Assembly (NCBI RefSeq): GCF_007744515.1
Contig: NZ_CP036268.1
Span: 1,775,712 to 1,839,711, forward strand
Length of the DNA: 64,000 bases
Reading direction: 5' to 3'
Origin: Stratiformator vulcanicus
Lineage (GTDB): Bacteria; Planctomycetota; Planctomycetia; Planctomycetales; Planctomycetaceae
This document shows, in pieces, positions 1 through 64,000 of the stretch. The notes beneath the pieces are model-generated. The model was given only the letters and a program-made list of their open reading frames with translations. It did no database searches and was not told the origin of the DNA. The stretch's first letter is position 1; every line of letters starts with the position of its first letter. The position numbers were made by a program, and so were the translations under genes.

Positions 1-2
1 AG

Positions 3-1931
3 CACACCGACGTCGAACTCCGCGGCGCGCGGCAGTGTCTCAATCTCAGCCATCCGAACCTCGTCACGATTTTCGATATCCGCGAGGACGAAAACGGCGA
101 CCATTGGGTCGTGATGGAATACGTCGACGGCCCCCGGCTTTCCGATGTACTCGACCGCCGCGGTCGGCTCTCTGTCGAAGAGACACTCGCATGGCTCGAG
201 GGCATGGCGGGCGGACTGACTTATCTGCACAACCGCGGCCTCGTTCACCGCGATCTGAAGCCCTCGAACGTATTTCGCGAGGGAGAGACCGTCAAAGTCG
301 GCGACGTCGGACTCTCGAAGTTCATCAGCGAGAGTCGACGCAGCGCCCACACTCAATCGGTCGGCACCGTCTATTACATGGCCCCGGAAGTCGCCAAGGG
401 CCGCTACGGTCGCGAGGTCGACGTCTACGCCCTCGGCGTGATGACCTACGAGATGCTCACCGGTGATTTACCTTTCGACGGTGAGTCGACGGGTGAGATA
501 TTGATGAAGCACCTGACCGACAAGCCGGATCTGTCCGGCGTGCCGGAACACCTCCGCCCGGTTCTGGCTGCCGCACTTGAGAAAGATCCGCAAAAACGGA
601 CCGCGACGGTCGGTGACCTGGTCGAGAACTTTCGAGCCGTTGCGGATGTGTCGTCGCCGACTCCACTCCGCAGCGCGGTCCGCACGACTGCCATTGGTCC
701 AGAAGCTTCATTGAATCTGTCGACAGACGCAAATGCGCCTCGCGAAGCGGCGCTCGATATCCCGGAAGAGTCATTCCACGGCCGAAAACTTGCTGCCTCA
801 CGGGGAACGTTGCTCGACATGCCGGCTGGTTTGTTCGGCAGTGTCGGCGGTCTGATTCTCGCGCTCGGTTACAGCGCGCAAATGCCCGGCCCGCCGATGG
901 GCAAAGCGTTGCTGCTTGGGTTGGGAGTTGTGGGTGGATTTCTGGTCTCCGAAGGTTTTGCCCGCGCGATTTGGCGCGACTACGCACGCTCTCAGCCCGA
1001 TCACTCGCAGGCCTTGGAAGTCGGTTTCTGGAAGGCGGTGACGGCACTGTGGGTGATGGTCATCGTTGCCGCGTTCGCGTTTCCGCAAGTGCTCGGAATT
1101 CCGCGACCGCTCGGCATGTTTGTCGGGATCGGGGCAGCAGTCTTCTTCGCGTTCGTTAAACCGCATTCACGGTCGAAGTCGCTACGCCGGAAGAGTGAGC
1201 GGTTTCGGCAAGTCCGAAGTCAGAACCGATGTCGCTCCGGGACTGGGAGGAAATCAGCGGTGCAGTGCCGGACCTATTCACCGGCCACGCCGAGAGTCGA
1301 AACACCCCGATCGATCCCTGCCGTTCGACGAGCGAAAGAGATGTCCGGGGCATTCGTTATTTCGACGTTCGCAGCAGGGTTTCTGGCTTTCGTCCTCGCA
1401 GCATTCAACTTTATGCCGCCGGAAGCGGCGATTGCCTTCGGCACGACGACGGCACTGGGATCGTCGCTCGTCGTCTCGACCGCCAAACTCCGCGAAGGTG
1501 CGGGGCAGACCCGCGGTCGCCGATGGTTGATCGCCGGTGCTGGTGTCCTCGTCGGCTTATTCGCCTTCGCGATGAACGACTGGCTGATGGTCAGTCCGGA
1601 ACGGATCGGTGAACCCGACGCCTTGCTGCGAAACCTGCACGATGTCTCGCCCGGCTTGCAGATGAAAGACGGCATCGCCCCCACGGCATTCGCTTACGCG
1701 TCATTTTTCGCCCTGCTGTTCGGCGTCCGTCGTTGGTGGCGGCACGTCGATTCATATCGCAGGTATCGATTCAACATCTCAACGGTATTGGTCACGGCCG
1801 GTGTGGGTTGGCTGCTGACGTTATTCGTTTACTTCCCGCATGATCTCGGCCCGCTCTGGGCAGCGGCAATCGCGACGATCGCACAGGTCGCCGCGCCGTG
1901 GACACCGCCGAAAGATCGGCAGGCCGCCTGA
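3..1931 (+). CDS. Membrane-anchored Ser/Thr protein kinase (5' end outside window)
   Basis: The reading frame is open from the window edge, so the N-terminus and the glycine loop/Lys region lie upstream. Visible kinase motifs are the hinge region (WVVMEYVDG), the catalytic HRDLKPSN (about nt 246-269), a GDVGLSK activation-loop start (Mg-binding Asp at nt 303; DVG instead of the usual DFG), MAPE and a DVYALGV helix. The kinase domain ends near nt 640. The C-terminal half holds about ten hydrophobic segments in two blocks, separated by an Arg/Ser-rich linker at about nt 1158-1340. The family is the bacterial Hanks-type (PknB-like) kinase, with the kinase domain on the cytoplasmic side. It is followed immediately by a membrane protein and an ECF sigma gene, a common planctomycete grouping. 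Family is certain; the target is unknown. Confidence 0.93.
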   Translation, partial: HTDVELRGARQCLNLSHPNLVTIFDIREDENGDHWVVMEYVDGPRLSDVLDRRGRLSVEETLAWLEGMAGGLTYLHNRGLVHRDLKPSNVFREGETVKVGDVGLSKFISESRRSAHTQSVGTVYYMAPEVAKGRYGREVDVYALGVMTYEMLTGDLPFDGESTGEILMKHLTDKPDLSGVPEHLRPVLAAALEKDPQKRTATVGDLVENFRAVADVSSPTPLRSAVRTTAIGPEASLNLSTDANAPREAALDIPEESFHGRKLAASRGTLLDMPAGLFGSVGGLILALGYSAQMPGPPMGKALLLGLGVVGGFLVSEGFARAIWRDYARSQPDHSQALEVGFWKAVTALWVMVIVAAFAFPQVLGIPRPLGMFVGIGAAVFFAFVKPHSRSKSLRRKSERFRQVRSQNRCRSGTGRKSAVQCRTYSPATPRVETPRSIPAVRRAKEMSGAFVISTFAAGFLAFVLAAFNFMPPEAAIAFGTTTALGSSLVVSTAKLREGAGQTRGRRWLIAGAGVLVGLFAFAMNDWLMVSPERIGEPDALLRNLHDVSPGLQMKDGIAPTAFAYASFFALLFGVRRWWRHVDSYRRYRFNISTVLVTAGVGWLLTLFVYFPHDLGPLWAAAIATIAQVAAPWTPPKDRQAA

Positions 1932-2813
1932 ATGGAACCTTCTTTGATGGTGCTGGGAGCAGCAGATATGACTGTCGCCGTGGTTGGAATCGGATTGGTA
2001 ATCGTGGTCGTCTTGGTTATCGGTGTCGGCTTAATCGCCGCGATCGCAACGCTCGTGTCGACCGGTTCACCGGAGGTCTCCCTCGTAGCCGGTATCGGCG
2101 GCGGTGTATTGACGGCCGGCGTGCTCACGCTGATCGCCGGATCATTCACCGAGGTCCGCCGCGAGGCGACGGTTGAATATCGAATTGCTGCGAATGAAAC
2201 GTCGGGCGAAGCCGTTTCCGATAACCCGGTGCCGTCGACATCGATTCCGGATCGACCCGTGGCGGACGTGACCGCGACAATTCCCGTCGAAGCTGACCAA
2301 CCGGATGTGATCGAGATGTCGCGGATCCCGGACTGGCTGAAAGCCGAAGTTGCGGCGGAGACGCAGTCGGAGCAGAGTTCGCACTCCGATTCATCGGAAA
2401 TCGTTGTCACAAGTCGGCAGTTTGCCACGCGGGAGGAGGCGTTCGACGACGCTGCGGAGTTGGCGGCGCAGAAGGTCCGACCTCGCTTTGCCTCCTATAC
2501 TCGAGATGGTTCGTCGGACGATATCACTCCCGACATGGTTCGCGAGACGCTCGTCGCGGACACCTACGTCGAGCCGATCACTCGAACCGCGGGGGACAAT
2601 GAATTCACCGTCTACCGTGCGTCGCTGCTATTGAAGACGACGCCGGAGCGAATGTCGGACTTGCGGCAACTCTGGCGAGCCGAAGAGGTCCCGGAACGCA
2701 GCAAAATCGCGGTCGGTGGAGCAGCCGGAGTCACCCTGCTGGCGGCAATGGCGTTCGGCGTGTTGAATTGGCGAGAGAAACGGCAATCGAGCCGACATGA
2801 ACACGAATCGTGA
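1932..2813 (+). CDS. Membrane protein of unknown function
   Basis: The ATG directly abuts the TGA of the kinase gene, so the two are probably co-transcribed and translationally coupled; a second Met at nt 1968 is an alternative start. The 293-residue product has two N-terminal hydrophobic segments (about residues 10-40 and 48-75), a roughly 170-residue acidic soluble region and a C-terminal transmembrane helix (about residues 255-275, GGAAGVTLLAAMAFGVLNW) followed by a basic tail. I recognise no enzyme motif. The position next to a membrane kinase suggests a partner or substrate at the membrane, but that is inference only. Confidence 0.75.
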   Translation: MEPSLMVLGAADMTVAVVGIGLVIVVVLVIGVGLIAAIATLVSTGSPEVSLVAGIGGGVLTAGVLTLIAGSFTEVRREATVEYRIAANETSGEAVSDNPVPSTSIPDRPVADVTATIPVEADQPDVIEMSRIPDWLKAEVAAETQSEQSSHSDSSEIVVTSRQFATREEAFDDAAELAAQKVRPRFASYTRDGSSDDITPDMVRETLVADTYVEPITRTAGDNEFTVYRASLLLKTTPERMSDLRQLWRAEEVPERSKIAVGGAAGVTLLAAMAFGVLNWREKRQSSRHEHES

Positions 2814-2820
2814 TCTCGTC

Positions 2821-2892
2821 GTTTAGCCGCGCCCGACAGGAAGCGCGCCGGTACGGTTAATTCAGCCACGCTCCCTAACGATCGCGGCTCAA
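2821..2892. repeat. Short inverted-repeat element, family A copy 1
   Basis: This 72-bp element is bounded by imperfect terminal inverted repeats of about 25 bp: left arm starts GTTTAGCCGCGCCCGACAGG, and the right arm read on the minus strand starts GTTGAGCCGCGATCGTTAGG. It fills most of the gap between the membrane protein and the sigma factor gene. The same arm sequence recurs at 3563-3637 and as half copies at 4507-4534 and 15790-15818. No coding capacity. Confidence 0.75.
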
Positions 2893-2917
2893 CGGAAGAC
2901 CTCAATAACGGGGACTC

Positions 2918-3568
2918 ATGCCTTCATCGGAAGCGGATCGATTGCTGGTGGGCCAAGTTCGCACGGGCGATGAACGCGCGTGGGAAGAACTCATCGCGCG
3001 GTTCGAAGGAAGACTGATCGCCTATGTCGATGCGCGGTTGCGAAATCGCTCCCGCAGCGAAGACGTGGTGCAGGAAACCTTCATCGGCTTCCTCACGAGC
3101 CTGCCGAATTACGACGAAGCAACGCCGCTCGATTCGTTTTTATTCTCAATCGCCGCTCACAAGCTGACCGACCTGTTGCGTCGCGAGGGACGCCGGCCGA
3201 CGGTGCCACTATTCGCGAACAGTTCGTGGGGATCGTCGAGCGAACCGGCCGGGCGAGGTCGACGGGCTTCGAGCATGATGCGCTCGCGCGAAGGCAAGGT
3301 CGCCGAGCGGCGGGTCATTGAAGACTGTCTGGCCGACCTGATCATCGGTTGGAAGGGGTCTGGCGACTGGGAGCGGCTCAAGTGCCTGGAGCTTTTGCTT
3401 GTCTCCGGTATGGGAAATAAAGACGTTGCCCGCGAACTCGGGATCACCGAACAGGCCGTGGCGAATCACAAATTTTTCGTCGTTGCAAAATTGAAGGACG
3501 CAGCCGCGAATGCCCGCGTCAGAGATTTCCGCATCGAAGAATATGGCCTGAGCGACACCCACGTTTAG
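2918..3568 (+). CDS. RNA polymerase ECF-type sigma factor
   Basis: The 216-residue protein has a sigma region 2 (about residues 15-90; SRSEDVVQETFIGFLTSLPN, then FLFSIAAHKLTDLLRREGR) and a region 4 helix-turn-helix (about residues 150-200; NKDVARELGITEQAVANHKF). The linker between them is longer and more Ser/Arg-rich than in most ECF factors. It would direct RNA polymerase core to a specific promoter set. No classical anti-sigma gene follows; the upstream neighbours are a membrane Ser/Thr kinase and a membrane protein, consistent with the kinase-linked ECF groups known in planctomycetes (inference). Its TAG stop (3566-3568) lies inside the left arm of the following repeat element. Confidence 0.9.
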   Translation: MPSSEADRLLVGQVRTGDERAWEELIARFEGRLIAYVDARLRNRSRSEDVVQETFIGFLTSLPNYDEATPLDSFLFSIAAHKLTDLLRREGRRPTVPLFANSSWGSSSEPAGRGRRASSMMRSREGKVAERRVIEDCLADLIIGWKGSGDWERLKCLELLLVSGMGNKDVARELGITEQAVANHKFFVVAKLKDAAANARVRDFRIEEYGLSDTHV

Positions 3569-3637
3569 CCCTGAACACGAGGGAGCGCTTCGAACGTGTC
3601 TCGAAATCGGCGCGCTTCCTGACGGTCGCGGCTAAAC
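3563..3637. repeat. Short inverted-repeat element, family A copy 2, supplying two stop codons
   Basis: This 75-bp element has terminal inverted repeats GTTTAGCC...GGGAGCGC / GCGCTTCCTGACGGTCGCGG...CTAAAC. It sits exactly between two convergent genes: the TAG at 3566-3568 in the left arm ends the sigma factor gene, and the TAG read on the minus strand at 3632-3634 in the right arm ends the NUDIX gene. The arms could also form a stem-loop acting as a bidirectional terminator. Confidence 0.8.
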
Positions 3638-4156
3638 GTTGCGGGTAATGAAATAAAGCCCCGCGTAGACCTTCGGGTCGACGAGAAACCCGGAGCGCGA
3701 TTTCTCATCGAGAAATGCGTCGACATCGTCCATCGGCACTTTGTGCACCGTGATGTCTTCGGAATCGTCGCCGCCACCTTCGCCGATTTGGCGAACCCCC
3801 TCGGCTCGGTAAAACGTGATGACTTCACTCGTCAGGCCGGATGAGGCGGGGCCTTCGGTGAGATAGACCATCCGCTCGGCGGTGTGGCCGGTCTCCTCTT
3901 CCAGTTCTCGAATCGCTGTCTGTGCAAGCGACTCGCCTTCGAATTGCGGATCATCGCCCGCCAGTCCCGCGGGGAGTTCGATCGTCCGGCTGCGGATCGG
4001 TTCGCGGTATTGCTCCACTAACAGCAGGCACTCATCGACGACCGCCGCCACGCAGACGATACCCGTGACGTTCTGCCGGGTGACGTACTCCCAGCCGTCG
4101 CGAATGACAAAGCGGAGATGCTTCCCGGCGTGAAGGGTGGTTTCGGAATCGCTCAT
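3632..4156 (-). CDS. NUDIX hydrolase, ADP-ribose pyrophosphatase-like
   Basis: The 174-residue protein carries a NUDIX box: E75, R83-E84-L, E87-E88 and G90 (AIRELEEETG), with the upstream LPAGL loop typical of the ADP-ribose/ADP-sugar pyrophosphatase subgroup. These enzymes cleave nucleoside diphosphate-X compounds, using Mg ions bound by the Glu cluster. Length fits the family. It is the last gene of a minus-strand run: its ATG lies 6 bp after the stop of the 88-residue gene, so the two are likely translated from one message. Exact substrate cannot be read from sequence. Confidence 0.9.
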   Translation of the reverse strand: MSDSETTLHAGKHLRFVIRDGWEYVTRQNVTGIVCVAAVVDECLLLVEQYREPIRSRTIELPAGLAGDDPQFEGESLAQTAIRELEEETGHTAERMVYLTEGPASSGLTSEVITFYRAEGVRQIGEGGGDDSEDITVHKVPMDDVDAFLDEKSRSGFLVDPKVYAGLYFITRNV

Positions 4157-4162
4157 CAGTAT

Positions 4163-4429
4163 CTATTCCGCCTGAGCGAGCCGTTCGCGACCGCGGCGTT
4201 TCGTCTCCTCAATGTCGAGAGGGGCGAAACGACCGGCTCGGAGATCCTCCATGCCCAGTTCGATCTCGGCCTTCAAATCCACGTTATCAAGGTCACCGCA
4301 CTGCTCGCGGAACAGCGCGAGCAGGTCTTCGAGCGAACGGCCTTCAAGATCAACTTCGCTATCGCGAAGAACCATCCCCAGAAACTCACTGAAGTCGGCT
4401 GCTTCGGCTTTCGTGGCGGGAGACGGCAT
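4163..4429 (-). CDS. Small conserved-type protein of unknown function
   Basis: An acidic 88-residue protein, mostly predicted helix, with no Cys cluster or membrane segment. The central LEGRSLEDLLALFREQCGD looks amphipathic, and the C-terminus is charged (ETKRRGRERL). The overall appearance recalls small antitoxin-like or adaptor proteins, but no toxin partner is adjacent: the next gene, 6 bp downstream, is the NUDIX hydrolase. The tight spacing supports that it is a real gene. Function unknown. Confidence 0.7.
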   Translation of the reverse strand: MPSPATKAEAADFSEFLGMVLRDSEVDLEGRSLEDLLALFREQCGDLDNVDLKAEIELGMEDLRAGRFAPLDIEETKRRGRERLAQAE

Positions 4430-4506
4430 GGCGAAATGCTTTCGATCAGGGAATTTGAGTCACTGACAGTATACCGAAGAGGGGTAACGGGAGTGAATGA
4501 GAGATC

Positions 4507-4534
4507 GAGCGCTTCGTTTCGGTCGCGGCTAAAC
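4507..4534 (-). repeat. Half copy of family A repeat arm
   Basis: The minus strand reads GTTTAGCCGCGACCGAAACG and continues to the GAAGCGCTC end of the family A arm. No second arm is evident nearby. It lies between xerC/D and the 88-residue gene. Confidence 0.6.
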
Positions 4535-4556
4535 GTAGGGGCTCGACCCTCGGGAG

Positions 4557-5501
4557 TTATCCACGCGGGTGATGCGCTGAGTGGATCGCTTTGAGTCGGC
4601 TGTGGTCGACGTGGGTGTAGCGCTGGGTCGTGCGGATGCTCGCGTGGCCGAGGATTTCCTGAAGGGCCCGGATCTCCGCTCCGCCGGCGAGCATGTGCGT
4701 TGCGAAACTGTGCCGCAGCGTGTGCGGGCTGACCTTGCTGCTCGCACCGATGCGGGCCGCGTAGCGCTTCACGAGGTTCCAAATCATGATCCGCGTGAGC
4801 GGTCGACCGGAACGCGAGACGAACAGCATTTCGGAGTCAGGCCGGGCGATCGTCGGACGTTCGTGCTTCAGATAGGACTCCAGTGCCGCGCGGGCGACGG
4901 GGTTGAGCGAGACGAGACGTTCCTTGTTGCCCTTGCCGAGCACGCGGCAGAAGTTTTCTTCCAGCCGGACATCTTTTTGGGCCAGACCGATCACCTCCGA
5001 CGTCCGGCAGCCGGTGGCGTACATCAGGCAGAGGATGGCTCGATCACGGAGGTAGTAGCGATCGGTCGGGTCGGGCGCGAGCAGCAGCCGATCGACCTGT
5101 TCGGGGCTGAGAACACTCGGCAGCCGCTGCCACAACTTCGGCGACTCAATCAACTCGGCCGCGCTCTCGGCGACGACCCCTTCGAGCATCAGATACCGAA
5201 AGAACATCCGGATCGAAACCAGATGCCGGGCGATCGAGGTCGCCGACAGTTCCGCGGCGTAGAGGTCGTCGAGATATTCGCCGAGCAATTTCAGCGAGAC
5301 GTCGGACAGGCTCGGCGGGCCATGCTTGGCGAACCAGTCGGCAAACCGTTTCAAGTCGGCGGTATATGCCTTGAGCGTATTGAGCGACATCCCGCATTCG
5401 GCTTCGAGGTAGTGCCGAAAGGGTTCAAGGTGCAGTTCCAGCGACGCGGGACGCCGCGAAAAGAACTTGGAACCGGCGGGAGGGCGTTTACGGGCTGGCA
5501 C
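4557..5501 (-). CDS. Tyrosine recombinase, XerC/XerD family
   Basis: The 314-residue protein has the N-terminal SAM-like core-binding domain (about residues 20-110) and the catalytic domain with all active-site residues: R166 (TGCRTSEV), K193 (GKGNKERL), H260-R263 (SPHTLRHSFATHML), H286 (LGHASIRTT) and the nucleophile Y295. Length and C-terminus match chromosomal XerC/XerD, which act at dif to resolve chromosome dimers. It starts with GTG at 5499-5501; the region just upstream is the inverted repeat at 5503-5650. It lies between pcrA and small genes on the same strand and has no phage context, so it is more likely the housekeeping recombinase than an integrase. Confidence 0.9.
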   Translation of the reverse strand: MPARKRPPAGSKFFSRRPASLELHLEPFRHYLEAECGMSLNTLKAYTADLKRFADWFAKHGPPSLSDVSLKLLGEYLDDLYAAELSATSIARHLVSIRMFFRYLMLEGVVAESAAELIESPKLWQRLPSVLSPEQVDRLLLAPDPTDRYYLRDRAILCLMYATGCRTSEVIGLAQKDVRLEENFCRVLGKGNKERLVSLNPVARAALESYLKHERPTIARPDSEMLFVSRSGRPLTRIMIWNLVKRYAARIGASSKVSPHTLRHSFATHMLAGGAEIRALQEILGHASIRTTQRYTHVDHSRLKAIHSAHHPRG

Positions 5502-5502
5502 G

Positions 5503-5650
5503 GAGCTATCAGCTGTCAGCTATCGGCTGTCAGCTTTTTCCTTGGAAGACCTGAAACAAGAACGCGATCGCCACGTGATGGTGGCCTTCGTCTCATATCG
5601 GTCTTCCGCGCGCGGAGCTGATAGCGGATCGCTGACAGCCGACAGCTAAG
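5503..5650. repeat. Inverted-repeat element, family C, between pcrA and xerC/D
   Basis: The left arm (5503-5537) repeats the motif AGCTATCAGCTGTCAGC and GGCTGTCAGC, and the right arm (5616-5650) is its imperfect reverse complement (GCTGATAGC...GCTGACAGCC). On the minus strand the right arm begins TTAGCTGTCGGCTGTCAGC, whose TAG at 5646-5648 is the stop codon of pcrA. The 78 bp between the arms shows no gene. Confidence 0.7.
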
Positions 5651-8024
5651 GGCGAAGCCCGATCGGTTGGAGCGGGGATTTGTCGGCGACGAAGGTGGCG
5701 CGGTCCTGGCTGTCTTCGAACTCGACGGTGACCCTGCGGTTTCTGGCGAAGCCATCGGTTTCAACGACGATACCGGTTCCGTAGCGCGGATGACGGACCT
5801 TATCGCCAACCGCAAAGCCGGCCCGGAGTTCGGCCTGCTGAGACGTCCCGCCACCCAATAACGCCGCTCCCGTGGTCAACCCGCCGACCTTCGGCTGCCC
5901 TTGCGACGGTTTCGCCTTAGGCGACTCCTCAATTTTTTCGTTGGAGTTTTCTGTTTCTTCGCTCGCATCACCGAACGCAAAGTCGTCGAAGTCAGAGTGG
6001 TTCTCCCACTCCTCTGCTGCCGCAGGCCCCCCCCGTCCGGGGTCGGACACGCGGTCATCGACTTCGAGGTTCATTTCGCTGAGGAACTCGCTCGGTACGG
6101 CGAGCGTGGGTCGCCCGCGGAACTCACGGCGTTCGACATGCGAGAGGGTCAGCTCCTCCATCGCCCGGGTGATGCCCACGAAGAGCAGCCGACGTTCTTC
6201 TTCAAGCTCCATGATGCTGTGGCTCTTGAGCGATCGCTCATGCGGCAACAGCATCTGTTCGACAGCCACCACAAAGACGACCGGGAACTCCAAGCCCTTG
6301 GCCGCGTGCAGCGTCATGAGCGTGACCTTGCCGGCCTCTTCATCGACGGTGTCGGTCTCGTTGGTGAGGCTCGTCTGCTCGAGGAAGCCGGGTAGCGAAC
6401 CCTCTTCACCCGCTTCGCGATCGTATTCGCAGGCGGCGGTCAAAAGTTCTTCGACATTCGCCAGTCGCTGCATCGACTCTTCCGAGTCCTCGTTTTTCAG
6501 CTCTTCGGCGTAGCCGGTTTGGTCGAGGACCTGCTTCATCAACTCGCCGACCGGTCCCTCGGCATGTTCGTCGAGGGCGTCGATCAGCGCCCCAAACTTC
6601 TTGACGGACGTCGCGGCGCGTTTGCTGAGCGACTTGATCTGCTCGGCGTGCCGGGAGGCTTCGACCGCGTCGACGCGCTGCTCCTCGGCCCATGAGGTGA
6701 CCCGCTGCTGCGTCTTATCGCCGATCGCCCGCTTGGGTTTGTTGACGATCCGGCGAAAGGCGACGACGTCATCAGGATTAGCGATCAGCCGCAGGTAGCC
6801 GAGGACGTCTTTCACTTCGGCCCGGTCATAGAACGCCGTGCCCGCGGCGACTTGATACGGGATTTTTTGCCGGCCGAGCGCGCGTTCGATCTCACGCGAC
6901 AGAGCGTTGACGCGGTAGAAAATCGCAATGTCCGAATACGGCCGCCCCTCTTCGCGATGAGCGTCGACGATTCGTTCGGCGATGGCCTCGGCTTCGGCTT
7001 TACCGTCGCGGAGTCGCATTCGCGTCACGTCGCGACCGTCGTCATTTTGCGTGCGGAGGACCTTCTTCTTGCGATGGACATTGTGGGCGATCAAGTCGTC
7101 GGCCGCCTTGAGAATCGACTTCGTGCTGCGGAAGTTGTCTTCGAGGCGGATCGTCGTTGCGTCGGGATAATCGCGTTCGAATTTGAGAATGTTCTCGATC
7201 TTCGCGCCGCGCCAGCCGTAGATCGACTGGTCGGGGTCGCCGGTCACGCAGACGTGGGGTTCGTCCTGTGCGAGCGCTCGCACGATCGTGTACTGGGCGG
7301 TGTTGGTGTCCTGGTATTCGTCGACCAGAACGAATTTGAAGCGGTTGTCGAGGTCTGAGCGAATCTCTTCATTTTCCGACAGCAGCATCACGACGTGCAG
7401 CAGGAGGTCGTCGAAATCAACGGCATTGGCATCGAGGAGCGCTCGCTGATAGGCGGGGTAGACCTTCGCCGTGACCGACTGCATGTGATCGCCGACGCGG
7501 TCATTGAACTGCCGGGCATACGTCTCGGCGGTAATCATCGCGTTCTTGGCGTGGCCGATCTGATGGAGCAGCTTGCGGGGCGAATAGTGGGTCGCGTCGA
7601 TGTCGAGATCGCGCAGCACCTGCTTCATGAGCTGCTGTTGATCGGCGGTGTCGTAGATCGAAAAGTTCGTCTTCAGGCCTACGGCTTCGGGGCGTTTTCG
7701 CAGCAGCCGCGCACAAAAGCGGTGAAACGTACTCACCCAGACATACGCCCCGGGCAGCAGTTGCTGGACCCGCGTGCCCATCTCGCCGGCGGCCTTGTTG
7801 GTGAATGTGATCGCGAGAATTTCGCGCGGATCGACGCCACGCTCGACCAGGCGGGCGATGCGGCGGGTGATGACGCGCGTCTTGCCCGAGCCGGGTCCGG
7901 CGAGAACGAGCAGCGGTCCCTCGAAGTGTTCGACGGCGGCGTTTTGCGGTTCGGTCAGGTCATTCGCACCTGAGCCCGCCACCGCTGCGTCCGCGGCGTC
8001 GAAGCCGTTATCAGAGTTTTTCAT
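5646..8024 (-). CDS. pcrA: ATP-dependent 3'-5' DNA helicase PcrA/UvrD
   Basis: The 792-residue superfamily 1 helicase has the Q-motif (LTEPQNAAV), Walker A (AGPGSGKTRV, residues 42-51), motif Ia (ITFTNKAAGEM), Walker B (VDEYQDTN), motif III (GDPDQSIYGWRGA), motif IV (LEDNFRST), motif V (TLHAAKGLEFPVVF) and motif VI (LLFVGITRAMEEL). The C-terminus (GDKVRHPRYGTGIVVET) is the small Tudor-like RNA polymerase-interaction domain typical of PcrA/UvrD. Roles are nucleotide excision repair, replication-fork clearing and removal of RecA. Length is slightly above the usual 720-750 because of an acidic Ser/Glu-rich linker before the Tudor-like domain. Its stop codon lies in the repeat at 5503-5650. Confidence 0.96.
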   Translation of the reverse strand: MKNSDNGFDAADAAVAGSGANDLTEPQNAAVEHFEGPLLVLAGPGSGKTRVITRRIARLVERGVDPREILAITFTNKAAGEMGTRVQQLLPGAYVWVSTFHRFCARLLRKRPEAVGLKTNFSIYDTADQQQLMKQVLRDLDIDATHYSPRKLLHQIGHAKNAMITAETYARQFNDRVGDHMQSVTAKVYPAYQRALLDANAVDFDDLLLHVVMLLSENEEIRSDLDNRFKFVLVDEYQDTNTAQYTIVRALAQDEPHVCVTGDPDQSIYGWRGAKIENILKFERDYPDATTIRLEDNFRSTKSILKAADDLIAHNVHRKKKVLRTQNDDGRDVTRMRLRDGKAEAEAIAERIVDAHREEGRPYSDIAIFYRVNALSREIERALGRQKIPYQVAAGTAFYDRAEVKDVLGYLRLIANPDDVVAFRRIVNKPKRAIGDKTQQRVTSWAEEQRVDAVEASRHAEQIKSLSKRAATSVKKFGALIDALDEHAEGPVGELMKQVLDQTGYAEELKNEDSEESMQRLANVEELLTAACEYDREAGEEGSLPGFLEQTSLTNETDTVDEEAGKVTLMTLHAAKGLEFPVVFVVAVEQMLLPHERSLKSHSIMELEEERRLLFVGITRAMEELTLSHVERREFRGRPTLAVPSEFLSEMNLEVDDRVSDPGRGGPAAAEEWENHSDFDDFAFGDASEETENSNEKIEESPKAKPSQGQPKVGGLTTGAALLGGGTSQQAELRAGFAVGDKVRHPRYGTGIVVETDGFARNRRVTVEFEDSQDRATFVADKSPLQPIGLRP

Positions 8025-8419
8025 CGGTCCCTATTACTCCGCACTCCGTCGCGGGCCGGCGAAAACCGCTCGATTTCGACCCGATTTCGCTCAGCCTACC
8101 GGGAGTGAGGAGGTGCCGACCAGCGCACCACGCCGGGATGTCGCTCGCGACGGGGCGTCCCCCCATATTGATCGTCCGCTGTCAAATTGATTGCGACGGA
8201 CGTATCGACGCTATACCGTGTTACGTCTGGGAGGTTTAAGTGGAATGGGGGGCGTGAAGCGGCCGAGTCGCATTGCTTAGTCTGCGAAGACTCTCCGTGC
8301 GAACTTCTTCGCGACCAACCCATACTGCCCAGTCGATAGTTTTTAACACATGATGAACCGGTCTGTCTCATTGCTGAGGCAGTCGATCTTCAAGTCCAGC
8401 GCCGCAAGAGAGTCAATCG
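8025..8419. other. Divergent intergenic region (395 bp), no gene seen
   Basis: This gap separates pcrA (-) from the exported protein gene (+) and must hold both promoters. I see no convincing ORF, tRNA or hairpin. A weak sigma-70-like pair exists on + (TTGATT at 8187-8192, then a TATACC near 8212), but its 19-bp spacing is poor, so I do not call it as a promoter. Confidence 0.4.
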
Positions 8420-10621
8420 ATGTCAGACACACTGACGCATTCTTCACGAGCCCGACGCGCGTCGGGGTGGGTCGCCGTCTTTTCGCTGGTAACCGCCTCC
8501 TGGCTGCTCAACGGCGCGTCCACCGCGTTCGCCCAGCAGTCGGAGCTCGGACTCGATGGTCTGCTGCCCGGATTCGTGCCGGCTGAGATCGACGAAGAAG
8601 CCTGGTTCCGGTTGGGAGACGACTCCTCTGACTTCGCGCAAGCTTCCTATGAAGACGTTGTGGGGCTCTACAACGTCTCGGGCAAGTCGGTGTCCGACCA
8701 GCGGGCAGCGATCGGAAATCTACGCGATCGCCTTGAGCTGCTCTCAGAGCGGGCAGCACAAACCGATGATCCGAGTGAGCGCGCCGCGATTCATTCGCTG
8801 GCAGGCCCACTCGCCCGACGGGTCGACGTCGCCGAAGCTGTGCTCAATTCGCTGGAGCAGCCGGTGACCGGCGAACCGATTTCTCAACTGGAGAAAGCGA
8901 AAATCGCGGTTCGACGCGACATCGCGGCGGCGCGAAAGAAGTTGGATTCGATCACCGGTGGTTCTGCGTGGGTCGACTATCTGCAACTCGATGCGGCCGA
9001 ATCGGCCTTATCGGGTGAGTTCGATGTCGAGCCGATCGAAACGCTTTCCAACCGATTGAGCGTCGACAATTCTCAGAACGACGCCCAAGCCGCCTTTATG
9101 AACAAAGCCGTGCTTCGCGAGTTGAAGGCATCCGCCGAGCGCTTGACCGCCGCGGCTGCCGTTCCTGCTGCGCCGAAGAATGATGCCGAAGAGAATGACG
9201 GCCAATCGGCATTGCGTGACGCATTGGGTGATTTCATCCAAGCGACGGAGGACTACGAGAATGAAATCAATTCGACCACCGGGCAGGCTTTGCACGACGC
9301 GATCGAGCGTGTTGACGAACTTTCTCCGGCTGCCGCAGACTCGTTGGCCGATGTCGTGAAATCGAATTATATGGCGTCGAACGTCCACGCGGTCGTCGGT
9401 GAAGAATTTCTGCGAAAGTTGATCCGCACGAACCGGGTCGATTCGGGGCGGGTCGTCGACTACGTCGCCGGTGCGAACGTGCGGGGTAACCAGACAACCA
9501 ACTCCCGGACCGGTATCTCGCTCATTCCGTCTCGCGGGAAGGCGCGCTTCGCGATCACGCTGGATGGAACCGTGAACAGCCGCACGAACGGCTATACGAA
9601 GCAAGCAACGATTGCTTCAGTCGGGTCTCACGACTTTCACGCGCGTAAGACGCTGACATTTGACGGCAACGGCATTTCATTCGGTGCCGCGTCGATCGAT
9701 GTCAAACCGAGTGTCCGCAACGTCGGGGCGCGGACCAGATTTGACTGGCTCCTCGGAGGTATCGCACGTCGGCAAGCTTTGCGAACGGCGAACAGCCGAC
9801 GGGGGATCGCGCTAGGACATGCCAAGATGCGTGTCCGCCAGCGGGTCTTGCCGCCATTTGAAGATGGAGTCCGAGACTCATTTTCCGACTTCGGCAATGT
9901 CACCGATCGGCTCGCCGACGCCGGTCTCCGGCAGACGCGAACCTATGTCGAGTCGACCTCATCAGAGGTCCTCCTCTCCGATCGGATCGTCGATGCTGAC
10001 GGCCCTGTCGTGGGCGGCTTCCGGAGTCCGACTCCGGCGACGAGTTCATCGGAAATTACATTCCGCCTGCACGAAAGCGTGCTAACCGCTTCCGCGGCGA
10101 ATTGGGATGTCGCGGGGCAGGAACTGACGTCGGATGAATTCGCCGGCAAGCTGGAGGAATGGCTGGAAGGACTGCTCGGTCGGGAAGTCTCACTGAGCGA
10201 CAACGAGCCTCCGACACCGTCGGACGCCTCTGAAGAGAGCGACCCGTCGGTCTACGTGTTTAATGACACGAACCCAGTCTCGTTCCGGATTCAAAATGGA
10301 TCGGTCGAACTGATTCTGCGTGTCGGCATCGTCCAGGAAGACGGTGACATTCCGCCGCAGCTCGTGACCGTTCCGCTTACGCCGAAGGTCGAAGGGGAGA
10401 CTCTGATGATCGAGCGGGGAGACGTCTCGGTCGTACCGCTGCCGGGGCAACAGGCGCAGATCGCTCGGGCTCGCGTGATGATCAAAAAGATCGAAGACAC
10501 GATCGAACCGTCCGAACGTTCGGCCGCGCTCACCGTCGATCGAGACAACGCTTCGGACGTGAAGGTCTACGTGACCGAAATCGACGCCACGGACGGCTGG
10601 TTGACGGTGACCGCCAGATAA
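8420..10621 (+). CDS. Large exported protein of unknown function
   Basis: The 733-residue product starts with a Sec signal peptide (basic start, hydrophobic WVAVFSLVTASWLLNGAST, cleavage after AFA-QQ near residue 38). Mature residues about 60-330 are Ala/Glu/Lys-rich and predicted helical, likely coiled coil. Residues about 340-560 are richer in Thr/Ser/Gly and beta-like, with repeated RxxTNSRxG patterns. The C-terminal part is acidic and ends in a small beta-domain. I recognise no catalytic motif. Only planctomycete-type secreted proteins come to mind, and location is periplasmic or cell surface. It is followed by a terminator, so it is probably monocistronic. Confidence 0.8.
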   Translation: MSDTLTHSSRARRASGWVAVFSLVTASWLLNGASTAFAQQSELGLDGLLPGFVPAEIDEEAWFRLGDDSSDFAQASYEDVVGLYNVSGKSVSDQRAAIGNLRDRLELLSERAAQTDDPSERAAIHSLAGPLARRVDVAEAVLNSLEQPVTGEPISQLEKAKIAVRRDIAAARKKLDSITGGSAWVDYLQLDAAESALSGEFDVEPIETLSNRLSVDNSQNDAQAAFMNKAVLRELKASAERLTAAAAVPAAPKNDAEENDGQSALRDALGDFIQATEDYENEINSTTGQALHDAIERVDELSPAAADSLADVVKSNYMASNVHAVVGEEFLRKLIRTNRVDSGRVVDYVAGANVRGNQTTNSRTGISLIPSRGKARFAITLDGTVNSRTNGYTKQATIASVGSHDFHARKTLTFDGNGISFGAASIDVKPSVRNVGARTRFDWLLGGIARRQALRTANSRRGIALGHAKMRVRQRVLPPFEDGVRDSFSDFGNVTDRLADAGLRQTRTYVESTSSEVLLSDRIVDADGPVVGGFRSPTPATSSSEITFRLHESVLTASAANWDVAGQELTSDEFAGKLEEWLEGLLGREVSLSDNEPPTPSDASEESDPSVYVFNDTNPVSFRIQNGSVELILRVGIVQEDGDIPPQLVTVPLTPKVEGETLMIERGDVSVVPLPGQQAQIARARVMIKKIEDTIEPSERSAALTVDRDNASDVKVYVTEIDATDGWLTVTAR

Positions 10622-10953
10622 TTCCGACCGATGGCCCCGCGCCGGACGATAAGCTGGCCTCATTCAGTCAGAGCCCACGTTTTCGGAAGCGTGGGTTCTT
10701 TCTTGCGCTTTTCGAATTCGCGTGTTTTGCAATGAAAGATCGCAAATCCGTCAGTGCTTGTGGCCCCGCGTCACCGACGACGTCTCGCTGCCCGCCTGAA
10801 GGAATGTTCTGCTCATTTGCCCCATAAACTCGATCGAACGTTGACCGCAGCGGGTTTGAACCTCACGATAGGTTCATCTCTCAGGAAACGGGGCGAGGTC
10901 GAGCGCAAGACCGTCGTCGCTGTCCGGAACTCTCCGGAGAAAGGAAGTGGCTT
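10622..10953. other. Intergenic region (332 bp) with terminator
   Basis: It contains the hairpin terminator at 10673-10705 and otherwise no ORF, RNA gene or repeat that I can support. The promoter of the downstream exported beta-propeller gene must lie here; a purine-rich AGGAAGTGG just before its ATG serves as ribosome binding site. Confidence 0.4.
10673..10705 (+). terminator. Rho-independent terminator after the exported protein gene
   Basis: The stem CCCACG (10674-10679) pairs with CGTGGG (10690-10695) around a 10-base loop, followed by the T-rich run TTCTTTCTT. It lies about 50 bp after the stop. Confidence 0.65.
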
Positions 10954-11970
10954 ATGCGGCGGTCGCAGACGGGACGAGCGATTGGGTTTCTGTTCGCCGC
11001 ACTACCGATGCTGCTCCAACTTCCTTCGCTTGCTCACGCTCAGGTAGACGACCGGCCAGCCGCGCACGGGTCCCATACCCTGCAGATTGATGCCAAGCCG
11101 ACCGTCCGAAAGTTGGCGAGCCGATTGACTCTTCCGCGTCGCGTCGAAGCCGCGCCCGACGGGACAGCGCTCGTCGTCGATTCAACGCTCGGAACGTTGA
11201 CCCGTTTCACGACGGAAGGTACCGCGACGGTCATTGCCGCGGACATCCTCGAACCGACCGGCGTCGCCGCCTACGGACGTGACGAGATTCTCGTCACGGA
11301 GTTCGCATCGGGGATGCTCGGTGCTGGAGCCCTGTTGCTGATCAACGCCGAGGGTGAGTTGTTCGTCCACGCGGCGGGACTGCCCGGACCGGTCGACGTG
11401 ACCGTCGCCCCGGACGGAACACCTTTCGTCGCGTGTTTGGACGGAACGGTCGCCCGGATCGGGCCGGACGGAAGCTGGACGACGATTGCCTCGGGATTGC
11501 CACAGCCATCGGCGATTACGGTCGATCCGGTCGGCCGACTACTCATCGCGAGCACGATCGACGGCAGCATCCGACAGATCTCGACATCGGGCGAATTGGA
11601 GTTGCTGCGTGAAGGACTTCGTGACCCGGTCGACCTGGCCGTCGATTCGGAAGGACATCTGATCGTGGCCTGCGAGGTCGGGAATGAATTACTCTACATC
11701 GACGGATCGGGGGGCAAGCGGACATTCGCCCACGTCCCCACCGGAACGTCATCAATCGCGTTTGATAAGCACGACAACATCTACCTCGTCAATACCGAGC
11801 GGCATACGCTCCTGCGAGTGGTGATCAACGTGTTCGTCGATTGCCCGCACTGCGGGGACCGTCTGAAGCTGCAATTTCGCCGGCCCGGCGGCCTCGCGAA
11901 GCCGAAACCCGCTTCTGAGCCGGACCCCGGCACGATTGCCGACGCAATCGCTGAAGGACCGGTGACGTAA
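10954..11970 (+). CDS. Exported NHL/SMP-30-like beta-propeller protein with C-terminal Cys motif
   Basis: This 338-residue protein has a signal peptide (AIGFLFAALPMLLQLPSLAHA, cleavage near residue 29). The mature part consists of repeated blades with the pattern (P)xxVDxTVAPDGTPFVA, ITVDPVGRLLIAS, LAVDSEGHLIVA and IAFDKHDNIYLVN, typical of NHL or SMP-30/gluconolactonase-like propellers. After the last blade comes CPHCGDRLKLQF (near residue 295), half of a zinc-ribbon or thioredoxin-like CxxC, and a Pro-rich tail. Such propellers bind ligands or act as lactonases; no catalytic metal ligands can be assigned with confidence here. Its AGGAAGTGG ribosome binding site supports the ATG chosen. Confidence 0.8.
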   Translation: MRRSQTGRAIGFLFAALPMLLQLPSLAHAQVDDRPAAHGSHTLQIDAKPTVRKLASRLTLPRRVEAAPDGTALVVDSTLGTLTRFTTEGTATVIAADILEPTGVAAYGRDEILVTEFASGMLGAGALLLINAEGELFVHAAGLPGPVDVTVAPDGTPFVACLDGTVARIGPDGSWTTIASGLPQPSAITVDPVGRLLIASTIDGSIRQISTSGELELLREGLRDPVDLAVDSEGHLIVACEVGNELLYIDGSGGKRTFAHVPTGTSSIAFDKHDNIYLVNTERHTLLRVVINVFVDCPHCGDRLKLQFRRPGGLAKPKPASEPDPGTIADAIAEGPVT

Positions 11971-12102
11971 GGGTAAGGGTAAGGGCTATTGTTCGACGCG
12001 ACTGTTTGCGGGCGCCCTGACGCCGATATTGCGGTCCAGATGATCGCTCTCGGATCGCAGTTGACCGACCCGCGCGATTTTGCGACAAGCTCTGCCCCGT
12101 AG

Positions 12103-13338
12103 ATGAATGGGGTGCGCAATTCCCGAAAATGTCGCCTTCCCGCGGCGGCAGTGCACCCGTACCCGCGACCCAGCAGCACAGGATTGAACGTGGACGTCGC
12201 CCTGCTGTGTGCGGCTGCGCTGTTGGCAGCGCCGCCGGATACGGAGTCGGACGGTTCGTTTTCGTCGTATCACTTCGCCGAAGGATACGATGAGGTCGTA
12301 CGCGCCCAGTCTCCGTTTTACGACGAACTCCCCCCGCCGGGCGGAGATTTCGGCAATCCCCCAACGACGTTCGACCCCGGTGGCATCCCGCCGTCGAATG
12401 GTCCGGGCTTTCCCGCTCAACCTCCGCCGACGGGTCCCTACAACGGCGATCCGTTCGCCGCGCCGGGCGGAACGTTCGGAGCGCCGGTTCCGCAATACGG
12501 ATCGGGTGGGTCGTTCTACACTTATGGCACAAACGGCCCGCAGCCGTATCGGCCGGGCTACTCTTTCGATTTCGACGCCGGCTACCTGTTCGATTCGGGG
12601 GCGTCTTCCCCGTACGGTTCTCTTGCGATCACCGAATTCGACCTCGAACTGGCAAATACGAAAATTTTCGGAAACGGCACCGCATTCACCTTCGCGAACG
12701 AGTTCGACGTCCGGCTGTTCGACGGTCCGACATCACCGAATTTGGGCGTGTTTAACGGAGTTCCCGCCGACGTTTACCGCTTCGGCTGGGACTTCGTGCT
12801 CGACGTCCCCGTTGCTCCCCAGTGGAGCGCCCAATTGGCCTTCAACCCGTCGATCAACACCGACTTTGGAAACGGACTGTCGCGCGAAGCGTTCCAGTTC
12901 GACGGTCGCGGTGTCTTGTTCTATCAGGCTTCGCCGCAATTTACGTTCGCCGGCGGTGTGGGCTATTGGGACCGGCTCGACGACATGATCATTCCCTACG
13001 GCGGTATCATCTGGACGCCGAACGACCGGTGGGAAATTCGGGCCCTGTTCCCGAAGTCCCGAATCACGTACTTTGCCGGTCACATGTGGGGAAAACCAAC
13101 ATGGATTTATGCGGACATCGAATACAACGTGGAGAGTTGGGAAGTCGAACGCGGCGGTCGACGTGATCAGATGCAAATGGAAGACGTCCGCCTGGTTCTC
13201 GGTGCTCGCAAAGATCAGGGCTGGGGCACAACCTTCATTGAAGGCGGATACGTCTTTAATCGCGAATTCGACTTTAAGCGCGGTGGCGGCTTCGGCGTCG
13301 ACGACGGTGCCATCATCCGCGGCGGCATTCGTTTCTAA
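12103..13338 (+). CDS. Outer-membrane beta-barrel-like protein (DUF6268-like)
   Basis: The 411-residue ORF has a hydrophobic export-like segment (VDVALLCAAALLAAPP) only after about 28 residues, so the true start may be TTG 12184 or GTG 12190. A low-complexity Pro/Gly/Phe linker (residues about 60-150) is followed by alternating amphipathic strands rich in Phe, Tyr, Trp and Asp, ending in GAIIRGGIRF with a terminal Phe, as outer-membrane barrels do. Motifs such as FAGGVGYWDRLDD and PYGGIIWTPNDRWEIRALFP match my memory of a family of planctomycete outer-membrane proteins (DUF6268). Role unknown; possibly a porin or surface channel. Confidence 0.75.
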   Translation: MNGVRNSRKCRLPAAAVHPYPRPSSTGLNVDVALLCAAALLAAPPDTESDGSFSSYHFAEGYDEVVRAQSPFYDELPPPGGDFGNPPTTFDPGGIPPSNGPGFPAQPPPTGPYNGDPFAAPGGTFGAPVPQYGSGGSFYTYGTNGPQPYRPGYSFDFDAGYLFDSGASSPYGSLAITEFDLELANTKIFGNGTAFTFANEFDVRLFDGPTSPNLGVFNGVPADVYRFGWDFVLDVPVAPQWSAQLAFNPSINTDFGNGLSREAFQFDGRGVLFYQASPQFTFAGGVGYWDRLDDMIIPYGGIIWTPNDRWEIRALFPKSRITYFAGHMWGKPTWIYADIEYNVESWEVERGGRRDQMQMEDVRLVLGARKDQGWGTTFIEGGYVFNREFDFKRGGGFGVDDGAIIRGGIRF

Positions 13339-13347
13339 AGTCGTAAA

Positions 13348-13372
13348 TTAGCTTGCAGCGCAAGCAAGGGAC
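13348..13372 (+). repeat. Family D repeat copy (TAGC...GCAGCGC.AGCAAGGGA)
   Basis: A 25-bp motif TTAGCTTGCAGCGCAAGCAA continuing GGGAC. It recurs at 48108-48133 and, inverted, at 48830-48859. The core GCTTGCAGCGCAAGC is palindromic. It lies 10 bp after the stop of the outer-membrane protein gene. Confidence 0.6.
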
Positions 13373-13449
13373 GGCAAGCTCGGCACAGACCCCGTGCCCA
13401 CTGAGCTCGCTCCCCGCTCAAAAATTATAAAACGATCTCGGAGAGCACC

Positions 13450-14187
13450 TTGAGCGAAGTGACGGCGATCATTCTGGCCGCGGGCAAAGGCACGCGGATG
13501 AAGTCAGAGCTTCCCAAAGTCGCCCATGAAATATCGGGTCGGCCCATGATCGAATACGTCCTCGACGCGGCCCGCGGCGCCGGGGTGAGCCGCATGATCG
13601 TGGTTGTGGGTTACGGAGCCGACGAAGTCCAAGCATTGCTATCGCATCACACCGACGTCGAATTTGTATTGCAGGAAGAGCAATTGGGGACCGGTCACGC
13701 CGTGATGATGGTCGAACCGGCAATGAAAAACGCGCAGGGTCCGGTCCTCGTCCTCGCCGGCGACACGCCATTGCTGAAGTCGACCTCACTGCAGGCGCTG
13801 CTCGACGAACAACAATCGCACGCCGCCGCCTGCGTTGTCGGTTCGGCGATGACCAAGAACAATAAAGGTCTCGGCCGGATCGTCCGCGATGAGTCCGGCA
13901 ACTTTATAAGAATTGTTGAAGAGCGCGATGCGTCCGAGGCGCAGCGGGCGATTCAAGAAATTAATACCGGCTGCTATGCCTTCCGTGCGCCGGACCTGCT
14001 GTCGGCGCTGAAAAAATTAAAGCCGGAGAACGATCAAGCGGAATATTATCTCACCGATTGCGCCGCAATTCTGCTAGCAGACGGCAAGGCGGTCCGAGCC
14101 GCCCCCGTGTTTGCCATCGAGGAAGCCATGGGCGTGAATACGCGGGAGCAACTTCAAGAAGTTGAGCGGGTCTTGAGTGAGAGGTAG
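13450..14187 (+). CDS. glmU: UDP-N-acetylglucosamine pyrophosphorylase (GlmU N-terminal half only)
   Basis: The 245-residue nucleotidyltransferase converts GlcNAc-1-phosphate and UTP to UDP-GlcNAc, the precursor of peptidoglycan and lipopolysaccharide. The signature AAGKGTRMKSELPKV (residues 11-25) binds UTP; QLGTGHAV and LAGDTPLL complete the site, and EINTGCYAF and NDQAEYYLTD match the GlmU core. The C-terminal left-handed beta-helix acetyltransferase half (about 220 residues in E. coli GlmU) is absent, and the ORF ends cleanly before a hairpin, so glucosamine-1-phosphate acetylation must be done elsewhere or by another protein. The start is TTG at 13450 with a GGAG-like site upstream. Confidence 0.88.
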   Translation: MSEVTAIILAAGKGTRMKSELPKVAHEISGRPMIEYVLDAARGAGVSRMIVVVGYGADEVQALLSHHTDVEFVLQEEQLGTGHAVMMVEPAMKNAQGPVLVLAGDTPLLKSTSLQALLDEQQSHAAACVVGSAMTKNNKGLGRIVRDESGNFIRIVEERDASEAQRAIQEINTGCYAFRAPDLLSALKKLKPENDQAEYYLTDCAAILLADGKAVRAAPVFAIEEAMGVNTREQLQEVERVLSER

Positions 14188-14194
14188 GCGCGGA

Positions 14195-14220
14195 CCCACG
14201 GGGCGGTGCCCGTGGGCTTT
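14195..14220 (+). terminator. Hairpin after glmU, possible terminator
   Basis: Stem CCCACGGG (14195-14202) pairs with CCCGTGGG (14209-14216) around a 6-base loop, followed by a short CTTT. It sits between convergent glmU and acpS. The T-run is weak. Confidence 0.5.
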
Positions 14221-14225
14221 GCGAT

Positions 14226-14636
14226 TTACTCCTCCTCGCGCTGCTCGCGCGTCGCTACTCCTCGGAGAGCAATCGCCGTTGATGTCGCGTACTCCTTGGA
14301 ATGCGAAATGGAGATCGCGATCTCGGCGATGCCGAGCTTCAAGGCGAACTCTTTCGTGCCGCCGTGCAGTACGAGTTTCGGTGCGCCGCTTTTCAGGTTC
14401 ACTACTTCCACCTCGGTCCAGCGAATGCCCTTGATGAATCCGGTGCCGAGGGCCTTCATTGCAGCTTCTTTGGCAGCCCAACGGCCGGCGTAATTCTGGG
14501 CCGAGTTTTTATGCCGGTCGCAATAGGCCCGCTCACCGTCGGTGAAGGTTCGCTCCAAAAAGTGCTCCCCGTGCCGCTCGATCATCTCGGCGATCCGCTG
14601 CACTTCGACAATATCAGTTCCGAGTCCGGCGAACAT
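14226..14636 (-). CDS. acpS: Holo-[acyl-carrier-protein] synthase
   Basis: This 136-residue enzyme transfers 4'-phosphopantetheine from CoA to apo-ACP, activating fatty-acid synthesis. The family signatures are GLGTDIVEVQRI (Mg-binding Asp8), FTDGERAYC, and RWAAKEAAMKALGTG with the second metal-binding Glu. SISHSKEYA is the conserved C-terminal strand. Length is at the usual 120-130 range plus an acidic tail. It is convergent with glmU and shows no operon partner. Identification is firm. Confidence 0.93.
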   Translation of the reverse strand: MFAGLGTDIVEVQRIAEMIERHGEHFLERTFTDGERAYCDRHKNSAQNYAGRWAAKEAAMKALGTGFIKGIRWTEVEVVNLKSGAPKLVLHGGTKEFALKLGIAEIAISISHSKEYATSTAIALRGVATREQREEE

Positions 14637-14639
14637 TTT

Positions 14640-14720
14640 TTGAAAGGTGAGGGGTTAGAGGTGAGTGGTGAGTGGTTTGAATCAATGGGTGGCCCGGACC
14701 CTACAGGTCCGGGTCGCAGA
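14640..14720. repeat. Low-complexity repeats and hairpin in the acpS upstream gap
   Basis: A run of direct GAGTGGT/GAGGGGT-like repeats (14647-14680) precedes a perfect hairpin CCCGGACC...GGTCCGGG (about 14693-14714). The gap to the next gene (14637-14890) holds nothing else that I can identify; the promoter of acpS must lie in or near it. Confidence 0.5.
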
Positions 14721-14890
14721 GCGACAAGAGGTCTTGGTTGGGTGTTGATTGCTTCAGCCACGGTCACGGGATTTTGTGGTGACTTCTTCCGTCGTTCAAC
14801 CAATAGCGTCATGCTGGCCACGGAGCGAACCTTTGCCGACGTTCGGAGTCTAATCGAGAATCCCCCGCCGCCACGACTCGCGGATGCCCC

Positions 14891-15604
14891 ATGTCTTTCG
14901 ATCTTCTCGAGCAATTCAACCCATCTCCAGAGCCGCTACATCGGCTCGTGGTGCAGCATACCGATTCGGAGATGCTGCGGGAAATCGCGAGGGCGGACTA
15001 TGGGATGGATGCTGATGCCCACCTAAAGGCATTGCGTCGGATCGCGAAGGGCGAGATTCTCGCACCGATGGAGTGGGAGCCGTTAGAGGTTCTTCAACTA
15101 ATCCGTTACTCCGTCCCCGAAGATCGCACATGGTCTCCCGGCGGTCACGGTGAGCGTGGGCACTGGATGCGATTATTCTGTTGTACTGCGCTCATCCGCG
15201 CCGATGTCGAGCCGGACAACGACGGTTACGACTTGGGAAGCGATTGCTCGGTCATTCAGTTGATCGATAGTGCACTCAAACTCGGTCCCCAAACATCGGA
15301 CGCGGCCTTGCGTCTCTTATTATGGCGACTGACTCGTGCCGAGGGAGACCTCTATCGAGAACCGATTTATGCTCTCGGTTCCCTGATGTTGATAATCGTT
15401 AAAAACCAAGAAAGTCCGGCTGCTTGGCACTTCCTTATCTCGCTCGTCGAGAACGAGGACTATCCGCTCAACTCTGTAATTGAGTCGTTCTTCTACAAGC
15501 GACAATGGAAATCCTACGTTCGCGCTCACTTGCTCGGCTCGAAAGATGACCTCGTCGACCTTCTCGCCCGGGAACTCCTGCGTCACGAAATTGTCGAAAG
15601 CTGA
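14891..15604 (+). CDS. Soluble protein of unknown function
   Basis: A 237-residue, helix-rich acidic protein without signal peptide, membrane segment or recognised motif. It contains several Trp residues, and its helical repeat pattern (LLLWRLTRAEGD, ALGSLMLIIVKN, WHFLISLVENED) is HEAT- or immunity-protein-like. Codon use is more AT-tolerant than its neighbours (TTA and ATA codons appear). The gene is isolated, lies between two repeat-rich gaps, and could be a recent acquisition. Function unknown; I am fairly sure it is a real gene because the frame is intact and the protein looks globular. Confidence 0.65.
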   Translation: MSFDLLEQFNPSPEPLHRLVVQHTDSEMLREIARADYGMDADAHLKALRRIAKGEILAPMEWEPLEVLQLIRYSVPEDRTWSPGGHGERGHWMRLFCCTALIRADVEPDNDGYDLGSDCSVIQLIDSALKLGPQTSDAALRLLLWRLTRAEGDLYREPIYALGSLMLIIVKNQESPAAWHFLISLVENEDYPLNSVIESFFYKRQWKSYVRAHLLGSKDDLVDLLARELLRHEIVES

Positions 15605-15626
15605 GGGAGTTCGCTGGAGTCTGTGT

Positions 15627-15771
15627 GGCGGGGTGCGTGTCGCCCCCGCATCAGGATGTTCGCGTTTTACTTGCACCCTTTCCACCCTCGGCAGGTTTTG
15701 AGGTTGGAGTTGATATGGTGCAAGATGGTCACGAATCGAACACTGCGGGGGCGACACGCCCCCGGCACCCC
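15627..15771. repeat. 145-bp inverted-repeat element, family E
   Basis: The left arm (15627-15650, containing GTGCGTGTCGCCCCCGCA) and the right arm (15744-15771, containing TGCGGGGGCGACACGCCCCC) are near-perfect reverse complements of about 24 bp. The 93 bp between shows no gene. It looks like a MITE or a large stem-loop. Confidence 0.7.
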
Positions 15772-15789
15772 TGATTAAACGCAACGTCT

Positions 15790-15818
15790 TTTAGCCGCGA
15801 CCGTTAGGGAGCGCTCGA
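15790..15818 (+). repeat. Half copy of family A repeat arm, supplying the end of trpS
   Basis: TTTTAGCCGCGACCGTTAGG followed by GAGCGCTCG is the family A arm. The trpS stop codon (TAA, read on minus at 15804-15806) and its last residues (Ser-Ala-Pro) lie inside it. Confidence 0.65.
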
Positions 15819-16790
15819 TCGTTTCTTAAACCCCACCGCCGACCGTACGCGATCCAATACCTCCGCTCCCTTCGCCCGCGCCTTTTCCGCACCGGCTCGC
15901 AGGACATCTTCAACCGTATCGAGGTCTTCCTCTAGTTCCTGTCGCTTCTCGAACGCCGGGCCGAAGTAGTCCATCGCCGCTTCGTAGAGAGTTTGCTTGG
16001 CGTCGCCGTAACCCATGCCGCCGGCGCGGTAGCGCTCGGCGAGGGCGGCCTGCTGTTGGTCGTCGGCGAACAGCTTGTAAAGGGTGAAGACTGAGTCGCC
16101 TTCGGGCTCCTTGGGGTCTTCAACCGGGGTGGAGTCGGTCTTGATCGCCATGATCTTCTTGCGGAGTTTCTTAGGCGTCGGCTCGAAAATATCGATCGTG
16201 TTGCCGTAGCTCTTGGACATCTTCTCGCCGTCGGTGCCGACGACCTTGCCGGTGGCCTCGACGACGTGCGCCTTGGGCAGCACAAGTGTTTCGCCGTAGA
16301 TGTGATTGAACCGCGCGGCGAGGTCGCGTGTGATCTCGATGTGCTGTACCTGATCGGCCCCGACGGGCACGGTGTCGGAGTCGTACAGCAGAATGTCAGC
16401 CGCCTGCAAAATGGGATAGGTGTAGAGGCCCGCATCGGCGGGGAGGCCGCGGTCCTTCTTCTCTTTGAACGAGTGGCCCTTGTCGAGCAGGTGCATCTGC
16501 GTGATCGTCAGCAGAGCCCAGTATAACTCCGTGATCTCCGGCACGTCCGACTGCCGAAACAGCACCGCCTGATTCGGATCGAGACCCAGCGATAAAAGAT
16601 CAATCGCCGCGTCGCGACTGAACCCGGCGAGGGTTTCCGGTTCGCCGCGGATGGTGGTCATCGCGTGCAGGTCGGCGATGAAATAGAAGGCCTGCTCGGC
16701 GGTCTGCAGTTCAATGTACTGCTTGATCGCGCCGAAGTAGTTGCCCCAGTGAAAACGGCCGGTGGGCTGGATGCCGGAGAGGACTTTCAT
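15804..16790 (-). CDS. trpS: Tryptophanyl-tRNA synthetase
   Basis: This 328-residue class I aminoacyl-tRNA synthetase charges tRNA-Trp. The HIGH-like motif is HWGN (residues 14-17, in [16 protein letters not shown]) and the KMSKS loop is residues 190-194 ([16 protein letters not shown]). The [20 protein letters not shown] and GADQVQH segments are the family tryptophan/ATP pocket. Length is normal for bacterial TrpRS. The final residues and stop codon fall in the repeat arm at 15790-15818, so the C-terminus may have been altered by insertion, beyond the conserved core. Confidence 0.95.
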
Positions 16791-16838
16791 GTTGAGTCGA
16801 TGCCGATCGTCTTCGTCTGTCGGGCGGAGCTTAAGAGT

Positions 16839-17468
16839 TCAAATGCGGCGACCGCGCAGCGGATTCTGGTCGAGCCAATGGTAAATCAGTTCTTCAACGT
16901 CCCGGAACGTCGGCTCGTCTTCGTCAACGGATAGCTTTCTCGCAAGCTTTACCCATTGTTTCCGAAACGCTTCATACCGCGAAATTATCCGACGGGCGCT
17001 GGGAAGTCGACGTTGGCTGAAAGTGTTCAGCCAATTCCGGATCTGTGTGACCGCCCGGTTCGGATCGTCGTCATGTGCTCGGATGTCCTGACCCGAAATA
17101 TCCGATAGAAATTGCTGGAAACGATACCTCTCCGTATCGAGTATCAGGCAATTCTTGCTATCTTGGGGAGGTGCCCCGAACCACTTCGCGCCGAGAAACA
17201 TTCCGAGTTCGAGCGGCATATTGAAGCGAGGAAATCCAGAAATCGCATCCATTTGAACGCGCGAAATATCGTGGATCGCGAACTGCGAAGTCCCGATCAG
17301 GTCTCTAATTTTATGGACCCGGATCTGGCTGCTGTCTTCGTCTTCGAGAGCACAGCGGGGGCGAAAGCCGCAGTCGTAGATTGCGAAGAGAATTGCATCA
17401 AAGATCGGACGATAGTCAGCATCAAAAGGACAGTTCACGAAGATGTTCGTCTCATATTGGCCGCTCAC
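16839..17468 (-). CDS. TIR/deoxyribosyltransferase-like nucleotide-processing protein (putative)
   Basis: The 209-residue protein starts with a beta-strand NIFVNCPFD (residues 8-16) followed by helix YRPIFDAILFAIYDCGF, strand RPRCALE, the helix-strand pair VHKIRDLIGTSQFAIHDISR (51-70) and the FNMPLELGMFLGAK block (82-95, Glu87). This order and the Glu in an N-x-P-x-E-L-G context recall TIR domains and nucleoside 2-deoxyribosyltransferases, where the equivalent Glu is catalytic. A second half (SDISGQDIRAH, then a charged helical tail) is family-specific. It starts with GTG overlapping the TGA of the 54-residue gene (GTGA). I recognise this as a recurrent bacterial family without assigned function; NAD or nucleoside cleavage is inference. 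Confidence 0.7.
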   Translation of the reverse strand: MSGQYETNIFVNCPFDADYRPIFDAILFAIYDCGFRPRCALEDEDSSQIRVHKIRDLIGTSQFAIHDISRVQMDAISGFPRFNMPLELGMFLGAKWFGAPPQDSKNCLILDTERYRFQQFLSDISGQDIRAHDDDPNRAVTQIRNWLNTFSQRRLPSARRIISRYEAFRKQWVKLARKLSVDEDEPTFRDVEELIYHWLDQNPLRGRRI

Positions 17469-17629
17469 TTCTTCGCAATCCGACGTTTAGCTTGTCTGCT
17501 GTTGCCTGCCTCCGATCGACTCTCCGAAATAACCTGACGGACCGCTTCACGAGCTTGGGCGCGCGTGAAGCTCTTCGGCCGTCCGAGCGGCTTGAGTAGG
17601 ATCCGATATTCTTTCGATTTCGTTGGCAT
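17465..17629 (-). CDS. Small basic protein, translationally coupled to the TIR-like gene
   Basis: The 54-residue ORF starts at ATG (17627-17629), and its TGA (17465-17467) overlaps the GTG of the downstream gene. A purine-poor leader (GTGGGACAACTT) precedes the ATG. The product is strongly basic (MPTKSKEYRILLKPLGRPKS, then a helix FTRAQAREAVRQVI and a RQAKRRIAKK tail), with the GRPKS stretch resembling an AT-hook-like or DNA/RNA-binding segment. It may bind nucleic acid or sense a trigger for its partner. It is too short for motif certainty; the overlap is the main support that it is translated. Confidence 0.6.
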   Translation of the reverse strand: MPTKSKEYRILLKPLGRPKSFTRAQAREAVRQVISESRSEAGNSRQAKRRIAKK

Positions 17630-17676
17630 AAGTTGTCCCACCCTTGATGAAATTAATTGAGAGACATGCCTTCATT

Positions 17677-18621
17677 CTACCCGCGCGGCGTCCCGGCTTG
17701 AACCGCGGTCTTGGCCGGGCCGAGGGTTCCGACGAATTGTGTGACGTCGTCGCAATCGGCCTCTACAACGATCGCCTCAAGTTGCGCCGTCAGATCGGAA
17801 GACAGCCCCGGCTTGTAGAAGTTCGCGGTTCCGACCTGCACGGCGGTAGCCCCGGCGACGAGGAACTCCATCACGTCGTCGATCGACTGAATGCCCCCGA
17901 TACCGATGATCGGGACATCAACGGCCTGAGCCACCTGCCACACGATCCGCAAAGCCAGCGGTTTGATCGCTGGTCCGGACAGGCCGCCGATGCCGTTGCC
18001 GAGGATCGGTTGCCGGCGGCGCCAGTCGATCGCCATGCCCTGAAAGGTGTTGATTAGCGAAACCGCATCGGCCCCCGCTTCGGCCGCTGCCTGAGCGATA
18101 ACGGGGACGCTCGTGACGTTTGGCGTCAGTTTGGCAATCACCGGGAACGGACAGGCATCGACGACGCCGCGAACGACAGCCGCGGCCTTGTCCGGATCGG
18201 TCCCGTAGTCGACACCGCCACTGACGTTCGGGCAGGAAATGTTGAGTTCGAGGGCCGCGATCCCATCGAACTCGGCCAATCGCGATGCCATCGCCACGAA
18301 CTCGGCTTCGTTCTTTCCGGCGATGTTGACGATCAGAGCCGTCGGCAATCCGGTCAGATACTCAAGATGCTTTTGGATGAAAGCGTCGAGCCCGTCGTTG
18401 TCGAGGCCGATCGAGTTCAACAGGCCCGACGGTGTCTCAACGGTCCGCGGCGGCGGATTGCCCGCGCGTGGAAGCGGGGTGACAGTCTTAGGAATCACGC
18501 CGCCGATCTTGGAGAAGTCGACGAACTCAGCCATTTCCCGCGCGTAGCCGAATGTTCCCGATGCGACCAGGATCGGATTCGACAGCGTAAGCCGATTCAA
18601 ACGGACGGAAAGTCGGCTCAT
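17677..18621 (-). CDS. pyrD: Dihydroorotate dehydrogenase, class 1B-like
   Basis: The 314-residue flavoprotein oxidises dihydroorotate to orotate in pyrimidine synthesis. I place the start at the ATG 18619-18621 ([16 protein letters not shown]), because upstream in-frame sequence is repeat-like and runs into the tRNA. Family motifs are [36 protein letters not shown] with the catalytic Cys (class 1 enzymes use Cys), [19 protein letters not shown], and [19 protein letters not shown] for the FMN phosphate site. Class 1B enzymes pair with an iron-sulfur PyrK; no pyrK lies in this window, so the electron partner is encoded elsewhere or absent. Confidence 0.93.
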
Positions 18622-18732
18622 AACGCGCGAGATCGGGCAGGGCTGGCGACCGTCGGCAGGAAGTGCAATTTCAGCTTCGGCCGAAATCTCAACTCCGGCG
18701 GAAATCTCAGCGCCGAAGGAAGTTAAGACAAA

Positions 18733-18806
18733 TGGACCCGATTGGACTCGAACCAACGACCTCATGCATGTCAAGCATGCGCTCTAACCAACTGAGCTAC
18801 GGGTCC
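18733..18806 (-). tRNA. tRNA-Val (anticodon GAC)
   Basis: The minus strand folds as a full cloverleaf: acceptor stem GGACCCG/CGGGTCC with A discriminator, D arm GCTCAGTTGGTTAGAGC, anticodon stem CATGC/GCATG around TTGACAT (anticodon GAC), and T arm GTTGGTTCGAGTCCAAT. The CCA end is not encoded. It lies directly upstream of pyrD on the same strand. Confidence 0.95.
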
Positions 18807-18968
18807 GTAGCGGCTGCCGTGGTGTGGCAGGGTCGTGAAAGCTACGTCTGACTTGGGCAGGCGTCAAGCGAAAAGCCCGATGTTGATCGGTATGACGCCG
18901 CAACGGCTCGACAGGTTCGCCGGATGCTCTGAGCGGACCACGCAGCGACAGCGCGGGCGTTGTTTGAC

Positions 18969-20246
18969 TCACCCGCTGTGCTGATCAGAGAGCCGGGTGA
19001 GATTGCCGTCGGAATCGAATTGAAACGATCGCACCGGGCCCGAAGGTTCCGATTGCGGATTGGCAGCGATGTCGGGCAGACAGGATTCACTGACCTCGAC
19101 CGATTCGAGATGAAGCGTGTCGAGGATCCGAACAACGCGCGCCTCCTGCGGCGGCGTCGGGCCGATCGTTCGCAAGGCAGTTTCAATGCATTCACGATCG
19201 GTCGGGAACGAAACCGGGATGTGAGCACCGCTGACGTGACCGCTGGTGACGCAGTTGATTCCGGTGATTTCGCGATCAATCGCGGCGACGGTTCGGTCGT
19301 TGGTAAAGTCTGCATAGCCGATGCCGCAGCCGTTCCCTTTTGATTTCACGGTCACGCTGCGAACAAAGATGCGCTTGCAGCGCACCGATTCGCGATCGGA
19401 CGGGAAGTGCCGCAGAAATTTTCGCCCGACGACGTTCATGTCCATACCCGTTCCGCTGATCTCCTTGCCGAACTGGTCAATAATCAGCAGGTCAACCTCG
19501 TTGACCGGGAGACGGGGCATCCATTTGCGGGCCATTTGCAGCAACTCCGGCTCACGAGATGCGAAGCTCTCCGGCCGGACCGCTTCGACGTGCGCGGTTT
19601 CTTCGCGGGCGTTCTCCACAACAGCGAGCCCGCACAAGACCGGGCATTTCTCCAACAAAAGCGGTACGATCTTCGACGCGATCGGTTCAAAACTTTCGCC
19701 ACGGCAGTGGCGGTGATAGATCTCGGCCCCGCTGCGTTTGCCGAGGCCGATCATCAGCATTTTGTGCAATCCGCTCTCGATCGGCCCGGCGAAGTCGGTG
19801 TGCGGTTTGACCCTGTTGAATACGATGACGTGGTCCGCTTCGAACGCCGGTTTTGCGAAGTGGATTTCGATCCCTTCGTCCGTCCGGCCGAGAATAACGG
19901 TCTCCATCGTCGAACAAATTTCGACTCCCAGCGATTCTTCGGTCAGGTCGAATCCCGCGAGCAGAGCACGTTGCCCCTCTGAATTACCACCGCCGTGGCT
20001 GCCCATCGCTGGGACGATGAAGGGTTTGGCCCCGGCTGCCTGAAAGAACTCGATCTGTGCGCGGACGAGGGCCTTGAGATTGGCGATGCCGCGACTGCCG
20101 ACCGTGATTGCTACCGATTCACCGGGGCGAACGCTCTTGGCAACCTCGGCTTTGTTTAAAGTGTCGTGAGTAGCCGCGGTGACGTCCTCGACAGATTGTG
20201 CGTCGAATATCTGTCTGACGGGTAACATCTGCGGGAGGATCGGCAT
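18969..20246 (-). CDS. LarA-like / DUF2088 family protein
   Basis: The 425-residue protein resembles the lactate-racemase (LarA) N-terminal domain family. Seen motifs are RPGESVAITVGSRGIANL, VPAMGSHGGG with a candidate metal-binding His, and VIVFNRVKPHTDFAGPIESG followed by GLHKMLMIGLGKRSGAE. LarA proper is a nickel-pincer enzyme; whether this homologue carries the cofactor or racemises lactate cannot be judged here, and no larB, larC or larE is adjacent. The C-terminal 80 residues are family-variable. It lies alone between the tRNA and a divergent release-factor gene. Confidence 0.75.
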   Translation of the reverse strand: MPILPQMLPVRQIFDAQSVEDVTAATHDTLNKAEVAKSVRPGESVAITVGSRGIANLKALVRAQIEFFQAAGAKPFIVPAMGSHGGGNSEGQRALLAGFDLTEESLGVEICSTMETVILGRTDEGIEIHFAKPAFEADHVIVFNRVKPHTDFAGPIESGLHKMLMIGLGKRSGAEIYHRHCRGESFEPIASKIVPLLLEKCPVLCGLAVVENAREETAHVEAVRPESFASREPELLQMARKWMPRLPVNEVDLLIIDQFGKEISGTGMDMNVVGRKFLRHFPSDRESVRCKRIFVRSVTVKSKGNGCGIGYADFTNDRTVAAIDREITGINCVTSGHVSGAHIPVSFPTDRECIETALRTIGPTPPQEARVVRILDTLHLESVEVSESCLPDIAANPQSEPSGPVRSFQFDSDGNLTRLSDQHSG

Positions 20247-20363
20247 CGGTGACGTGAACCTTTTGCGTTACAACGGCTTCAGTCGAGTCGACGGCCCGAA
20301 ACGCGGCTACAGGAGTCCGGCAATAGTCCCTCGACCTCGAATCCTCGATCATTCGGTACAGAC

Positions 20364-20825
20364 ATGAGCGACGCAATCGAATCGACAGTCCCGAACCGGC
20401 CGGATAAAAGACTGCGCGTGTCGCCGACCGTCTCGATCGACCGCGCCGAGTTCACGGTCACGTATGTCCGCAGTTCCGGTCCCGGCGGTCAGAACGTCAA
20501 CAAGGTCGCCACGAAAGCCTGCCTGCGCTGGAGCCCGCTGGAGTCGCCGAGCCTACCGGAGCGCGTGCGGACTCGGTTTCGTGCCCTATTCGGCTCGCGG
20601 CTGACGAATGACGGTGAAATCATTCTCATGAGCCAGCGGTATCGCGATCGAACGAAGAACCGCGATGACTGCATCGAACGATTGCGGAAGATGCTGTTGG
20701 AGGCGGCCACGCAACCGAAAAAACGCCGACCGACGCGTCCCTCGAAGGGGTCAAAGCAACGTCGGCTGGATGCGAAGAAACGGCGTTCGGAAACCAAACG
20801 GCTGCGGGGCCGGCCGGACCAGTGA
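20364..20825 (+). CDS. arfB: ArfB-type peptidyl-tRNA hydrolase (ribosome rescue)
   Basis: This 153-residue protein has the release-factor catalytic domain with the GGQ motif at residues 41-43 (RSSGPGGQNVNKVATK) that hydrolyses peptidyl-tRNA, followed by a very basic C-terminal tail (KKRRPTRPSKGSKQRRLDAK). That tail, in ArfB/YaeJ, enters the empty mRNA channel of stalled ribosomes. The codon-reading domains of RF1/RF2 are absent, and the length fits ArfB (about 140). SmpB for trans-translation is also in this window (48243), so two rescue routes are present. Confidence 0.9.
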   Translation: MSDAIESTVPNRPDKRLRVSPTVSIDRAEFTVTYVRSSGPGGQNVNKVATKACLRWSPLESPSLPERVRTRFRALFGSRLTNDGEIILMSQRYRDRTKNRDDCIERLRKMLLEAATQPKKRRPTRPSKGSKQRRLDAKKRRSETKRLRGRPDQ

Positions 20826-21089
20826 TCCGGACCCGTTGCCAGGGTCTTCGAAGTGGCCTTCCCGCCGATCGAATCGCTGGTTGGCGATCCGCGTTTGGAT
20901 CGAAATCTTACTCGCGGAATAGATGCGATCATTCTTGCAGCGTCGAGTTTGGGAACCGCTGAATAGAGTCCCTTGCTCCCGCTGCGGGCTGGTGATTGTT
21001 TCGCGAATTGCCGTCTTCACCAATTTTTTCGGAAGTGCTACGGTCCCGCGAATCATTTTGGCGAATCGCGTTCGCTCGGAGACTGCGAC

Positions 21090-22589
21090 ATGCATCGGCG
21101 ACTCATGGCGGCTCAAGTCGGTATCGGCTGTTCTTTCTTCTGCGTATTCGGCTTGAGCCAGATCGCGCTGGGCCAACTCGCTGAGAAGGGGGTCGACCCG
21201 GGAACCGCGTTTCTCCAAGTCGCGGCATCGCCGACGGTTGAGCAAGTCGAAGGTCATTTTTTGCGGGTGAGGATGCGAACGTCTCGACCTGTCGAAGCAC
21301 AACGACCTGAAGATAGCTCCGGCCGAACGGAGCAATTGCCGACAAGATATTTGCAGACTCAACGTAATTTTCAGACACAACGTGCCCAACGCCCCAACGC
21401 GTGGGTGCGGGCTGCCGTCCGTGTTGCCGGTTCGAAGAAAGACGGCCCCGAGTTCTTCGAGGCTCCGCTGAGGCGATCGGCCGATGCCGCGGACGACTTG
21501 TTTGATGACTCCCCCGTTCCCGAGCCGCTGCCGGTTCCAGAGAACGCGTCGCCGGTGCCTGAGTCGGCCTATATCCGTGACTTGATCGATCTCGCGTTGC
21601 CTCACGCGGGTCACGATGAGCGGGAAATTTGGGAGGAACAACTCGAAGATCTGGCCCCGAACGCGGCGATGGACCTGTTGGAAATCCGTCGTCGACTCGG
21701 TTCGCCGACCAAGAGTTTTGGCCCGCTGCTTCCGCAGACGGAGCCGTCGACGGCTCAGTTGTTTGAGGTGTCACTGCCATCGCATTCTGACGAGGTGGCG
21801 TGGGTGTCGGATTCAATCAGGCATTTGAAGGCCGCTGAACGGCAAATACTGAGCAATATCGCGAACGCGTCGACTCCCGGTTACACGCGGCGTGAAGCCG
21901 TGCTCGGCCCTGCCGACCCGATGCGAAATTCCGCCGGCGGAATGACCGAACAGACGACGCAAGGGGTTGAACAATTCGGGCTGCGGTTCGATCTCTCGGA
22001 CGGCTCGCTACGAAAAACCGGCCGCGTGTTCGACCTGGCCGTCGAAGGGGCGGGTTTTCTCGTTGTGGCCAATGGAAAGCAGATGGCCGTCACGAAGAGT
22101 GCCTCATTTGTCCGCGATAATGAAGGGCGACTCGTCCTGGACGGAAATTTCAGAGAGTGGGAACTGCAACATCCGATCGTCGTCCCGGCGGCCAGTTTCG
22201 ACCTGCGGATTGGGCAAGACGGTTCCGTGATGTGCCGACTACCCGATTCCCGACAACCGACGGCACTCGGGCGGATCACTATCGTCCGATTCGTAGATCC
22301 GTCTCACTTGGAGCCACTCGGTCCACTCCTTTGGGAACCGACCGTGGCGTCGGGCGATCCGGTACCCGCATCGGACGACGACGCCGACTTCGGCACGATT
22401 CGCTCGGGCTTCCTCACCGAATCGAATGTCGATCTCGACGCCGAAGTCGAGGCGCTCGATCAAATCCGTCGACAGATCGAGTTGCTGGAGCGGTCCGAGC
22501 CGCGTTCGTCACTTGTCGACCGCGCCCCCGCTCCGCCGAGCCGGTCGGCCATGTCAGATCCGACAGATTCTCAGTTTCCGATCCGTTGA
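21090..22589 (+). CDS. Exported protein with flagellar rod/hook (FlgEFG-like) region
   Basis: I chose the ATG at 21090, which begins a signal-peptide-like segment (MAAQVGIGCSFFCVFGLSQI, cleavage near ALG-Q); a Met at 21105 is possible. After about 220 low-complexity residues comes a region with the flagellar rod-protein consensus: LKAAERQILSNIANASTPGY (about residues 246-265), FDLAVEGAGFLVVANGKQ, an ASFVRDNEGRLVLDGN segment and a C-terminal SGFLTESNVDLDAEVEALDQ, matching FlgE/F/G-like proteins. True FlgG-type proteins use the flagellar exporter and lack a Sec signal, so this arrangement is unusual. No other flagellar gene is nearby. Could be a degenerate or re-purposed rod protein. Confidence 0.65.
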   Translation: MHRRLMAAQVGIGCSFFCVFGLSQIALGQLAEKGVDPGTAFLQVAASPTVEQVEGHFLRVRMRTSRPVEAQRPEDSSGRTEQLPTRYLQTQRNFQTQRAQRPNAWVRAAVRVAGSKKDGPEFFEAPLRRSADAADDLFDDSPVPEPLPVPENASPVPESAYIRDLIDLALPHAGHDEREIWEEQLEDLAPNAAMDLLEIRRRLGSPTKSFGPLLPQTEPSTAQLFEVSLPSHSDEVAWVSDSIRHLKAAERQILSNIANASTPGYTRREAVLGPADPMRNSAGGMTEQTTQGVEQFGLRFDLSDGSLRKTGRVFDLAVEGAGFLVVANGKQMAVTKSASFVRDNEGRLVLDGNFREWELQHPIVVPAASFDLRIGQDGSVMCRLPDSRQPTALGRITIVRFVDPSHLEPLGPLLWEPTVASGDPVPASDDDADFGTIRSGFLTESNVDLDAEVEALDQIRRQIELLERSEPRSSLVDRAPAPPSRSAMSDPTDSQFPIR

Positions 22590-22601
22590 TCCGACGGCAT
22601 A

Positions 22602-23267
22602 ATGCCGATTGTCAGAGCCCCGCCTCGGCCTCCGCGGCGGATTTCTCTTTGGCTGACGACGAATCCGAAGAATAATTCTCGGAGCGGAATCGTCCTGCCA
22701 GTGTACGGGACAATCGAAATCAACGGTCGATTTTTGATTGAACAGCGTGATTCGATCGCAGCAAGTCCGATTGATCTCGGTAAGTTACATTCCGAGATCG
22801 CGCACGAGTTGCAGGCGTACATCACCGGCATTGTGCATGACCCGGATATCGCCGGGGAACTGGTACAGGACGCTTTTGCCCGATTGGTCGAGCGTCCTGC
22901 GCCATCAGATTTGCGGTCGGCCAAAGCGTGGGCATATCGCGTTGCCCACAACGTGGCGATCGATTGGTGCCGGAGTAAACGCAGAGAACGGAAGCATGTC
23001 GGGCAAGCATGGTGGCTGCGTCCTCGGGAGACTGAGGATGAAGGCATCGATTGCCTTTTAAAGGCTGAGCAGAAAGTCAGGATTCGGCAGGCGATCGATC
23101 GTCTGCCCGCGGAGCAGAGATTTGTCGTCGAACGACGCATTTTTCAAGGAAGAAAGTTTGCCGTCATCGCAGAGGAACTTGGCGTTCCCCTCGGAACCGT
23201 TCTGACGCGGATGCGTTTGGCGATGGTCAAGTTGTCGCGGTCCTTATCCGACGAGAAGAACCCATGA
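22602..23267 (+). CDS. RNA polymerase ECF-type sigma factor
   Basis: The 221-residue protein carries region 2 (HDPDIAGELVQDAFARLVER, then AKAWAYRVAHNVAIDWCR) and a region 4 helix-turn-helix (FAVIAEELGVPLGTVLTRMR). The first 40 residues are unusual, and a TTG near nt 22734 is an alternative start closer to the usual ECF length. Its stop overlaps the start of the next gene (ATGA), the classical sigma/anti-sigma arrangement. It probably controls the operon that follows (inference from order). Confidence 0.88.
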   Translation: MPIVRAPPRPPRRISLWLTTNPKNNSRSGIVLPVYGTIEINGRFLIEQRDSIAASPIDLGKLHSEIAHELQAYITGIVHDPDIAGELVQDAFARLVERPAPSDLRSAKAWAYRVAHNVAIDWCRSKRRERKHVGQAWWLRPRETEDEGIDCLLKAEQKVRIRQAIDRLPAEQRFVVERRIFQGRKFAVIAEELGVPLGTVLTRMRLAMVKLSRSLSDEKNP

Positions 23268-23914
23268 GCACGGATCAATCAGAATTCCCAAATCATTTCG
23301 ACGATGTCGATTGGCGTGCCACACAATATGTGCTCGGCGAACTGGGTGCCGAAGAGTCCAAGTCGTTGGAAGACCAGTTGGGTCATGACCAAGAGCTACG
23401 CGAAGCGGTTGCCCGGGCCACTCAACTGACGCTGGCGATCGCTGCGGTCCGACCGATGACGGCGGAACTCGTCGCCCGCCGATCCGTGCGGTCGAAGCGA
23501 AGTCTTCAGATCGCCGTTGTCGGCACGGTCGCTGCTCTGGCATTAGTGATGGCGGTCGCGGTGACTCCACCCGGTGAGAAAACCGTGAATCGCGAGCAGA
23601 AAACCGAAGCTTTGCTCGCTCTGTGGGCCGAATCGCGGGTGGACGATCACGTTGCCCAGCCGGACGCCCCGCAGTGGGAACGACCAATCCACATCGGCCC
23701 GCTGACAGATAATTCTGGCGACGACTCACTCGAGTCGGATGTCGCCCCGCCCAACTGGATGCTTGCCGCCGTCTCATTCGATGAAATGGAAGTTGGCGCT
23801 GCGGAATCGGGAGATGATGCAGCTCCCTCCGTGTTCAACCCCGGGCCGACTTCGGTGATCGAATCAACCGATGAGCCGGAGCAGTTTTTGCCGCCGCAGA
23901 CGGGGACCTTCTAA
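23264..23914 (+). CDS. Transmembrane anti-sigma factor
   Basis: A 216-residue protein whose ATG overlaps the sigma gene's stop by 4 bp. The N-terminal cytoplasmic part (residues 1-85: DWRATQYVLGELGAEESKSL, then QLGHDQELREAVARAT) is the anti-sigma domain seen in planctomycete ECF pairs (no HxxxCxxC zinc motif), followed by one transmembrane helix (about residues 86-105, LQIAVVGTVAALALVMAVAV) and a periplasmic acidic, Pro-rich tail. It would hold the sigma factor at the membrane until signalled. Confidence 0.85.
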   Translation: MSTDQSEFPNHFDDVDWRATQYVLGELGAEESKSLEDQLGHDQELREAVARATQLTLAIAAVRPMTAELVARRSVRSKRSLQIAVVGTVAALALVMAVAVTPPGEKTVNREQKTEALLALWAESRVDDHVAQPDAPQWERPIHIGPLTDNSGDDSLESDVAPPNWMLAAVSFDEMEVGAAESGDDAAPSVFNPGPTSVIESTDEPEQFLPPQTGTF

Positions 23915-23915
23915 C

Positions 23916-24596
23916 GTGAAAGCAACTCTCGCGAACGGAATTATCGTTCTGAGCGTGATCGCTTTAGCGAGCGATTCAGCCACGGCCCAAAAACCGTTGG
24001 TGGAGCCGAATGATGGTACCGCCCCGAAAATTGAACGGGCGGCCGAGCAGGCCTCGACGACATTTCTCAAGCAGCATCATCCCGAACTGGCCCGCCTGCT
24101 GGTCGCTTTGGAATCGCGTGATCGATCCGCCTATCAGAGCGCGATCAGCGATGTGGATAAAGCTCGTCGTCGCCTTGAGCGCTTGGAAGACCGGCAGCCT
24201 GAGTATTGGCAGAACCAATTAGAGAAGTGGAAAATCGATTCGCGAATTCGCTTGCTTCTGGCCCGGCTGACCATGATCACCGGCGACGTGTCCGTCTCAC
24301 CGACGGAGCGTGAAGAACTGGCAAGGTTGCTCAAGCAGCGTCGCGAGAACCGATTGCAAACGCTCGAATATCAAGAGAAACAGACGGTCGAGCGATTGAG
24401 AAGGCTCGAGCAGCAAGTCGAGAACGCCGCCAACGAAGTCGGCGACACCGCCGGCCTTGAGCGTGAGGTCGATTCGGTTCTCCGCAGCGTGGCGAAAAAA
24501 CGCTCGAATTCCGGTAGCAAAGAAAAATCCAAGAAGAAATCGAAGGCCGGACGCGTCGTAGATGCGAGTCCGAAGACCGGGCCCGCCGGCGACTGA
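23916..24596 (+). CDS. Exported coiled-coil protein in the sigma/anti-sigma run
   Basis: I start at GTG 23916, one base after the anti-sigma stop. This gives 226 residues with a signal peptide (KATLANGIIVLSVIALASDS, cleavage near ATA-QK). The mature part is almost wholly helical, rich in Glu, Arg, Gln and Leu heptads (KSVDKARRRLERLED-type stretches, REELARLLKQRRENRLQTL), and ends in a Lys-rich tail. A periplasmic sensor or spacer role next to the anti-sigma factor is plausible; no enzyme motif is seen. Confidence 0.75.
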   Translation: MKATLANGIIVLSVIALASDSATAQKPLVEPNDGTAPKIERAAEQASTTFLKQHHPELARLLVALESRDRSAYQSAISDVDKARRRLERLEDRQPEYWQNQLEKWKIDSRIRLLLARLTMITGDVSVSPTEREELARLLKQRRENRLQTLEYQEKQTVERLRRLEQQVENAANEVGDTAGLEREVDSVLRSVAKKRSNSGSKEKSKKKSKAGRVVDASPKTGPAGD

Positions 24597-24696
24597 GTCG
24601 CCAACGGGCGAAGCAGCGGATTCGACCGGTTCACTCCTGGCCATCAGGAGTCCTATCTCTCAAGTTTCGCTATTTGCTCATGTGCGGAGTGGTCTG

Positions 24697-27432
24697 ATGC
24701 GTGCTGCGCCTTCGTTGATCTTCGGCTTCGCCGCCTGTGCTTTTTTCCTTATCGGGGAGTCGGCAGCACGATCTGCCGAAATCGACTCGAAAAAAGTCCT
24801 TGCCCCGGTCAGCGAGCGATTTGCCGAACCAGCGCTCGACGAATCGCCCGACTTCCAGCGGCATGTTGTGCCATTACTCGGACGGGTCGGCTGCAACGGG
24901 CGAGCCTGCCACGGGTCATTCAAAGGGCAGGGCGGCTTTCAACTGTCACTATTCGGTTACGATTTCGAGTCGGACCACGAACAGATGACCGGCGAAGACT
25001 ATTCCCGGATCGATCGCGAATCGCCTCGCGAGAGCATGGTGCTTCAAAAGCCCACTTTGCAAATGGACCACGATGGTGGCGAGGTGATCACTGCGAATTC
25101 TTGGCAGTACAATCTATTAAGTCGCTGGATTGAGCAGGGGGCGAAGGAACTTAAAGGCGAGGCCGAACTGACCCGGCTCGAAGTGACCCCCGACGAAATC
25201 GTTTCATCTAAGACTGGCGAAGAGATCGAACTTCGCGTCGTCGCAGTCTGGTCAGATGGTTCCACGGAAGACGTTACCCCGCTGTGCCGCTTCCAGACAA
25301 ATGACCCGACTGTCGCCGCGATCGACGAGCACGGCTCGATCACTATCGGCGAATCTGGCGACACGCATGTGGTCGTGTTTTACGACAGCGCCGTTCGGCC
25401 GATTCCGGTCATCAAACCTTTCAATGCAAACTACGGATCGACGTATCCGACGGTGCAGACAAAGTCGGAAGTCGATCAACTCGTCGTCCAAAAATTAAGA
25501 AAACTCGGAATCGTACCATCGGAACTTGCCGGCGACGCAGACTTCCTGCGGCGCGTGCAACTCGACCTGACAGGGACGCTACCGGCCGCGTGGGAGGTTG
25601 AAGCGTTTCTCAGTGATGATTCGCCGAACAAGCGGTCCGAGAAGATCGAAGAATTAATGCAGACGCCCGCCTACGCCGCCTGGTGGGCGACAAAGCTGTG
25701 CGATATGACCGGCAATAATCCCGCGTCATTGAACAACGAAGTCGGACGCGATCGGGCCTCCGAAGACTGGTTTCGCTGGATCGAGAAACGGGTCGCCGAG
25801 AATCGTCCCTATGACGAATTGGTCGAAGGGATCGTCCTCGCCGTTAGCCGCGAAGACGACGAGAGCTACGCCGACTACTGTGAAGCGATGAGCGATATCT
25901 ATCGCGTTGATGCCAAAGCCGATTTCGCCGATCGTTCGACGATGCCGCACTATTGGGCACGTCGGACTTTCACAAAACCGGAAGATCGCGCCATCGGTTT
26001 CGCCTACGCGTTTCTTGGGGTTCGCATCCAATGCGCCCAGTGTCACAAGCATCCGTTCGATCAATGGACGCAGACCGACTTTAAGAACTTCGAGGCGTTC
26101 TTCACCGGTGTGACATACAATGTCGACCCAAAATCAAAGAAGGAGTATCAGCAGATGCTCCAGGCGATTTCCGGTGACGAAAAAGGGAATGCGGCTCGCC
26201 AAAAGATCGGAAGCCTGTTGCTTCAAGGAGAAGTGGTGCCGCTGCGTGAGGTGTATGCCGAGACGCCGGCGCCCGCCCTTAAGAATAAGAAGCAGAACCA
26301 ACGACGTCGAAATCGCACGCGGGTTGCTGAATCGGGCCGCGTGCTCGGCGGAGAGGAAATTAATTTTTCAGAAGCCGGGGGCGATATTCGGAAGCCATTG
26401 ATGGACTGGCTTCGTTCCAAAGACAACAAGTATTTTGCAAGAGCCTTCGTAAATCGCGTGTGGGCGAATTACTTCAACCGCGGGATTGTCGAGCCGCCCG
26501 ATGATTTGAGCTTGGCAAACGCACCGGTTAACGGACCGCTACTTGACTATCTGGCCGACGGCTTCATTGAGCGAGGTTATGATATGAAGTGGCTGCATCG
26601 CGAAATTACGAATAGCGACACCTATCAGCGGTCGTGGCGTCCGAATGAAACGAACGCGTCGGACGAATCGAATTTCAGCCGCGCAGTGCATCGTCGCTTG
26701 CCCGCCGAGGTCGCCGTCGATGCATTGGCCTTCGCGACTGCGGCCGATGATCGCGTGCGAGCTCTTAAGGAGTCAAACGAAGGCCGGGCGATTGCCGTGC
26801 CCGGCGCCGGTCAACGGAGCAGGGCCATCACCGAAGCCGGAAATGCCGGGTTCGCCTTCGAAGTCTTCGGACGCAGTATTCGCGAAAGCAATTGCGATTG
26901 CGATCGATCCGCTGACCCGAGCGTGCTGCAAACAATTTTTCTTCGGAACGACAACGATTTGCTGAAGCGACTCGAGGCCAATGGTGATACGTGGATTGCC
27001 CAATTAAAGGGGTGCATTGCGCCGGGCGCGGCCGATCGGCAGACTGTGGCGGAACGACGAATATTGCAAATTAAGAAACAGATTGATCGCGAACAGGCAA
27101 AGCTGGACGAACTGACTGCTGAGACAGAACAGGACACCAAACAGATCGCGCGATCGCTCACTCGTTTAGACCGACTACACGAGTCACTGGCTGACTCCGA
27201 AAGCCGGGTCGCTGCTTTAAAAAGAGCCGCACAATTCGAGAATCGCCTCGCAAAAGCAACGCCTGAAACTGTGATTCGCGAAGCGTATCTCCGCACGTTG
27301 AGTCGATATCCGACCGACAACGAACTCGAAGTCGCACGCGGATTTTTTAATAACGCCGACGGGATGGAAACAGGGGCCCGAGACCTAATGTGGGCCCTGC
27401 TGAATACGAAAGAGTTTATCATCAACCATTGA
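24697..27432 (+). CDS. Exported DUF1549/DUF1553 protein with cytochrome-like Cys motifs
   Basis: The ATG at 24697 begins a signal peptide (PSLIFGFAACAFFLIGESAA), giving 911 residues. A cytochrome-like motif C66-x4-C71-H72 (GCNGRACHGSFKGQGGFQ) is followed by a BIG2-type Ig-like domain (about residues 165-240), then the DUF1549 domain with CAQCHKHPFDQW (446-457; a canonical CxxCH) and the DUF1553 domain (EFINHC-terminal part ending TKEFIINH). Residues about 790-850 form a coiled coil. Pairs of DUF1549/1553 and DUF1501 genes are hallmark planctomycete modules; heme binding and a role in carbohydrate or sulfated polymer breakdown are suggested in the literature but unproven here. Confidence 0.88.
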   Translation: MRAAPSLIFGFAACAFFLIGESAARSAEIDSKKVLAPVSERFAEPALDESPDFQRHVVPLLGRVGCNGRACHGSFKGQGGFQLSLFGYDFESDHEQMTGEDYSRIDRESPRESMVLQKPTLQMDHDGGEVITANSWQYNLLSRWIEQGAKELKGEAELTRLEVTPDEIVSSKTGEEIELRVVAVWSDGSTEDVTPLCRFQTNDPTVAAIDEHGSITIGESGDTHVVVFYDSAVRPIPVIKPFNANYGSTYPTVQTKSEVDQLVVQKLRKLGIVPSELAGDADFLRRVQLDLTGTLPAAWEVEAFLSDDSPNKRSEKIEELMQTPAYAAWWATKLCDMTGNNPASLNNEVGRDRASEDWFRWIEKRVAENRPYDELVEGIVLAVSREDDESYADYCEAMSDIYRVDAKADFADRSTMPHYWARRTFTKPEDRAIGFAYAFLGVRIQCAQCHKHPFDQWTQTDFKNFEAFFTGVTYNVDPKSKKEYQQMLQAISGDEKGNAARQKIGSLLLQGEVVPLREVYAETPAPALKNKKQNQRRRNRTRVAESGRVLGGEEINFSEAGGDIRKPLMDWLRSKDNKYFARAFVNRVWANYFNRGIVEPPDDLSLANAPVNGPLLDYLADGFIERGYDMKWLHREITNSDTYQRSWRPNETNASDESNFSRAVHRRLPAEVAVDALAFATAADDRVRALKESNEGRAIAVPGAGQRSRAITEAGNAGFAFEVFGRSIRESNCDCDRSADPSVLQTIFLRNDNDLLKRLEANGDTWIAQLKGCIAPGAADRQTVAERRILQIKKQIDREQAKLDELTAETEQDTKQIARSLTRLDRLHESLADSESRVAALKRAAQFENRLAKATPETVIREAYLRTLSRYPTDNELEVARGFFNNADGMETGARDLMWALLNTKEFIINH

Positions 27433-27525
27433 TCGAGTCGGCGGTTTTACTGACTGATTGTCTCCCGATCCGCTGAAACACAGCTAAAGCGTTTCTCTTT
27501 CGAGAACCATCAAGGAATAAATTCA

Positions 27526-28839
27526 ATGGCTCTGCATACGACATGTGACGGCGTCCGGCGACGCGACTTTATTAAGGTCGGGGCCTGTGGCGCAGCGGCG
27601 TTAACCCTGCCCAATTATTTACAGATGGCCGCGGCGGGGCAGGTCAGTGGCAGCGCGAAAGCGAAGAACGCGATCTTTATTAATCTGCGTGGCGGCCCGA
27701 GCCACATGGACACGTTCGACCTTAAGCCTGATGCCCCGAAGGAATTCCGCGGCGAATTTAATCCCATCAAGACGAATGTGCCGGGCGTCGAATTCAGCGA
27801 GCATCTCCCTAAGCTCGCTCAGCAGGCCGACAAGTTCGCGATCTTGCGGGGGGTCTCCCATACGCTCGGAGCGCACGGCCTCGGAACCGAATACGTTAAC
27901 ACCGGCACACGACCTTTGGCTTCGCTCGAATATCCGGGGTACGGCGCGGTCTTTATGAAGGAAAGACAAAAGGCACTGCCAGGCGACCTCCCCGGTTTCG
28001 TAGCGGTTCCCAACACGGCTCAGACGCCGGGCTTTCTTGGCGTGAAGTATGCCCCGCTCGTAACCGGCTCAGCCCCGCGACCTGGCCGACCTTTTAATGT
28101 GCGTGGCGTTGCGCTGGGAAGAGGGCTGACCGTTAGCGATGTCGAGCGACGCCAAAATCTGTTGAAGAACCTCGATACCGCGTTTCACGGATTCGAGGAG
28201 CAAAGTGACTTGTTGGGCGGGCTTGATCAGTTCGGTCAGAAAGCACACGCCATGATCACCGGATCGCGAACCCGTGAGGCATTCGACATCTCGAAAGAGT
28301 CGCCGAAGTTCGCCGAAACGTTCGGTGAATCGCAATTCGGGATGAGCTGCCTGTTAGCTGCACGGCTGGTCGAGTCTGGCGTCGGCTTCGTCACGATTAG
28401 TACCGGCGGTTGGGACACGCACGGTGATAACTTTACGAAGCTGAAAACGAAGCTGCTTCCGGAATTCGATACCGGCTTGGCCTCATTGCTCAACGGACTC
28501 GCGATGAAGGGCCTGCTTGAATCGACGGCGATCTTCGTCACCGGTGAATTCGGCCGCACGCCGAAGATTAACACGCGCTCGACCGAAGGTGGTCGTGACC
28601 ATTATCCTCGCTGCATGTTTATGTTGATGGCCGGCGGGGGGATTCGTGGAGGACAGGTCGTCGGCGAGAGTGACGATAAGGCAACTGAACCGGCCAGCCG
28701 GGGCTTTACGCCGGACGATGCCGCAGCGACATTTTATGCGGCGATGGGCATCGACCATACGAAAGAATATCAAACCAATACCGGTCGCCCGATCACAATT
28801 GTCAGAAATGGATCTCCGATTCCGGAACTTATCGGCTAG
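27526..28839 (+). CDS. DUF1501 protein with Tat signal
   Basis: A 437-residue protein with a twin-arginine signal (RRRDFIKVGACGAAALTLP, residues 11-29). Family motifs are FINLRGGPSHMDTFDLKPDA, TGTRPLASLEYPGYG, TGEFGRTPKIN and GRDHYPRCMF; the Asp/His/Glu residues in these blocks look like a metal site of the alkaline-phosphatase/sulfatase superfamily to which DUF1501 is related. It follows the DUF1549/DUF1553 gene by about 90 bp, the usual partner order. The Tat signal implies export in folded form, probably with a bound metal. The reaction is unknown. Confidence 0.88.
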   Translation: MALHTTCDGVRRRDFIKVGACGAAALTLPNYLQMAAAGQVSGSAKAKNAIFINLRGGPSHMDTFDLKPDAPKEFRGEFNPIKTNVPGVEFSEHLPKLAQQADKFAILRGVSHTLGAHGLGTEYVNTGTRPLASLEYPGYGAVFMKERQKALPGDLPGFVAVPNTAQTPGFLGVKYAPLVTGSAPRPGRPFNVRGVALGRGLTVSDVERRQNLLKNLDTAFHGFEEQSDLLGGLDQFGQKAHAMITGSRTREAFDISKESPKFAETFGESQFGMSCLLAARLVESGVGFVTISTGGWDTHGDNFTKLKTKLLPEFDTGLASLLNGLAMKGLLESTAIFVTGEFGRTPKINTRSTEGGRDHYPRCMFMLMAGGGIRGGQVVGESDDKATEPASRGFTPDDAAATFYAAMGIDHTKEYQTNTGRPITIVRNGSPIPELIG

Positions 28840-28956
28840 TCCGGTGTTTATAATTCAGGTGATCGTCAATGACGACCATCCCTCTGTCTTCGGTTACTGG
28901 GCGCGATGCCTGTCGGCATCGGCCGCACTCTTTAAGACTGATAAAGGATTTTGAAG

Positions 28957-29481
28957 ATGACGACGTTGCGCTCCGTGCTGGCATTGGGATTGCTCGTTGC
29001 GTTTGTTGGCGCCGGCTTCGCCGCCGAGGACGCCGAAGAAAAAAAGAAGGGGAAGAAAGACCGGCCCGCCCGTCAGGCCAAATTGATTAAGATTCCCGAT
29101 TCGATCACCTTGAGTGACGAGCAAAAGACGAAGCTCGAAGCCATCGAAGCCGAGTACGGCCCGAAAGTCGCGACTTCCCGGAAAGAAGCGCTCGGACTCA
29201 CCAAGGAGCAGCGTGAGCAGATGATGCAGATCCGCAAAGATGCCAAAGCGTCGGGAGAGAAAGTCGACCCGAAGTCATTGATGGATCAAATCGGTGTGAC
29301 CGCCGAACAGCAAGAAGCGATGAAAGCGAGCCGTAAAGCCGCGATGGATCTTCGCCACGAAGCGCTGGAAAAATCGGTTGCCGTTTTAAACACCGATCAG
29401 GTCGAAGCGTTCAAGAAGGCGAACCGAATGCGGACGCCGAAGGAAAAGAAAAACAAGAAGAAGCCTTCTGGCGACGTTTAA
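28957..29481 (+). CDS. Exported helical protein, Spy/LTXXQ-like
   Basis: The product (174 residues from ATG 28957; an ATG at 28951 would add two) has a signal peptide (LRSVLALGLLVAFVGAGFA) and a Lys/Glu-rich helical mature part. Repeated LxxEQxxKLxxIxxEY and LTKEQREQMMQIRK patterns resemble the periplasmic CpxP/Spy or LTXXQ repeats that bind unfolded protein. The tail is very Lys-rich. It closes the run that begins with the ECF sigma factor and is followed by a strong terminator, so it probably belongs to that operon. Confidence 0.8.
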   Translation: MTTLRSVLALGLLVAFVGAGFAAEDAEEKKKGKKDRPARQAKLIKIPDSITLSDEQKTKLEAIEAEYGPKVATSRKEALGLTKEQREQMMQIRKDAKASGEKVDPKSLMDQIGVTAEQQEAMKASRKAAMDLRHEALEKSVAVLNTDQVEAFKKANRMRTPKEKKNKKKPSGDV

Positions 29482-29522
29482 TTGATCTCCGTTGTCCAGT
29501 TCGAGTCGACGATCACCATTGA

Positions 29523-29556
29523 AAGCCCGGCGGAATTGTCCGCCGGGCTTTTTTCG
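29523..29556 (+). terminator. Strong rho-independent terminator
   Basis: The stem AAGCCCGGCGGA (29523-29534) pairs with TCCGCCGGGCTT (29539-29550) around a short loop and is followed by a T-run (TTTTTT). It ends the run that includes the sigma/anti-sigma, DUF1549 and DUF1501 genes. Confidence 0.9.
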
Positions 29557-29662
29557 CAATAATTGCAGTCGTCAGATGCTATCTTGATCCGAACAATCAA
29601 TAGGCCGGATGGAATGCGTCAAGACTGTTGTGGAATACTCGTCGTTACTGCCCTTTCAGAAC

Positions 29663-29968
29663 ATGTCGAAGTCAGATGATTGCCCCGAGAATAGATGCGG
29701 ACTGTGCGGCCGCACGGGAGTTCGCACGACCGCTCATCATCTCATCCCGCGGGCGGTGCATCGGAAGCGACGCTTTCGGGAGCGATATGGGCTGGAGGAG
29801 ATGCGGCGGCGGAAGGTCGATCTGTGCCGACTGTGTCACAGGGCCGTCCATGAACTGATCCCTTCCGAGCGTGAGTTGGCGGAGAACTACTCGACGATCA
29901 CGGCTTTGCTCCGGCATGCTGATATTGCCCGACACGTTGCTTGGGCCGGAAAGCAAAAGTCGCGTTGA
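29663..29968 (+). CDS. Small HNH-like protein with Cys/His clusters
   Basis: Start is taken at ATG 29663; an upstream ATG at 29609 would add 18 residues lacking homology signs. The 101-residue product carries CGLCGR, TAHHLIPRAVHRKRRF and LCRLCHRAVHEL, i.e. two CxxC pairs around an HH motif, the layout of HNH (bba-metal) nucleases. Such stand-alone proteins occur in many bacteria and are thought to be DNA-binding or nicking, but activity here is inference. It is isolated, after a terminator. Confidence 0.75.
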   Translation: MSKSDDCPENRCGLCGRTGVRTTAHHLIPRAVHRKRRFRERYGLEEMRRRKVDLCRLCHRAVHELIPSERELAENYSTITALLRHADIARHVAWAGKQKSR

Positions 29969-30215
29969 AGCGACATCCCAGATGGCTGGCAAATCGGTCC
30001 GCCGCCTGCGAAGGCTGATCGCTGCGGTGCCAGCGTGACTGTCGGTCAGACAATGACAGCCTCAAAACATGGTAAATCGCCGTGTTTTGAGGGCAGGCAC
30101 CTTTCTGGCAAGGCATTTGCTCCATCAGCCTTCGCCGTTGTTCAATTCAACTATCGAGCCAATTGTGGGAATCGTCAAAGAGGCACTGACCGGGCCACCT
30201 CCGGCCGCTCGCATC

Positions 30216-30626
30216 ATGAAACGTCGGCAGAAAATGCCGACCGATCTTGAGATCGACGCGGCGATTGCCCGGTTGGAACGTCTTGCCAACTCGACCGATG
30301 AATTGTTCCGAGTCCCGGGCACGAATATCAAGTTCGGCCTCGATTCGATCGTCGGACTTGTCCCCGGATTGGGGGACGTGGCGACCGCCTTGGTTTCGGT
30401 CCTGTTCATCACTGAGGGGGCCCGTCTCGGTATTCGGCGGAGCGTTCTGATGAGGATGGTTGTGAACATTATCACCGACTCAACGGTCGGAGCGGTTCCG
30501 TTGGCCGGCGATGTGTTTGATGTCGCGTTCAAGTCAAACACGAAAAACCTCGCCCTGCTCAAGCGGGAAATCGAGAAGCAACGAGCCAAGACGGATCGAA
30601 TAGACGGCACGGCAGAAAATGGTTGA
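30216..30626 (+). CDS. DUF4112-type membrane protein
   Basis: The 136-residue product has the family pattern LERLANSTDELFRVPGTN, then FGLDSIVGLVPGLGDVATAL and GAVPLAGDVFDVAFKSNTKN, with three hydrophobic segments. Start is uncertain: the ATG at 30216 is my choice; the frame is open back to an ATG at 30069, and GTG 30165 or ATG 30234 are alternatives. The family (DUF4112) has no known function. No operon signs. Confidence 0.75.
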   Translation: MKRRQKMPTDLEIDAAIARLERLANSTDELFRVPGTNIKFGLDSIVGLVPGLGDVATALVSVLFITEGARLGIRRSVLMRMVVNIITDSTVGAVPLAGDVFDVAFKSNTKNLALLKREIEKQRAKTDRIDGTAENG

Positions 30627-30700
30627 ATCAGGGGCGTTATAAAACAGTCGGCATGAATGCCGGCGGACGTCACGCCTCACCGATCAGGAAGAACCCACAC

Positions 30701-30916
30701 ATGAGTTACGGAACACAGGCAGCAATGCCGGAACACACAGCCCCGAACGAACTGTTGACGTTCGCGAAGAAGCACTGGCCCGAGTTGACCAGCGAAGACT
30801 TTGCGATCATCGGGGACAGTCGCGAGAAACTCGTGGAAACTGTTGAAGCGAAATACGGCGTCGATCGAGACATCGTCGAACGTGAATTGCTTTGGCATGA
30901 AACGACGCCGCAGTAG
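30701..30916 (+). CDS. CsbD-like small stress protein
   Basis: From ATG 30701 the product is 71 residues, with the CsbD pattern AKKHWPELTSEDFAIIGDSR then EKLVETVEAKYGVDRDIVER. These small proteins accumulate in stress in Bacillus and others; their function is unknown. It follows the DUF4112 gene by 74 bp. Confidence 0.75.
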   Translation: MSYGTQAAMPEHTAPNELLTFAKKHWPELTSEDFAIIGDSREKLVETVEAKYGVDRDIVERELLWHETTPQ

Positions 30917-30996
30917 CGCTCGCCTTAAGAAGAGATAACTGTGATTGGAGTGATTGTGCCTGCCGCGCTTTTAATCGGTTGTCGGCGAACAGAACT

Positions 30997-32040
30997 CTAA
31001 CGGGGAATCTGCTGCGTCAGGCAGTGGAATGCACCGAGCCCCCAGATCAAATCGCGGCAATCGATCGTGACGACATCTCTTTTCGGAAAACAACTCGCCA
31101 GCACCTCGGCTGCTAGCAGGTCGGTCGAGGGGTGATAGCCCGGCATTAAAACGACCGAGTTCGCTATATAGAAGTTCGCGTAACTCGCGGGCACGCGTTG
31201 GTTTTGATAAACGAGCGGCGGCGGTGAAGGCAACTCTAAGATTCGAAGCTTCCGACCGTCGGTTAATCGGACGTCTCTTAGTCGCTCGATATTATCGGCC
31301 AGAGGGCGGTGATTTTCATCGGCGGTATTCGGCTCGACCATGCTGACGACGGTGTCCTCGCTGACAAAGCGGGTGATGTCATCAATATGCCCGTCAGTAT
31401 CGTCGCCGGCGATTCCGTCACCCAGCCAAATTATTTGCTCGACACCCAGATCCAACCTGAATCGTTCTTCAATATCCTGTTTCGATAATTGCGGATTACG
31501 ATTTGAATTAAGGAGACACGCCTCGGTCGTCAGCAGTGTCCCCTGACCGTTGCCGTCGATCGCTCCCCCCTCAAGAACGAAGTCGGCACTTTTTGAGGGG
31601 ATGCCTAGCGTCTCAGCCATTTGCGGCGCGACCGCATCATCGAGATCGTAGGGGTATTTGCCGCCCCAGGCATTAAAGCGGAAATCGAGGGCAAGGCGAT
31701 CGCCCGTCCCCGGACCCTCTTCCTTTAAAATGACTGCCCCGTGATCGCGGCACCACGCGTCATTGGTGGGGATGTAATGAAAGGTGATCTCGCCGTCGGC
31801 CCCGGCGAGACTTAAGTAATGCCGGGCTCGGCGTTCCATCGCTGCATCGGTGACGTTGATATGGACCGGTTCCGACGTCGCCAGAACACGAACCATGCGA
31901 GCATAGACCGGTTCGACGCGTCCGAATCGTCCGGGCCACGAATTACGATTGTGAGGCCAACTCAGCCATGTCGCAGCGTGCGGTTCCCACTCGGCGGGCC
32001 AACGATAGCTTCGATCTTGCGGGGGTGGCGGATTGGTCAA
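30997..32040 (-). CDS. aguA: Agmatine deiminase
   Basis: The 347-residue enzyme hydrolyses agmatine to N-carbamoylputrescine in polyamine synthesis. Guanidino-modifying-fold motifs are YIPTNDAWCRDHGAV, FVLEGGAIDGNGQGT, GDDTDGHIDDITRF (catalytic Glu, Asp and His residues) and the nucleophile Cys340 in LGAFHCLTQQ near the C-terminus. Length matches bacterial AguA. A downstream N-carbamoylputrescine amidase is not in the window. The next gene on the same strand is an FMN reductase about 100 bp upstream; no clear functional link. Confidence 0.94.
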   Translation of the reverse strand: MTNPPPPQDRSYRWPAEWEPHAATWLSWPHNRNSWPGRFGRVEPVYARMVRVLATSEPVHINVTDAAMERRARHYLSLAGADGEITFHYIPTNDAWCRDHGAVILKEEGPGTGDRLALDFRFNAWGGKYPYDLDDAVAPQMAETLGIPSKSADFVLEGGAIDGNGQGTLLTTEACLLNSNRNPQLSKQDIEERFRLDLGVEQIIWLGDGIAGDDTDGHIDDITRFVSEDTVVSMVEPNTADENHRPLADNIERLRDVRLTDGRKLRILELPSPPPLVYQNQRVPASYANFYIANSVVLMPGYHPSTDLLAAEVLASCFPKRDVVTIDCRDLIWGLGAFHCLTQQIPR

Positions 32041-32143
32041 CGAACCGGGCCTGAAATTGGCAGCGAGGACTTGCGGCTAAACGGCCATCATGACAATTCC
32101 AATGGCCCGTTCCCATCGAGACTTGCCAAATGAATTAGCGGCG

Positions 32144-32671
32144 TCACTCAGCCCGTTTGAGCGCTGTCGACAGACGGGAAACATCATCGGCTAATTGCAC
32201 GATCCGTTCCCGGACAACCGGCTCGGTGATCACGTCACCGTCGATCTTGTCCTCGGTCGTGTAGACGAACCGGGGAACGACGATGCAGCGGAAATCGAGC
32301 ATCAGACTGTTGGCCAATCCCATGGCCGACATGTAGCTGCCTTCGCCGCCGGCGGCGAGCAGCATTCCGACGACTTTGCCGGTCCAACTCCGGCCGGTCA
32401 ATTCGACGAGATTTTTCGCCGCGGCATTGACGTCGAAGTTGTAGACGGGGGCGGCGACAACGATCGCGTCGGCGGCAGATACCCGTTCGTTCAACTCAAC
32501 GACTGTCGCATCGCCGTAAGAGTTCGCCCCGTCGCACAGGGGCAGGGGCGTCTCGCGGAGATCGATCAATTCGACGTTGCTGTCGCGGGCTGCGAGTTCG
32601 TCACGCAGCGCCCGGGCGAGTACGACACTGCGACTGCCGGGGTTCAGGCTGCAACTGAAGACCAGAATCAT
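32144..32671 (-). CDS. NADPH-dependent FMN reductase-like flavoprotein
   Basis: This 175-residue flavodoxin-fold protein has the FMN phosphate loop SCSLNPGSRSVVLAR, the AIVVAAPVYNFDVNAAAKNL segment contacting the isoalloxazine, and GMLLAAGGEGSYMSAMGLAN. It reduces FMN or quinones with NAD(P)H; the exact partner is unknown. Family length is normal. It lies between agmatine deiminase and tRNA-Thr on the same strand. Confidence 0.85.
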   Translation of the reverse strand: MILVFSCSLNPGSRSVVLARALRDELAARDSNVELIDLRETPLPLCDGANSYGDATVVELNERVSAADAIVVAAPVYNFDVNAAAKNLVELTGRSWTGKVVGMLLAAGGEGSYMSAMGLANSLMLDFRCIVVPRFVYTTEDKIDGDVITEPVVRERIVQLADDVSRLSTALKRAE

Positions 32672-32757
32672 TCGGGGAATCTGACCCAGGGGGAGCGACC
32701 CGTGAGCGGAGGGACGATCCGTGGGTTATAGAGTTTGGCCTCGTGGAGCCGTGAAAG

Positions 32758-32830
32758 AGCCGCTGGTCGGACTTGAACCGACGACCTACGCTTTACGAAA
32801 GCGTCGCTCTGCCAACTGAGCTACAGCGGC
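32758..32830 (-). tRNA. tRNA-Thr (anticodon CGT)
   Basis: On the minus strand: acceptor stem GCCGCTG/CAGCGGC, D arm GCTCAGTTGGCAGAGC, anticodon stem ACGCT/AGCGT around TTCGTAA (anticodon CGT) and T arm GTCGGTTCAAGTCCGAC; the discriminator is U. CCA is not encoded. Confidence 0.95.
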
Positions 32831-32955
32831 GAATGCCCCGAAGATGGTAGTGACGGCGGCACGAGGTGACAAGTCCGGGGTACCGCTCGCAGACTGCCAT
32901 CCGGGTTCGTTAGTCAGGGCGACACCAGTTCGACGAAGAGTGTTCGCGGAGCGCA

Positions 32956-32984
32956 ATAAAAAACGCCCGCCGTGAGGCGGGCGT
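32956..32984 (-). terminator. Terminator of the Cys/Gly/Tyr/Gln-rich exported protein gene
   Basis: On the minus strand the stem ACGCCCGCC/GGCGGGCGT (32963-32971 with 32976-32984, GTGA loop) is followed by TTTTTATT, about 40 bp after the stop of the gene ending at 33024. Confidence 0.88.
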
Positions 32985-33023
32985 AACCAGGTCGACGAAA
33001 AGCGCGAGAACCAAACGCTTCGC

Positions 33024-34103
33024 CTATCGGCTGTAGCCGACCTGCTGGATTGCTGAGGGCTGCGGCTGTCCGTATGCGGCCCGGTAAGCTGACTGCATCG
33101 GGGCCGTTTGCGGCTGGGCGTAGCCGGCCTGTTGAATCATCTGCGGCTGGCGGGCCGCTTGATACCCGTACTGTGCCGCTTGGTATCCGTAGTGCGCCGC
33201 TTGTTGAGCCGGCTGTTGATAATGGTTCGGCATCGGCTGAGCGTATTGAGCCGCCATGTGAGGAAACATTTGCGGCGAGACCGCAGCCCGGCTGGGGACG
33301 TTCGACCACGCGGCCGGGTCGTCGAAGTTGTCCGGTGTCGGGTTGGGAACCGGTCCCTGAACGGGGGCCGGCGTCGGCTGATAGCCGGGGTTGCCGTAGA
33401 ATGCACCTGCTCCGTGGTTCATGCCACATTGGCCGTTCGGGCATCCGCCCGGCATTCCGTAGGGCTGGGGGGCAACGGCTCCGAATCCGCCCGCTGCTCC
33501 GAATCCGCCGTGAACCCCGTATCCGCCGTGAGCCCCGTATCCGCCGCCGAAGCCGGTAAGCGGCGGTACTTGAGCCGTGATCGGCGGGCAGTTCGTTCCG
33601 AACGGCTGACGGTAGTATTGAGTCGTCGTTTGGGGGACGCAGCGGACTCGCTTCTCCGGAATCCACTGCGAGCTGACCACTGGCACCTTTTGCGAGACGG
33701 TGAACGGCACTTTCCGGGTGCGAATGTCTTTCTGATAGACGGTCTTGGGGATGACTTTTTTGACGGGTTTCGGCACCCATACCATCTTGTAACAGCCCTC
33801 ATCGACGGTCACGCAGTCGTAGTCGATTTTCGGGATCGTGACGACGTATTCTTCGTCTCGGTAAAGAGTTCGGGGGACTTCTCGCCAAGTGACGCAGTCC
33901 TGCCGACGGACCGTGGTTTCGCAGACGGGCTGCATTCGGGTGCAGGTACATGCGGTGACGATTTCTCCGCAAGTGCCGCAGCAGGAACCGGGTGCGGTCC
34001 AGCCTTGGGCGAATGCGATGTCGGTCACGGCGACCGAGGCGGTCACCATCGCGGCAGCGATGGCGAAAGCAGCAGAAAAGCTCTTGATTGTGTGGCGACC
34101 CAT
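33024..34103 (-). CDS. Exported Cys/Gly/Tyr/Gln-rich protein (surface or matrix, putative)
   Basis: From ATG 34103 the product is 359 residues with a signal peptide (MGRHTIKSFSAAFAIAAAMV to AFA-QG). Mature residues about 35-60 are Cys-rich (CCGTCGEIVTACTCTRMQPV), then a Val/Lys/Thr-rich middle with YTV-like patterns (PKPVKKVIPKTVYQK, RKVPFTVSQKVPV). The C-terminal half is Gly/Tyr/Gln/Ala-rich with repeats (GYGAHGGYGVHGGFGAAGGF; GYQAAQYGYQAAR). This composition is typical of cell-envelope or appendage structural proteins. It carries its own strong terminator and no operon partner. No enzymatic role expected. Confidence 0.78.
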   Translation of the reverse strand: MGRHTIKSFSAAFAIAAAMVTASVAVTDIAFAQGWTAPGSCCGTCGEIVTACTCTRMQPVCETTVRRQDCVTWREVPRTLYRDEEYVVTIPKIDYDCVTVDEGCYKMVWVPKPVKKVIPKTVYQKDIRTRKVPFTVSQKVPVVSSQWIPEKRVRCVPQTTTQYYRQPFGTNCPPITAQVPPLTGFGGGYGAHGGYGVHGGFGAAGGFGAVAPQPYGMPGGCPNGQCGMNHGAGAFYGNPGYQPTPAPVQGPVPNPTPDNFDDPAAWSNVPSRAAVSPQMFPHMAAQYAQPMPNHYQQPAQQAAHYGYQAAQYGYQAARQPQMIQQAGYAQPQTAPMQSAYRAAYGQPQPSAIQQVGYSR

Positions 34104-34327
34104 GGCGGGCGATCCTCCGGAGACGAAGAGTTTGGTTCTGTTCCCAAGGATCGGCATAATCGCGATGACCGCTTGAATCCTTCTGATGCGAATCTTGAGA
34201 AAAATCGGAAAGTTCAGGTGAGTCTGCCTGAGTTGCCCAAACTGCCGCATTGATGGATGGTGAGATCGCCGGGCTTTGATTTCGGTGATCGCCAACCAAT
34301 CAAGCAATTCGAATTGCAGAGGAAGCC

Positions 34328-34747
34328 ATGAAGAACCGTTCGCGTCAGATTACAATCGCAGCCGCTCTTTTCGCCGCGTTTGTCGTGGCGATTCAGTATT
34401 CAGATCGCCCACATGCCGAAGAGAAAGAATCGGGATCAATGATCGTTCACGACGTTTACTTCACGCTCAAAGATGACTCCGCCCAAGAGCAGCAGCGACT
34501 GGTCGATGCCTGCAAGAAATATCTGCAGGATCATCCGGGCGTGGTGTTTTTCGCCGCCGGACTGCGGGTTCCCGACTTCAAGCGGGAGGTCAACGATCAG
34601 AACTTTCACGTCGGCCTGCACGTCATTTTCGATTCGCGAAAAGCCCACGACGACTATCAAGTCGCCCCCAAGCACCTGCAATTCATCGAAGAATGCAAAG
34701 GCAATTGGGACAAGGTCCGGGTGTTTGACACCGTGGCTGAGAAGTAA
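34328..34747 (+). CDS. Exported Dabb-domain protein
   Basis: The 139-residue protein has a signal-like N-terminus (ITIAAALFAAFVVAIQYSD) and a single Dabb (stress-responsive alpha/beta-barrel) domain: MIVHDVYFTLKDDSAQEQQR, then KKYLQDHPGVVFFAAGLR and HVGLHVIFDSRKAHDDYQ. The domain forms dimeric ferredoxin-like barrels and is found in stress proteins and some small enzymes; the substrate is unknown. It is transcribed divergently from the exported Cys/Gly/Tyr/Gln-rich gene. Confidence 0.82.
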   Translation: MKNRSRQITIAAALFAAFVVAIQYSDRPHAEEKESGSMIVHDVYFTLKDDSAQEQQRLVDACKKYLQDHPGVVFFAAGLRVPDFKREVNDQNFHVGLHVIFDSRKAHDDYQVAPKHLQFIEECKGNWDKVRVFDTVAEK

Positions 34748-34808
34748 AAGGGGACGTAGGCGCAGAGTTCACCTCGCTAGGAACGTCGGCGTGCGACTCG
34801 CTGAAATC

Positions 34809-35396
34809 ATGAGCTGGATTCGCCGAAGAGCCGGCATCCGGCGGGTCGACGGATCTATCGCAGCGAGTCTACGGGACTGCGCGACCGATCTGACGGTGCG
34901 GGCGATCGAGAAGTCGGAGCTGCGCCGTTTTTTCGAAGCGACCGTCGAATTATCTGGCGGTGAATCCGTAACCCGGCACGTGACGTGGTGCCTGCGGGAT
35001 CGACGGCTTCGCTCGGGTCGCCATTTCGCGGCGATCTCATCGACGGGAGAGTTCGTCAGCACGCTGACGACTTATCGTTACCGTCATTCGCCTCACCCCG
35101 ACGTGATCGGCCTCGCGAATGTGCATACTTGCGAGCGCCATCGCGGATGCGGCTACGGCACGACACTGCTCAAGGAGGTCATCTCACAGCTCGAGCAGGA
35201 CGACGGAGTCAAAGCATTCTACGTCTTGTCGGCGATCGGGACGCCGTTCTATGAGCGGGCCGGATTCCGAACGCTGCCAATTCCGTACGATCTGGCCCCG
35301 GAATGCGTTCCGATGTTCCGTTGCGATCGTGATCGCTGGGGGGCGCTGTCGTCCGACTTCCAATACGTCCGCGGGATGCAGGCGTTTTTCGATTAA
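34809..35396 (+). CDS. GNAT-family N-acetyltransferase
   Basis: From ATG 34809 the protein has 195 residues with the acetyl-CoA-binding signature HRGCGYGTTLLKEVISQLEQ (Q/RxxGxG/A block), strand VIGLANVHTCERH and the closing FYERAGFRTLPI. The acceptor amine cannot be named. It starts about 60 bp after the Dabb gene on the same strand, but no shared function is evident. Confidence 0.85.
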   Translation: MSWIRRRAGIRRVDGSIAASLRDCATDLTVRAIEKSELRRFFEATVELSGGESVTRHVTWCLRDRRLRSGRHFAAISSTGEFVSTLTTYRYRHSPHPDVIGLANVHTCERHRGCGYGTTLLKEVISQLEQDDGVKAFYVLSAIGTPFYERAGFRTLPIPYDLAPECVPMFRCDRDRWGALSSDFQYVRGMQAFFD

Positions 35397-35408
35397 CGCG
35401 CAAAGAAC

Positions 35409-36122
35409 TCAGGCTGCTTTGCGCTGCTGATCGACGTTCGGCAGCGGGATCGTCTTCGGCTCGAGTTCGTCGACCTCGGAGACCACTCGCCGCGAGTAGA
35501 CGAGTTTTAGGAAATCGGGGAAGACCTCGAACGATCGCGGGGCTCGATTCCAGACCGACGCCAACGAGTGAAAAAAGTTCATCTCGAACTTTGCCACCGT
35601 CAGGTCCTGCGGAGCGGAAATCGGGTCGACCTCATCGACCGTCCAATTCCGCGGGCAAAGCTCGTAAGCGGGATGAGTCTCTTTCCGTCCCCGGGTCGGC
35701 ACGTCGTGCAGGACCGTCAACTCGCCGGTCGAATTGAATTTCGTCGGGAAACAGCGGCAGGCCATCGGACGCGAGTTGTAGATTCCGCAGCGAGCCTGCC
35801 CCATCGGATTCTCGTCGTCAGGTTGCCCCTCGACCAGAAACCGACATTTCGAAGTCCCCTTGTGAAATCGGCTCGGTTGATGCGACAGGCAAATGACGAA
35901 CGGCGTCGAAGGCTCGTCTTCAAAATAGAAATGCGGAGCGTACTTGCGGGCGATCTTCCCGTCCGGGTCGGCCCAGCGGCAGGCGAAATCCCAGAACGCC
36001 AGATCCAAGTCCCGCTCGATTCGCAAGATGTCGGCGCCGGTAACCGGTACTGCGAACGATCGGCAGCATCCGGCGTGGCAGTTGTCGCAGGGGGACGACA
36101 CGGCAAATCCTTCACTTCGCAT
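35409..36122 (-). CDS. YkgJ-type cysteine cluster protein
   Basis: The 237-residue protein has a Cys layout for a zinc or Fe-S site: CDNCHAGCCRSF (residues about 12-23), CRFLVEG, RCGIYNSRPMACRCFP. This is the YkgJ (UPF0153) pattern. Many homologues are annotated only as iron-sulfur or zinc cluster proteins; function unknown. It is convergent with the GNAT gene, its stop 12 bp away. Confidence 0.85.
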   Translation of the reverse strand: MRSEGFAVSSPCDNCHAGCCRSFAVPVTGADILRIERDLDLAFWDFACRWADPDGKIARKYAPHFYFEDEPSTPFVICLSHQPSRFHKGTSKCRFLVEGQPDDENPMGQARCGIYNSRPMACRCFPTKFNSTGELTVLHDVPTRGRKETHPAYELCPRNWTVDEVDPISAPQDLTVAKFEMNFFHSLASVWNRAPRSFEVFPDFLKLVYSRRVVSEVDELEPKTIPLPNVDQQRKAA

Positions 36123-36392
36123 TGACTATTCGTGCGGGAGACGGCGCTCTGTGAGGGTATCGGCACAATCGGTGCAATCGGATGAATCGAACCGTCAGTG
36201 CATCGGTTCGCGGGCGGCGAATTAGGGCCTCTCCCGTATTTCGTGTGCGAAAATCTTTAGAATTCTTCCGGATCGCGGCAGATTTTCGCACGGATTCCGT
36301 CGCCGGTTCCCACTTCTATTGTGAAGGCACACGCCGACACGGCTCAGCGTGACGCTGACCAAGAATATTTCGCGCGGCCCAGGGAATGCACA
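36123..36392. other. Divergent promoter region (270 bp)
   Basis: This stretch separates the YkgJ-type gene (-) from the large membrane protein gene (+). I see no ORF, RNA gene or strong hairpin; it must hold both promoters. Confidence 0.35.
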
Positions 36393-38723
36393 ATGCGTTT
36401 GACTCTCAGAACTTTGCTGGCCTATTTGGACGACTTGCTCGCGCCGAATGAAACGAAAGAAATCGGCAAGAAACTGGCGGAGAGTCCGAAGGCGGAGGAG
36501 CTCGCCGAGCGAATTCGGCAGTCGGTTCGCAAGCGACGGCTGACGTTTCCGGGTGACGAGTCTCCCGCTCTGCTCGATCCGAACACCGTAGCCGCCTACC
36601 TCGACAGCACGCTCGTCCCGGAAGAGGTCGCCGAGGTCGAGCGCATCTGTATGGAGTCCGACGTTCACTTGGCCGAGGTCGCGGCCTGCCATCAAGTTCT
36701 CGCATTGGTCTTGGGGCAGCCGGTCGAGATCACAGATCAGTCGCGTCGTCGGATGTACGAATTGGCCACGCCCAACGGTCCGAGTGATGACCATGCCGCG
36801 ACGCCCGCTGAGCCTGCACCGTCGGCACCGTTGCGGAGCAAGCCGACCGCTCCCGCTTCGCAGGCATCTGAATTGGTTGCCTCGATGCCACGCAAGATTC
36901 CGACTTGGCGGCGAGCACTGCCCTACGGAGTTCTCGCGGCGTTGGCGGTCGGTTGGGTGGCTCTAATTTGGTTCGATCCCGGGATATTTCCCTCTGCGGG
37001 ATTCGATCCGATCGCGATGACGAATACTGGTTCGAACGACGATGCGGACACCTCGGACTCGACCAATGGTTCCGGAGTCGACACTGACGACGAATCGCCG
37101 AGTGATTCCACCGCCGACTCGGACGCCAGCGGAGCATCGGATGCAGATTCCGATCTCGGTGAGGGTAGCCCGCCCGACGAGTCCGGATCGATGGAAGTCG
37201 CATCGCCAGATTCTTCGCCATCCGGTGATTTGCCGAACTTGCCACTCGATGCCGAACCGCCCGACGAAATCGATAATCCGTTAACCGGTTCTGAGCCGCC
37301 GGTCCAGTTCGACGTTCCCTCGACTCCGCCGACCGAAGTCGCTTCGACTTCAGGACCGCCTGTTGAGTCGCCTGTACCGTCGAGGGGGGAGCCCGACACC
37401 CCCGGGGCAGATTCGCCGAGCCCGCTTTCTTCACCAAAGCCGCTCAATTTTGTTTTTCGACCGATCCCAAACGGTTATCCGATTCTGCTCAAGAAGCCCG
37501 GCGAAGAGCAGTGGGTTCCGATCACGGATCAAGCCGTTCCGATCGGCAGTTTCGTCACCGCGATCAAACCGTTTCACGATGAGTTCGCCATCGATGGTTC
37601 AACGCTTCGGATGGAGTTGCTGGGGGGCACCGCGATTCGTACCTATCAAGTTGCTGCGGAAACAAAGTCGGTTCCGGCCATCGAATTGGTGCGCGGCCGA
37701 ATGCTGATCTCTTCCGACTCACCGAACCCGATCGATTCGGCAGGGTCGTCCGCCGAATCAACGGCTGCGACTCCCAACGACACTGTTATTCCAGCGGCTA
37801 TTGAATTGACGGTCGCTGAGAAAACGTGTCGGTTAGAATTTCTTGAAGGCCGGGGAAAGATCGCGGTGGAAGCTGCCCCGATTCATCCGAATGGAAAACC
37901 GACGCCGGGTGTCAATCTGACCGTTCCGGAATTTCAGCCCCGCATTAATGCCGCTGTCTACGTGATTGACGGTCCCGTTCGATTTGCCGAGGCGGACGGG
38001 AATGTGAAGACATTGCGAGCGGGCGAGCATGTCGTGCTTGAGCGTGTGAAGACGCTTGGGACTCCTGACGCACCCGGCGACAATCAGGTGATCACGATGC
38101 CGGAGTGGGTCGAAAACGGTCGTTCGTCACAGTTCGCACTCGATCAGACCGAACCGGTCCTCGATGCCCTCTCGACCGGCCAGGTGGCGGCAATCAGTCT
38201 TCCGCCACTTCTGAGCGACCGGCGACCGTACATTTCGGCTTGGGCCGCCGATGCATTGGGGTTGATCGGAGCCATCGATCCCCTCGTTCGCACGTTGGTT
38301 GATGCGCCTCATGTGGAGACCGTGACCGAGGCGGCGCACGAAATCCAAGTGAATCTCGCGTTGGACGAAGCCGCGTCGGAAGTCCTGACCGAAACGGCCG
38401 CCTCCATTTTGCCGCCCAACGATGCCGACGTGCTGGTCTCAGTTCTGTGGGGCATCAGCCCCGAGGTCGCGCGGGATGAAGCGGCCAGTCTGCAGTTTCT
38501 TGAAGCGCTGGAGCATGATCGCGTCGCGGTTCGTCAGATCGCTTTCGCTCATCTGTTGGAACTCACGGGGCAACGGCTGAGCTATCGAGAAACGGCCTCG
38601 CTTTCGGCTCGAACGACCGCAGTCCGGCGATGGCGCGATTATGTAACGAGGCAGGGAGGACTGTTGCCAAAACAACCGGCGAATTCGCCGGCCGACGCCG
38701 AAGATTCGTCAACTGCGGACTAG
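36393..38723 (+). CDS. Large membrane-anchored anti-sigma/FecR-like protein
   Basis: From ATG 36393 the protein has 776 residues: an N-terminal cytoplasmic part (1-165) with two anti-sigma-like helical repeats (LLAYLDDLLAPNETKEIGKK, then DPNTVAAYLDSTLVPEEVAE), a transmembrane helix (about 186-205, YGVLAALAVGWVALIWFD), a long Asp/Ser/Pro-rich acidic linker (about 210-350), a beta-rich FecR-like domain (about 350-560) and a C-terminal helical HEAT-like part. No sigma gene lies beside it. It may sense an envelope signal; target unknown. The final TAG (38721-38723) comes from the repeat element that follows. Confidence 0.75.
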   Translation: MRLTLRTLLAYLDDLLAPNETKEIGKKLAESPKAEELAERIRQSVRKRRLTFPGDESPALLDPNTVAAYLDSTLVPEEVAEVERICMESDVHLAEVAACHQVLALVLGQPVEITDQSRRRMYELATPNGPSDDHAATPAEPAPSAPLRSKPTAPASQASELVASMPRKIPTWRRALPYGVLAALAVGWVALIWFDPGIFPSAGFDPIAMTNTGSNDDADTSDSTNGSGVDTDDESPSDSTADSDASGASDADSDLGEGSPPDESGSMEVASPDSSPSGDLPNLPLDAEPPDEIDNPLTGSEPPVQFDVPSTPPTEVASTSGPPVESPVPSRGEPDTPGADSPSPLSSPKPLNFVFRPIPNGYPILLKKPGEEQWVPITDQAVPIGSFVTAIKPFHDEFAIDGSTLRMELLGGTAIRTYQVAAETKSVPAIELVRGRMLISSDSPNPIDSAGSSAESTAATPNDTVIPAAIELTVAEKTCRLEFLEGRGKIAVEAAPIHPNGKPTPGVNLTVPEFQPRINAAVYVIDGPVRFAEADGNVKTLRAGEHVVLERVKTLGTPDAPGDNQVITMPEWVENGRSSQFALDQTEPVLDALSTGQVAAISLPPLLSDRRPYISAWAADALGLIGAIDPLVRTLVDAPHVETVTEAAHEIQVNLALDEAASEVLTETAASILPPNDADVLVSVLWGISPEVARDEAASLQFLEALEHDRVAVRQIAFAHLLELTGQRLSYRETASLSARTTAVRRWRDYVTRQGGLLPKQPANSPADAEDSSTAD

Positions 38724-38825
38724 AGCGAATATCGCGTAAGTGTAGCGGGTTCAGGCGGCGATCCTTGCGAATACGCAGACGTTGTGCGTCTGATAGCCGC
38801 CACAGATAGCAGGAAACTGCTCTAG
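38720..38825. repeat. 106-bp inverted-repeat element, family B copy 1 (intact)
   Basis: The element begins CTAGAGC (38720-38726) and ends GCTCTAG (38819-38825), perfect 7-bp terminal inverted repeats. The centre carries GGCGGCGATCCTTGCG and CGTCTGATAGCCGCCACAGA. The CTAG ends suggest insertion at CTAG-like targets. The TAG in its left end is the stop codon of the preceding gene. Diverged copies occur at 51046-51149 and 56489-56594. The rest of the gap to 39008 shows no gene. Confidence 0.85.
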
Positions 38826-39008
38826 AAAATCAACGGACGAGAAGCGATTTCAATGCCAGCCTGAGACGCAAGCCGATGGTCGATCAACCAGCGATTTTCC
38901 CCGACGGCTGGCGCCTCGGGCTTGTATGCTAAGCGATTTGAAACCGCCTCCAGACACGTCTGCTGACAAGCAATTGGCGTCTCAGATTGGCACGCAGAGG
39001 ACCGTCGC

Positions 39009-41621
39009 TTATCGAGAATTCGGACGCGCGGAATCGGAATTCGTCGCAGCGTCTAACTCGTTGAGTCGATTCCGTAATTCGGCATCGCCGGCGTTGGGGG
39101 CGAGCAGCCGGGTGACTCGAATGAGTTTGCGAGCTTCGTCGAGGCGGCCCAGCGTGATCAGTGCTTCGACCGAGTTAATTCGCGCCGCCAACCACTCATC
39201 GCTGCCGGCTGGCAATCGAGCGGTGATCCGCTGCCAAAGGTCGAGCGTGCGCTCGGCCCCACGTTCTCCAAGGCGTTCGGCGATTTGGGCTGCCTCCCGC
39301 ATTCGTCCGGCATCCGAACCGGCCATCTGCGTCAGTTGCTCGACCGTTTGCTCCGCCCGATCAAGTTCGCCCACAGCAATGTCCGCCTCCGCTTTGGCCT
39401 TGGCGAGCAACCATCGTTCAGCCGGTTTCAATCGACTCCCGTTACCTTCAACGCTTTCGACAATCTTCAACATCAGGCGGCCACATTGCGTTCTTGGTCC
39501 GACGCTCAATTCGCTAAGCCGCAGGCGAAGGTCCTGCAACAGGCTGATTCGAGCCGTGACGGTCATCCGCCTCAACTCGGAATCGTCCGCGAGCCCGCCG
39601 GAAAAGTCACCGGCACTCACACGGATTGCTGATCGCAAACCATCGGCGGCTTCCCCGATCTTCTGCCAGAACTCCCGGTCGTTGGGACGTTGAAATTCAG
39701 AGGACCTCAGAGCACGCTCGGCGAGATTCAAAGCGAGATCGGTTTGGTTTGTCGGCAGCTTCGACAACCGCTGAGCCGCGACGACCGCGAACTCCGCATC
39801 GTGCGGAGACCAGCGCGTCTCGACATCGGGCAGGCCTGCGGCGAGGTCGGCGAACTCAGAGGATGCCGTGTTCGACCATTCCTGTAATTGCTGCTGACGA
39901 ACTTCGCGAATCTTTGGATCGTCTGCCTGAGCAGATTCTTCGGCGAGAAAGGCTAACAATCGATCGAGACAGCGGGCGATCCCGGCCCGCGCTACGTCGG
40001 CTTTCTCTGCGATGGTCAGGGTATCTCGGTACAGCGGGAGGGCGCGACTGTACTGTCGCCGCGACTCCTCCAATCGAGCCAGCATCAGCGTCGCCTCTGC
40101 ATTCGTCGCGGCCGAGGAATAAATCTCGCGGTGCTCTTCGAGTAAGCGACGGTACTCGGCAATCGCTTTTTGCGAATTCGACGAACGTCCGGCGCACCAT
40201 GCGGCCATCAAGTGAGCCTGCGCCGAGAGCGGGTCGTTGCGGTCGAATTTGGCTGCTGCGAGAAAGAACTTCTTCGCCGATTGATAGTTGTTCTCACTGG
40301 AGGCGAGCGACCCGGCACGAAAGGCGTACTTCGCAGCCGCGGACGAATCGCCCGACTCTACCATCGCTTCGGCCGAGCTAAAATAGGCGTCGGCAGCTTC
40401 CGATGTTTTTCCCGTCGCGGCGAGACGTTCGGCTCGTTCGATCTGAGCGGCGATTTCGGGGCCGAATTGACGTTCATTTCCGACCGCATCCGCAGCGAGC
40501 CGGCAGCGATATGCCCAGACGCCACCGACTTCCACCTTCGCTCGTTCGACGGCGAGGTCGATCTGACGCTGCACGTCGACCGCCAGTTCAGGCACGTTAA
40601 TCGCTCGCGCAGCCCGCTCCAATTCGACGAGTGTTTGCACCTTCAGCAGTTGCAATTCGCCGGACAGAGACCCCCGTTCTTTGCGGTAATTGACCAGCAA
40701 TTCCGCGGCCGCGTCGGGCTTGTCTTCGTCGAGCAGAATTCGAACGGAAACGGCTGCCATCGCATCACGATCTTGCGGGGTGAGCGATGTCGGCTCGATA
40801 TCGGCCAATCGCCGGCGAGCAGCCTGACCATCGCCACTAAGGCGAGCGACCTCCGCTCGCCAGATCTTCGCCGACCGAGTGATCGGGTTTCGCTCGACAC
40901 CGCGAGCGAGTTTCTCCAATAGTCGGTCGGCCTCCTGCAAAGCCCTGTTGGAATTGGAGTCGCCCCGCGGGTTAAGTCGCGCTGCCGCAATCATGGCCTG
41001 AGCAGCGCCCAATCTGGCCTGCTCCTCCCACTGGTACAGTTCGGCCGGATCGACGCGATCGTCGCTGCTCGCGATGCCGCGGGTGCGACGGCGAAAGGCT
41101 TTGTGGATTTGATCCGATAAGGTCTGGAGTTCGGTTGCTGCTTTCTTCAAAAATCCTTTGGCCGAAAGCGCAGCGGAGTCGGAGCGTGTGAGCTCGGCGG
41201 TCCAGCGAAGAGAACGACCGCGTTCGAGATCGATCATCGCCCGTTGCAATCTCAGTTCGAGCGCTCGTGGGTGCCTGGGCTGAACGGCCAGAAACTTTTC
41301 GATGACTGATTCAGCTCGTTGATAAAGATCGATCTGCTCAGTGTCGAGCGTGTGGATGGCGTGCTGCGCGAAGGTCTTTGAAAGTTCGAGCGACAACGCC
41401 GCTCGCTCGTCGTTCGAAAGATCATCGGCGGCGAGGCGATTCAGTGCGACGGACTCAGCCAGACTGAACAGGCCGCGGTCTCGGAGTCCGCTGAAATATG
41501 TCGCGGTCACCTCCGCGCCCGTCGCGACCGTAGAGGTGCTGAGCAATGTGATGAGGCAGGTTATCAGCAGCGATCGCACGTTGAATTCAATTAAGTGGAC
41601 GTAATAGAGATCAAAGCCCAT
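39009..41621 (-). CDS. Exported TPR-repeat protein
   Basis: From ATG 41621 the protein has 870 residues with a signal-peptide-like segment (VRSLLITCLITLLSTSTVA, cleavage near ATG-AEV; a GTG at 41579 directly before the hydrophobic run is an alternative start). The rest is helical repeats of tetratricopeptide type (AEYRRLLEEHREIYSSAATN, AATKYAFRAGSLASSENNYQ-like units, ALPLYRDTLTIAEKADVARA). Such proteins act as periplasmic scaffolds. Partner unknown. Downstream of it lies the family B element. Confidence 0.8.
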   Translation of the reverse strand: MGFDLYYVHLIEFNVRSLLITCLITLLSTSTVATGAEVTATYFSGLRDRGLFSLAESVALNRLAADDLSNDERAALSLELSKTFAQHAIHTLDTEQIDLYQRAESVIEKFLAVQPRHPRALELRLQRAMIDLERGRSLRWTAELTRSDSAALSAKGFLKKAATELQTLSDQIHKAFRRRTRGIASSDDRVDPAELYQWEEQARLGAAQAMIAAARLNPRGDSNSNRALQEADRLLEKLARGVERNPITRSAKIWRAEVARLSGDGQAARRRLADIEPTSLTPQDRDAMAAVSVRILLDEDKPDAAAELLVNYRKERGSLSGELQLLKVQTLVELERAARAINVPELAVDVQRQIDLAVERAKVEVGGVWAYRCRLAADAVGNERQFGPEIAAQIERAERLAATGKTSEAADAYFSSAEAMVESGDSSAAAKYAFRAGSLASSENNYQSAKKFFLAAAKFDRNDPLSAQAHLMAAWCAGRSSNSQKAIAEYRRLLEEHREIYSSAATNAEATLMLARLEESRRQYSRALPLYRDTLTIAEKADVARAGIARCLDRLLAFLAEESAQADDPKIREVRQQQLQEWSNTASSEFADLAAGLPDVETRWSPHDAEFAVVAAQRLSKLPTNQTDLALNLAERALRSSEFQRPNDREFWQKIGEAADGLRSAIRVSAGDFSGGLADDSELRRMTVTARISLLQDLRLRLSELSVGPRTQCGRLMLKIVESVEGNGSRLKPAERWLLAKAKAEADIAVGELDRAEQTVEQLTQMAGSDAGRMREAAQIAERLGERGAERTLDLWQRITARLPAGSDEWLAARINSVEALITLGRLDEARKLIRVTRLLAPNAGDAELRNRLNELDAATNSDSARPNSR

Positions 41622-41776
41622 TGGAAAGATAGGTCGTCGCGATTGCAGGCGGCAACCCGACCTTGCGGCTTTCGGGTGGCCGGTCCGGTAGAAGGATCGA
41701 TCGAATTCTTTCATACTGAGGTCGATCGTCCGGTCGAAGCTGGACGAGCTTTCGCAGCCCTGAAGTCTGCTTCAAT

Positions 41777-42151
41777 ATGTCGACAACCGCTCAAACGCCC
41801 ATGGCCCGTCAAGTTCTTGATCGCATCGAATCGATACTTCTCGAAGCGGAATCGGAGGAGAAACCGCTCGAAATCGAGCCGTTTCGCGGTCGGCTGTTCG
41901 AATTATTTGTCATTGCCGATGGCGGCGGTTTCCTCAAAGAAGACGCCGAAGTCGACCTGACTGCCGACGGCATTTGCCGCGAGCTTGGCGAGCGGTGGGG
42001 ACTGGCCGAGGCCACGGCGCAGTCGACCGCGAATCAACAAAAATTGGCGTCGGAGCATGTCGCCCGCATGCGGTTGCTCTGGTCGATGATGCGGATGTGG
42101 ATGGAGTGGGACTACGCTTGGAAGCGATGGCCCGAATTCCGGTCCGAATAA
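41777..42151 (+). CDS. Small soluble protein of unknown function
   Basis: A 124-residue protein, helical, with a short beta stretch (LFELFVIADGGGFLKEDAEV) and a Trp/Met-rich C-terminus (RLLWSMMRMWMEWDYAWKRW). It lies between the divergent TPR gene and the convergent glycosyltransferase. I recall similar proteins in planctomycetes only. No motif permits a functional guess. Confidence 0.65.
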   Translation: MSTTAQTPMARQVLDRIESILLEAESEEKPLEIEPFRGRLFELFVIADGGGFLKEDAEVDLTADGICRELGERWGLAEATAQSTANQQKLASEHVARMRLLWSMMRMWMEWDYAWKRWPEFRSE

Positions 42152-42198
42152 CCCGCGCCGAACAGACCCGCAGCGTCAGCAGGTGATTTTCCTGGTGT

Positions 42199-43326
42199 TC
42201 AACGCGTAATCAGCTTTCGCCACAAGTCCGCGTGATTCGCCGCGCTGCGCTTCAGCGAGAATCGTTCGCAGAAGGCAGCGGGTGGATCAAGTCGCTCGGT
42301 CGTGCTCAGTCGGGCAAAGATTGCTCTTGCCAGCGCAACGACATCGTCCGCCGCAACCAATTCTCCGTCGATTCCGGTTTCAAAAATTTCGCGCGTGCCG
42401 CCGACGTCGGTCGCGATGATCGGCAGTCCGGACGCCGCGGCCTCCAACAGCACACGGCCCAATGGTTCCTGGTGGGCCGAATGCACAAGCAGATCAGCCT
42501 CGTTCATCAGCTTGGCGACGTCGTCCCGATAGCCGAGTCGATGAACACGGTCCGACAACCCGGCGGCTTGCAAAATTTCGTCGATCGACCGATCGAATGC
42601 GATGCTCTCCGCCTTCGCCGAGAAACGCTCTCCGGCAATCGCCCAGCCGAGACTACCGCTATCTCGCCTATCACCTCCGACAATGCTTGCGATGGCCTTC
42701 GCGGTCACATCGTGTCCTTTCCGCAGCCCGATTTGGCCGACGGTCAGTAACAAAATTGAATCGTGACGGTGGCCAAGCTCGTCATGCAATGCGAACGACC
42801 GCGGCCTGGGACGAAATGATTCGCGATCGATGCCGTTGTAAATCCGCGTGACTCGTCCGCGATCGAGTCCCTGTCCCGCGAGATGTTCGATCGTTGCATC
42901 GGAGACGGCGATCAATCGATCGAGTCGATTCAAATCGTCGATCGCGGCGCGGTTCAACTTGAGGATGTCGCGCAAATGCCCGGTGCAGGGGAGGGCGATA
43001 TCGGTGGCAATGACCCCCAGCAGCCGTGCCATCGACAAACTATTGGCGTGAATGAGGTCGCAGTCGACCGATCTGAGGCACGTGTGCAACATTTCGGCTG
43101 CGATGTGTTTCGGCGGGCGTTTCCCGGTTTCATCACGCAGGTTGAGCGGCTTCACTTCGATCCCGCGTGCCGACAGGGCATCCCGAAGGGCTCCTTGCTC
43201 GGGGCAGATCGCCACAAATTCCCACGAGCTATCGGCCGGACTCAGCAATTGATCGATTACGGCAAGCATCGACCGCTCACCGCCGAACAGCGTGGGGAAT
43301 TCGAAGATGATGGCAATCCGCGGCAT
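42199..43326 (-). CDS. GT4-family glycosyltransferase
   Basis: The 375-residue GT-B enzyme has an N-terminal FPTLFGGERSMLAVIDQLL (GG-loop), a C-terminal donor-sugar domain with RHDSILLLTVGQIGLRKGHD and the EX7E signature in HSAHQEPLGRVLLEAAASG, then PIIATDVGGTREI. It retains configuration and transfers a sugar from a nucleotide-sugar donor to an envelope polysaccharide or lipid acceptor. The donor and acceptor are unknown. It is divergent from the Rieske gene; the two promoters share a gap of about 70 bp. Confidence 0.9.
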   Translation of the reverse strand: MPRIAIIFEFPTLFGGERSMLAVIDQLLSPADSSWEFVAICPEQGALRDALSARGIEVKPLNLRDETGKRPPKHIAAEMLHTCLRSVDCDLIHANSLSMARLLGVIATDIALPCTGHLRDILKLNRAAIDDLNRLDRLIAVSDATIEHLAGQGLDRGRVTRIYNGIDRESFRPRPRSFALHDELGHRHDSILLLTVGQIGLRKGHDVTAKAIASIVGGDRRDSGSLGWAIAGERFSAKAESIAFDRSIDEILQAAGLSDRVHRLGYRDDVAKLMNEADLLVHSAHQEPLGRVLLEAAASGLPIIATDVGGTREIFETGIDGELVAADDVVALARAIFARLSTTERLDPPAAFCERFSLKRSAANHADLWRKLITR

Positions 43327-43399
43327 GGTCCGTCCCTTGGGGTCGCAGCTCGATCTCCTCTATAATCCCGCGGACCGAGACGCGAAAGCAGAGAGAGCA

Positions 43400-43714
43400 A
43401 TGGCTGAATTTCACAGCGTGGCCAAAGTGGGCGACATCCCCGAGAACGAAGGTCGGGCCTACGACGTCGACGGCGTGATGGTCGCCGTCTTCAATTTAGG
43501 GGGCACCTTCGCCGCCATCGACGACATGTGTCCGCACGCCGGGGCTTCGCTTTCGGCCGGCCATGTTGAAGAAGAGGTCGTGATGTGCCCGCTGCACGCG
43601 TGGCGTTTTCACTGCCGAACAGGCAAATGGATGGACAATCCGACTGCAAAACTTGGCGTCGAAACTTACGAAACGCGAGTGCAGGACGGTGAAATTCAGG
43701 TCAGTATCGATTGA
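43400..43714 (+). CDS. Rieske-type [2Fe-2S] ferredoxin
   Basis: From ATG 43400 the product has 104 residues with the two Rieske boxes: C44-P-H46 (DDMCPHAGASL) and C63-x2-H66 (VMCPLHAWRF). The small size, no signal peptide and NirD-like spacing mark it as a soluble electron-transfer protein of the dioxygenase/nitrite-reductase ferredoxin type. The oxidoreductase partner is not in the window. The next gene is on the same strand 160 bp on. Confidence 0.9.
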   Translation: MAEFHSVAKVGDIPENEGRAYDVDGVMVAVFNLGGTFAAIDDMCPHAGASLSAGHVEEEVVMCPLHAWRFHCRTGKWMDNPTAKLGVETYETRVQDGEIQVSID

Positions 43715-43876
43715 TGAGAATGGTAAGCTGCTGTTGTCGCCGCCCGGCCTTGGGCGTATTCTGATTGGACCACACACAGTCGCTGCGTACCGGCTTTCTC
43801 ATGCAGTCGGTTATTTTCGACGGGGGTCGCCTACTTCTGGCCTCCGAACGAACAGCGGCCCCGGCGGATCGACTTC

Positions 43877-44290
43877 ATGAGCGCATCGACGGCGATGAGT
43901 GCGAGCCTGTTCGACACGGCACGGCGGGAAGCCGAAACGCACAAGTGGATCGAAAGCCAGAAGCACGGCTGCGATCTCGGCGACCATGCCATTCGAGAAT
44001 GGTATCGCACCTACTGGCTGCTTTACTGCCGACATCGCCGCTTGGAACACATCCGGGGGGAAACCCGTTGGATGGAGTTCGAGACCGAGACCTTTGGCGT
44101 TCGATACACGCTAATCATGACGCACGGCCTGCTGGCAGATCGCATTCTCGATCGTCTCGACCTCGGCTACGAGAACCTCGACGTGATCGCTTGGTCTCAG
44201 GAATGGGACCTCCCGATGCTGCGAGTTCTTGACATCCTCGAAGCGATTGACGTAAACCGCGCCCGGATCGATCATCCGGCCGCGATGTGA
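43877..44290 (+). CDS. Protein of unknown function upstream of murJ
   Basis: The 137-residue protein is soluble, with Trp-rich helices (HAIREWYRTYWLLYCRHRRL) and a DILEAIDVNRARID ending. Its stop overlaps the murJ start (ATG TGA / GTG: the sequence ATGTGA contains murJ's GTG), so translation of the two is coupled. I recall this family beside planctomycete envelope genes but cannot name it. An accessory role in lipid II export or division is only inference. Confidence 0.65.
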   Translation: MSASTAMSASLFDTARREAETHKWIESQKHGCDLGDHAIREWYRTYWLLYCRHRRLEHIRGETRWMEFETETFGVRYTLIMTHGLLADRILDRLDLGYENLDVIAWSQEWDLPMLRVLDILEAIDVNRARIDHPAAM

Positions 44291-45993
44291 ACTCGCTTGG
44301 CGGCCGCACTTCCTTCGCGGACGCCTGTATGAATGCCGCCCCGGCCGAGCCGGTTTCTCATCGCGACGAAGGTGCGGCCGAGATATCGGACGATGCGAAT
44401 GCCGCGCGTCGCAATTCCATGCTTAGTGGGTTCGGTCTCGTCAGCGGGCTGACGCTCGTATCACGAGTATTAGGCTTGGTTCGCGACGCCGCGATGGCGG
44501 CAGCATTCGGAAACGGGCCATTGCTCGACGCATTTACGATCGCATTTCGCATCCCCAATCTCGCGCGGCGGTTGTTCGGCGAGGGAGCACTTGCCGCCGT
44601 CTTCATTCCCCGTTTCGTGAGCACGAGAGAATCGCACGGAACCGAAGACGCGTGGAAGTTGGGGACGGCGGTCTTACTCAAGACCGGTCTGTTCTTAGGG
44701 GGTGTCGTCGTCGCCTTCGAATTCTTACTTGTGGGCGCGATCTTGTCAGGCTGGCTCGGTCCAAAGTCAGAGTTGCTGCTCACGCTGACCGCAGTGCTGC
44801 TGCCGTATCTCTGGTTGATTTGCCTCTCTGCCCAAGTCGCCGCGATTCTGCAGGCGAGCGATCGCTTTTTCTGGCCCGCGGCTCTGCCTGTTGTGTTGAA
44901 TGTGGTGTGGGTGGCGGCCCTGGCGATCGTCGGTGCGGTCGCTCTTTCGAAAGAAGCTGCCATTACCACGATTGCCGCGGTGATCAGCGTGACCGGCGTG
45001 CTGCAACTCGGCTTGTTAATTCGACCGCTACATCGCATCGGTTTTCGTCTCGATTTTGACTCCACTCCCGTGCGTTCGGCCCTCGCGGCCATTCGCACGA
45101 GTCTTGTGCCGACGTTGCTCGGGCTGAGCATCACTCAACTCAACACACTCGCGGACGGCCTGATCGCTTGGGGATTGACGCCGTCGATTGACGATCCGAA
45201 TGCGACTTCGTTAGTTGCCGCGGGTGGTGCGGCGGCACTTTACTTCGGACAGCGGCTTTATCAATTTCCGCTCGGTGTCTTCGCGGTGGCCATCGGCACC
45301 GTCCTCTACCCGCAGATTTCAAAGCACGCGACCGATCGCAATTTCGCCGCAATGAGGAGTGATCTCACGCGGGGGATGCGTCTCGTTCTATTGGTCACGC
45401 TGCCCGCCTCTGTCGGGCTGATCGTGCTGGCCGAGCCGATTACAGCCTTGCTGTTCGAGCGTGGGGAGTTCGGGCAGCGCGACGTGCTGCAGACGTCGCG
45501 TGTGGTCGCCGCCTACGCGATCGCGGTGTGGGCTTACGCGCTATTATTGATCGCTCAGCGCGGGTTCTACGCGACCGGAAATGAACGGGCTCCTCTGCGT
45601 GTCGGGCTTGTCGCGGTGTTCTTAAATTTGATTCTCAACGCCGGCCTCGTGATTCCGCTGGGTGAAACCGGTCTCGCGTTGGCAACCGCGGTCACGGCGA
45701 TTATGCAATTCCTGCTACTGGCTTCGATTCCGGGAACGCCGTTGCGAGGCGTATTCGACCGATCGTTTGTCGCATTCATCGCTCGCATCGCGGTCGCGAC
45801 GGTCGTCATGGCTGTCGCGTGTCGAATCGTCGTGGTGACGGCGGGCTTTCAATCGGGCGGAAATGCGGAAGGCTTCGTCGCCGTCGCGATTCCGATGCTA
45901 ACCGCAATCGTGGCCTACGCGGGGGTGCTGGGGGTCATCGCGAGACGCGATGTCCTCGCACTACTGACCTCAACTCGTCGACCCCGCGGCTGA
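44287..45993 (+). CDS. murJ: Lipid II flippase MurJ (MviN)
   Basis: The 568-residue integral membrane protein has about 14 helices and the MOP-superfamily consensus SRVLGLVRDAAMAAAFGNGP, then LLDAFTIAFRIPNLARRLFG and GEGALAAVFIPRF in the first 100 residues. It flips lipid II across the cytoplasmic membrane for peptidoglycan synthesis; its presence argues for a peptidoglycan wall. Start is either the GTG at 44287 (overlapping the previous stop) or ATG at 44329. The C-terminal part is normal in length. Confidence 0.94.
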   Translation: MNSLGGRTSFADACMNAAPAEPVSHRDEGAAEISDDANAARRNSMLSGFGLVSGLTLVSRVLGLVRDAAMAAAFGNGPLLDAFTIAFRIPNLARRLFGEGALAAVFIPRFVSTRESHGTEDAWKLGTAVLLKTGLFLGGVVVAFEFLLVGAILSGWLGPKSELLLTLTAVLLPYLWLICLSAQVAAILQASDRFFWPAALPVVLNVVWVAALAIVGAVALSKEAAITTIAAVISVTGVLQLGLLIRPLHRIGFRLDFDSTPVRSALAAIRTSLVPTLLGLSITQLNTLADGLIAWGLTPSIDDPNATSLVAAGGAAALYFGQRLYQFPLGVFAVAIGTVLYPQISKHATDRNFAAMRSDLTRGMRLVLLVTLPASVGLIVLAEPITALLFERGEFGQRDVLQTSRVVAAYAIAVWAYALLLIAQRGFYATGNERAPLRVGLVAVFLNLILNAGLVIPLGETGLALATAVTAIMQFLLLASIPGTPLRGVFDRSFVAFIARIAVATVVMAVACRIVVVTAGFQSGGNAEGFVAVAIPMLTAIVAYAGVLGVIARRDVLALLTSTRRPRG

Positions 45994-46221
45994 GAAGTCA
46001 TCGATCTGCCCCAGCAACTCGCCCGGAGTGATCGAGGAGCCGGTCAGGACGGCGATCCGGGTAATCATACCGTCGGCAGGACTTGCCACATCGAAGATCA
46101 CACCGGGCGAGGATAACTCGACCAGCCGGTCTCCCTCCATCACCTCGTCACCCACATCGACAAGCCATGTGCCGACGCGGATGTCAGCCGCACCGATGTC
46201 CGGAACACGAACTTCGGTCAT
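45970..46221 (-). CDS. Lipoyl/biotinyl-domain-like protein lacking the acceptor Lys
   Basis: The 83-residue protein is a single lipoyl domain: VRVPDIGAADIRVGTWLVDV, then GDEVMEGDRLVELSSPGVIF and DVASPADGMITRIAV. At the hairpin the canonical E-T-D-K-A is replaced by S-S-P-G-V, so position 40 is Gly rather than the lysine that is lipoylated or biotinylated. Fold glycines and Asp are kept. Its ATG overlaps the lipA stop (ATGA), so the trio lipB-lipA-this gene is one operon. It may be a lipoyl-like docking, carrier-inhibitor or a domain modified elsewhere; function unknown. Confidence 0.85.
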   Translation of the reverse strand: MTEVRVPDIGAADIRVGTWLVDVGDEVMEGDRLVELSSPGVIFDVASPADGMITRIAVLTGSSITPGELLGQIDDFSAAGSTS

Positions 46222-47174
46222 GACTTCTTGAGGGCGTCCGACATTTCACCGGCGTGATAGCTCGACCGCACGAACGGTCCGCTAGCGACAAGGCCGAAGC
46301 CCATCGTGCGAAGCAACTCGCCGAGTGAGTCGAATTCCTCCGGCGGGATGTACCGCTCAACCGGCAGATGTTCCTGAGTCGGTTGGAGATATTGGCCGAC
46401 GGTGAGCATGTCGCAGCCGACCTTGCGGAGGTCGGCGCAGACTTCGAGCACTTCGTCGATCGACTCCCCCAGTCCGAGCATGATGCCGCTCTTGGTCGGC
46501 ATGTCGGGTTCGATTTCTTTCACCCGGGCCAGCAGGTCGAGCGTCCGTTGGTATTCGGCATTGCGCCGCACGCGATGATACAGGCGGGGGACCGTTTCCG
46601 TATTGTGATTGAATACGTCCGGTTTTGCTTCGATCACGCGATCGATCGCCGCCACGTTGCCGCGAAAGTCAGGGGTCAGAACTTCGATCGATGCGTCGGT
46701 CCGCTCTCTGACGGCCAGCACTGTTTGATACCAGTGCTCGGCCCCGCCATCGGGCAGGTCGTCTCGTGTGACCGACGTGATCACGACGTGCTCCAAACCC
46801 AACCGCGCCGCCGCTTCGGCCACGCGCTGCGGTTCGTCGATTTCGAGCTGTTCGGTCTTGCCTTTATCGATACTGCAAAAGCCGCAGGGGCGGGTGCAGA
46901 CGTTGCCCGCGATCATGAGTGTGGCGGTTTTATGCGACCAGCACTCCGTGCGGTTCGGACACTTCGCACTTTCGCAGACGGTGTTGAGCTTCAGGTCGGC
47001 GATCGTGTCGCTCGTGTAGGCCATGCCGCCCTCGGGCATCGGTCGGCGGAGCCACTTCGGCAGACGCGGGCGGCGAGCCGGTGCGGAACTTCCGCTCGAC
47101 GAGCCGCAACCCGAACCACCGCCGGTCGAGCGTTGGGGAACATCCGGCAAAATCTCAAGCAGGGACATGAACAA
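46218..47174 (-). CDS. lipA: Lipoyl synthase
   Basis: The 318-residue radical-SAM enzyme inserts two sulfurs into octanoylated E2/GcvH domains. All six cluster cysteines are present: auxiliary cluster C67-x4-C72-x5-C78 (CESAKCPNRTEC) and SAM cluster C93-x3-C97-x2-C100 (CTRPCGFC), and the C-terminal FVRSSYHA Ser ligand is kept. The 40-residue Gly/Ser/Pro-rich N-terminal extension is unusual. It overlaps lipB by 20 bp upstream and the lipoyl-like gene by 4 bp downstream. Confidence 0.95.
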   Translation of the reverse strand: MFMSLLEILPDVPQRSTGGGSGCGSSSGSSAPARRPRLPKWLRRPMPEGGMAYTSDTIADLKLNTVCESAKCPNRTECWSHKTATLMIAGNVCTRPCGFCSIDKGKTEQLEIDEPQRVAEAAARLGLEHVVITSVTRDDLPDGGAEHWYQTVLAVRERTDASIEVLTPDFRGNVAAIDRVIEAKPDVFNHNTETVPRLYHRVRRNAEYQRTLDLLARVKEIEPDMPTKSGIMLGLGESIDEVLEVCADLRKVGCDMLTVGQYLQPTQEHLPVERYIPPEEFDSLGELLRTMGFGLVASGPFVRSSYHAGEMSDALKKS

Positions 47175-47901
47175 CTTTCTTCGTCCGCTTCAGCAGCGGG
47201 TGTCCGGTGTAAACGTGATAGTGATTGTAGCCGAATCGTGCCGCGATTCGACGGATAAGTGCCTCCCGCACGCCGTGCATTGAAACGGGACGGTGACGCA
47301 GTGCCGACAGGCAGGTCTTCCGCTCCTCACCGGGAGCGCCGTTGATCAAGCGGACCAAATCCATCGGAGGTGCGACATCGATGAAGACGCCGTGATAGCT
47401 GATCCAGCTCTTGACCGCCGCGCCCACGGTCGCGAATTGCCCGAGCCGTCCCGAGATGCCATGACCGCTTTCGCTCGGCCAGGCGGGAATCCGCAGATCG
47501 CCGGCCGCATCGATTACAGCTTGCTCCAATTTGCGGCGAAAGCCGTCGATCCCAATTTCGAGACGAGCGAGCGGCAAGATCGGATAGACCGCCAAGTGCC
47601 CGGTCCCGTGGACAATGCAGCCACCACCACGATTGACCCAGCGGACATCCATCAGCCGGGATTCAAACGCCTTCTCATCGACGTTCCAATGAGCCCGGCT
47701 CCCTTCCCGGCCGATGGTGACCATCGGAGGGTGTTCGCACATCAGCAGTCCGCCGGTTCGATCTTCCCGACCGGAGAGTTCGAACAGCAACCGCTCCTGC
47801 AGGAACAGGGCGGCATCGTAATCAACGGTCCCGAGCAAACGGACCTCGAGCGAGTCGGGTGACCGATCCGCAAATCCGGGTTGTGCTCGCGCAGAATCCA
47901 T
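47155..47901 (-). CDS. lipB: LipB-family octanoyltransferase with altered active site
   Basis: The 248-residue protein has the LipB fold signature RGGGCIVHGTGHLAVYPILP (residues 91-110). Lined up by hand with E. coli LipB, the catalytic Lys (KKICSLG) falls on Gln155 (GQFATVG) and the Cys of INPCG falls on Ala189 (INGAPG); a Cys (C197, TCLSAL) occurs eight residues later and a Lys (K164) nine later. So both acyl-enzyme residues are displaced or lost. In normal LipB, Lys and Cys transfer octanoate from ACP to lipoyl domains. It may be a variant active site or a transferase or amidase of another kind. The operon with lipA supports a role in lipoylation. Confidence 0.85.
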   Translation of the reverse strand: MDSARAQPGFADRSPDSLEVRLLGTVDYDAALFLQERLLFELSGREDRTGGLLMCEHPPMVTIGREGSRAHWNVDEKAFESRLMDVRWVNRGGGCIVHGTGHLAVYPILPLARLEIGIDGFRRKLEQAVIDAAGDLRIPAWPSESGHGISGRLGQFATVGAAVKSWISYHGVFIDVAPPMDLVRLINGAPGEERKTCLSALRHRPVSMHGVREALIRRIAARFGYNHYHVYTGHPLLKRTKKVVHVPA

Positions 47902-48242
47902 TCTCGAAAACCGTCAGTATTCGTTGTCGAATGTGAACCGTCTGTTGAAAACAGCTCGATTCTCATCCCTCGATAATAGAACGACATCCCGCCAGCGACA
48001 ATCGGGCGTTGCTTGAAGCTGAGAGTTGAGAGTTGGGCGTTGAAAGTCTATCGTTGCCGGGTTCGCGACTCGTCAGATCACCCCGCTAGTGCTCGTTACA
48101 TGAAATTCTAGCCCGCAGCGCGAGCAAGGGATTGTCATCGCACGCGAACGATCGAAGTTTGGCGATGGTTTTGATGAACCGGCGCACTTGTCGGCAAATT
48201 GTTTAAGTCGATCGAGTGCCCGGTCAAGAAGTTTGAATTCCT
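47902..48242. other. Intergenic region (341 bp) between divergent lipB and smpB, with repeats
   Basis: It holds a family D repeat (48108-48133) and the direct-repeat patch GAGAGTTGAGAGTTGGGCG around 48020-48040. No ORF or RNA gene is supported. Both promoters (lipB operon, smpB) must lie here. Confidence 0.45.
48108..48133 (+). repeat. Family D repeat copy 2
   Basis: CTAGCCCGCAGCGCGAGCAA continuing GGGATT. It matches the copy at 13348 and faces an inverted copy at 48830-48859 on the other side of smpB. Confidence 0.6.
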
Positions 48243-48737
48243 ATGGCGAAGTCGAAGGGAAAATCAGGCAGGAAGAACGAAGACCCGAACGAGCGGGTCG
48301 TCGTGCGCAACCGCAAAGCCCGACACGACTACGAACTGCTTGACACGCTTGAATGCGGGATCGTGCTGACCGGCAGCGAAGTGAAGTCGATCCGCAACGG
48401 CAAGGTGGTCATCGAAGACGGCTACGCCCGGATGCAGCGCGACGAACTTTGGCTCATCAACGCTGATATCGCCGAATATCCGCAGGCGACGATCATGAAC
48501 CACGAGCGACGGCGCGAACGCAAGTTGCTCGTTCGCAAAAGCCAACTTCGCAAGTTCGCCGAGTCGGCCCAAGATCGAGGCCTGACGATCGTGCCGCTGT
48601 CACTCTATTTCAAGCGGGGCATCGTGAAGGTCGAAGTCGCCACAGCCAAGGGCCGCAAGACGCACGATAAGCGGCAGAAGCTCAAGGCGAAGACGGATGT
48701 CCGCGAGATGCGTGCCGAGAAATTACGGCACTCGTAG
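48243..48737 (+). CDS. smpB: SsrA-binding protein SmpB
   Basis: The 164-residue protein has the SmpB core RKARHDYELLDTLECGIVLT, GSEVKSIRNGKVVIEDGYAR, ELWLINADIAEY and the basic tail HDKRQKLKAKTDVREM. It binds tmRNA (SsrA) and delivers it to stalled ribosomes for trans-translation. The ssrA gene is not in this window. Length matches the family. Confidence 0.95.
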   Translation: MAKSKGKSGRKNEDPNERVVVRNRKARHDYELLDTLECGIVLTGSEVKSIRNGKVVIEDGYARMQRDELWLINADIAEYPQATIMNHERRRERKLLVRKSQLRKFAESAQDRGLTIVPLSLYFKRGIVKVEVATAKGRKTHDKRQKLKAKTDVREMRAEKLRHS

Positions 48738-48829
48738 CTCCAATTGCCCGACGCGCTGGCGCGAGAATACCCTCGCACCTTTTTCCAAGCTCAACGGCGC
48801 ATCAGAAGCAATGAGAACTCCTCCCGCGG

Positions 48830-48859
48830 AATCCCTTGCTGGCGCTGCGGGCTTGTTAA
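48830..48859 (-). repeat. Family D repeat copy 3 (inverted)
   Basis: The minus strand reads ATTAACAAGCCCGCAGCGCC then AGCAAGGGAT, an inverted match to the copies at 13348 and 48108. Confidence 0.55.
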
Positions 48860-48862
48860 TCG

Positions 48863-49693
48863 TTATGGGGCCGTGCGAATTTGCACCTGCATCGCGCCGA
48901 GCAGCTTAGTGATTTGCTGCTCTTTGCGCCCGATCGCCGGGACGTTGTCGAGCACAATCGCACGACGTTCGTCCTCTGGGTAAAGGATCAGCCGACCCGA
49001 GCCTAACAGCGCGTATTCGAACACGTCGGTGATTTCTTTTTCGACGCGAAGATTGCGCGTCGGGTAGCGCTTGAGATTGCTCAGGAACCCGTGGTGGTGC
49101 AGCAGTTCGTTGGGCCGGACCTCCCAATAATCGAACTGCACGCTGAGAAACACGCAGATGAAAATCAGGCAGAGGATTCCGAAGAACAGGAAGTAGAAGT
49201 CGGCATTCGCGATCGGTTTCACAAACTGCAAGATGTCGGTGATCGCCGGCAGCAGGTCGGGGTTGGTCCGGAACAGCAGCAAAGCACCCATCAAGACGCC
49301 GAAGATCAGGAACAGCAGAGTGAGCGAGGCTGTCCGCGGGAAGTCGAATGCCAGCACGACTAAATTCAGACCGAAGACACCGAGGAAGAGCACGCCCAGA
49401 AATTCCGCGAATCGATTTCCTTTCCGCTGCACCGGCTTGGCCGCTGGCGTTTCGTCATCGACGGTCTCTTCGCCCTCAACATCAGACGACGTTTCCTGCG
49501 CGGCAGGAGGGCCATCCATTCCCACGGCCGGGGCGAGATCGCCCGCAAACAGGGTGCAAACACCGGAAATCAACGCGAGCAGAAACGTCGGCCAAAGCAG
49601 AGTGACCTTCGGATACGACACGAGGTAGACGCTTTGAATGTCGGCCGGTGAGGCCGACTCGGATGATTCTGGTTTCGCGGTGTCATCAGACAT
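48863..49693 (-). CDS. Membrane protein of unknown function
   Basis: From ATG 49693 the protein has 276 residues. An N-terminal hydrophobic segment (LLWPTFLLALISGVCTLFAG) is followed by an acidic linker, then three more hydrophobic segments (LGVLFLGVFGLNLVVLAFDF; ASLTLLFLIFGVLMGALLLF; FYFLFFGILCLIFICVFLSV) and a soluble C-terminus (EVRPNELLHHHGFLSNLKRY, YALLGSGRLILYPEDERRAI) with a PH-like look. Function unknown. It is convergent with smpB. Confidence 0.75.
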   Translation of the reverse strand: MSDDTAKPESSESASPADIQSVYLVSYPKVTLLWPTFLLALISGVCTLFAGDLAPAVGMDGPPAAQETSSDVEGEETVDDETPAAKPVQRKGNRFAEFLGVLFLGVFGLNLVVLAFDFPRTASLTLLFLIFGVLMGALLLFRTNPDLLPAITDILQFVKPIANADFYFLFFGILCLIFICVFLSVQFDYWEVRPNELLHHHGFLSNLKRYPTRNLRVEKEITDVFEYALLGSGRLILYPEDERRAIVLDNVPAIGRKEQQITKLLGAMQVQIRTAP

Positions 49694-49874
49694 CGGAGTC
49701 CTTCCCCTCGGGTCGAGGCAACGCAGGCGAACGTTACAAGTCGGCCCGTGTTCGGTGTGGGTGGGCCGCACAAATTTTCCGAATCGGAAGCGTATCGCCT
49801 GTCGACGGCGAGAACCACTTCGCACGGGAGAACAACGCGAAGCCCGTGTCGCAGGATCACCGAATTCCGAGGCC

Positions 49875-50870
49875 TCAGCCCGCCAGTGCGGTGCGGTTGA
49901 CCGAACCATCGTCGAATCGCTCGGCGGAATCGGCGAATGCCGGCTTGCAGCGGCGAGAGAGTGGGAAATCATTCCGAACGCCCAAGCCCATCTCGCCGTG
50001 CAATTCGTCGACCTGTTCGGTCAACGTTTTCAGGTCGAACTTCGACCACTTGCCCTGCAGGAAGATCAGCTGCTCGAGCCCGCGAAAATCCTGCCGCAAC
50101 TGATCAGGCAGCAATGCCGAGAGTGCGACGGCGGCGACCGAGGTTCGTTTCAATTCCGGTTCGGCCAGCGCACGCAGGCCGAGATGGTGATACAGCACGC
50201 AGGCCACCAACTCATCCGGCAGATGCCAGCGACGGGCGAGGGACGCTCCGGCGATTGCGTGGTCCCAGCCGAATTGCTGCTGTTCGTATTCCGGCAGAAG
50301 CTGTTGCTGTGCGGCACGCTGTCCGACAAAGGCAACGTACTTGTCGAACAGATCGTTGGTGAGGACCGGAAGCAGAAAGTCCTGTAGCAATGCACCGGCG
50401 AACGCGGTGTCGGCATCGGCCCCGATCAGTCCGGCGACCACTTTAGCGAACAGGGCTTTTTGCAGGCTCGCGTTCCAAAAGCAGGACTGATTGATCAGTT
50501 TCGATTTGCGGGCTTGGACAGCGGCCTGAATGCCGGTCGTGACGACGAACGTCTTGCTTTGTCGAATCCCCAGTAACGTGATTGCCTGCTGAACCGACGA
50601 AGCACGGTGCCGCAGGCCGTTGAACGACGAGTTGACGTGCCGAAGGAGTTCGAGCGTCAAGCCGGTGTCGGTTTCGATAATCCGAGCGAGGTCTTTGATC
50701 GCGACATCGGGGTCGGAAGCCTTTTGCTGAAAAGAGGCGACCGCGTGCGGCAGGGCCGGCAGCTTGAGCGTGGGAGGCAACTCGCTGGCGGCGAACTGAC
50801 CCAGTGCGCGATCGATGCGCTCGGTCCACCCACTGGTATCTAAATTGGCTTCAGTGGTGGCAGCAGCCAT
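49875..50870 (-). CDS. HDOD-domain signalling protein
   Basis: The 331-residue protein has the HDOD fold (residues about 35-260): [20 protein letters not shown], then [20 protein letters not shown] and [20 protein letters not shown]. The metal-ligand His/Asp pattern of true HD phosphohydrolases is not kept, as usual in HDOD. These proteins act in signalling and stress responses through protein contacts. Its neighbours are unrelated. Confidence 0.85.
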
Positions 50871-50985
50871 GGCGGAGCCAAAGAGAGGGCATCAAAGCGA
50901 AATGAGCGGAAGATCACCGCATCAAACAGAGCGGGTTTCGTCAGACGAAACTTAGCTCGCGTTTCGATCGTTGCCAAATAGCGAC

Positions 50986-51016
50986 AAAGCGACCCCCGAA
51001 ATACGGGGGTCGCTTT
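50986..51016. terminator. Strong hairpin, likely transcription terminator
   Basis: A 13-bp perfect stem AAAGCGACCCCCG (50986-50998) / CGGGGGTCGCTTT (51004-51016) with a 5-base loop. It lies about 130 bp past the minus-strand gene 51147-52856 and near the start of the HDOD gene, so it probably serves the former. T-runs are short on both strands. Confidence 0.7.
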
Positions 51017-51045
51017 GAGGTGCTGCCCTGCGGTTGGGGTGTCGC

Positions 51046-51149
51046 CTGAAGCGAATACCCCGAACGTGCAGCGGTTTTGGTCGCGACTCGAACGACTTTG
51101 CAGCCGTTGTGAATCTGATAGCCGCTACAGATCGCCGAAAACTCTTCTA
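51046..51149. repeat. Family B element copy 2 (diverged), supplying a stop codon
   Basis: Aligned to the 106-bp copy at 38720-38825: left end CTGAAGCGAATACCCC, centre GCAGCCGTTGTGAATCTGAT then AGCCGCTACAGATCGC, right end CTCTTCTA. The TAG on minus (51147-51149) is the stop codon of the gene above it. Confidence 0.75.
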
Positions 51150-52856
51150 TTGGGGCGGTTGCATCGCTTGTCGCACGTAGTCGACGAGATCGGAGATGCC
51201 CTTCACCTGAGCGATCGGCAGAACCGATTTCATCCGAATCGCGTTCTCTTCGGTCGTCATCGAAAATCCGCCGAACGAGGGTTCGATGCCGAGTTCATCG
51301 ATTTTGTCAGCATAGATTGGGAACGGCACCGCTCCGGTATTCGCGGCGACTTTTGTTCCGTCGGCAAGCATCCGAGCCCAGTCGACCAGCAGGACGACGT
51401 TCGCTTCCGAAGAGAGGAATTCCCGGCTCGCTTCGATCGCGTCCTCCGTCGGAACCGGTGCCGCGAGCGACTCTCCCTGAGCAGTCTTGATGGCTGTTTC
51501 GGCGAACGACTTCGGACCGATCGTTTGCACGACGGTGTCATCAAAGTAGGCAATCCACTGCTGCATTCCGTCCGGCCCGAGCAAGGCTTGATTGACCTTC
51601 TCGGCCATGCCGCTCGGATCGGCCTCGGCATCAAAGGTTTGCGTCATCGTCAACAGGTCGACCTTCTCTCCGGAGATCGTCTCGGCTTCTGGTTCGAACG
51701 TCATTTCCTGTGTCAGCCCGGGCGTGTCCGGCAATTCCATTTTCGGGGTCAATTCGCGGATCGCATCGCGATAGCGTTCGATCGGTTCGACGTTCGTATT
51801 GCCGATGAATCGAAACAGCCCGAACTCCAAATCGCCGATCCACACCGCTCCAACGGACGACCCGAAGTCGACGTCTTCGAGAACCTTGACGAACTCTTCG
51901 AGCGACTGCTTGTAGTCGTCGCCGTACATTCCGCCCGCGAGGTTCATTGATGATTCGATCAAGCCCTTCATGTCGCAGTGCAGGCCGTAGTAGGCGATAG
52001 CCCCGGTCGGAAGATCCTTCATCGAATCGAGGTCGGCGACCTCATTCTTTGCTAATGTTTTTGCCGATTGGCTTCCCTCTTTGACGGTCAGAAGCGTTTC
52101 GGTCAGTAGTTGCTTCTCTTGCGGGCTGATCGTGAAGACGGCCGGTTCAAGGTCTTTTCCGAAAACAACGGCCCCTTCGAAGGCGGCTTTGTAGATCGGG
52201 ATGGCACTCTCGATTTGCTGCTTTTGCGCATCGCCCGCACCCGCGGCGGCGTTCTTCATCAGTTCGACGAATTGGTCGAAGCCCTGACGCGCTTCTTCTT
52301 CGCGACCGCTATAGACCTCGCGCAAGTGCGGCACGTTGATCCACGCGGAGAGGTCCCCCTCTTCGAAGGTGTCTTCCGCGTTGTCGCTCAATGAAGACTC
52401 GAGTGAGTTCTCGGCATCTCCCGCGACCCGGTCGAGCGCGTCCTGACTGGCGGAGTAGACAAGATAGTCATCGATAAATTTGGACGAGAATTTGTCGCCC
52501 AATGCCGCCTTGGCAGCCACTTTGTCTTTGGTCGGGACGATGAACACGACCGATGGTTTCGAGGTCTTGTTCGCGAACGCAGCGACCCACCAGTCCGCGG
52601 TATCGTCGACACCGGCTAAACCCGGATTCGAGATCGCCATCCCGAGCGAAGGGCGAATCATTCCGGCCTGAGGTGCGATGGCCGGTACACCTTCTTGCAC
52701 AAATTTTGTCAGCGCATCGACGGTCTTCGCCGGCGACTTCAGCCTCACGACGACATCGGTGTCACCCGGTAGCATTTCGAACGGTTCAGCAGCGATGGCG
52801 AGCGCGGTCGCCCCCCAAACGCATAGTCCTACTGCGGCACAACCCGTTCTTCTCAT
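51147..52856 (-). CDS. Exported protein, DUF3352-like
   Basis: From ATG 52856 the product has 569 residues with a signal peptide (CAAVGLCVWGATALAIAAEP). The mature part opens with EMLPGDTDVVVRLKSPAKTV and has repeated patterns of helices and strands (FSSKFIDDYLVYSASQDALD, NVVLLVDWARMLADG) like the DUF3352/DUF3300-type secreted proteins of planctomycetes. No catalytic motif. Its stop codon lies inside the family B element at 51046-51149, so its natural C-terminus may be truncated or replaced by element-derived codons. Confidence 0.78.
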   Translation of the reverse strand: MRRTGCAAVGLCVWGATALAIAAEPFEMLPGDTDVVVRLKSPAKTVDALTKFVQEGVPAIAPQAGMIRPSLGMAISNPGLAGVDDTADWWVAAFANKTSKPSVVFIVPTKDKVAAKAALGDKFSSKFIDDYLVYSASQDALDRVAGDAENSLESSLSDNAEDTFEEGDLSAWINVPHLREVYSGREEEARQGFDQFVELMKNAAAGAGDAQKQQIESAIPIYKAAFEGAVVFGKDLEPAVFTISPQEKQLLTETLLTVKEGSQSAKTLAKNEVADLDSMKDLPTGAIAYYGLHCDMKGLIESSMNLAGGMYGDDYKQSLEEFVKVLEDVDFGSSVGAVWIGDLEFGLFRFIGNTNVEPIERYRDAIRELTPKMELPDTPGLTQEMTFEPEAETISGEKVDLLTMTQTFDAEADPSGMAEKVNQALLGPDGMQQWIAYFDDTVVQTIGPKSFAETAIKTAQGESLAAPVPTEDAIEASREFLSSEANVVLLVDWARMLADGTKVAANTGAVPFPIYADKIDELGIEPSFGGFSMTTEENAIRMKSVLPIAQVKGISDLVDYVRQAMQPPQ

Positions 52857-53062
52857 CAGTCCTGCTCCACTCGCGGTGTGTGATCCGGTCACGTACGGTC
52901 GCTATATTAGCGACCTCAACGCCAGAGTTCCGCCCTCGGTTCACTAGGAATTTCTGTGGGGGAAATCCGGTGACCGAGTTCGCGGGTTCGTCGACCTCGA
53001 CGGCCGACCGCGCACTGAGCCTCAAACGCGTTATTCAAACGCTTTTTGCAACTCTCGTCTGC

Positions 53063-54214
53063 TCACTGCAATTCCGAAGTGCGGGTCGGAACACCGGAGA
53101 GGACCGTCGCCCTTCGAGCTGCGTCGGGGTGGGATCGCTCGAACTGCGCGAGTGCGGTTCGTGCCGTCTCGGTTTCGAATTGCCGGGCCGGATCGGGGCA
53201 GCGCGAGCAGGCCGATAGATACCTCAGGATGGCGACGCGAGCCGCTTTCTTTCGTGTCTCATCGCGATCGTTGTTCGCTTCAAAGATGCGCACGAGTCCG
53301 TCGACCGCTTGCCAATCGTGCCACGCGGCCAGTTGCGCCGCAGCGAGGTCGGTGGCATCAGGGCGCTCTGCGATCTTGAGCATTGTCTCTCGCAAGTCGG
53401 CATCGCGGAATTGATCCGCCGCGTTCTCGCGGATGAAATCGAGACCGGCAAGCACCGCCCGAATGGTCGTGACCGGCGTTCTGCGTTCTTCAATGAAGCG
53501 GCGTTCCAACTCGACGAGGCCGTCAGTTCCTGACGCAAGGAGATATCCGGCGACCAGCCCGTCGTCGCCCAATCCCAAACCTTCTTTGTCACGACCGATC
53601 GAATTGATCAGCACTTTCGCTTCGTCATTTCCCGCGGCAAGACCGAGCAAAATACCGGCCGACCGCCGGTGATGCGGGGCAATCGAATCCCGTGCCACAG
53701 CGCGATGCAACGCATCGAGCGGCAGCCGGTTCGCGATCAATCTCACGTCGCGAAAGTCGGCCTGCGAGAGATCGGCGAAGCATTCTTCTCTGACGTGCTG
53801 ATCAGAGTCCAGTAGGTATCGCGCCGCCCGTGCCAAGCGCTGGTCGTCGGACGACTCCAATTGATTGATCACGAAGCTCGCGCCCCGCTTTGACAGGGGA
53901 ACCGGATCGGACCAATGGGTTTGCAACGATTCCCGTCGAAGCAGAATCGCATCGGATCGCGCGGGTGCGTTGCGCAACCGGACGGTGCGTCCGACGAACT
54001 CGGCCCCGGCTCCCCGTAGCGAGCGGACGATCCGCCATTCGTTCTCATCGGGCACAGCCAACAGCGCATTCGATGATCGCTGCACCAACTCGCGCAGCGA
54101 AGGCGCCACATCGGGGTCGACCGGCGCAGCAATGCAATCAGATGCAATAATCGGAAACGAAGCGACTAAGGTCATCCTGACCACAATCGCCACGCGATTT
54201 GTTCGTGAGTTCAT
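53063..54214 (-). CDS. Exported helical-repeat protein, paralogue of its upstream neighbour
   Basis: This 383-residue protein has an export-like N-terminus (VRMTLVASFPIIASDCIAA). The mature part has helical units such as RLARAARYLLDSDQHVREEC, SAGILLGLAAGNDEAKVLIN and GLVAGYLLASGTDGLVELER, which line up in order with the next gene (54329) at corresponding places. HEAT-like scaffold structure is likely. It lacks the CPFC segment of its paralogue. Function unknown. Confidence 0.72.
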   Translation of the reverse strand: MNSRTNRVAIVVRMTLVASFPIIASDCIAAPVDPDVAPSLRELVQRSSNALLAVPDENEWRIVRSLRGAGAEFVGRTVRLRNAPARSDAILLRRESLQTHWSDPVPLSKRGASFVINQLESSDDQRLARAARYLLDSDQHVREECFADLSQADFRDVRLIANRLPLDALHRAVARDSIAPHHRRSAGILLGLAAGNDEAKVLINSIGRDKEGLGLGDDGLVAGYLLASGTDGLVELERRFIEERRTPVTTIRAVLAGLDFIRENAADQFRDADLRETMLKIAERPDATDLAAAQLAAWHDWQAVDGLVRIFEANNDRDETRKKAARVAILRYLSACSRCPDPARQFETETARTALAQFERSHPDAARRATVLSGVPTRTSELQ

Positions 54215-54328
54215 TCCCGCCTTCCATGGCTGGGGCAGATAATTCCGTCGTGTAGACGACCGCTATTCTGGTGAGCAAGTTCTCCGCGACGGCTCTGAAT
54301 TGGCGAAACGTCAATGCTCGCAACTTAT

Positions 54329-55585
54329 TTAGTTGTACAACACGAATTCTCGGTCCCGCACGTCTTTGACGACCACCGGGTCCTGCTGCTCCAGTTTCTT
54401 AAGAATCTTCTGACCCTTTGTGACGTGTTCAGGGAGCTTTTCGGCATCGTCGAGGGAAACACCCTCCGGCAGGTCTCGAGTACTCGCGAGAAAGTATTTG
54501 ATGATTGCACGCTTCATGCCGGGAACTTCAAATCCGTCACTCCCGTACAAATTGAAGAGGCGGTCCTGAATCGACCAATCCTTCCAGCGGGCTAAGTCGA
54601 CGATCGCGAAGTCGGCAATATCGGGTCGGTCCAGCACGACTCGCATCGCGGCCTTGAGCTTTTCGGGCGCAATGCGATCCCCGCCGTATTGCCACATGAA
54701 ACCGACCGCTTGCATTGCACCGTAGGTCTCGCTGAAGGGCACCGGGACCGGCATCCCGCTCTCGTCGAGCTTCACTTCCCCGGATTCATCGAGGATGAAC
54801 TCCGGTTTGAGTTTCGTTTTGACAAGCAGTTCGAGACCCTCATCGCCAGACAAGAGCAAATAGCCTGAAATGATGCCGTTGAGTCCGAGTCGGATATCGT
54901 CGGACGGCTGGGTGATAAATTCTTCAAGGACGCGGCGATCTTCATCATCGCCGGCGAGCCCGGTCAGCAAGCCATATAGGCCAAGCCGGGCGGCATCGGT
55001 CTTCGGGTCGATGACCCATGTCGACAATTTGTCCTTTGGTAGCTTCGACGAAACCTTCGCAATGTCGTCGAACGGTGCGTTCGCAAACTCGCCGTATGCG
55101 TCTGTCGCGACAAGGTCGTCTGCGTGCTCCAGATATTTGACGAAATATTCGAGCCGCTCGGCTGTCGGTTGGTCCGGATCCGGTGCCGCTTTCACGTAAT
55201 CAAACGCGGCTTGAGTAATCTCCAGCGGCAAATCCCATTCGATGAGTTCCGCCTTGTACCCCGTCATCAGAAAGAGCTGGTTCGGGTCACCCGGCTGATA
55301 TCCGGCCAGTTGCAAAATCTGCTTCGGTTGAAAGTCGCCTTTGACGACCGCTTTGACCTCGAACCGCGTCGCAGCTTTGACCGACCCATCGGCCTCAGGT
55401 TTCGTTGCGTCGACCCACTCGGCCAACAGAACGACATCCGACTCACAGATCTGCTCCGTCAGAGTCAGCGCCGGCGCTTGGCAAAATGGGCAAGCGATTG
55501 CATCCCGGACGCCGACGTACGCGGAAAATAGGCCACCTGTGAGCAGTGCGACGGTCGCGAGCCGAATTGAAAAAAAACGGAGCAT
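54329..55585 (-). CDS. Exported helical-repeat protein with CPFC motif, paralogue of 53063
   Basis: The 418-residue protein has a signal peptide (IRLATVALLTGGLFSAYVGV, ending near DAIA) followed at once by CPFCQAPALTLTEQICESDV, then a beta-rich segment (FEVKAVVKGDFQPKQILQLA) and helical repeats that parallel its neighbour: RLEYFVKYLEHADDLVATDA, LYGLLTGLAGDDEDRRVLEE, GIISGYLLLSGDEGLELLVK. The CPFC start recalls secreted planctomycete proteins with a conserved N-terminal Cys pair, possibly disulfide or metal binding. Tandem duplication and divergence of the pair is likely. Confidence 0.75.
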   Translation of the reverse strand: MLRFFSIRLATVALLTGGLFSAYVGVRDAIACPFCQAPALTLTEQICESDVVLLAEWVDATKPEADGSVKAATRFEVKAVVKGDFQPKQILQLAGYQPGDPNQLFLMTGYKAELIEWDLPLEITQAAFDYVKAAPDPDQPTAERLEYFVKYLEHADDLVATDAYGEFANAPFDDIAKVSSKLPKDKLSTWVIDPKTDAARLGLYGLLTGLAGDDEDRRVLEEFITQPSDDIRLGLNGIISGYLLLSGDEGLELLVKTKLKPEFILDESGEVKLDESGMPVPVPFSETYGAMQAVGFMWQYGGDRIAPEKLKAAMRVVLDRPDIADFAIVDLARWKDWSIQDRLFNLYGSDGFEVPGMKRAIIKYFLASTRDLPEGVSLDDAEKLPEHVTKGQKILKKLEQQDPVVVKDVRDREFVLYN

Positions 55586-55731
55586 TGGAGAATCTCGATG
55601 GATCCGAATAACGGAACGTCAGCAATAACTCTAACCCATAAGCCGCTTCAACTGTTTCGTTTTTCTGAAACGGGATTCCGCTCGGGTCATCCGATCGGCA
55701 CCAACTGGGTGATCCAATTCAGCGACGGGCT

Positions 55732-56592
55732 TCAGCGATTAATGACTTTCGCGTCCTCTAGCCGGTAGATCTGATACCAGTTTCCGTTCTGATGCACCGG
55801 CTTAATTCGGAATGTGCCGATTACGTCGAAGGGGCGATTGGCGATATATTGAGTCGTCGTCCCTTCCAACAGCTTTACGACAATCAGATCATAAATTTTC
55901 GGATTCCGACCGAAACAGCAAATCTCATTGTCGCGGGCCATGGTGAAGGCGGATAGGCGTTCTTCGTACGCCGGATACATAAAACCGCGTATTCTTACGG
56001 TTTCGCCGTCAAGTTCCTGCAACCAATCCGGGAATCTACTGACGATGTCTGGCGGGACCGGATCGACTCCGAGCAGTTTCAGAAGATCGATGTCATCATA
56101 CGTCACTCGCAAAGCCCGCTCGCGACCTTCTCGGCGAAACGTTGGCGGGGCAGGCGGCTCAAACGGTGTCTCGATTTCCGGAGCTAGCGTTTCGGGATCG
56201 GGCGTCGTTCCAGAATCCGGCTGCAATTGCGGTTGAGGTGTCACGGGGATTTCCGCGGCCACCGGGATAATTTCCGGTTTCTCTGCCAGAACCGTCTGTT
56301 GTGGGGTCGAAGGCTCGGAATCAACGACCGTATCGCCGAGCGGACGCGGTTCCGAGAAGATCGCACTGCCCGATTCCTCAGCGATTTCAACCGCGGAATC
56401 GCTATCGCCTATTGGCTGCTGCGACATCGACCCAGCCTGTGGAGCGACGGGGTCGGCGCATCCTGCAGCGATGAGAAGCGTTGAGGCGAATAGGGCGAAT
56501 ACCCGGAACGCTTGGAAGGTTTGGGGCTCAACGCTCGGACATCTGCCCGCGTTGTACGCCTGAGAGCCGCCACCGATCGCGCGGAGTCGCTC
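55732..56592 (-). CDS. Lipoprotein with CCFG domain; start codon unresolved
   Basis: The lipobox LLIAAGC (Cys near nt 56460) marks a lipoprotein, followed by an acidic Pro-rich linker and a C-terminal domain VRIRGFMYPAYEERLSAFTM, then ICCFGRNPKIYDLIVVKLLE and GTFRIKPVHQNGNWYQIYRL. The same domain ends the next gene up (CCFGGQPALTD). No ATG, GTG or TTG lies in frame between that gene's stop (56592) and the lipobox; the only in-frame ATG (56790) would overlap the neighbour by 199 bp. The start region coincides with the family B element at 56489-56594, which seems to have replaced it. The 3' coordinate used here is only the upper bound. Confidence 0.65.
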   Translation of the reverse strand, partial: ERLRAIGGGSQAYNAGRCPSVEPQTFQAFRVFALFASTLLIAAGCADPVAPQAGSMSQQPIGDSDSAVEIAEESGSAIFSEPRPLGDTVVDSEPSTPQQTVLAEKPEIIPVAAEIPVTPQPQLQPDSGTTPDPETLAPEIETPFEPPAPPTFRREGRERALRVTYDDIDLLKLLGVDPVPPDIVSRFPDWLQELDGETVRIRGFMYPAYEERLSAFTMARDNEICCFGRNPKIYDLIVVKLLEGTTTQYIANRPFDVIGTFRIKPVHQNGNWYQIYRLEDAKVINR

Positions 56593-56594
56593 TA
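56489..56594. repeat. Family B element copy 3 (diverged), in the start region of the lipoprotein gene
   Basis: Aligned to 38720-38825: left end TAGGGCGAATACCCGGAACG, centre CGCGTTGTACGCCTGAGAGC then CGCCACCGATCGC, right end GTCGCTCTA. Its minus-strand TAG (56592-56594) is the stop codon of the gene 56592-57317, and its left part overlaps the sequence immediately before the lipobox of the downstream gene. Confidence 0.75.
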
Positions 56595-57317
56595 AAACGC
56601 GGACGAAGAAATCGCCCAGTGAGTTGCGTCGAGCGAGTAGACAGGCGAGAGGTCCGCACCGCCACCGGACGCATTGAGGTGAAACGTCCCCGCAACGGAG
56701 ATGAGGCCTTGGAAGTAATCGACCGTCTGACCCTCGCCCATCCGGACGAGAATCATGTCGGTCAACGCCGGTTGTCCGCCGAAACAGCATTCGCCGCTGT
56801 CCTTGCAGAAAATGAACTCTTGGATATTACGGGTTTGATTCGTCGGGTACATGTACCCTTTCAGAAAAATCTTCTGACCGTCAAGGGCAGCCACGTCGTC
56901 GTGGAAGGCCCCGACGCCGTTCTTCTGGACGAATCCCTTCTTCGCGATGTCGTAAGTGAAATTCGTTCGGGCGTAGCCCTCGGGGACCTCAGTCGCATAG
57001 GCGTAGGCCTGTTTGCCGATCCCGGTGACGAAAAACAGGGTCGAAAGTGTCAGGCCAGCAATCGCTAGTTTCCGGCCGCCGAATTCGCCGCCCGATCGAG
57101 CGATCTTTAGCAGCGCGGCCGCCCCAATGACCAGACCGAAGAAGGCGACCGGCACGCCCGCCACTGTCAGCAGCGACATGGCCGAGCATAAACCCAAGAT
57201 CAGGGAAACGGGAGCACTGACCGGCACGGGCCGATATTCGAACTCCCGCCCGCCTTCGTGCGAAACGCCCGAGGTGCCGGTGTGTTCAAAACTTTCCGAG
57301 ACTACTGCTTGAGACAT
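56592..57317 (-). CDS. Membrane protein with CCFG domain
   Basis: From ATG 57317 (MSQAVVSESFEH) the protein has 241 residues: two hydrophobic segments (VSLILGLCSAMSLLTVAGVP, FFGLVIGAAALLKI), a third (LAIAGLTLSTLFFVTGIGKQ), then a soluble domain with KIFLKGYMYPTNQTRNIQEF, FCKDSGECCFGGQPALTDMI and LVRMGEGQTVDYFQGLISVA. The GYMYP...CCFG...DxILVRM pattern is shared with the lipoprotein downstream; together they look like a two-gene unit with a related DUF3299-like OB-fold. The vicinal Cys pair may bind metal or form a disulfide. The TAG stop comes from the family B element. Confidence 0.78.
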   Translation of the reverse strand: MSQAVVSESFEHTGTSGVSHEGGREFEYRPVPVSAPVSLILGLCSAMSLLTVAGVPVAFFGLVIGAAALLKIARSGGEFGGRKLAIAGLTLSTLFFVTGIGKQAYAYATEVPEGYARTNFTYDIAKKGFVQKNGVGAFHDDVAALDGQKIFLKGYMYPTNQTRNIQEFIFCKDSGECCFGGQPALTDMILVRMGEGQTVDYFQGLISVAGTFHLNASGGGADLSPVYSLDATHWAISSSAF

Positions 57318-57573
57318 GGCAACGATTGAGAAAGAGATCGGACGGCCTACGGGACCCGGAAAAGCAAATGAATCGTCTTCCCGAACATTATCCGCCAATG
57401 AGGTCAGCGGGAAGGGGCGCACCGACCCCTCAGTAAAGTCTACGTGATGAAAGCCTGTCGTATTGGAAAGTTTGGTTGTAGTTTTTACAAACGAAGCAGT
57501 ATGAACAGTCGCCGACGCGATTGCGCGGAGAGCGAAAAATTTGAGGATTCCGATCGACGGAGTGAGCCCCCTG
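57318..57573. other. Divergent promoter region (256 bp) between the CCFG membrane gene and recJ
   Basis: No ORF, RNA gene or hairpin is convincing. Both promoters must lie here. Sequence just before recJ (GCGGAGAGCGAAAA at 57523-57537) is purine-rich. Confidence 0.35.
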
Positions 57574-59334
57574 ATGCCGCGAAAATGGACCTACACTCCC
57601 CACGATCGCCATCTTGTCGACCGGCTCAGTACCGATCTCAAGATCGCTCCGCTGACCGCGCAGGTGCTGATCGCTCGCGGTATGCGGACCTCTGATGAGG
57701 CTCGCATTTTTCTGGGTGGAAAGCTGACCGACCTGCACCAGCCGGAGCAACTGCCCGGTGTAGTCGAAGCCTCGGCCCTGATCGCCGCCGCCGTCCGAAG
57801 TGGCCGCAGAATCACTATTTACGGCGACTACGACGTCGACGGCGTGACCGCGACGGCGATCCTGTGGCATTGCCTGTCGCGACACAACGCCAACGTCGAT
57901 TCGTACACGCCTTGCCGACTCGAAGAAGGCTACGGCCTCAACGCCGAGGCAATCCGGTCGCTCGCTGAGGAAGACGCGGACAGGTTGTTGATCACTGTCG
58001 ACTGCGGAATTTGCAGCACCGCGGAAGCAGCCTTGGCGAAGGAACTCGGCCTTGAACTCATCATTACCGATCACCACACGCCCGGCTCTGAATTGCCGCA
58101 GGCCGACGAAATCGTCCATCCGTCGCTGCCCGGTCGCGAGTGGCCCGACCGGCACGCGTGCGGTGCCGGCGTCGCCTTTCAACTTGCGTGGGCGATTTGC
58201 AAGCAATTATCTGATGGCGACCGCGTCTCGGAGCCGGTTCGCAACTTTTTGACGTACGACGCGATCGCGCTGGCTGCGGTCGGAACGGTTGCCGATGTCG
58301 TCCCGCTTGTCGGCCAAAATCGGTTGCTTGTCCGCTATGGCCTGTCCGCGCTCGCGGCTCGCCCTTCGATTGGACTCGCCGCACTGATGAAGGTGAGTGG
58401 AGTTGAACCCGATCGGACCCCGGTTGCCGAAGATGTCGGCTTCAAAATCGGGCCGAGGATCAACGCCGCGGGCCGGCTCGGGCAAGCGCAGCTCGCCGTC
58501 GAGTTGCTGACGACCTCCAACGAAGATCGCGCCGCGCACCTGGCTTCCTACCTCGACCAGCTCAACAACGATCGCCGGAAACTCGAGCAGAAGACGTACA
58601 CCGAAGCGAAGAACCTCATCAAGGAACGGCCCGACTGGCTCGACGCCCCCGCACTGGTCGTCGCCGAACCACATTGGCACCCCGGCGTAATCGGCATTGT
58701 CGCCAGTCGGATTGCCGAACGATTCGAACGGCCCGCGATTCTAATCGCCATCAATCAGGAGACCGGTCAGGGGCAAGGGTCGGGACGTTCCTTCGCGGGG
58801 TTTGATCTGCACTCCGGGATCAATGCCTGCGGAGATTTGCTCCTCGGTTTCGGTGGGCACCGCGCAGCAGCCGGGGTTCGGATTGAAGCCGAGAACATCG
58901 ACCGATTTCGCGACGCATTTTGCGAATTCGTGGCCGGTGATCATGCCCCGACGGAATCAGACCTGTCGCTGGCGGTCGATGCGGAGGTGATGTTTTCGGA
59001 AATTACGCCGCGGGCCGTGGGCGAACTCGATCGGCTCGGACCGTTCGGGCAGGCTAATCCGCGTCCGGCTTTCGTTGCTTCACAGGTCGAGTTGGCCGCG
59101 CCGCCGAGAACGATGGGGCAGGGCGACCGGCATCTCGCTCTGCAGGTGAAGCAATTCGGCACCACGCTGCGCGCGATTGCCTTCGGGCAGGGCGAATGGG
59201 CTGAGGAAATCGCCGCGACCGACGGCCCCCTCTCGCTACACTTCACCGTGGAAATCAATCGCTGGCAGGGCCGAAATAACGTCGAACTGCGGCTCGGCGA
59301 CTGGAAGGTCGAAGAGGCGGTCGTGAGCAATTGA
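57574..59334 (+). CDS. recJ: Single-stranded-DNA-specific exonuclease RecJ
   Basis: From ATG 57574 the enzyme has 586 residues. Catalytic motifs are the DHH-family motif I ITIYGDYDVDGVTATAILWH (DYDVDG at 85-90), the TVDCGI segment, motif III LELIITDHHTPGSELPQADE, and DHHA1 motif FGGHRAAAGVRIEAEN. It is a 5'-3' ssDNA exonuclease for recombination and mismatch repair. Length matches the family. A TTG at 57541 would give 11 more residues and seems less likely. Confidence 0.94.
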   Translation: MPRKWTYTPHDRHLVDRLSTDLKIAPLTAQVLIARGMRTSDEARIFLGGKLTDLHQPEQLPGVVEASALIAAAVRSGRRITIYGDYDVDGVTATAILWHCLSRHNANVDSYTPCRLEEGYGLNAEAIRSLAEEDADRLLITVDCGICSTAEAALAKELGLELIITDHHTPGSELPQADEIVHPSLPGREWPDRHACGAGVAFQLAWAICKQLSDGDRVSEPVRNFLTYDAIALAAVGTVADVVPLVGQNRLLVRYGLSALAARPSIGLAALMKVSGVEPDRTPVAEDVGFKIGPRINAAGRLGQAQLAVELLTTSNEDRAAHLASYLDQLNNDRRKLEQKTYTEAKNLIKERPDWLDAPALVVAEPHWHPGVIGIVASRIAERFERPAILIAINQETGQGQGSGRSFAGFDLHSGINACGDLLLGFGGHRAAAGVRIEAENIDRFRDAFCEFVAGDHAPTESDLSLAVDAEVMFSEITPRAVGELDRLGPFGQANPRPAFVASQVELAAPPRTMGQGDRHLALQVKQFGTTLRAIAFGQGEWAEEIAATDGPLSLHFTVEINRWQGRNNVELRLGDWKVEEAVVSN

Positions 59335-59428
59335 CCGGCACCAGATCAGCGGCGGAGGTATGAGCGCCGGGCATTTCGAGTTCGAAGCGATCTGCAATGA
59401 TTTCGCGGTCGAGGGGAGCTGAAAAGAG

Positions 59429-60058
59429 ATGTCCGACCAACAGTCGATGATCGACTCGCTCCGCCGTCGCGGGATTCACGACGAGCGAGTCCTCGAAGCT
59501 TTGGCGACGACGCCTCGCGAGCGATTTGTTGCCACGCAAATCGAACCGCACGCCTATGCCGATTCGGCATTGCCGATTGCCTGCGGACAGACCATCAGCC
59601 AGCCCTATATCGTCGCACTGATGACGCAGTCGGCCAGGCTTACGGGGAGGGAGGCGGTGCTCGAAATCGGCACGGGCAGCGGCTATCAGGCGGCGATCCT
59701 TGCCAAGTTGGCCAGCCGTGTTGTCTCAATCGAACGCTACGACGAATTAGCCGAGAAAGCCGCCCAGCGCCTCGCCGAACTGAAAATTAAGAACGTCGAA
59801 ATTCATGTCGGCGACGGGACGAGCGGCGATCAACTAAACGCTCCCTATGATGCGATCGTCGTGACTGCCGGGGCACCTGAGATCCCTGAACCTCTTATCG
59901 ATCAGCTCGCCGAGAGAGGGCGGCTTATTATTCCCGTCGGTGACGAAACGGACCAAGTCTTAAAGGTGTTGGAACGATCTCCCGAAGGAGATATCGTCCA
60001 CGACCTCTGCCCGTGCCGATTCGTCAACCTCATCGGCAAACACGGTTGGTCCGCGTAG
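59429..60058 (+). CDS. pcm: Protein-L-isoaspartate O-methyltransferase
   Basis: The 209-residue SAM-dependent enzyme repairs isoaspartyl damage in proteins. Family motifs are ERFVATQIEPHAYADSALPI, GQTISQPYIVALM, the SAM loop LEIGTGSGYQAAILAKLASR, VVSIERYDELAEKA and VTAGAPEIPEPLIDQL. It lies 94 bp after recJ. Ribosome-binding purines GGGAGCTGAAAAGAG precede the ATG. Confidence 0.95.
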   Translation: MSDQQSMIDSLRRRGIHDERVLEALATTPRERFVATQIEPHAYADSALPIACGQTISQPYIVALMTQSARLTGREAVLEIGTGSGYQAAILAKLASRVVSIERYDELAEKAAQRLAELKIKNVEIHVGDGTSGDQLNAPYDAIVVTAGAPEIPEPLIDQLAERGRLIIPVGDETDQVLKVLERSPEGDIVHDLCPCRFVNLIGKHGWSA

Positions 60059-60175
60059 CAGAGCAGAATCTCCGGATGATCGTTCGCAATGCCGAGCTTT
60101 AATCCATACCTGATCCTTCTCCCGAGGAAGATGGATCGTTAAGAACGTTTCTAAAGGCTTCGCTGACGAAAGCTG

Positions 60176-60256
60176 CCGCAGGCACAAAGGCACGCGTGTG
60201 CCCCGCAGGCACAAAGGCACGAGTGTGCCCCGCAGGCACAGAGGCACGAACGTGCC
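60176..60256 (+). repeat. Three 27-bp tandem repeats
   Basis: Units at 60176-60202, 60203-60229 and 60230-60256 begin CCGCAGGCAC and contain a near-palindromic GGCACG...CGTGCC core; they differ at 4-5 positions. They lie between pcm and the convergent ornithine-cyclodeaminase-like gene and may act as a terminator-like hairpin series. The last unit overlaps the stop codon of the next gene by one base. Confidence 0.75.
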
Positions 60257-61314
60257 TACATCTGCACCCAGTCTTTGAGTTTGGCGTGTTCGAAGATCAT
60301 TTCGCGTTGAATTTGGAGGTCGTGTCCGAGCCCGGCTGCGAGGGCTCGCTCATACATCGCGATGGCGATGCCTACGTCGACGTAGGCGAGTCCGACGGCG
60401 TTAAAATAAATCTTCTCGTCGTCAGATTCTCGACCCGGTTTGGCCCCGCTGACCAAGTCGGAGAGGTTGGCATAGAGGTCGTCATCGGTGAGGACGCCGT
60501 CCTTATACATTCGGCTGAGTGTTTGCGTCCGGTGCTTTACCGTCTCCCAGTCGTCGCAGACAATCTTATCGCATTGCTTGGCGACCTCGTACTCGTCTTC
60601 CCAGCCGCCGACGTGGCTGTAGAAAGCACCCTGCTTCATCCATTCCGCTTTGAGCAGCGGCGCCTGCGCGCTGGTCGCGGTGACAATTATATCCGCCCCG
60701 TCGGTCGCCTTTTTTAAATCGGAATTGGTGGCGACGAATTTCATGTCGGGCAGGATTGCCGACATCTCTTGGACGAATTGCTCCTCCTCCGATGACGACT
60801 TCGCCCCGACGCGGCACTCTTTGAGCGATGGGACGACGGTCTTCATCGAGATCAAATGCATCTTCGCCTGTTCGCCGGCACCGATAAAGCCGATCGATTC
60901 GGAGTCCTGACGTGCGAGGTGCTTGGCCGCCAGCGCGCCGATGCTGCCCACGCGGATATTCGAGCAGAGCGTGCCCTCCATGAAGGCTACGGGGAAGCCC
61001 TTCTCAATTTCCGACAGGATGATGACTGCCGAGAGATTCTGAAGGCCGTATTTGGTCGGATTTGGCGGAAAAACCGAGACCCATTTTACGCCGCAGAATT
61101 TTTTATCTTTAAAGGTGGCCGGCAGGCAATTAATTCGTTCCTGCGTCTCGTCATTAAAAATCTGAACAATCTTCTCGGGGAACAGCACCTCTCCATCATG
61201 AAAGGCTCGAATCGATTCTTCAGTCGCTTCGAGACTCATTCGGATGTCGAGGCACCCGGCGGCGAGGAGGTCTTCCTGCGAGAAATAACGGCAGTGAATT
61301 TCGTGCTTGTTCAT
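60256..61314 (-). CDS. Ornithine cyclodeaminase / mu-crystallin family enzyme
   Basis: From ATG 61314 the protein has 352 residues. The Rossmann signature is SIGFIGAGEQAKMHLISMKT, with the family blocks EGTLCSNIRVGSIGALAAKH and ADIIVTATSAQAPLLKAEWM. Members are NAD(P)-dependent: ornithine or lysine cyclodeaminases, alanine dehydrogenases and ketimine reductases; the substrate cannot be named. The upstream in-frame extension to 61470 lacks family similarity, so I rejected it. No pathway partner is adjacent. Confidence 0.85.
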   Translation of the reverse strand: MNKHEIHCRYFSQEDLLAAGCLDIRMSLEATEESIRAFHDGEVLFPEKIVQIFNDETQERINCLPATFKDKKFCGVKWVSVFPPNPTKYGLQNLSAVIILSEIEKGFPVAFMEGTLCSNIRVGSIGALAAKHLARQDSESIGFIGAGEQAKMHLISMKTVVPSLKECRVGAKSSSEEEQFVQEMSAILPDMKFVATNSDLKKATDGADIIVTATSAQAPLLKAEWMKQGAFYSHVGGWEDEYEVAKQCDKIVCDDWETVKHRTQTLSRMYKDGVLTDDDLYANLSDLVSGAKPGRESDDEKIYFNAVGLAYVDVGIAIAMYERALAAGLGHDLQIQREMIFEHAKLKDWVQM

Positions 61315-61494
61315 GGGATCCGCTCTTCGTTGTTGTCCGCAAAACGCTTCCCCTGACCGTACCCGACAGAATGGAAATTGGCGAGTCTTTAGGGACTCTC
61401 TCAGCCCGAACACAGCCAACAAAGAAACGGCCCCTTCCCGGTAGGAGAAGAAGCCGCTCTTGAACATCAATCATCTTAGTTGATGAGGATTACC

Positions 61495-62061
61495 TCAAGC
61501 CGTTTGCTCGGCATGTTTCCCCTCGGCGAACTCCTCAAGCATTTTGTCACAAAAGGCCGGGAGATCATCGGGGTTGCGGCTGGTGACAAGCCCTTCATCG
61601 CAGACGCATTCTTCGTCGGTCCAGTGGGCACCGGCGTTTTTCAAGTCGGTCTTCAGGCTGGGCCACGATGTGACGTGTCGCCCTTCGACGACGCCCGCTT
61701 CGATCAACGTCCACGGGCCGTGGCAGATGGCCGCGACAGGCTTGTGCTGCTTGAAGAAGTCGCGGACGAAGTCGACCACGGTTTCGTTCATCCGCAACGT
61801 GTCGGGGTTGGCAACGCCGCCGGGCAGGACGAGGCCGTCGAAGTTTTCGGCGGATGCGTGCTCCACTTCGAGATCGACCGGGAACTTGTCGCCAGGGTCG
61901 TTGTGATGCATCCCCTGCACGTCATCACTCTTGGGCGAGACGATGACCGCCTCTGCTCCGGCGTCCTTGATCGCCTTCATCGGCTCGGTCAACTCGACCT
62001 GCTCGAACCCGTCGGTGACGAGGATCGCGATTCGTTTACCAGTGAGCGTATCCATTGACAT
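61495..62061 (-). CDS. DJ-1/PfpI family protein (YhbO-like)
   Basis: The 188-residue protein has the flavodoxin-like DJ-1/PfpI fold: GKRIAILVTDGFEQVELTEP (Glu20), DGLVLPGGVANPDTLRMNET, and AAICHGPWTLIEAGVVEGR with nucleophile Cys113-His114. The family includes deglycase/glyoxalase-like and chaperone proteins, and putative proteases. It is probably a stress protein; exact reaction is uncertain. It lies alone. Confidence 0.88.
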   Translation of the reverse strand: MSMDTLTGKRIAILVTDGFEQVELTEPMKAIKDAGAEAVIVSPKSDDVQGMHHNDPGDKFPVDLEVEHASAENFDGLVLPGGVANPDTLRMNETVVDFVRDFFKQHKPVAAICHGPWTLIEAGVVEGRHVTSWPSLKTDLKNAGAHWTDEECVCDEGLVTSRNPDDLPAFCDKMLEEFAEGKHAEQTA

Positions 62062-62268
62062 CAGACATCCTCATTTCGTTCGCTATTTTGTGAACAGCAC
62101 ACAGAGGAGCAGGTCTCATGCCAACGGCGAAATGTCAAGAATTTCAATGAAATTAGAGAGTTTCGCGGCAGTTGCGGGGCGCAATTGGTGCATGACCCGT
62201 CAAGCTGCGGCGAAGCCCATCAATTATTCTCCGAATGGCATTTCAGGCCGCTTTGCCTGCGAGAATCG

Positions 62269-64000
62269 CTAACCCGTTGTTCGTAGGCCCGCCGCGACAC
62301 CTTGAATCGACAGCCGCACCAGTTCGCGCAGCCGCTCTCGTTCGTCTTCCGAGGCATCATCCTCTTCGGCGTCGAGAACGCGGAGGCGTTTGATCAATTC
62401 GATCTGAATCAGATTGAGCGGGTCGACATACGGATTGCGTTCGGCGATGGAATCGCGAAGCCAGGGGACGCCGCCAAGGAGTTCGGATTGACCGGTGATG
62501 GAAAGAACGGCATCGCGTGAGCGATTAAACTCCGCTTCGACCGCTTCCCAGACCTCAATCGCCTGATCGCCTTCGTCGAGCATCTCGGCGTAGCGGGCGG
62601 CGATCCCCATGTCAGCTTTCGAAAGGGCGAGTTCGGCGTTGTCGATCAGCGCTCGGAACATCGGCCAGTCGGCATACATCGTTTTTAAGATGTCGCCGTC
62701 GTGGTGCTGTTTAAAATCTTCGATCGCCGCACCAAGGCCGTACCAAGCCGGCAGAAAGTGCCTCGACTGCGTCCAAGAGAACGTCCAGGGAATCGCCCGC
62801 AAATCGGCCAGCGATTTCCTTTCGCGTCGACGGGCCGGACGAGAACCGATAGGCAGATTCTCGATCTCCGAGATCGGCGTCGCACGGTCGAAGTAGTTGA
62901 GAAATCGAGGATGTTCGATCAGATCGCGATACGCTTTGAGCGACGTATCGCGAAGTTGATTCATCGTGTCGATCCAGGCGGGATCGACCTCGCGGTCCTG
63001 CTCGACCGAAACGAGCAGGGTGGCCCAGCCGACCTGCTCGAGGTGGCGGTGCGCGATCTGCGGATCATCGTAGCGGTCGGCGAGGACTTCTCCCTGTTCT
63101 GTGATTCGAAGGTGCCCGCCGACGGAGTTCGGTGGCAACGACATGATCGCCCGGGCGGCCGGCCCTCCACCGCGACCGAGTCCGCCGCCCCGGCCGTGAA
63201 AGATCACCAACTCGACATCGTTCTTTTGGGCAACCCGGGCCAGTTGTTCCTGGGCCTGATGGAGCCCCCAACCAGCGGCGAGATATCCGCCGTCTTTGGT
63301 GCTGTCGGAATAGCCGACCATCACGGTTTGAAGCGTGCGTCCTTTGATTTCGACGTAGCTGCGGTATTCAGGAATGGCGAAGAGTTCGTCGAGAATCGTC
63401 GCGCCGTTGTTAAGGTCGTCGATCGTTTCGAACAGCGGTTGAATCGGCAGTTGCGGGAGCGGCTCGCCTTCCTGCTCGCCGGTCGTCTTCCACGCCCAGT
63501 TCCAAAACCAGAGGACGGCGAGAATATCACTGACGTGATGCGTCATACTGATCACGTGCCCGCCGAGCGGCTCCAACCCGTGCGATCGGACGGTGTCGGC
63601 GAGAAGGCGGAACAGTGACAGCGTCTCGCGGGTCATACCTTCGAAATCGGTCACGAAGATCGTCGGGGGAGCATCCATCGTTTCGAGCAGCAACTTGCGC
63701 CGGCCCGCTTCGTCCAATTCGAGGTAGGACTCGCAAAGCTCGGTCGATCGCAGAACTTCGTCGAGGACCTCGTTGTGCACGCGGGAGTCCTGCCGGACGT
63801 CGAGTGAGGCAAAGTGCAGACCGAATGTGCGAATCTGCGTGAGCCAGTCCTCGAGATAGACATCGGCAATACGGTCACCGCCGTTTTCACGCAGGCAGGA
63901 CTCGATCAGCCGGACATCGCGTTCCAGTTCGGCCGCCGAACCGTATGCGGCGCGACGACTTCGGTCATAAACCTCGGCCTCGAGAGATTGCTCAAGCCGA
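62269..64000 (-). CDS. ppc: Phosphoenolpyruvate carboxylase (5' end outside window)
   Basis: The frame is open to the window edge, giving the C-terminal 577 or so residues. PEPC motifs are HFASLDVRQDSRVH (near 63780), GYSDSTKDGGYLAAGWGLHQ, VIFHGRGGGLGRGGGPAARA then MSLPPNSVGGHLRITEQGEV, LPAWYG, and the C-terminal RTTG. The enzyme fixes bicarbonate onto PEP to give oxaloacetate. The GRGGG motif is the allosteric/phosphate loop. The start lies upstream (higher coordinate) of this window. Confidence 0.96.
   Translation of the reverse strand, partial: RLEQSLEAEVYDRSRRAAYGSAAELERDVRLIESCLRENGGDRIADVYLEDWLTQIRTFGLHFASLDVRQDSRVHNEVLDEVLRSTELCESYLELDEAGRRKLLLETMDAPPTIFVTDFEGMTRETLSLFRLLADTVRSHGLEPLGGHVISMTHHVSDILAVLWFWNWAWKTTGEQEGEPLPQLPIQPLFETIDDLNNGATILDELFAIPEYRSYVEIKGRTLQTVMVGYSDSTKDGGYLAAGWGLHQAQEQLARVAQKNDVELVIFHGRGGGLGRGGGPAARAIMSLPPNSVGGHLRITEQGEVLADRYDDPQIAHRHLEQVGWATLLVSVEQDREVDPAWIDTMNQLRDTSLKAYRDLIEHPRFLNYFDRATPISEIENLPIGSRPARRRERKSLADLRAIPWTFSWTQSRHFLPAWYGLGAAIEDFKQHHDGDILKTMYADWPMFRALIDNAELALSKADMGIAARYAEMLDEGDQAIEVWEAVEAEFNRSRDAVLSITGQSELLGGVPWLRDSIAERNPYVDPLNLIQIELIKRLRVLDAEEDDASEDERERLRELVRLSIQGVAAGLRTTG

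Follow-up and report, generated by a model that had tools for sequence, protein, structure and literature searches.

Between the genes pyrD and trpS of the planctomycete Stratiformator vulcanicus lies a two-gene cassette that probably encodes a TIR-family NAD+-consuming N-glycosidase, with an active site like that of CAP12/TIR-STING proteins, controlled by a small protein translated together with it. The cassette stands on the minus strand of the window, the whole stretch of 64,000 nucleotides that was analysed. An initial annotation had described there a 54-residue and a 209-residue open reading frame joined by a GTGA overlap and placed between trpS and pyrD, and all of this is confirmed. The small partner gene (17465..17629, stop included) codes for a very basic protein of 54 aa with the motif RILLKPLGRPKSFTRAQAREAVRQV and a predicted C-terminal helix; an alternative GTG start at 17641 would give 58 aa. 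The effector gene (16839..17468, 209 aa) begins with a GTG at 17468, and the stop/start overlap GTGA at 17465..17468, read straight from the sequence, suggests translational coupling. Upstream of the insertion site is pyrD (17677..18621) and downstream is trpS (15804..16790), both outside the cassette and separated from it by 47-48 nt; all genes are co-directional on the minus strand. The GC content is 53% in the cassette and about 58-62% in its flanks, and the effector is present as a single copy in its 5.2-Mb genome. The further statement that the pair adjoins repeat-rich DNA is weak, as the clearest inverted repeats, at 15628-15766 and at 14537-14841, lie beyond trpS. The first of them, a 23-nt repeat that is 91% complementary, is found between trpS and acpS, where a 237-aa open reading frame also occupies the opposite strand (14891-15604, plus strand). 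A scan for sigma-70 promoters found no site and is uninformative as a test. Judged by comparison with their relatives, the 54-aa and 209-aa frames are both real coding sequences; the 209-aa protein has 19 relatives at 31-54% identity among one-per-species genomes, and the partner genes of close relatives display a dN/dS of about 0.12-0.46.

The AlphaFold model of the 209-aa protein is confident (pLDDT 89.4, pTM 0.88). It shows a parallel-sheet TIR-type fold which ends in a short helical tail, with E87 at the start of a predicted helix (residues 85-97). The TIR or deoxyribosyltransferase class that had been proposed from the sequence can be assigned confidently from this model and its structural matches, while the sequence signature narrows it to a TIR of the CAP12/Pycsar type. 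Among the TIR domains, the top matches come from SPARTA (Z 11.5 across 148 residues), from RUN1, which is a plant resistance protein (10.9), from SfSTING (10.6) and from AbTir (10.4). Nucleotide N-glycosidases match the model about equally, DNPH1 with Z 11.4 and MilB with Z 10.6; the fold alone cannot tell TIR from DNPH1/MilB, whereas the sequence can, modestly. When the effector family is compared by hhalign with families gathered from the same phylum, the alignment to CAP12/Pycsar TIRs reaches E 4.9e-5 (76 columns, with a probability of only 68%), as against 0.32 for nucleoside deoxyribosyltransferases (NDT), 0.14 for TIR_2 and 0.047 for DUF4062. The part that aligns with the CAP12 TIRs is the block R-x-N-x3-E, situated where helix C starts. 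This pattern is found in 58/58 relatives of the effector and in 7/7 CAP12/Pycsar-type TIR domains, and in none of 34 other sequences (0/10 NDT, 0/12 TIR_2, 0/12 DUF4062), which bears out the early choice of the glutamate block FNMPLELG as the likely active site. In the window it reads RFNMPLE (17208..17228, minus strand), and its R81, N83 and E87 are the counterparts of R78, N80 and the catalytic E84 of SfSTING, a TIR-STING NADase (PMC9402430). Because of the pattern and of this correspondence the effector is predicted to be a TIR NADase; the signature speaks for a TIR of the CAP12/Pycsar type more than for a deoxyribosyltransferase, and NAD+ cleavage appears to be its most likely chemistry. 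Two further family motifs are IHDIS (residues 65-69, 17262..17276) and SDISGQD (residues 122-128, 17085..17105), both on the minus strand. Resemblance to the Pfam family of these effectors, PF10137, is faint: the window protein has no hit at the gathering cut-off of 24.7 bits, 6 of 20 members match weakly (best 0.0038), a plasmid member gives E 7.7e-4, and two members score 16.5-16.7 bits, below the cut-off. Neither PF05014 (NDT) nor DUF4062 gives a Pfam hit to the family. The genome of the window contains 15 matches to TIR_2, several of them grouped, for example in C1:415943-438274.

The family has no name, and it looks like a relative of known bacterial immune NADases. The window's two proteins have no match in Pfam, NCBIfam or PADLOC, in agreement with the original remark that the pair matches no nameable system. 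PHROGs gives a single chance-level match, searches of PDB sequences give no match to either protein, and a profile search of the same sequences gives chance hits only. None of the other members checked is found in PADLOC or NCBIfam at E 0.01, and the effector family matches no PADLOC defence model. Phage and viral collections yielded no relatives; the best viral match carries a CAP12/Pycsar TIR annotation. The 19 relatives belong to Poribacteria, Planctomycetota, Pseudomonadota, Verrucomicrobiota, Acidobacteriota and Bacteroidota, with one unplaced MAG, and copies or fragments are carried by 17 plasmids. Distribution is patchy: 6/392 genomes in the window's phylum and 7/150 in its family have matches, as do 8/398 in the phylum that includes Lysobacter and 26/296 in that of Hymenobacter. 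The share is 1.5-9% across the groups surveyed, with up to four matches in one genome. Several copies are broken, either split or with stops. Broken effectors are seen at L025, L026, L063, L220 and L221, the small partner gene being still intact in L025 and L026. The cassette is a conserved, mobile two-gene unit in many bacterial phyla.

Its place in the genome is more stable in the window's own family. Six genomes (the window's, G435, G401, G406, G457 and G474) have it exactly between pyrD and trpS, and these two genes are directly adjacent, with no cassette, in most of the cassette-free family genomes examined. Even within one genus the situation differs, G435 having the cassette and G361 lacking it. 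Since the tree test does not reject a common clade of all six effectors (p 0.43), one old insertion followed by losses is possible; repeated use of the site is a possible alternative. Another genome of the family, G455, has its copy in a different neighbourhood, and with modest support this copy falls in another part of the tree. The picture of a lone accessory cassette has thus to be revised: with a site shared by six family genomes, it is not a free-standing recent insertion. The pyrD gene was considered as a functional partner and rejected, as the junction exists empty and neither pyrD nor trpS is found near the cassettes checked outside the family. The link to pyrD is seen as incidental because, in most of the family's genomes that were checked, the two flanking genes adjoin each other and the cassette is missing. 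These facts bear on a quite unlikely explanation, according to which the effector would be a housekeeping or salvage enzyme, a nucleotide N-glycosidase or deoxyribosyltransferase of the DNPH1-MilB type tied to pyrimidine metabolism via pyrD. Its structural matches to DNPH1 and MilB and its orientation, co-directional with pyrD in the window and five relatives, would suit such a role, and it shares the overall fold and the ELG helix with the PF05014 proteins. However, besides the empty junctions and the absence of pyrD and trpS elsewhere, a cassette present in so small a share of genomes argues against it, as do the lack of R-x-N-x3-E in every NDT sequence checked and the lack of profile similarity to that family.

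Relatives had been expected to keep a small upstream gene, and a small same-strand open reading frame does lie directly upstream of 52 of the 58 distinct effectors; these frames, of at least 40 aa, were picked by hand, so that a few may be spurious. The six exceptions comprise three effectors with a C-terminal FGE domain, two from Poribacteria which have no partner, and one preceded by a canonical TIR protein directly upstream, in the small partner's place (L018, 5444-6579, an Acidobacteria MAG). Partners are mainly of two kinds. Most, the window's included, are very basic, with a median pI of 11.6, and have in common a strand-like segment, VLKP, and after it IxxAVxxV in a C-terminal helix motif. 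In the window's partner the GRPKS motif noticed at the start is present as LGRPKSF, and its model displays little beyond one helix (residues 23-53, pLDDT 72). A profile trained exclusively on non-planctomycete partners finds this protein with 24.6 bits, none of 1000 shuffles being as good. Most other planctomycete partners likewise outscore nearly all their own shuffles, with L028 marginal (11/1000) and L029 not significant (60/1000). A tblastn search with the 54-aa protein gave no hit on plasmids, as expected with so short a query. The second kind is DUF2188 (PF09954), at 16/58 loci, two of them checked with Pfam (E as low as 9e-25) and the others judged by eye; we found no relevant published function for this domain. 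Fifteen of the 16 go with one effector clade (support 100/99). The outlier beyond that clade, L012, continues after its DUF2188 domain with a tail like the basic-type helix, which the profile does not confirm (246/1000 shuffles). Other arrangements are seen here and there. At L042 (190-2221) the order is an Mrr-like gene, a partner resembling GIY-YIG (E 1.9e-4, slightly short of the Pfam cut-off) and the effector; at L072 the partner (ORF ending at 1505) looks like a small membrane protein that has a single transmembrane segment; and on a conjugative plasmid of Sphingomonas (L049, 6974-8470) the effector is followed after 3 nt by a gene for a restriction endonuclease.

In our reading the partner would bind the effector and control it. 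A small gene that comes first, overlaps the effector gene and is translationally coupled to it is also what is seen in toxin-antitoxin modules. The cassette could accordingly be a plain addiction module. The effector would then be the toxin, and the small protein would act as antitoxin and perhaps also repress its own gene; the module would mainly serve to be maintained on mobile elements, not to defend against phages. The plasmid copies agree with this view, as do the two loci where the small gene has outlived a broken effector. Yet the partners are unusually varied, and at some loci their place is taken by an FGE domain or by a complete TIR protein, a pattern more in keeping with sensors than with antitoxins; the two Poribacteria copies, moreover, have no partner at all. 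We consider the addiction module unlikely.

The three effectors where a sensor-like FGE domain is fused at the C-terminus in place of the small partner include L092 (G1124:C30:42000-55835). Its positions 2823-12705 hold a complete diversity-generating retroelement (DGR) with two NACHT-FGE targets, and the effector-FGE fusion sits inside this locus, between the two NACHT-FGE proteins. Mismatches between the template (6385-6512) and the variable regions of these proteins are all at adenines (12/12 and 19/19). For the fusion itself the role of a present DGR target is not supported, with just 17/41 mismatches at template adenines. NACHT/CLec DGR loci have been proposed as antigen sensors (PMC10907252). 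The N-termini of the two NACHT-FGE proteins were read as DUF4062; in the one scanned with Pfam, NACHT and FGE are confirmed and DUF4062 has no score. Experiments have shown DUF4062, known as Swarozyc, to be a TIR-like NADase of immunity (preprint, PMC13174449). Like the present family, Swarozyc is a divergent TIR-like group with a broad and patchy distribution, and at L092 the effector adjoins proteins of this apparent kind and shares their C-terminal FGE. By contrast, the two have no sequence-profile similarity in the hhalign comparison, and in Swarozyc a single protein also contains the sensor domain.

Other known systems resemble the cassette in part. With the CAP12/TIR-STING and Pycsar TIR effectors it has in common the TIR fold, the R-x-N-x3-E block and the profile similarity. 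It differs from them in remaining below the Pfam cut-off, in its stand-alone effector, which has no STING, transmembrane or other cyclic-nucleotide sensor domain, and in a partner that is a small upstream protein, not a cyclase; PADLOC hits to no CBASS or Pycsar cyclase gene were obtained when 123 genes neighbouring 15 cassettes were searched, and the annotated plasmid loci show none either. SPARTA TIR-APAZ is the best structural match, and there too the TIR is an NADase worked by a partner protein, whereas the cassette has neither an Argonaute gene nor an APAZ domain and its partner has about 50-130 aa (54 in the window). Thoeris differs in its ThsA (SIR2-SLOG) gene, none of which adjoins the cassette; the window's neighbours are pyrD and trpS. 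A signalling TIR of the Thoeris sort, whose cyclic ADP-ribose-type product is the signal to a separate effector, would have the same fold and NADase-type active site. But a second effector gene, be it ThsA-like or of another kind, is not conserved beside the cassette and the downstream genes differ by locus, and such a function seems highly improbable.

Does the cassette serve immunity? In favour we count the fold and active site of immune NADases, the patchiness, the plasmids, and the FGE fusion within a DGR locus. Against it stands the steady home beside housekeeping genes in the window's family, and also the genomic context elsewhere. Enrichment in defence islands had been anticipated; when 5.5 kb around 15 cassettes were compared with 15 control regions, most of them at a distance of some 200 kb, defence genes were not in excess, in a small sample whose controls happened to include CBASS and R-M islands, and the neighbours of these cassettes were mostly housekeeping genes. 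This result would also suit the addiction module considered above. Because the comparison of 15 loci gave no enrichment, immunity is deduced from fold, active site, patchiness and fusions.

In the mechanism that we prefer, an NADase and its controller, the co-translated partner would hold the effector in check or trigger it. Upon a signal, which would most likely come from an infecting phage or some other foreign element, the effector would be freed or assembled, and would then hydrolyse NAD+, whereupon growth would stop. Here we infer the NADase activity, the physical binding of the partner, the trigger and the anti-phage purpose. To be sure, the equally good fold match to DNPH1/MilB, the modest probability of the CAP12 profile alignment and the lack of a match to any defence model and of relatives in phage and viral collections speak against this mechanism. 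It is tentatively conceivable that the cassette represents a widespread immune system without a name, in which one family of TIR NADases works under swappable small proteins (basic helix, DUF2188, occasionally GIY-YIG-like or membrane) or a fused FGE sensor, and what is sensed depends on the partner rather than on the effector. If so, it would add a compact, cross-phylum TIR family missed by the defence catalogue searched (PADLOC), and would provide the first testable role for DUF2188 and for a set of overlooked proteins of about 55 aa. The swapped partners would then form a natural set in which to see how small proteins control TIR NADases.
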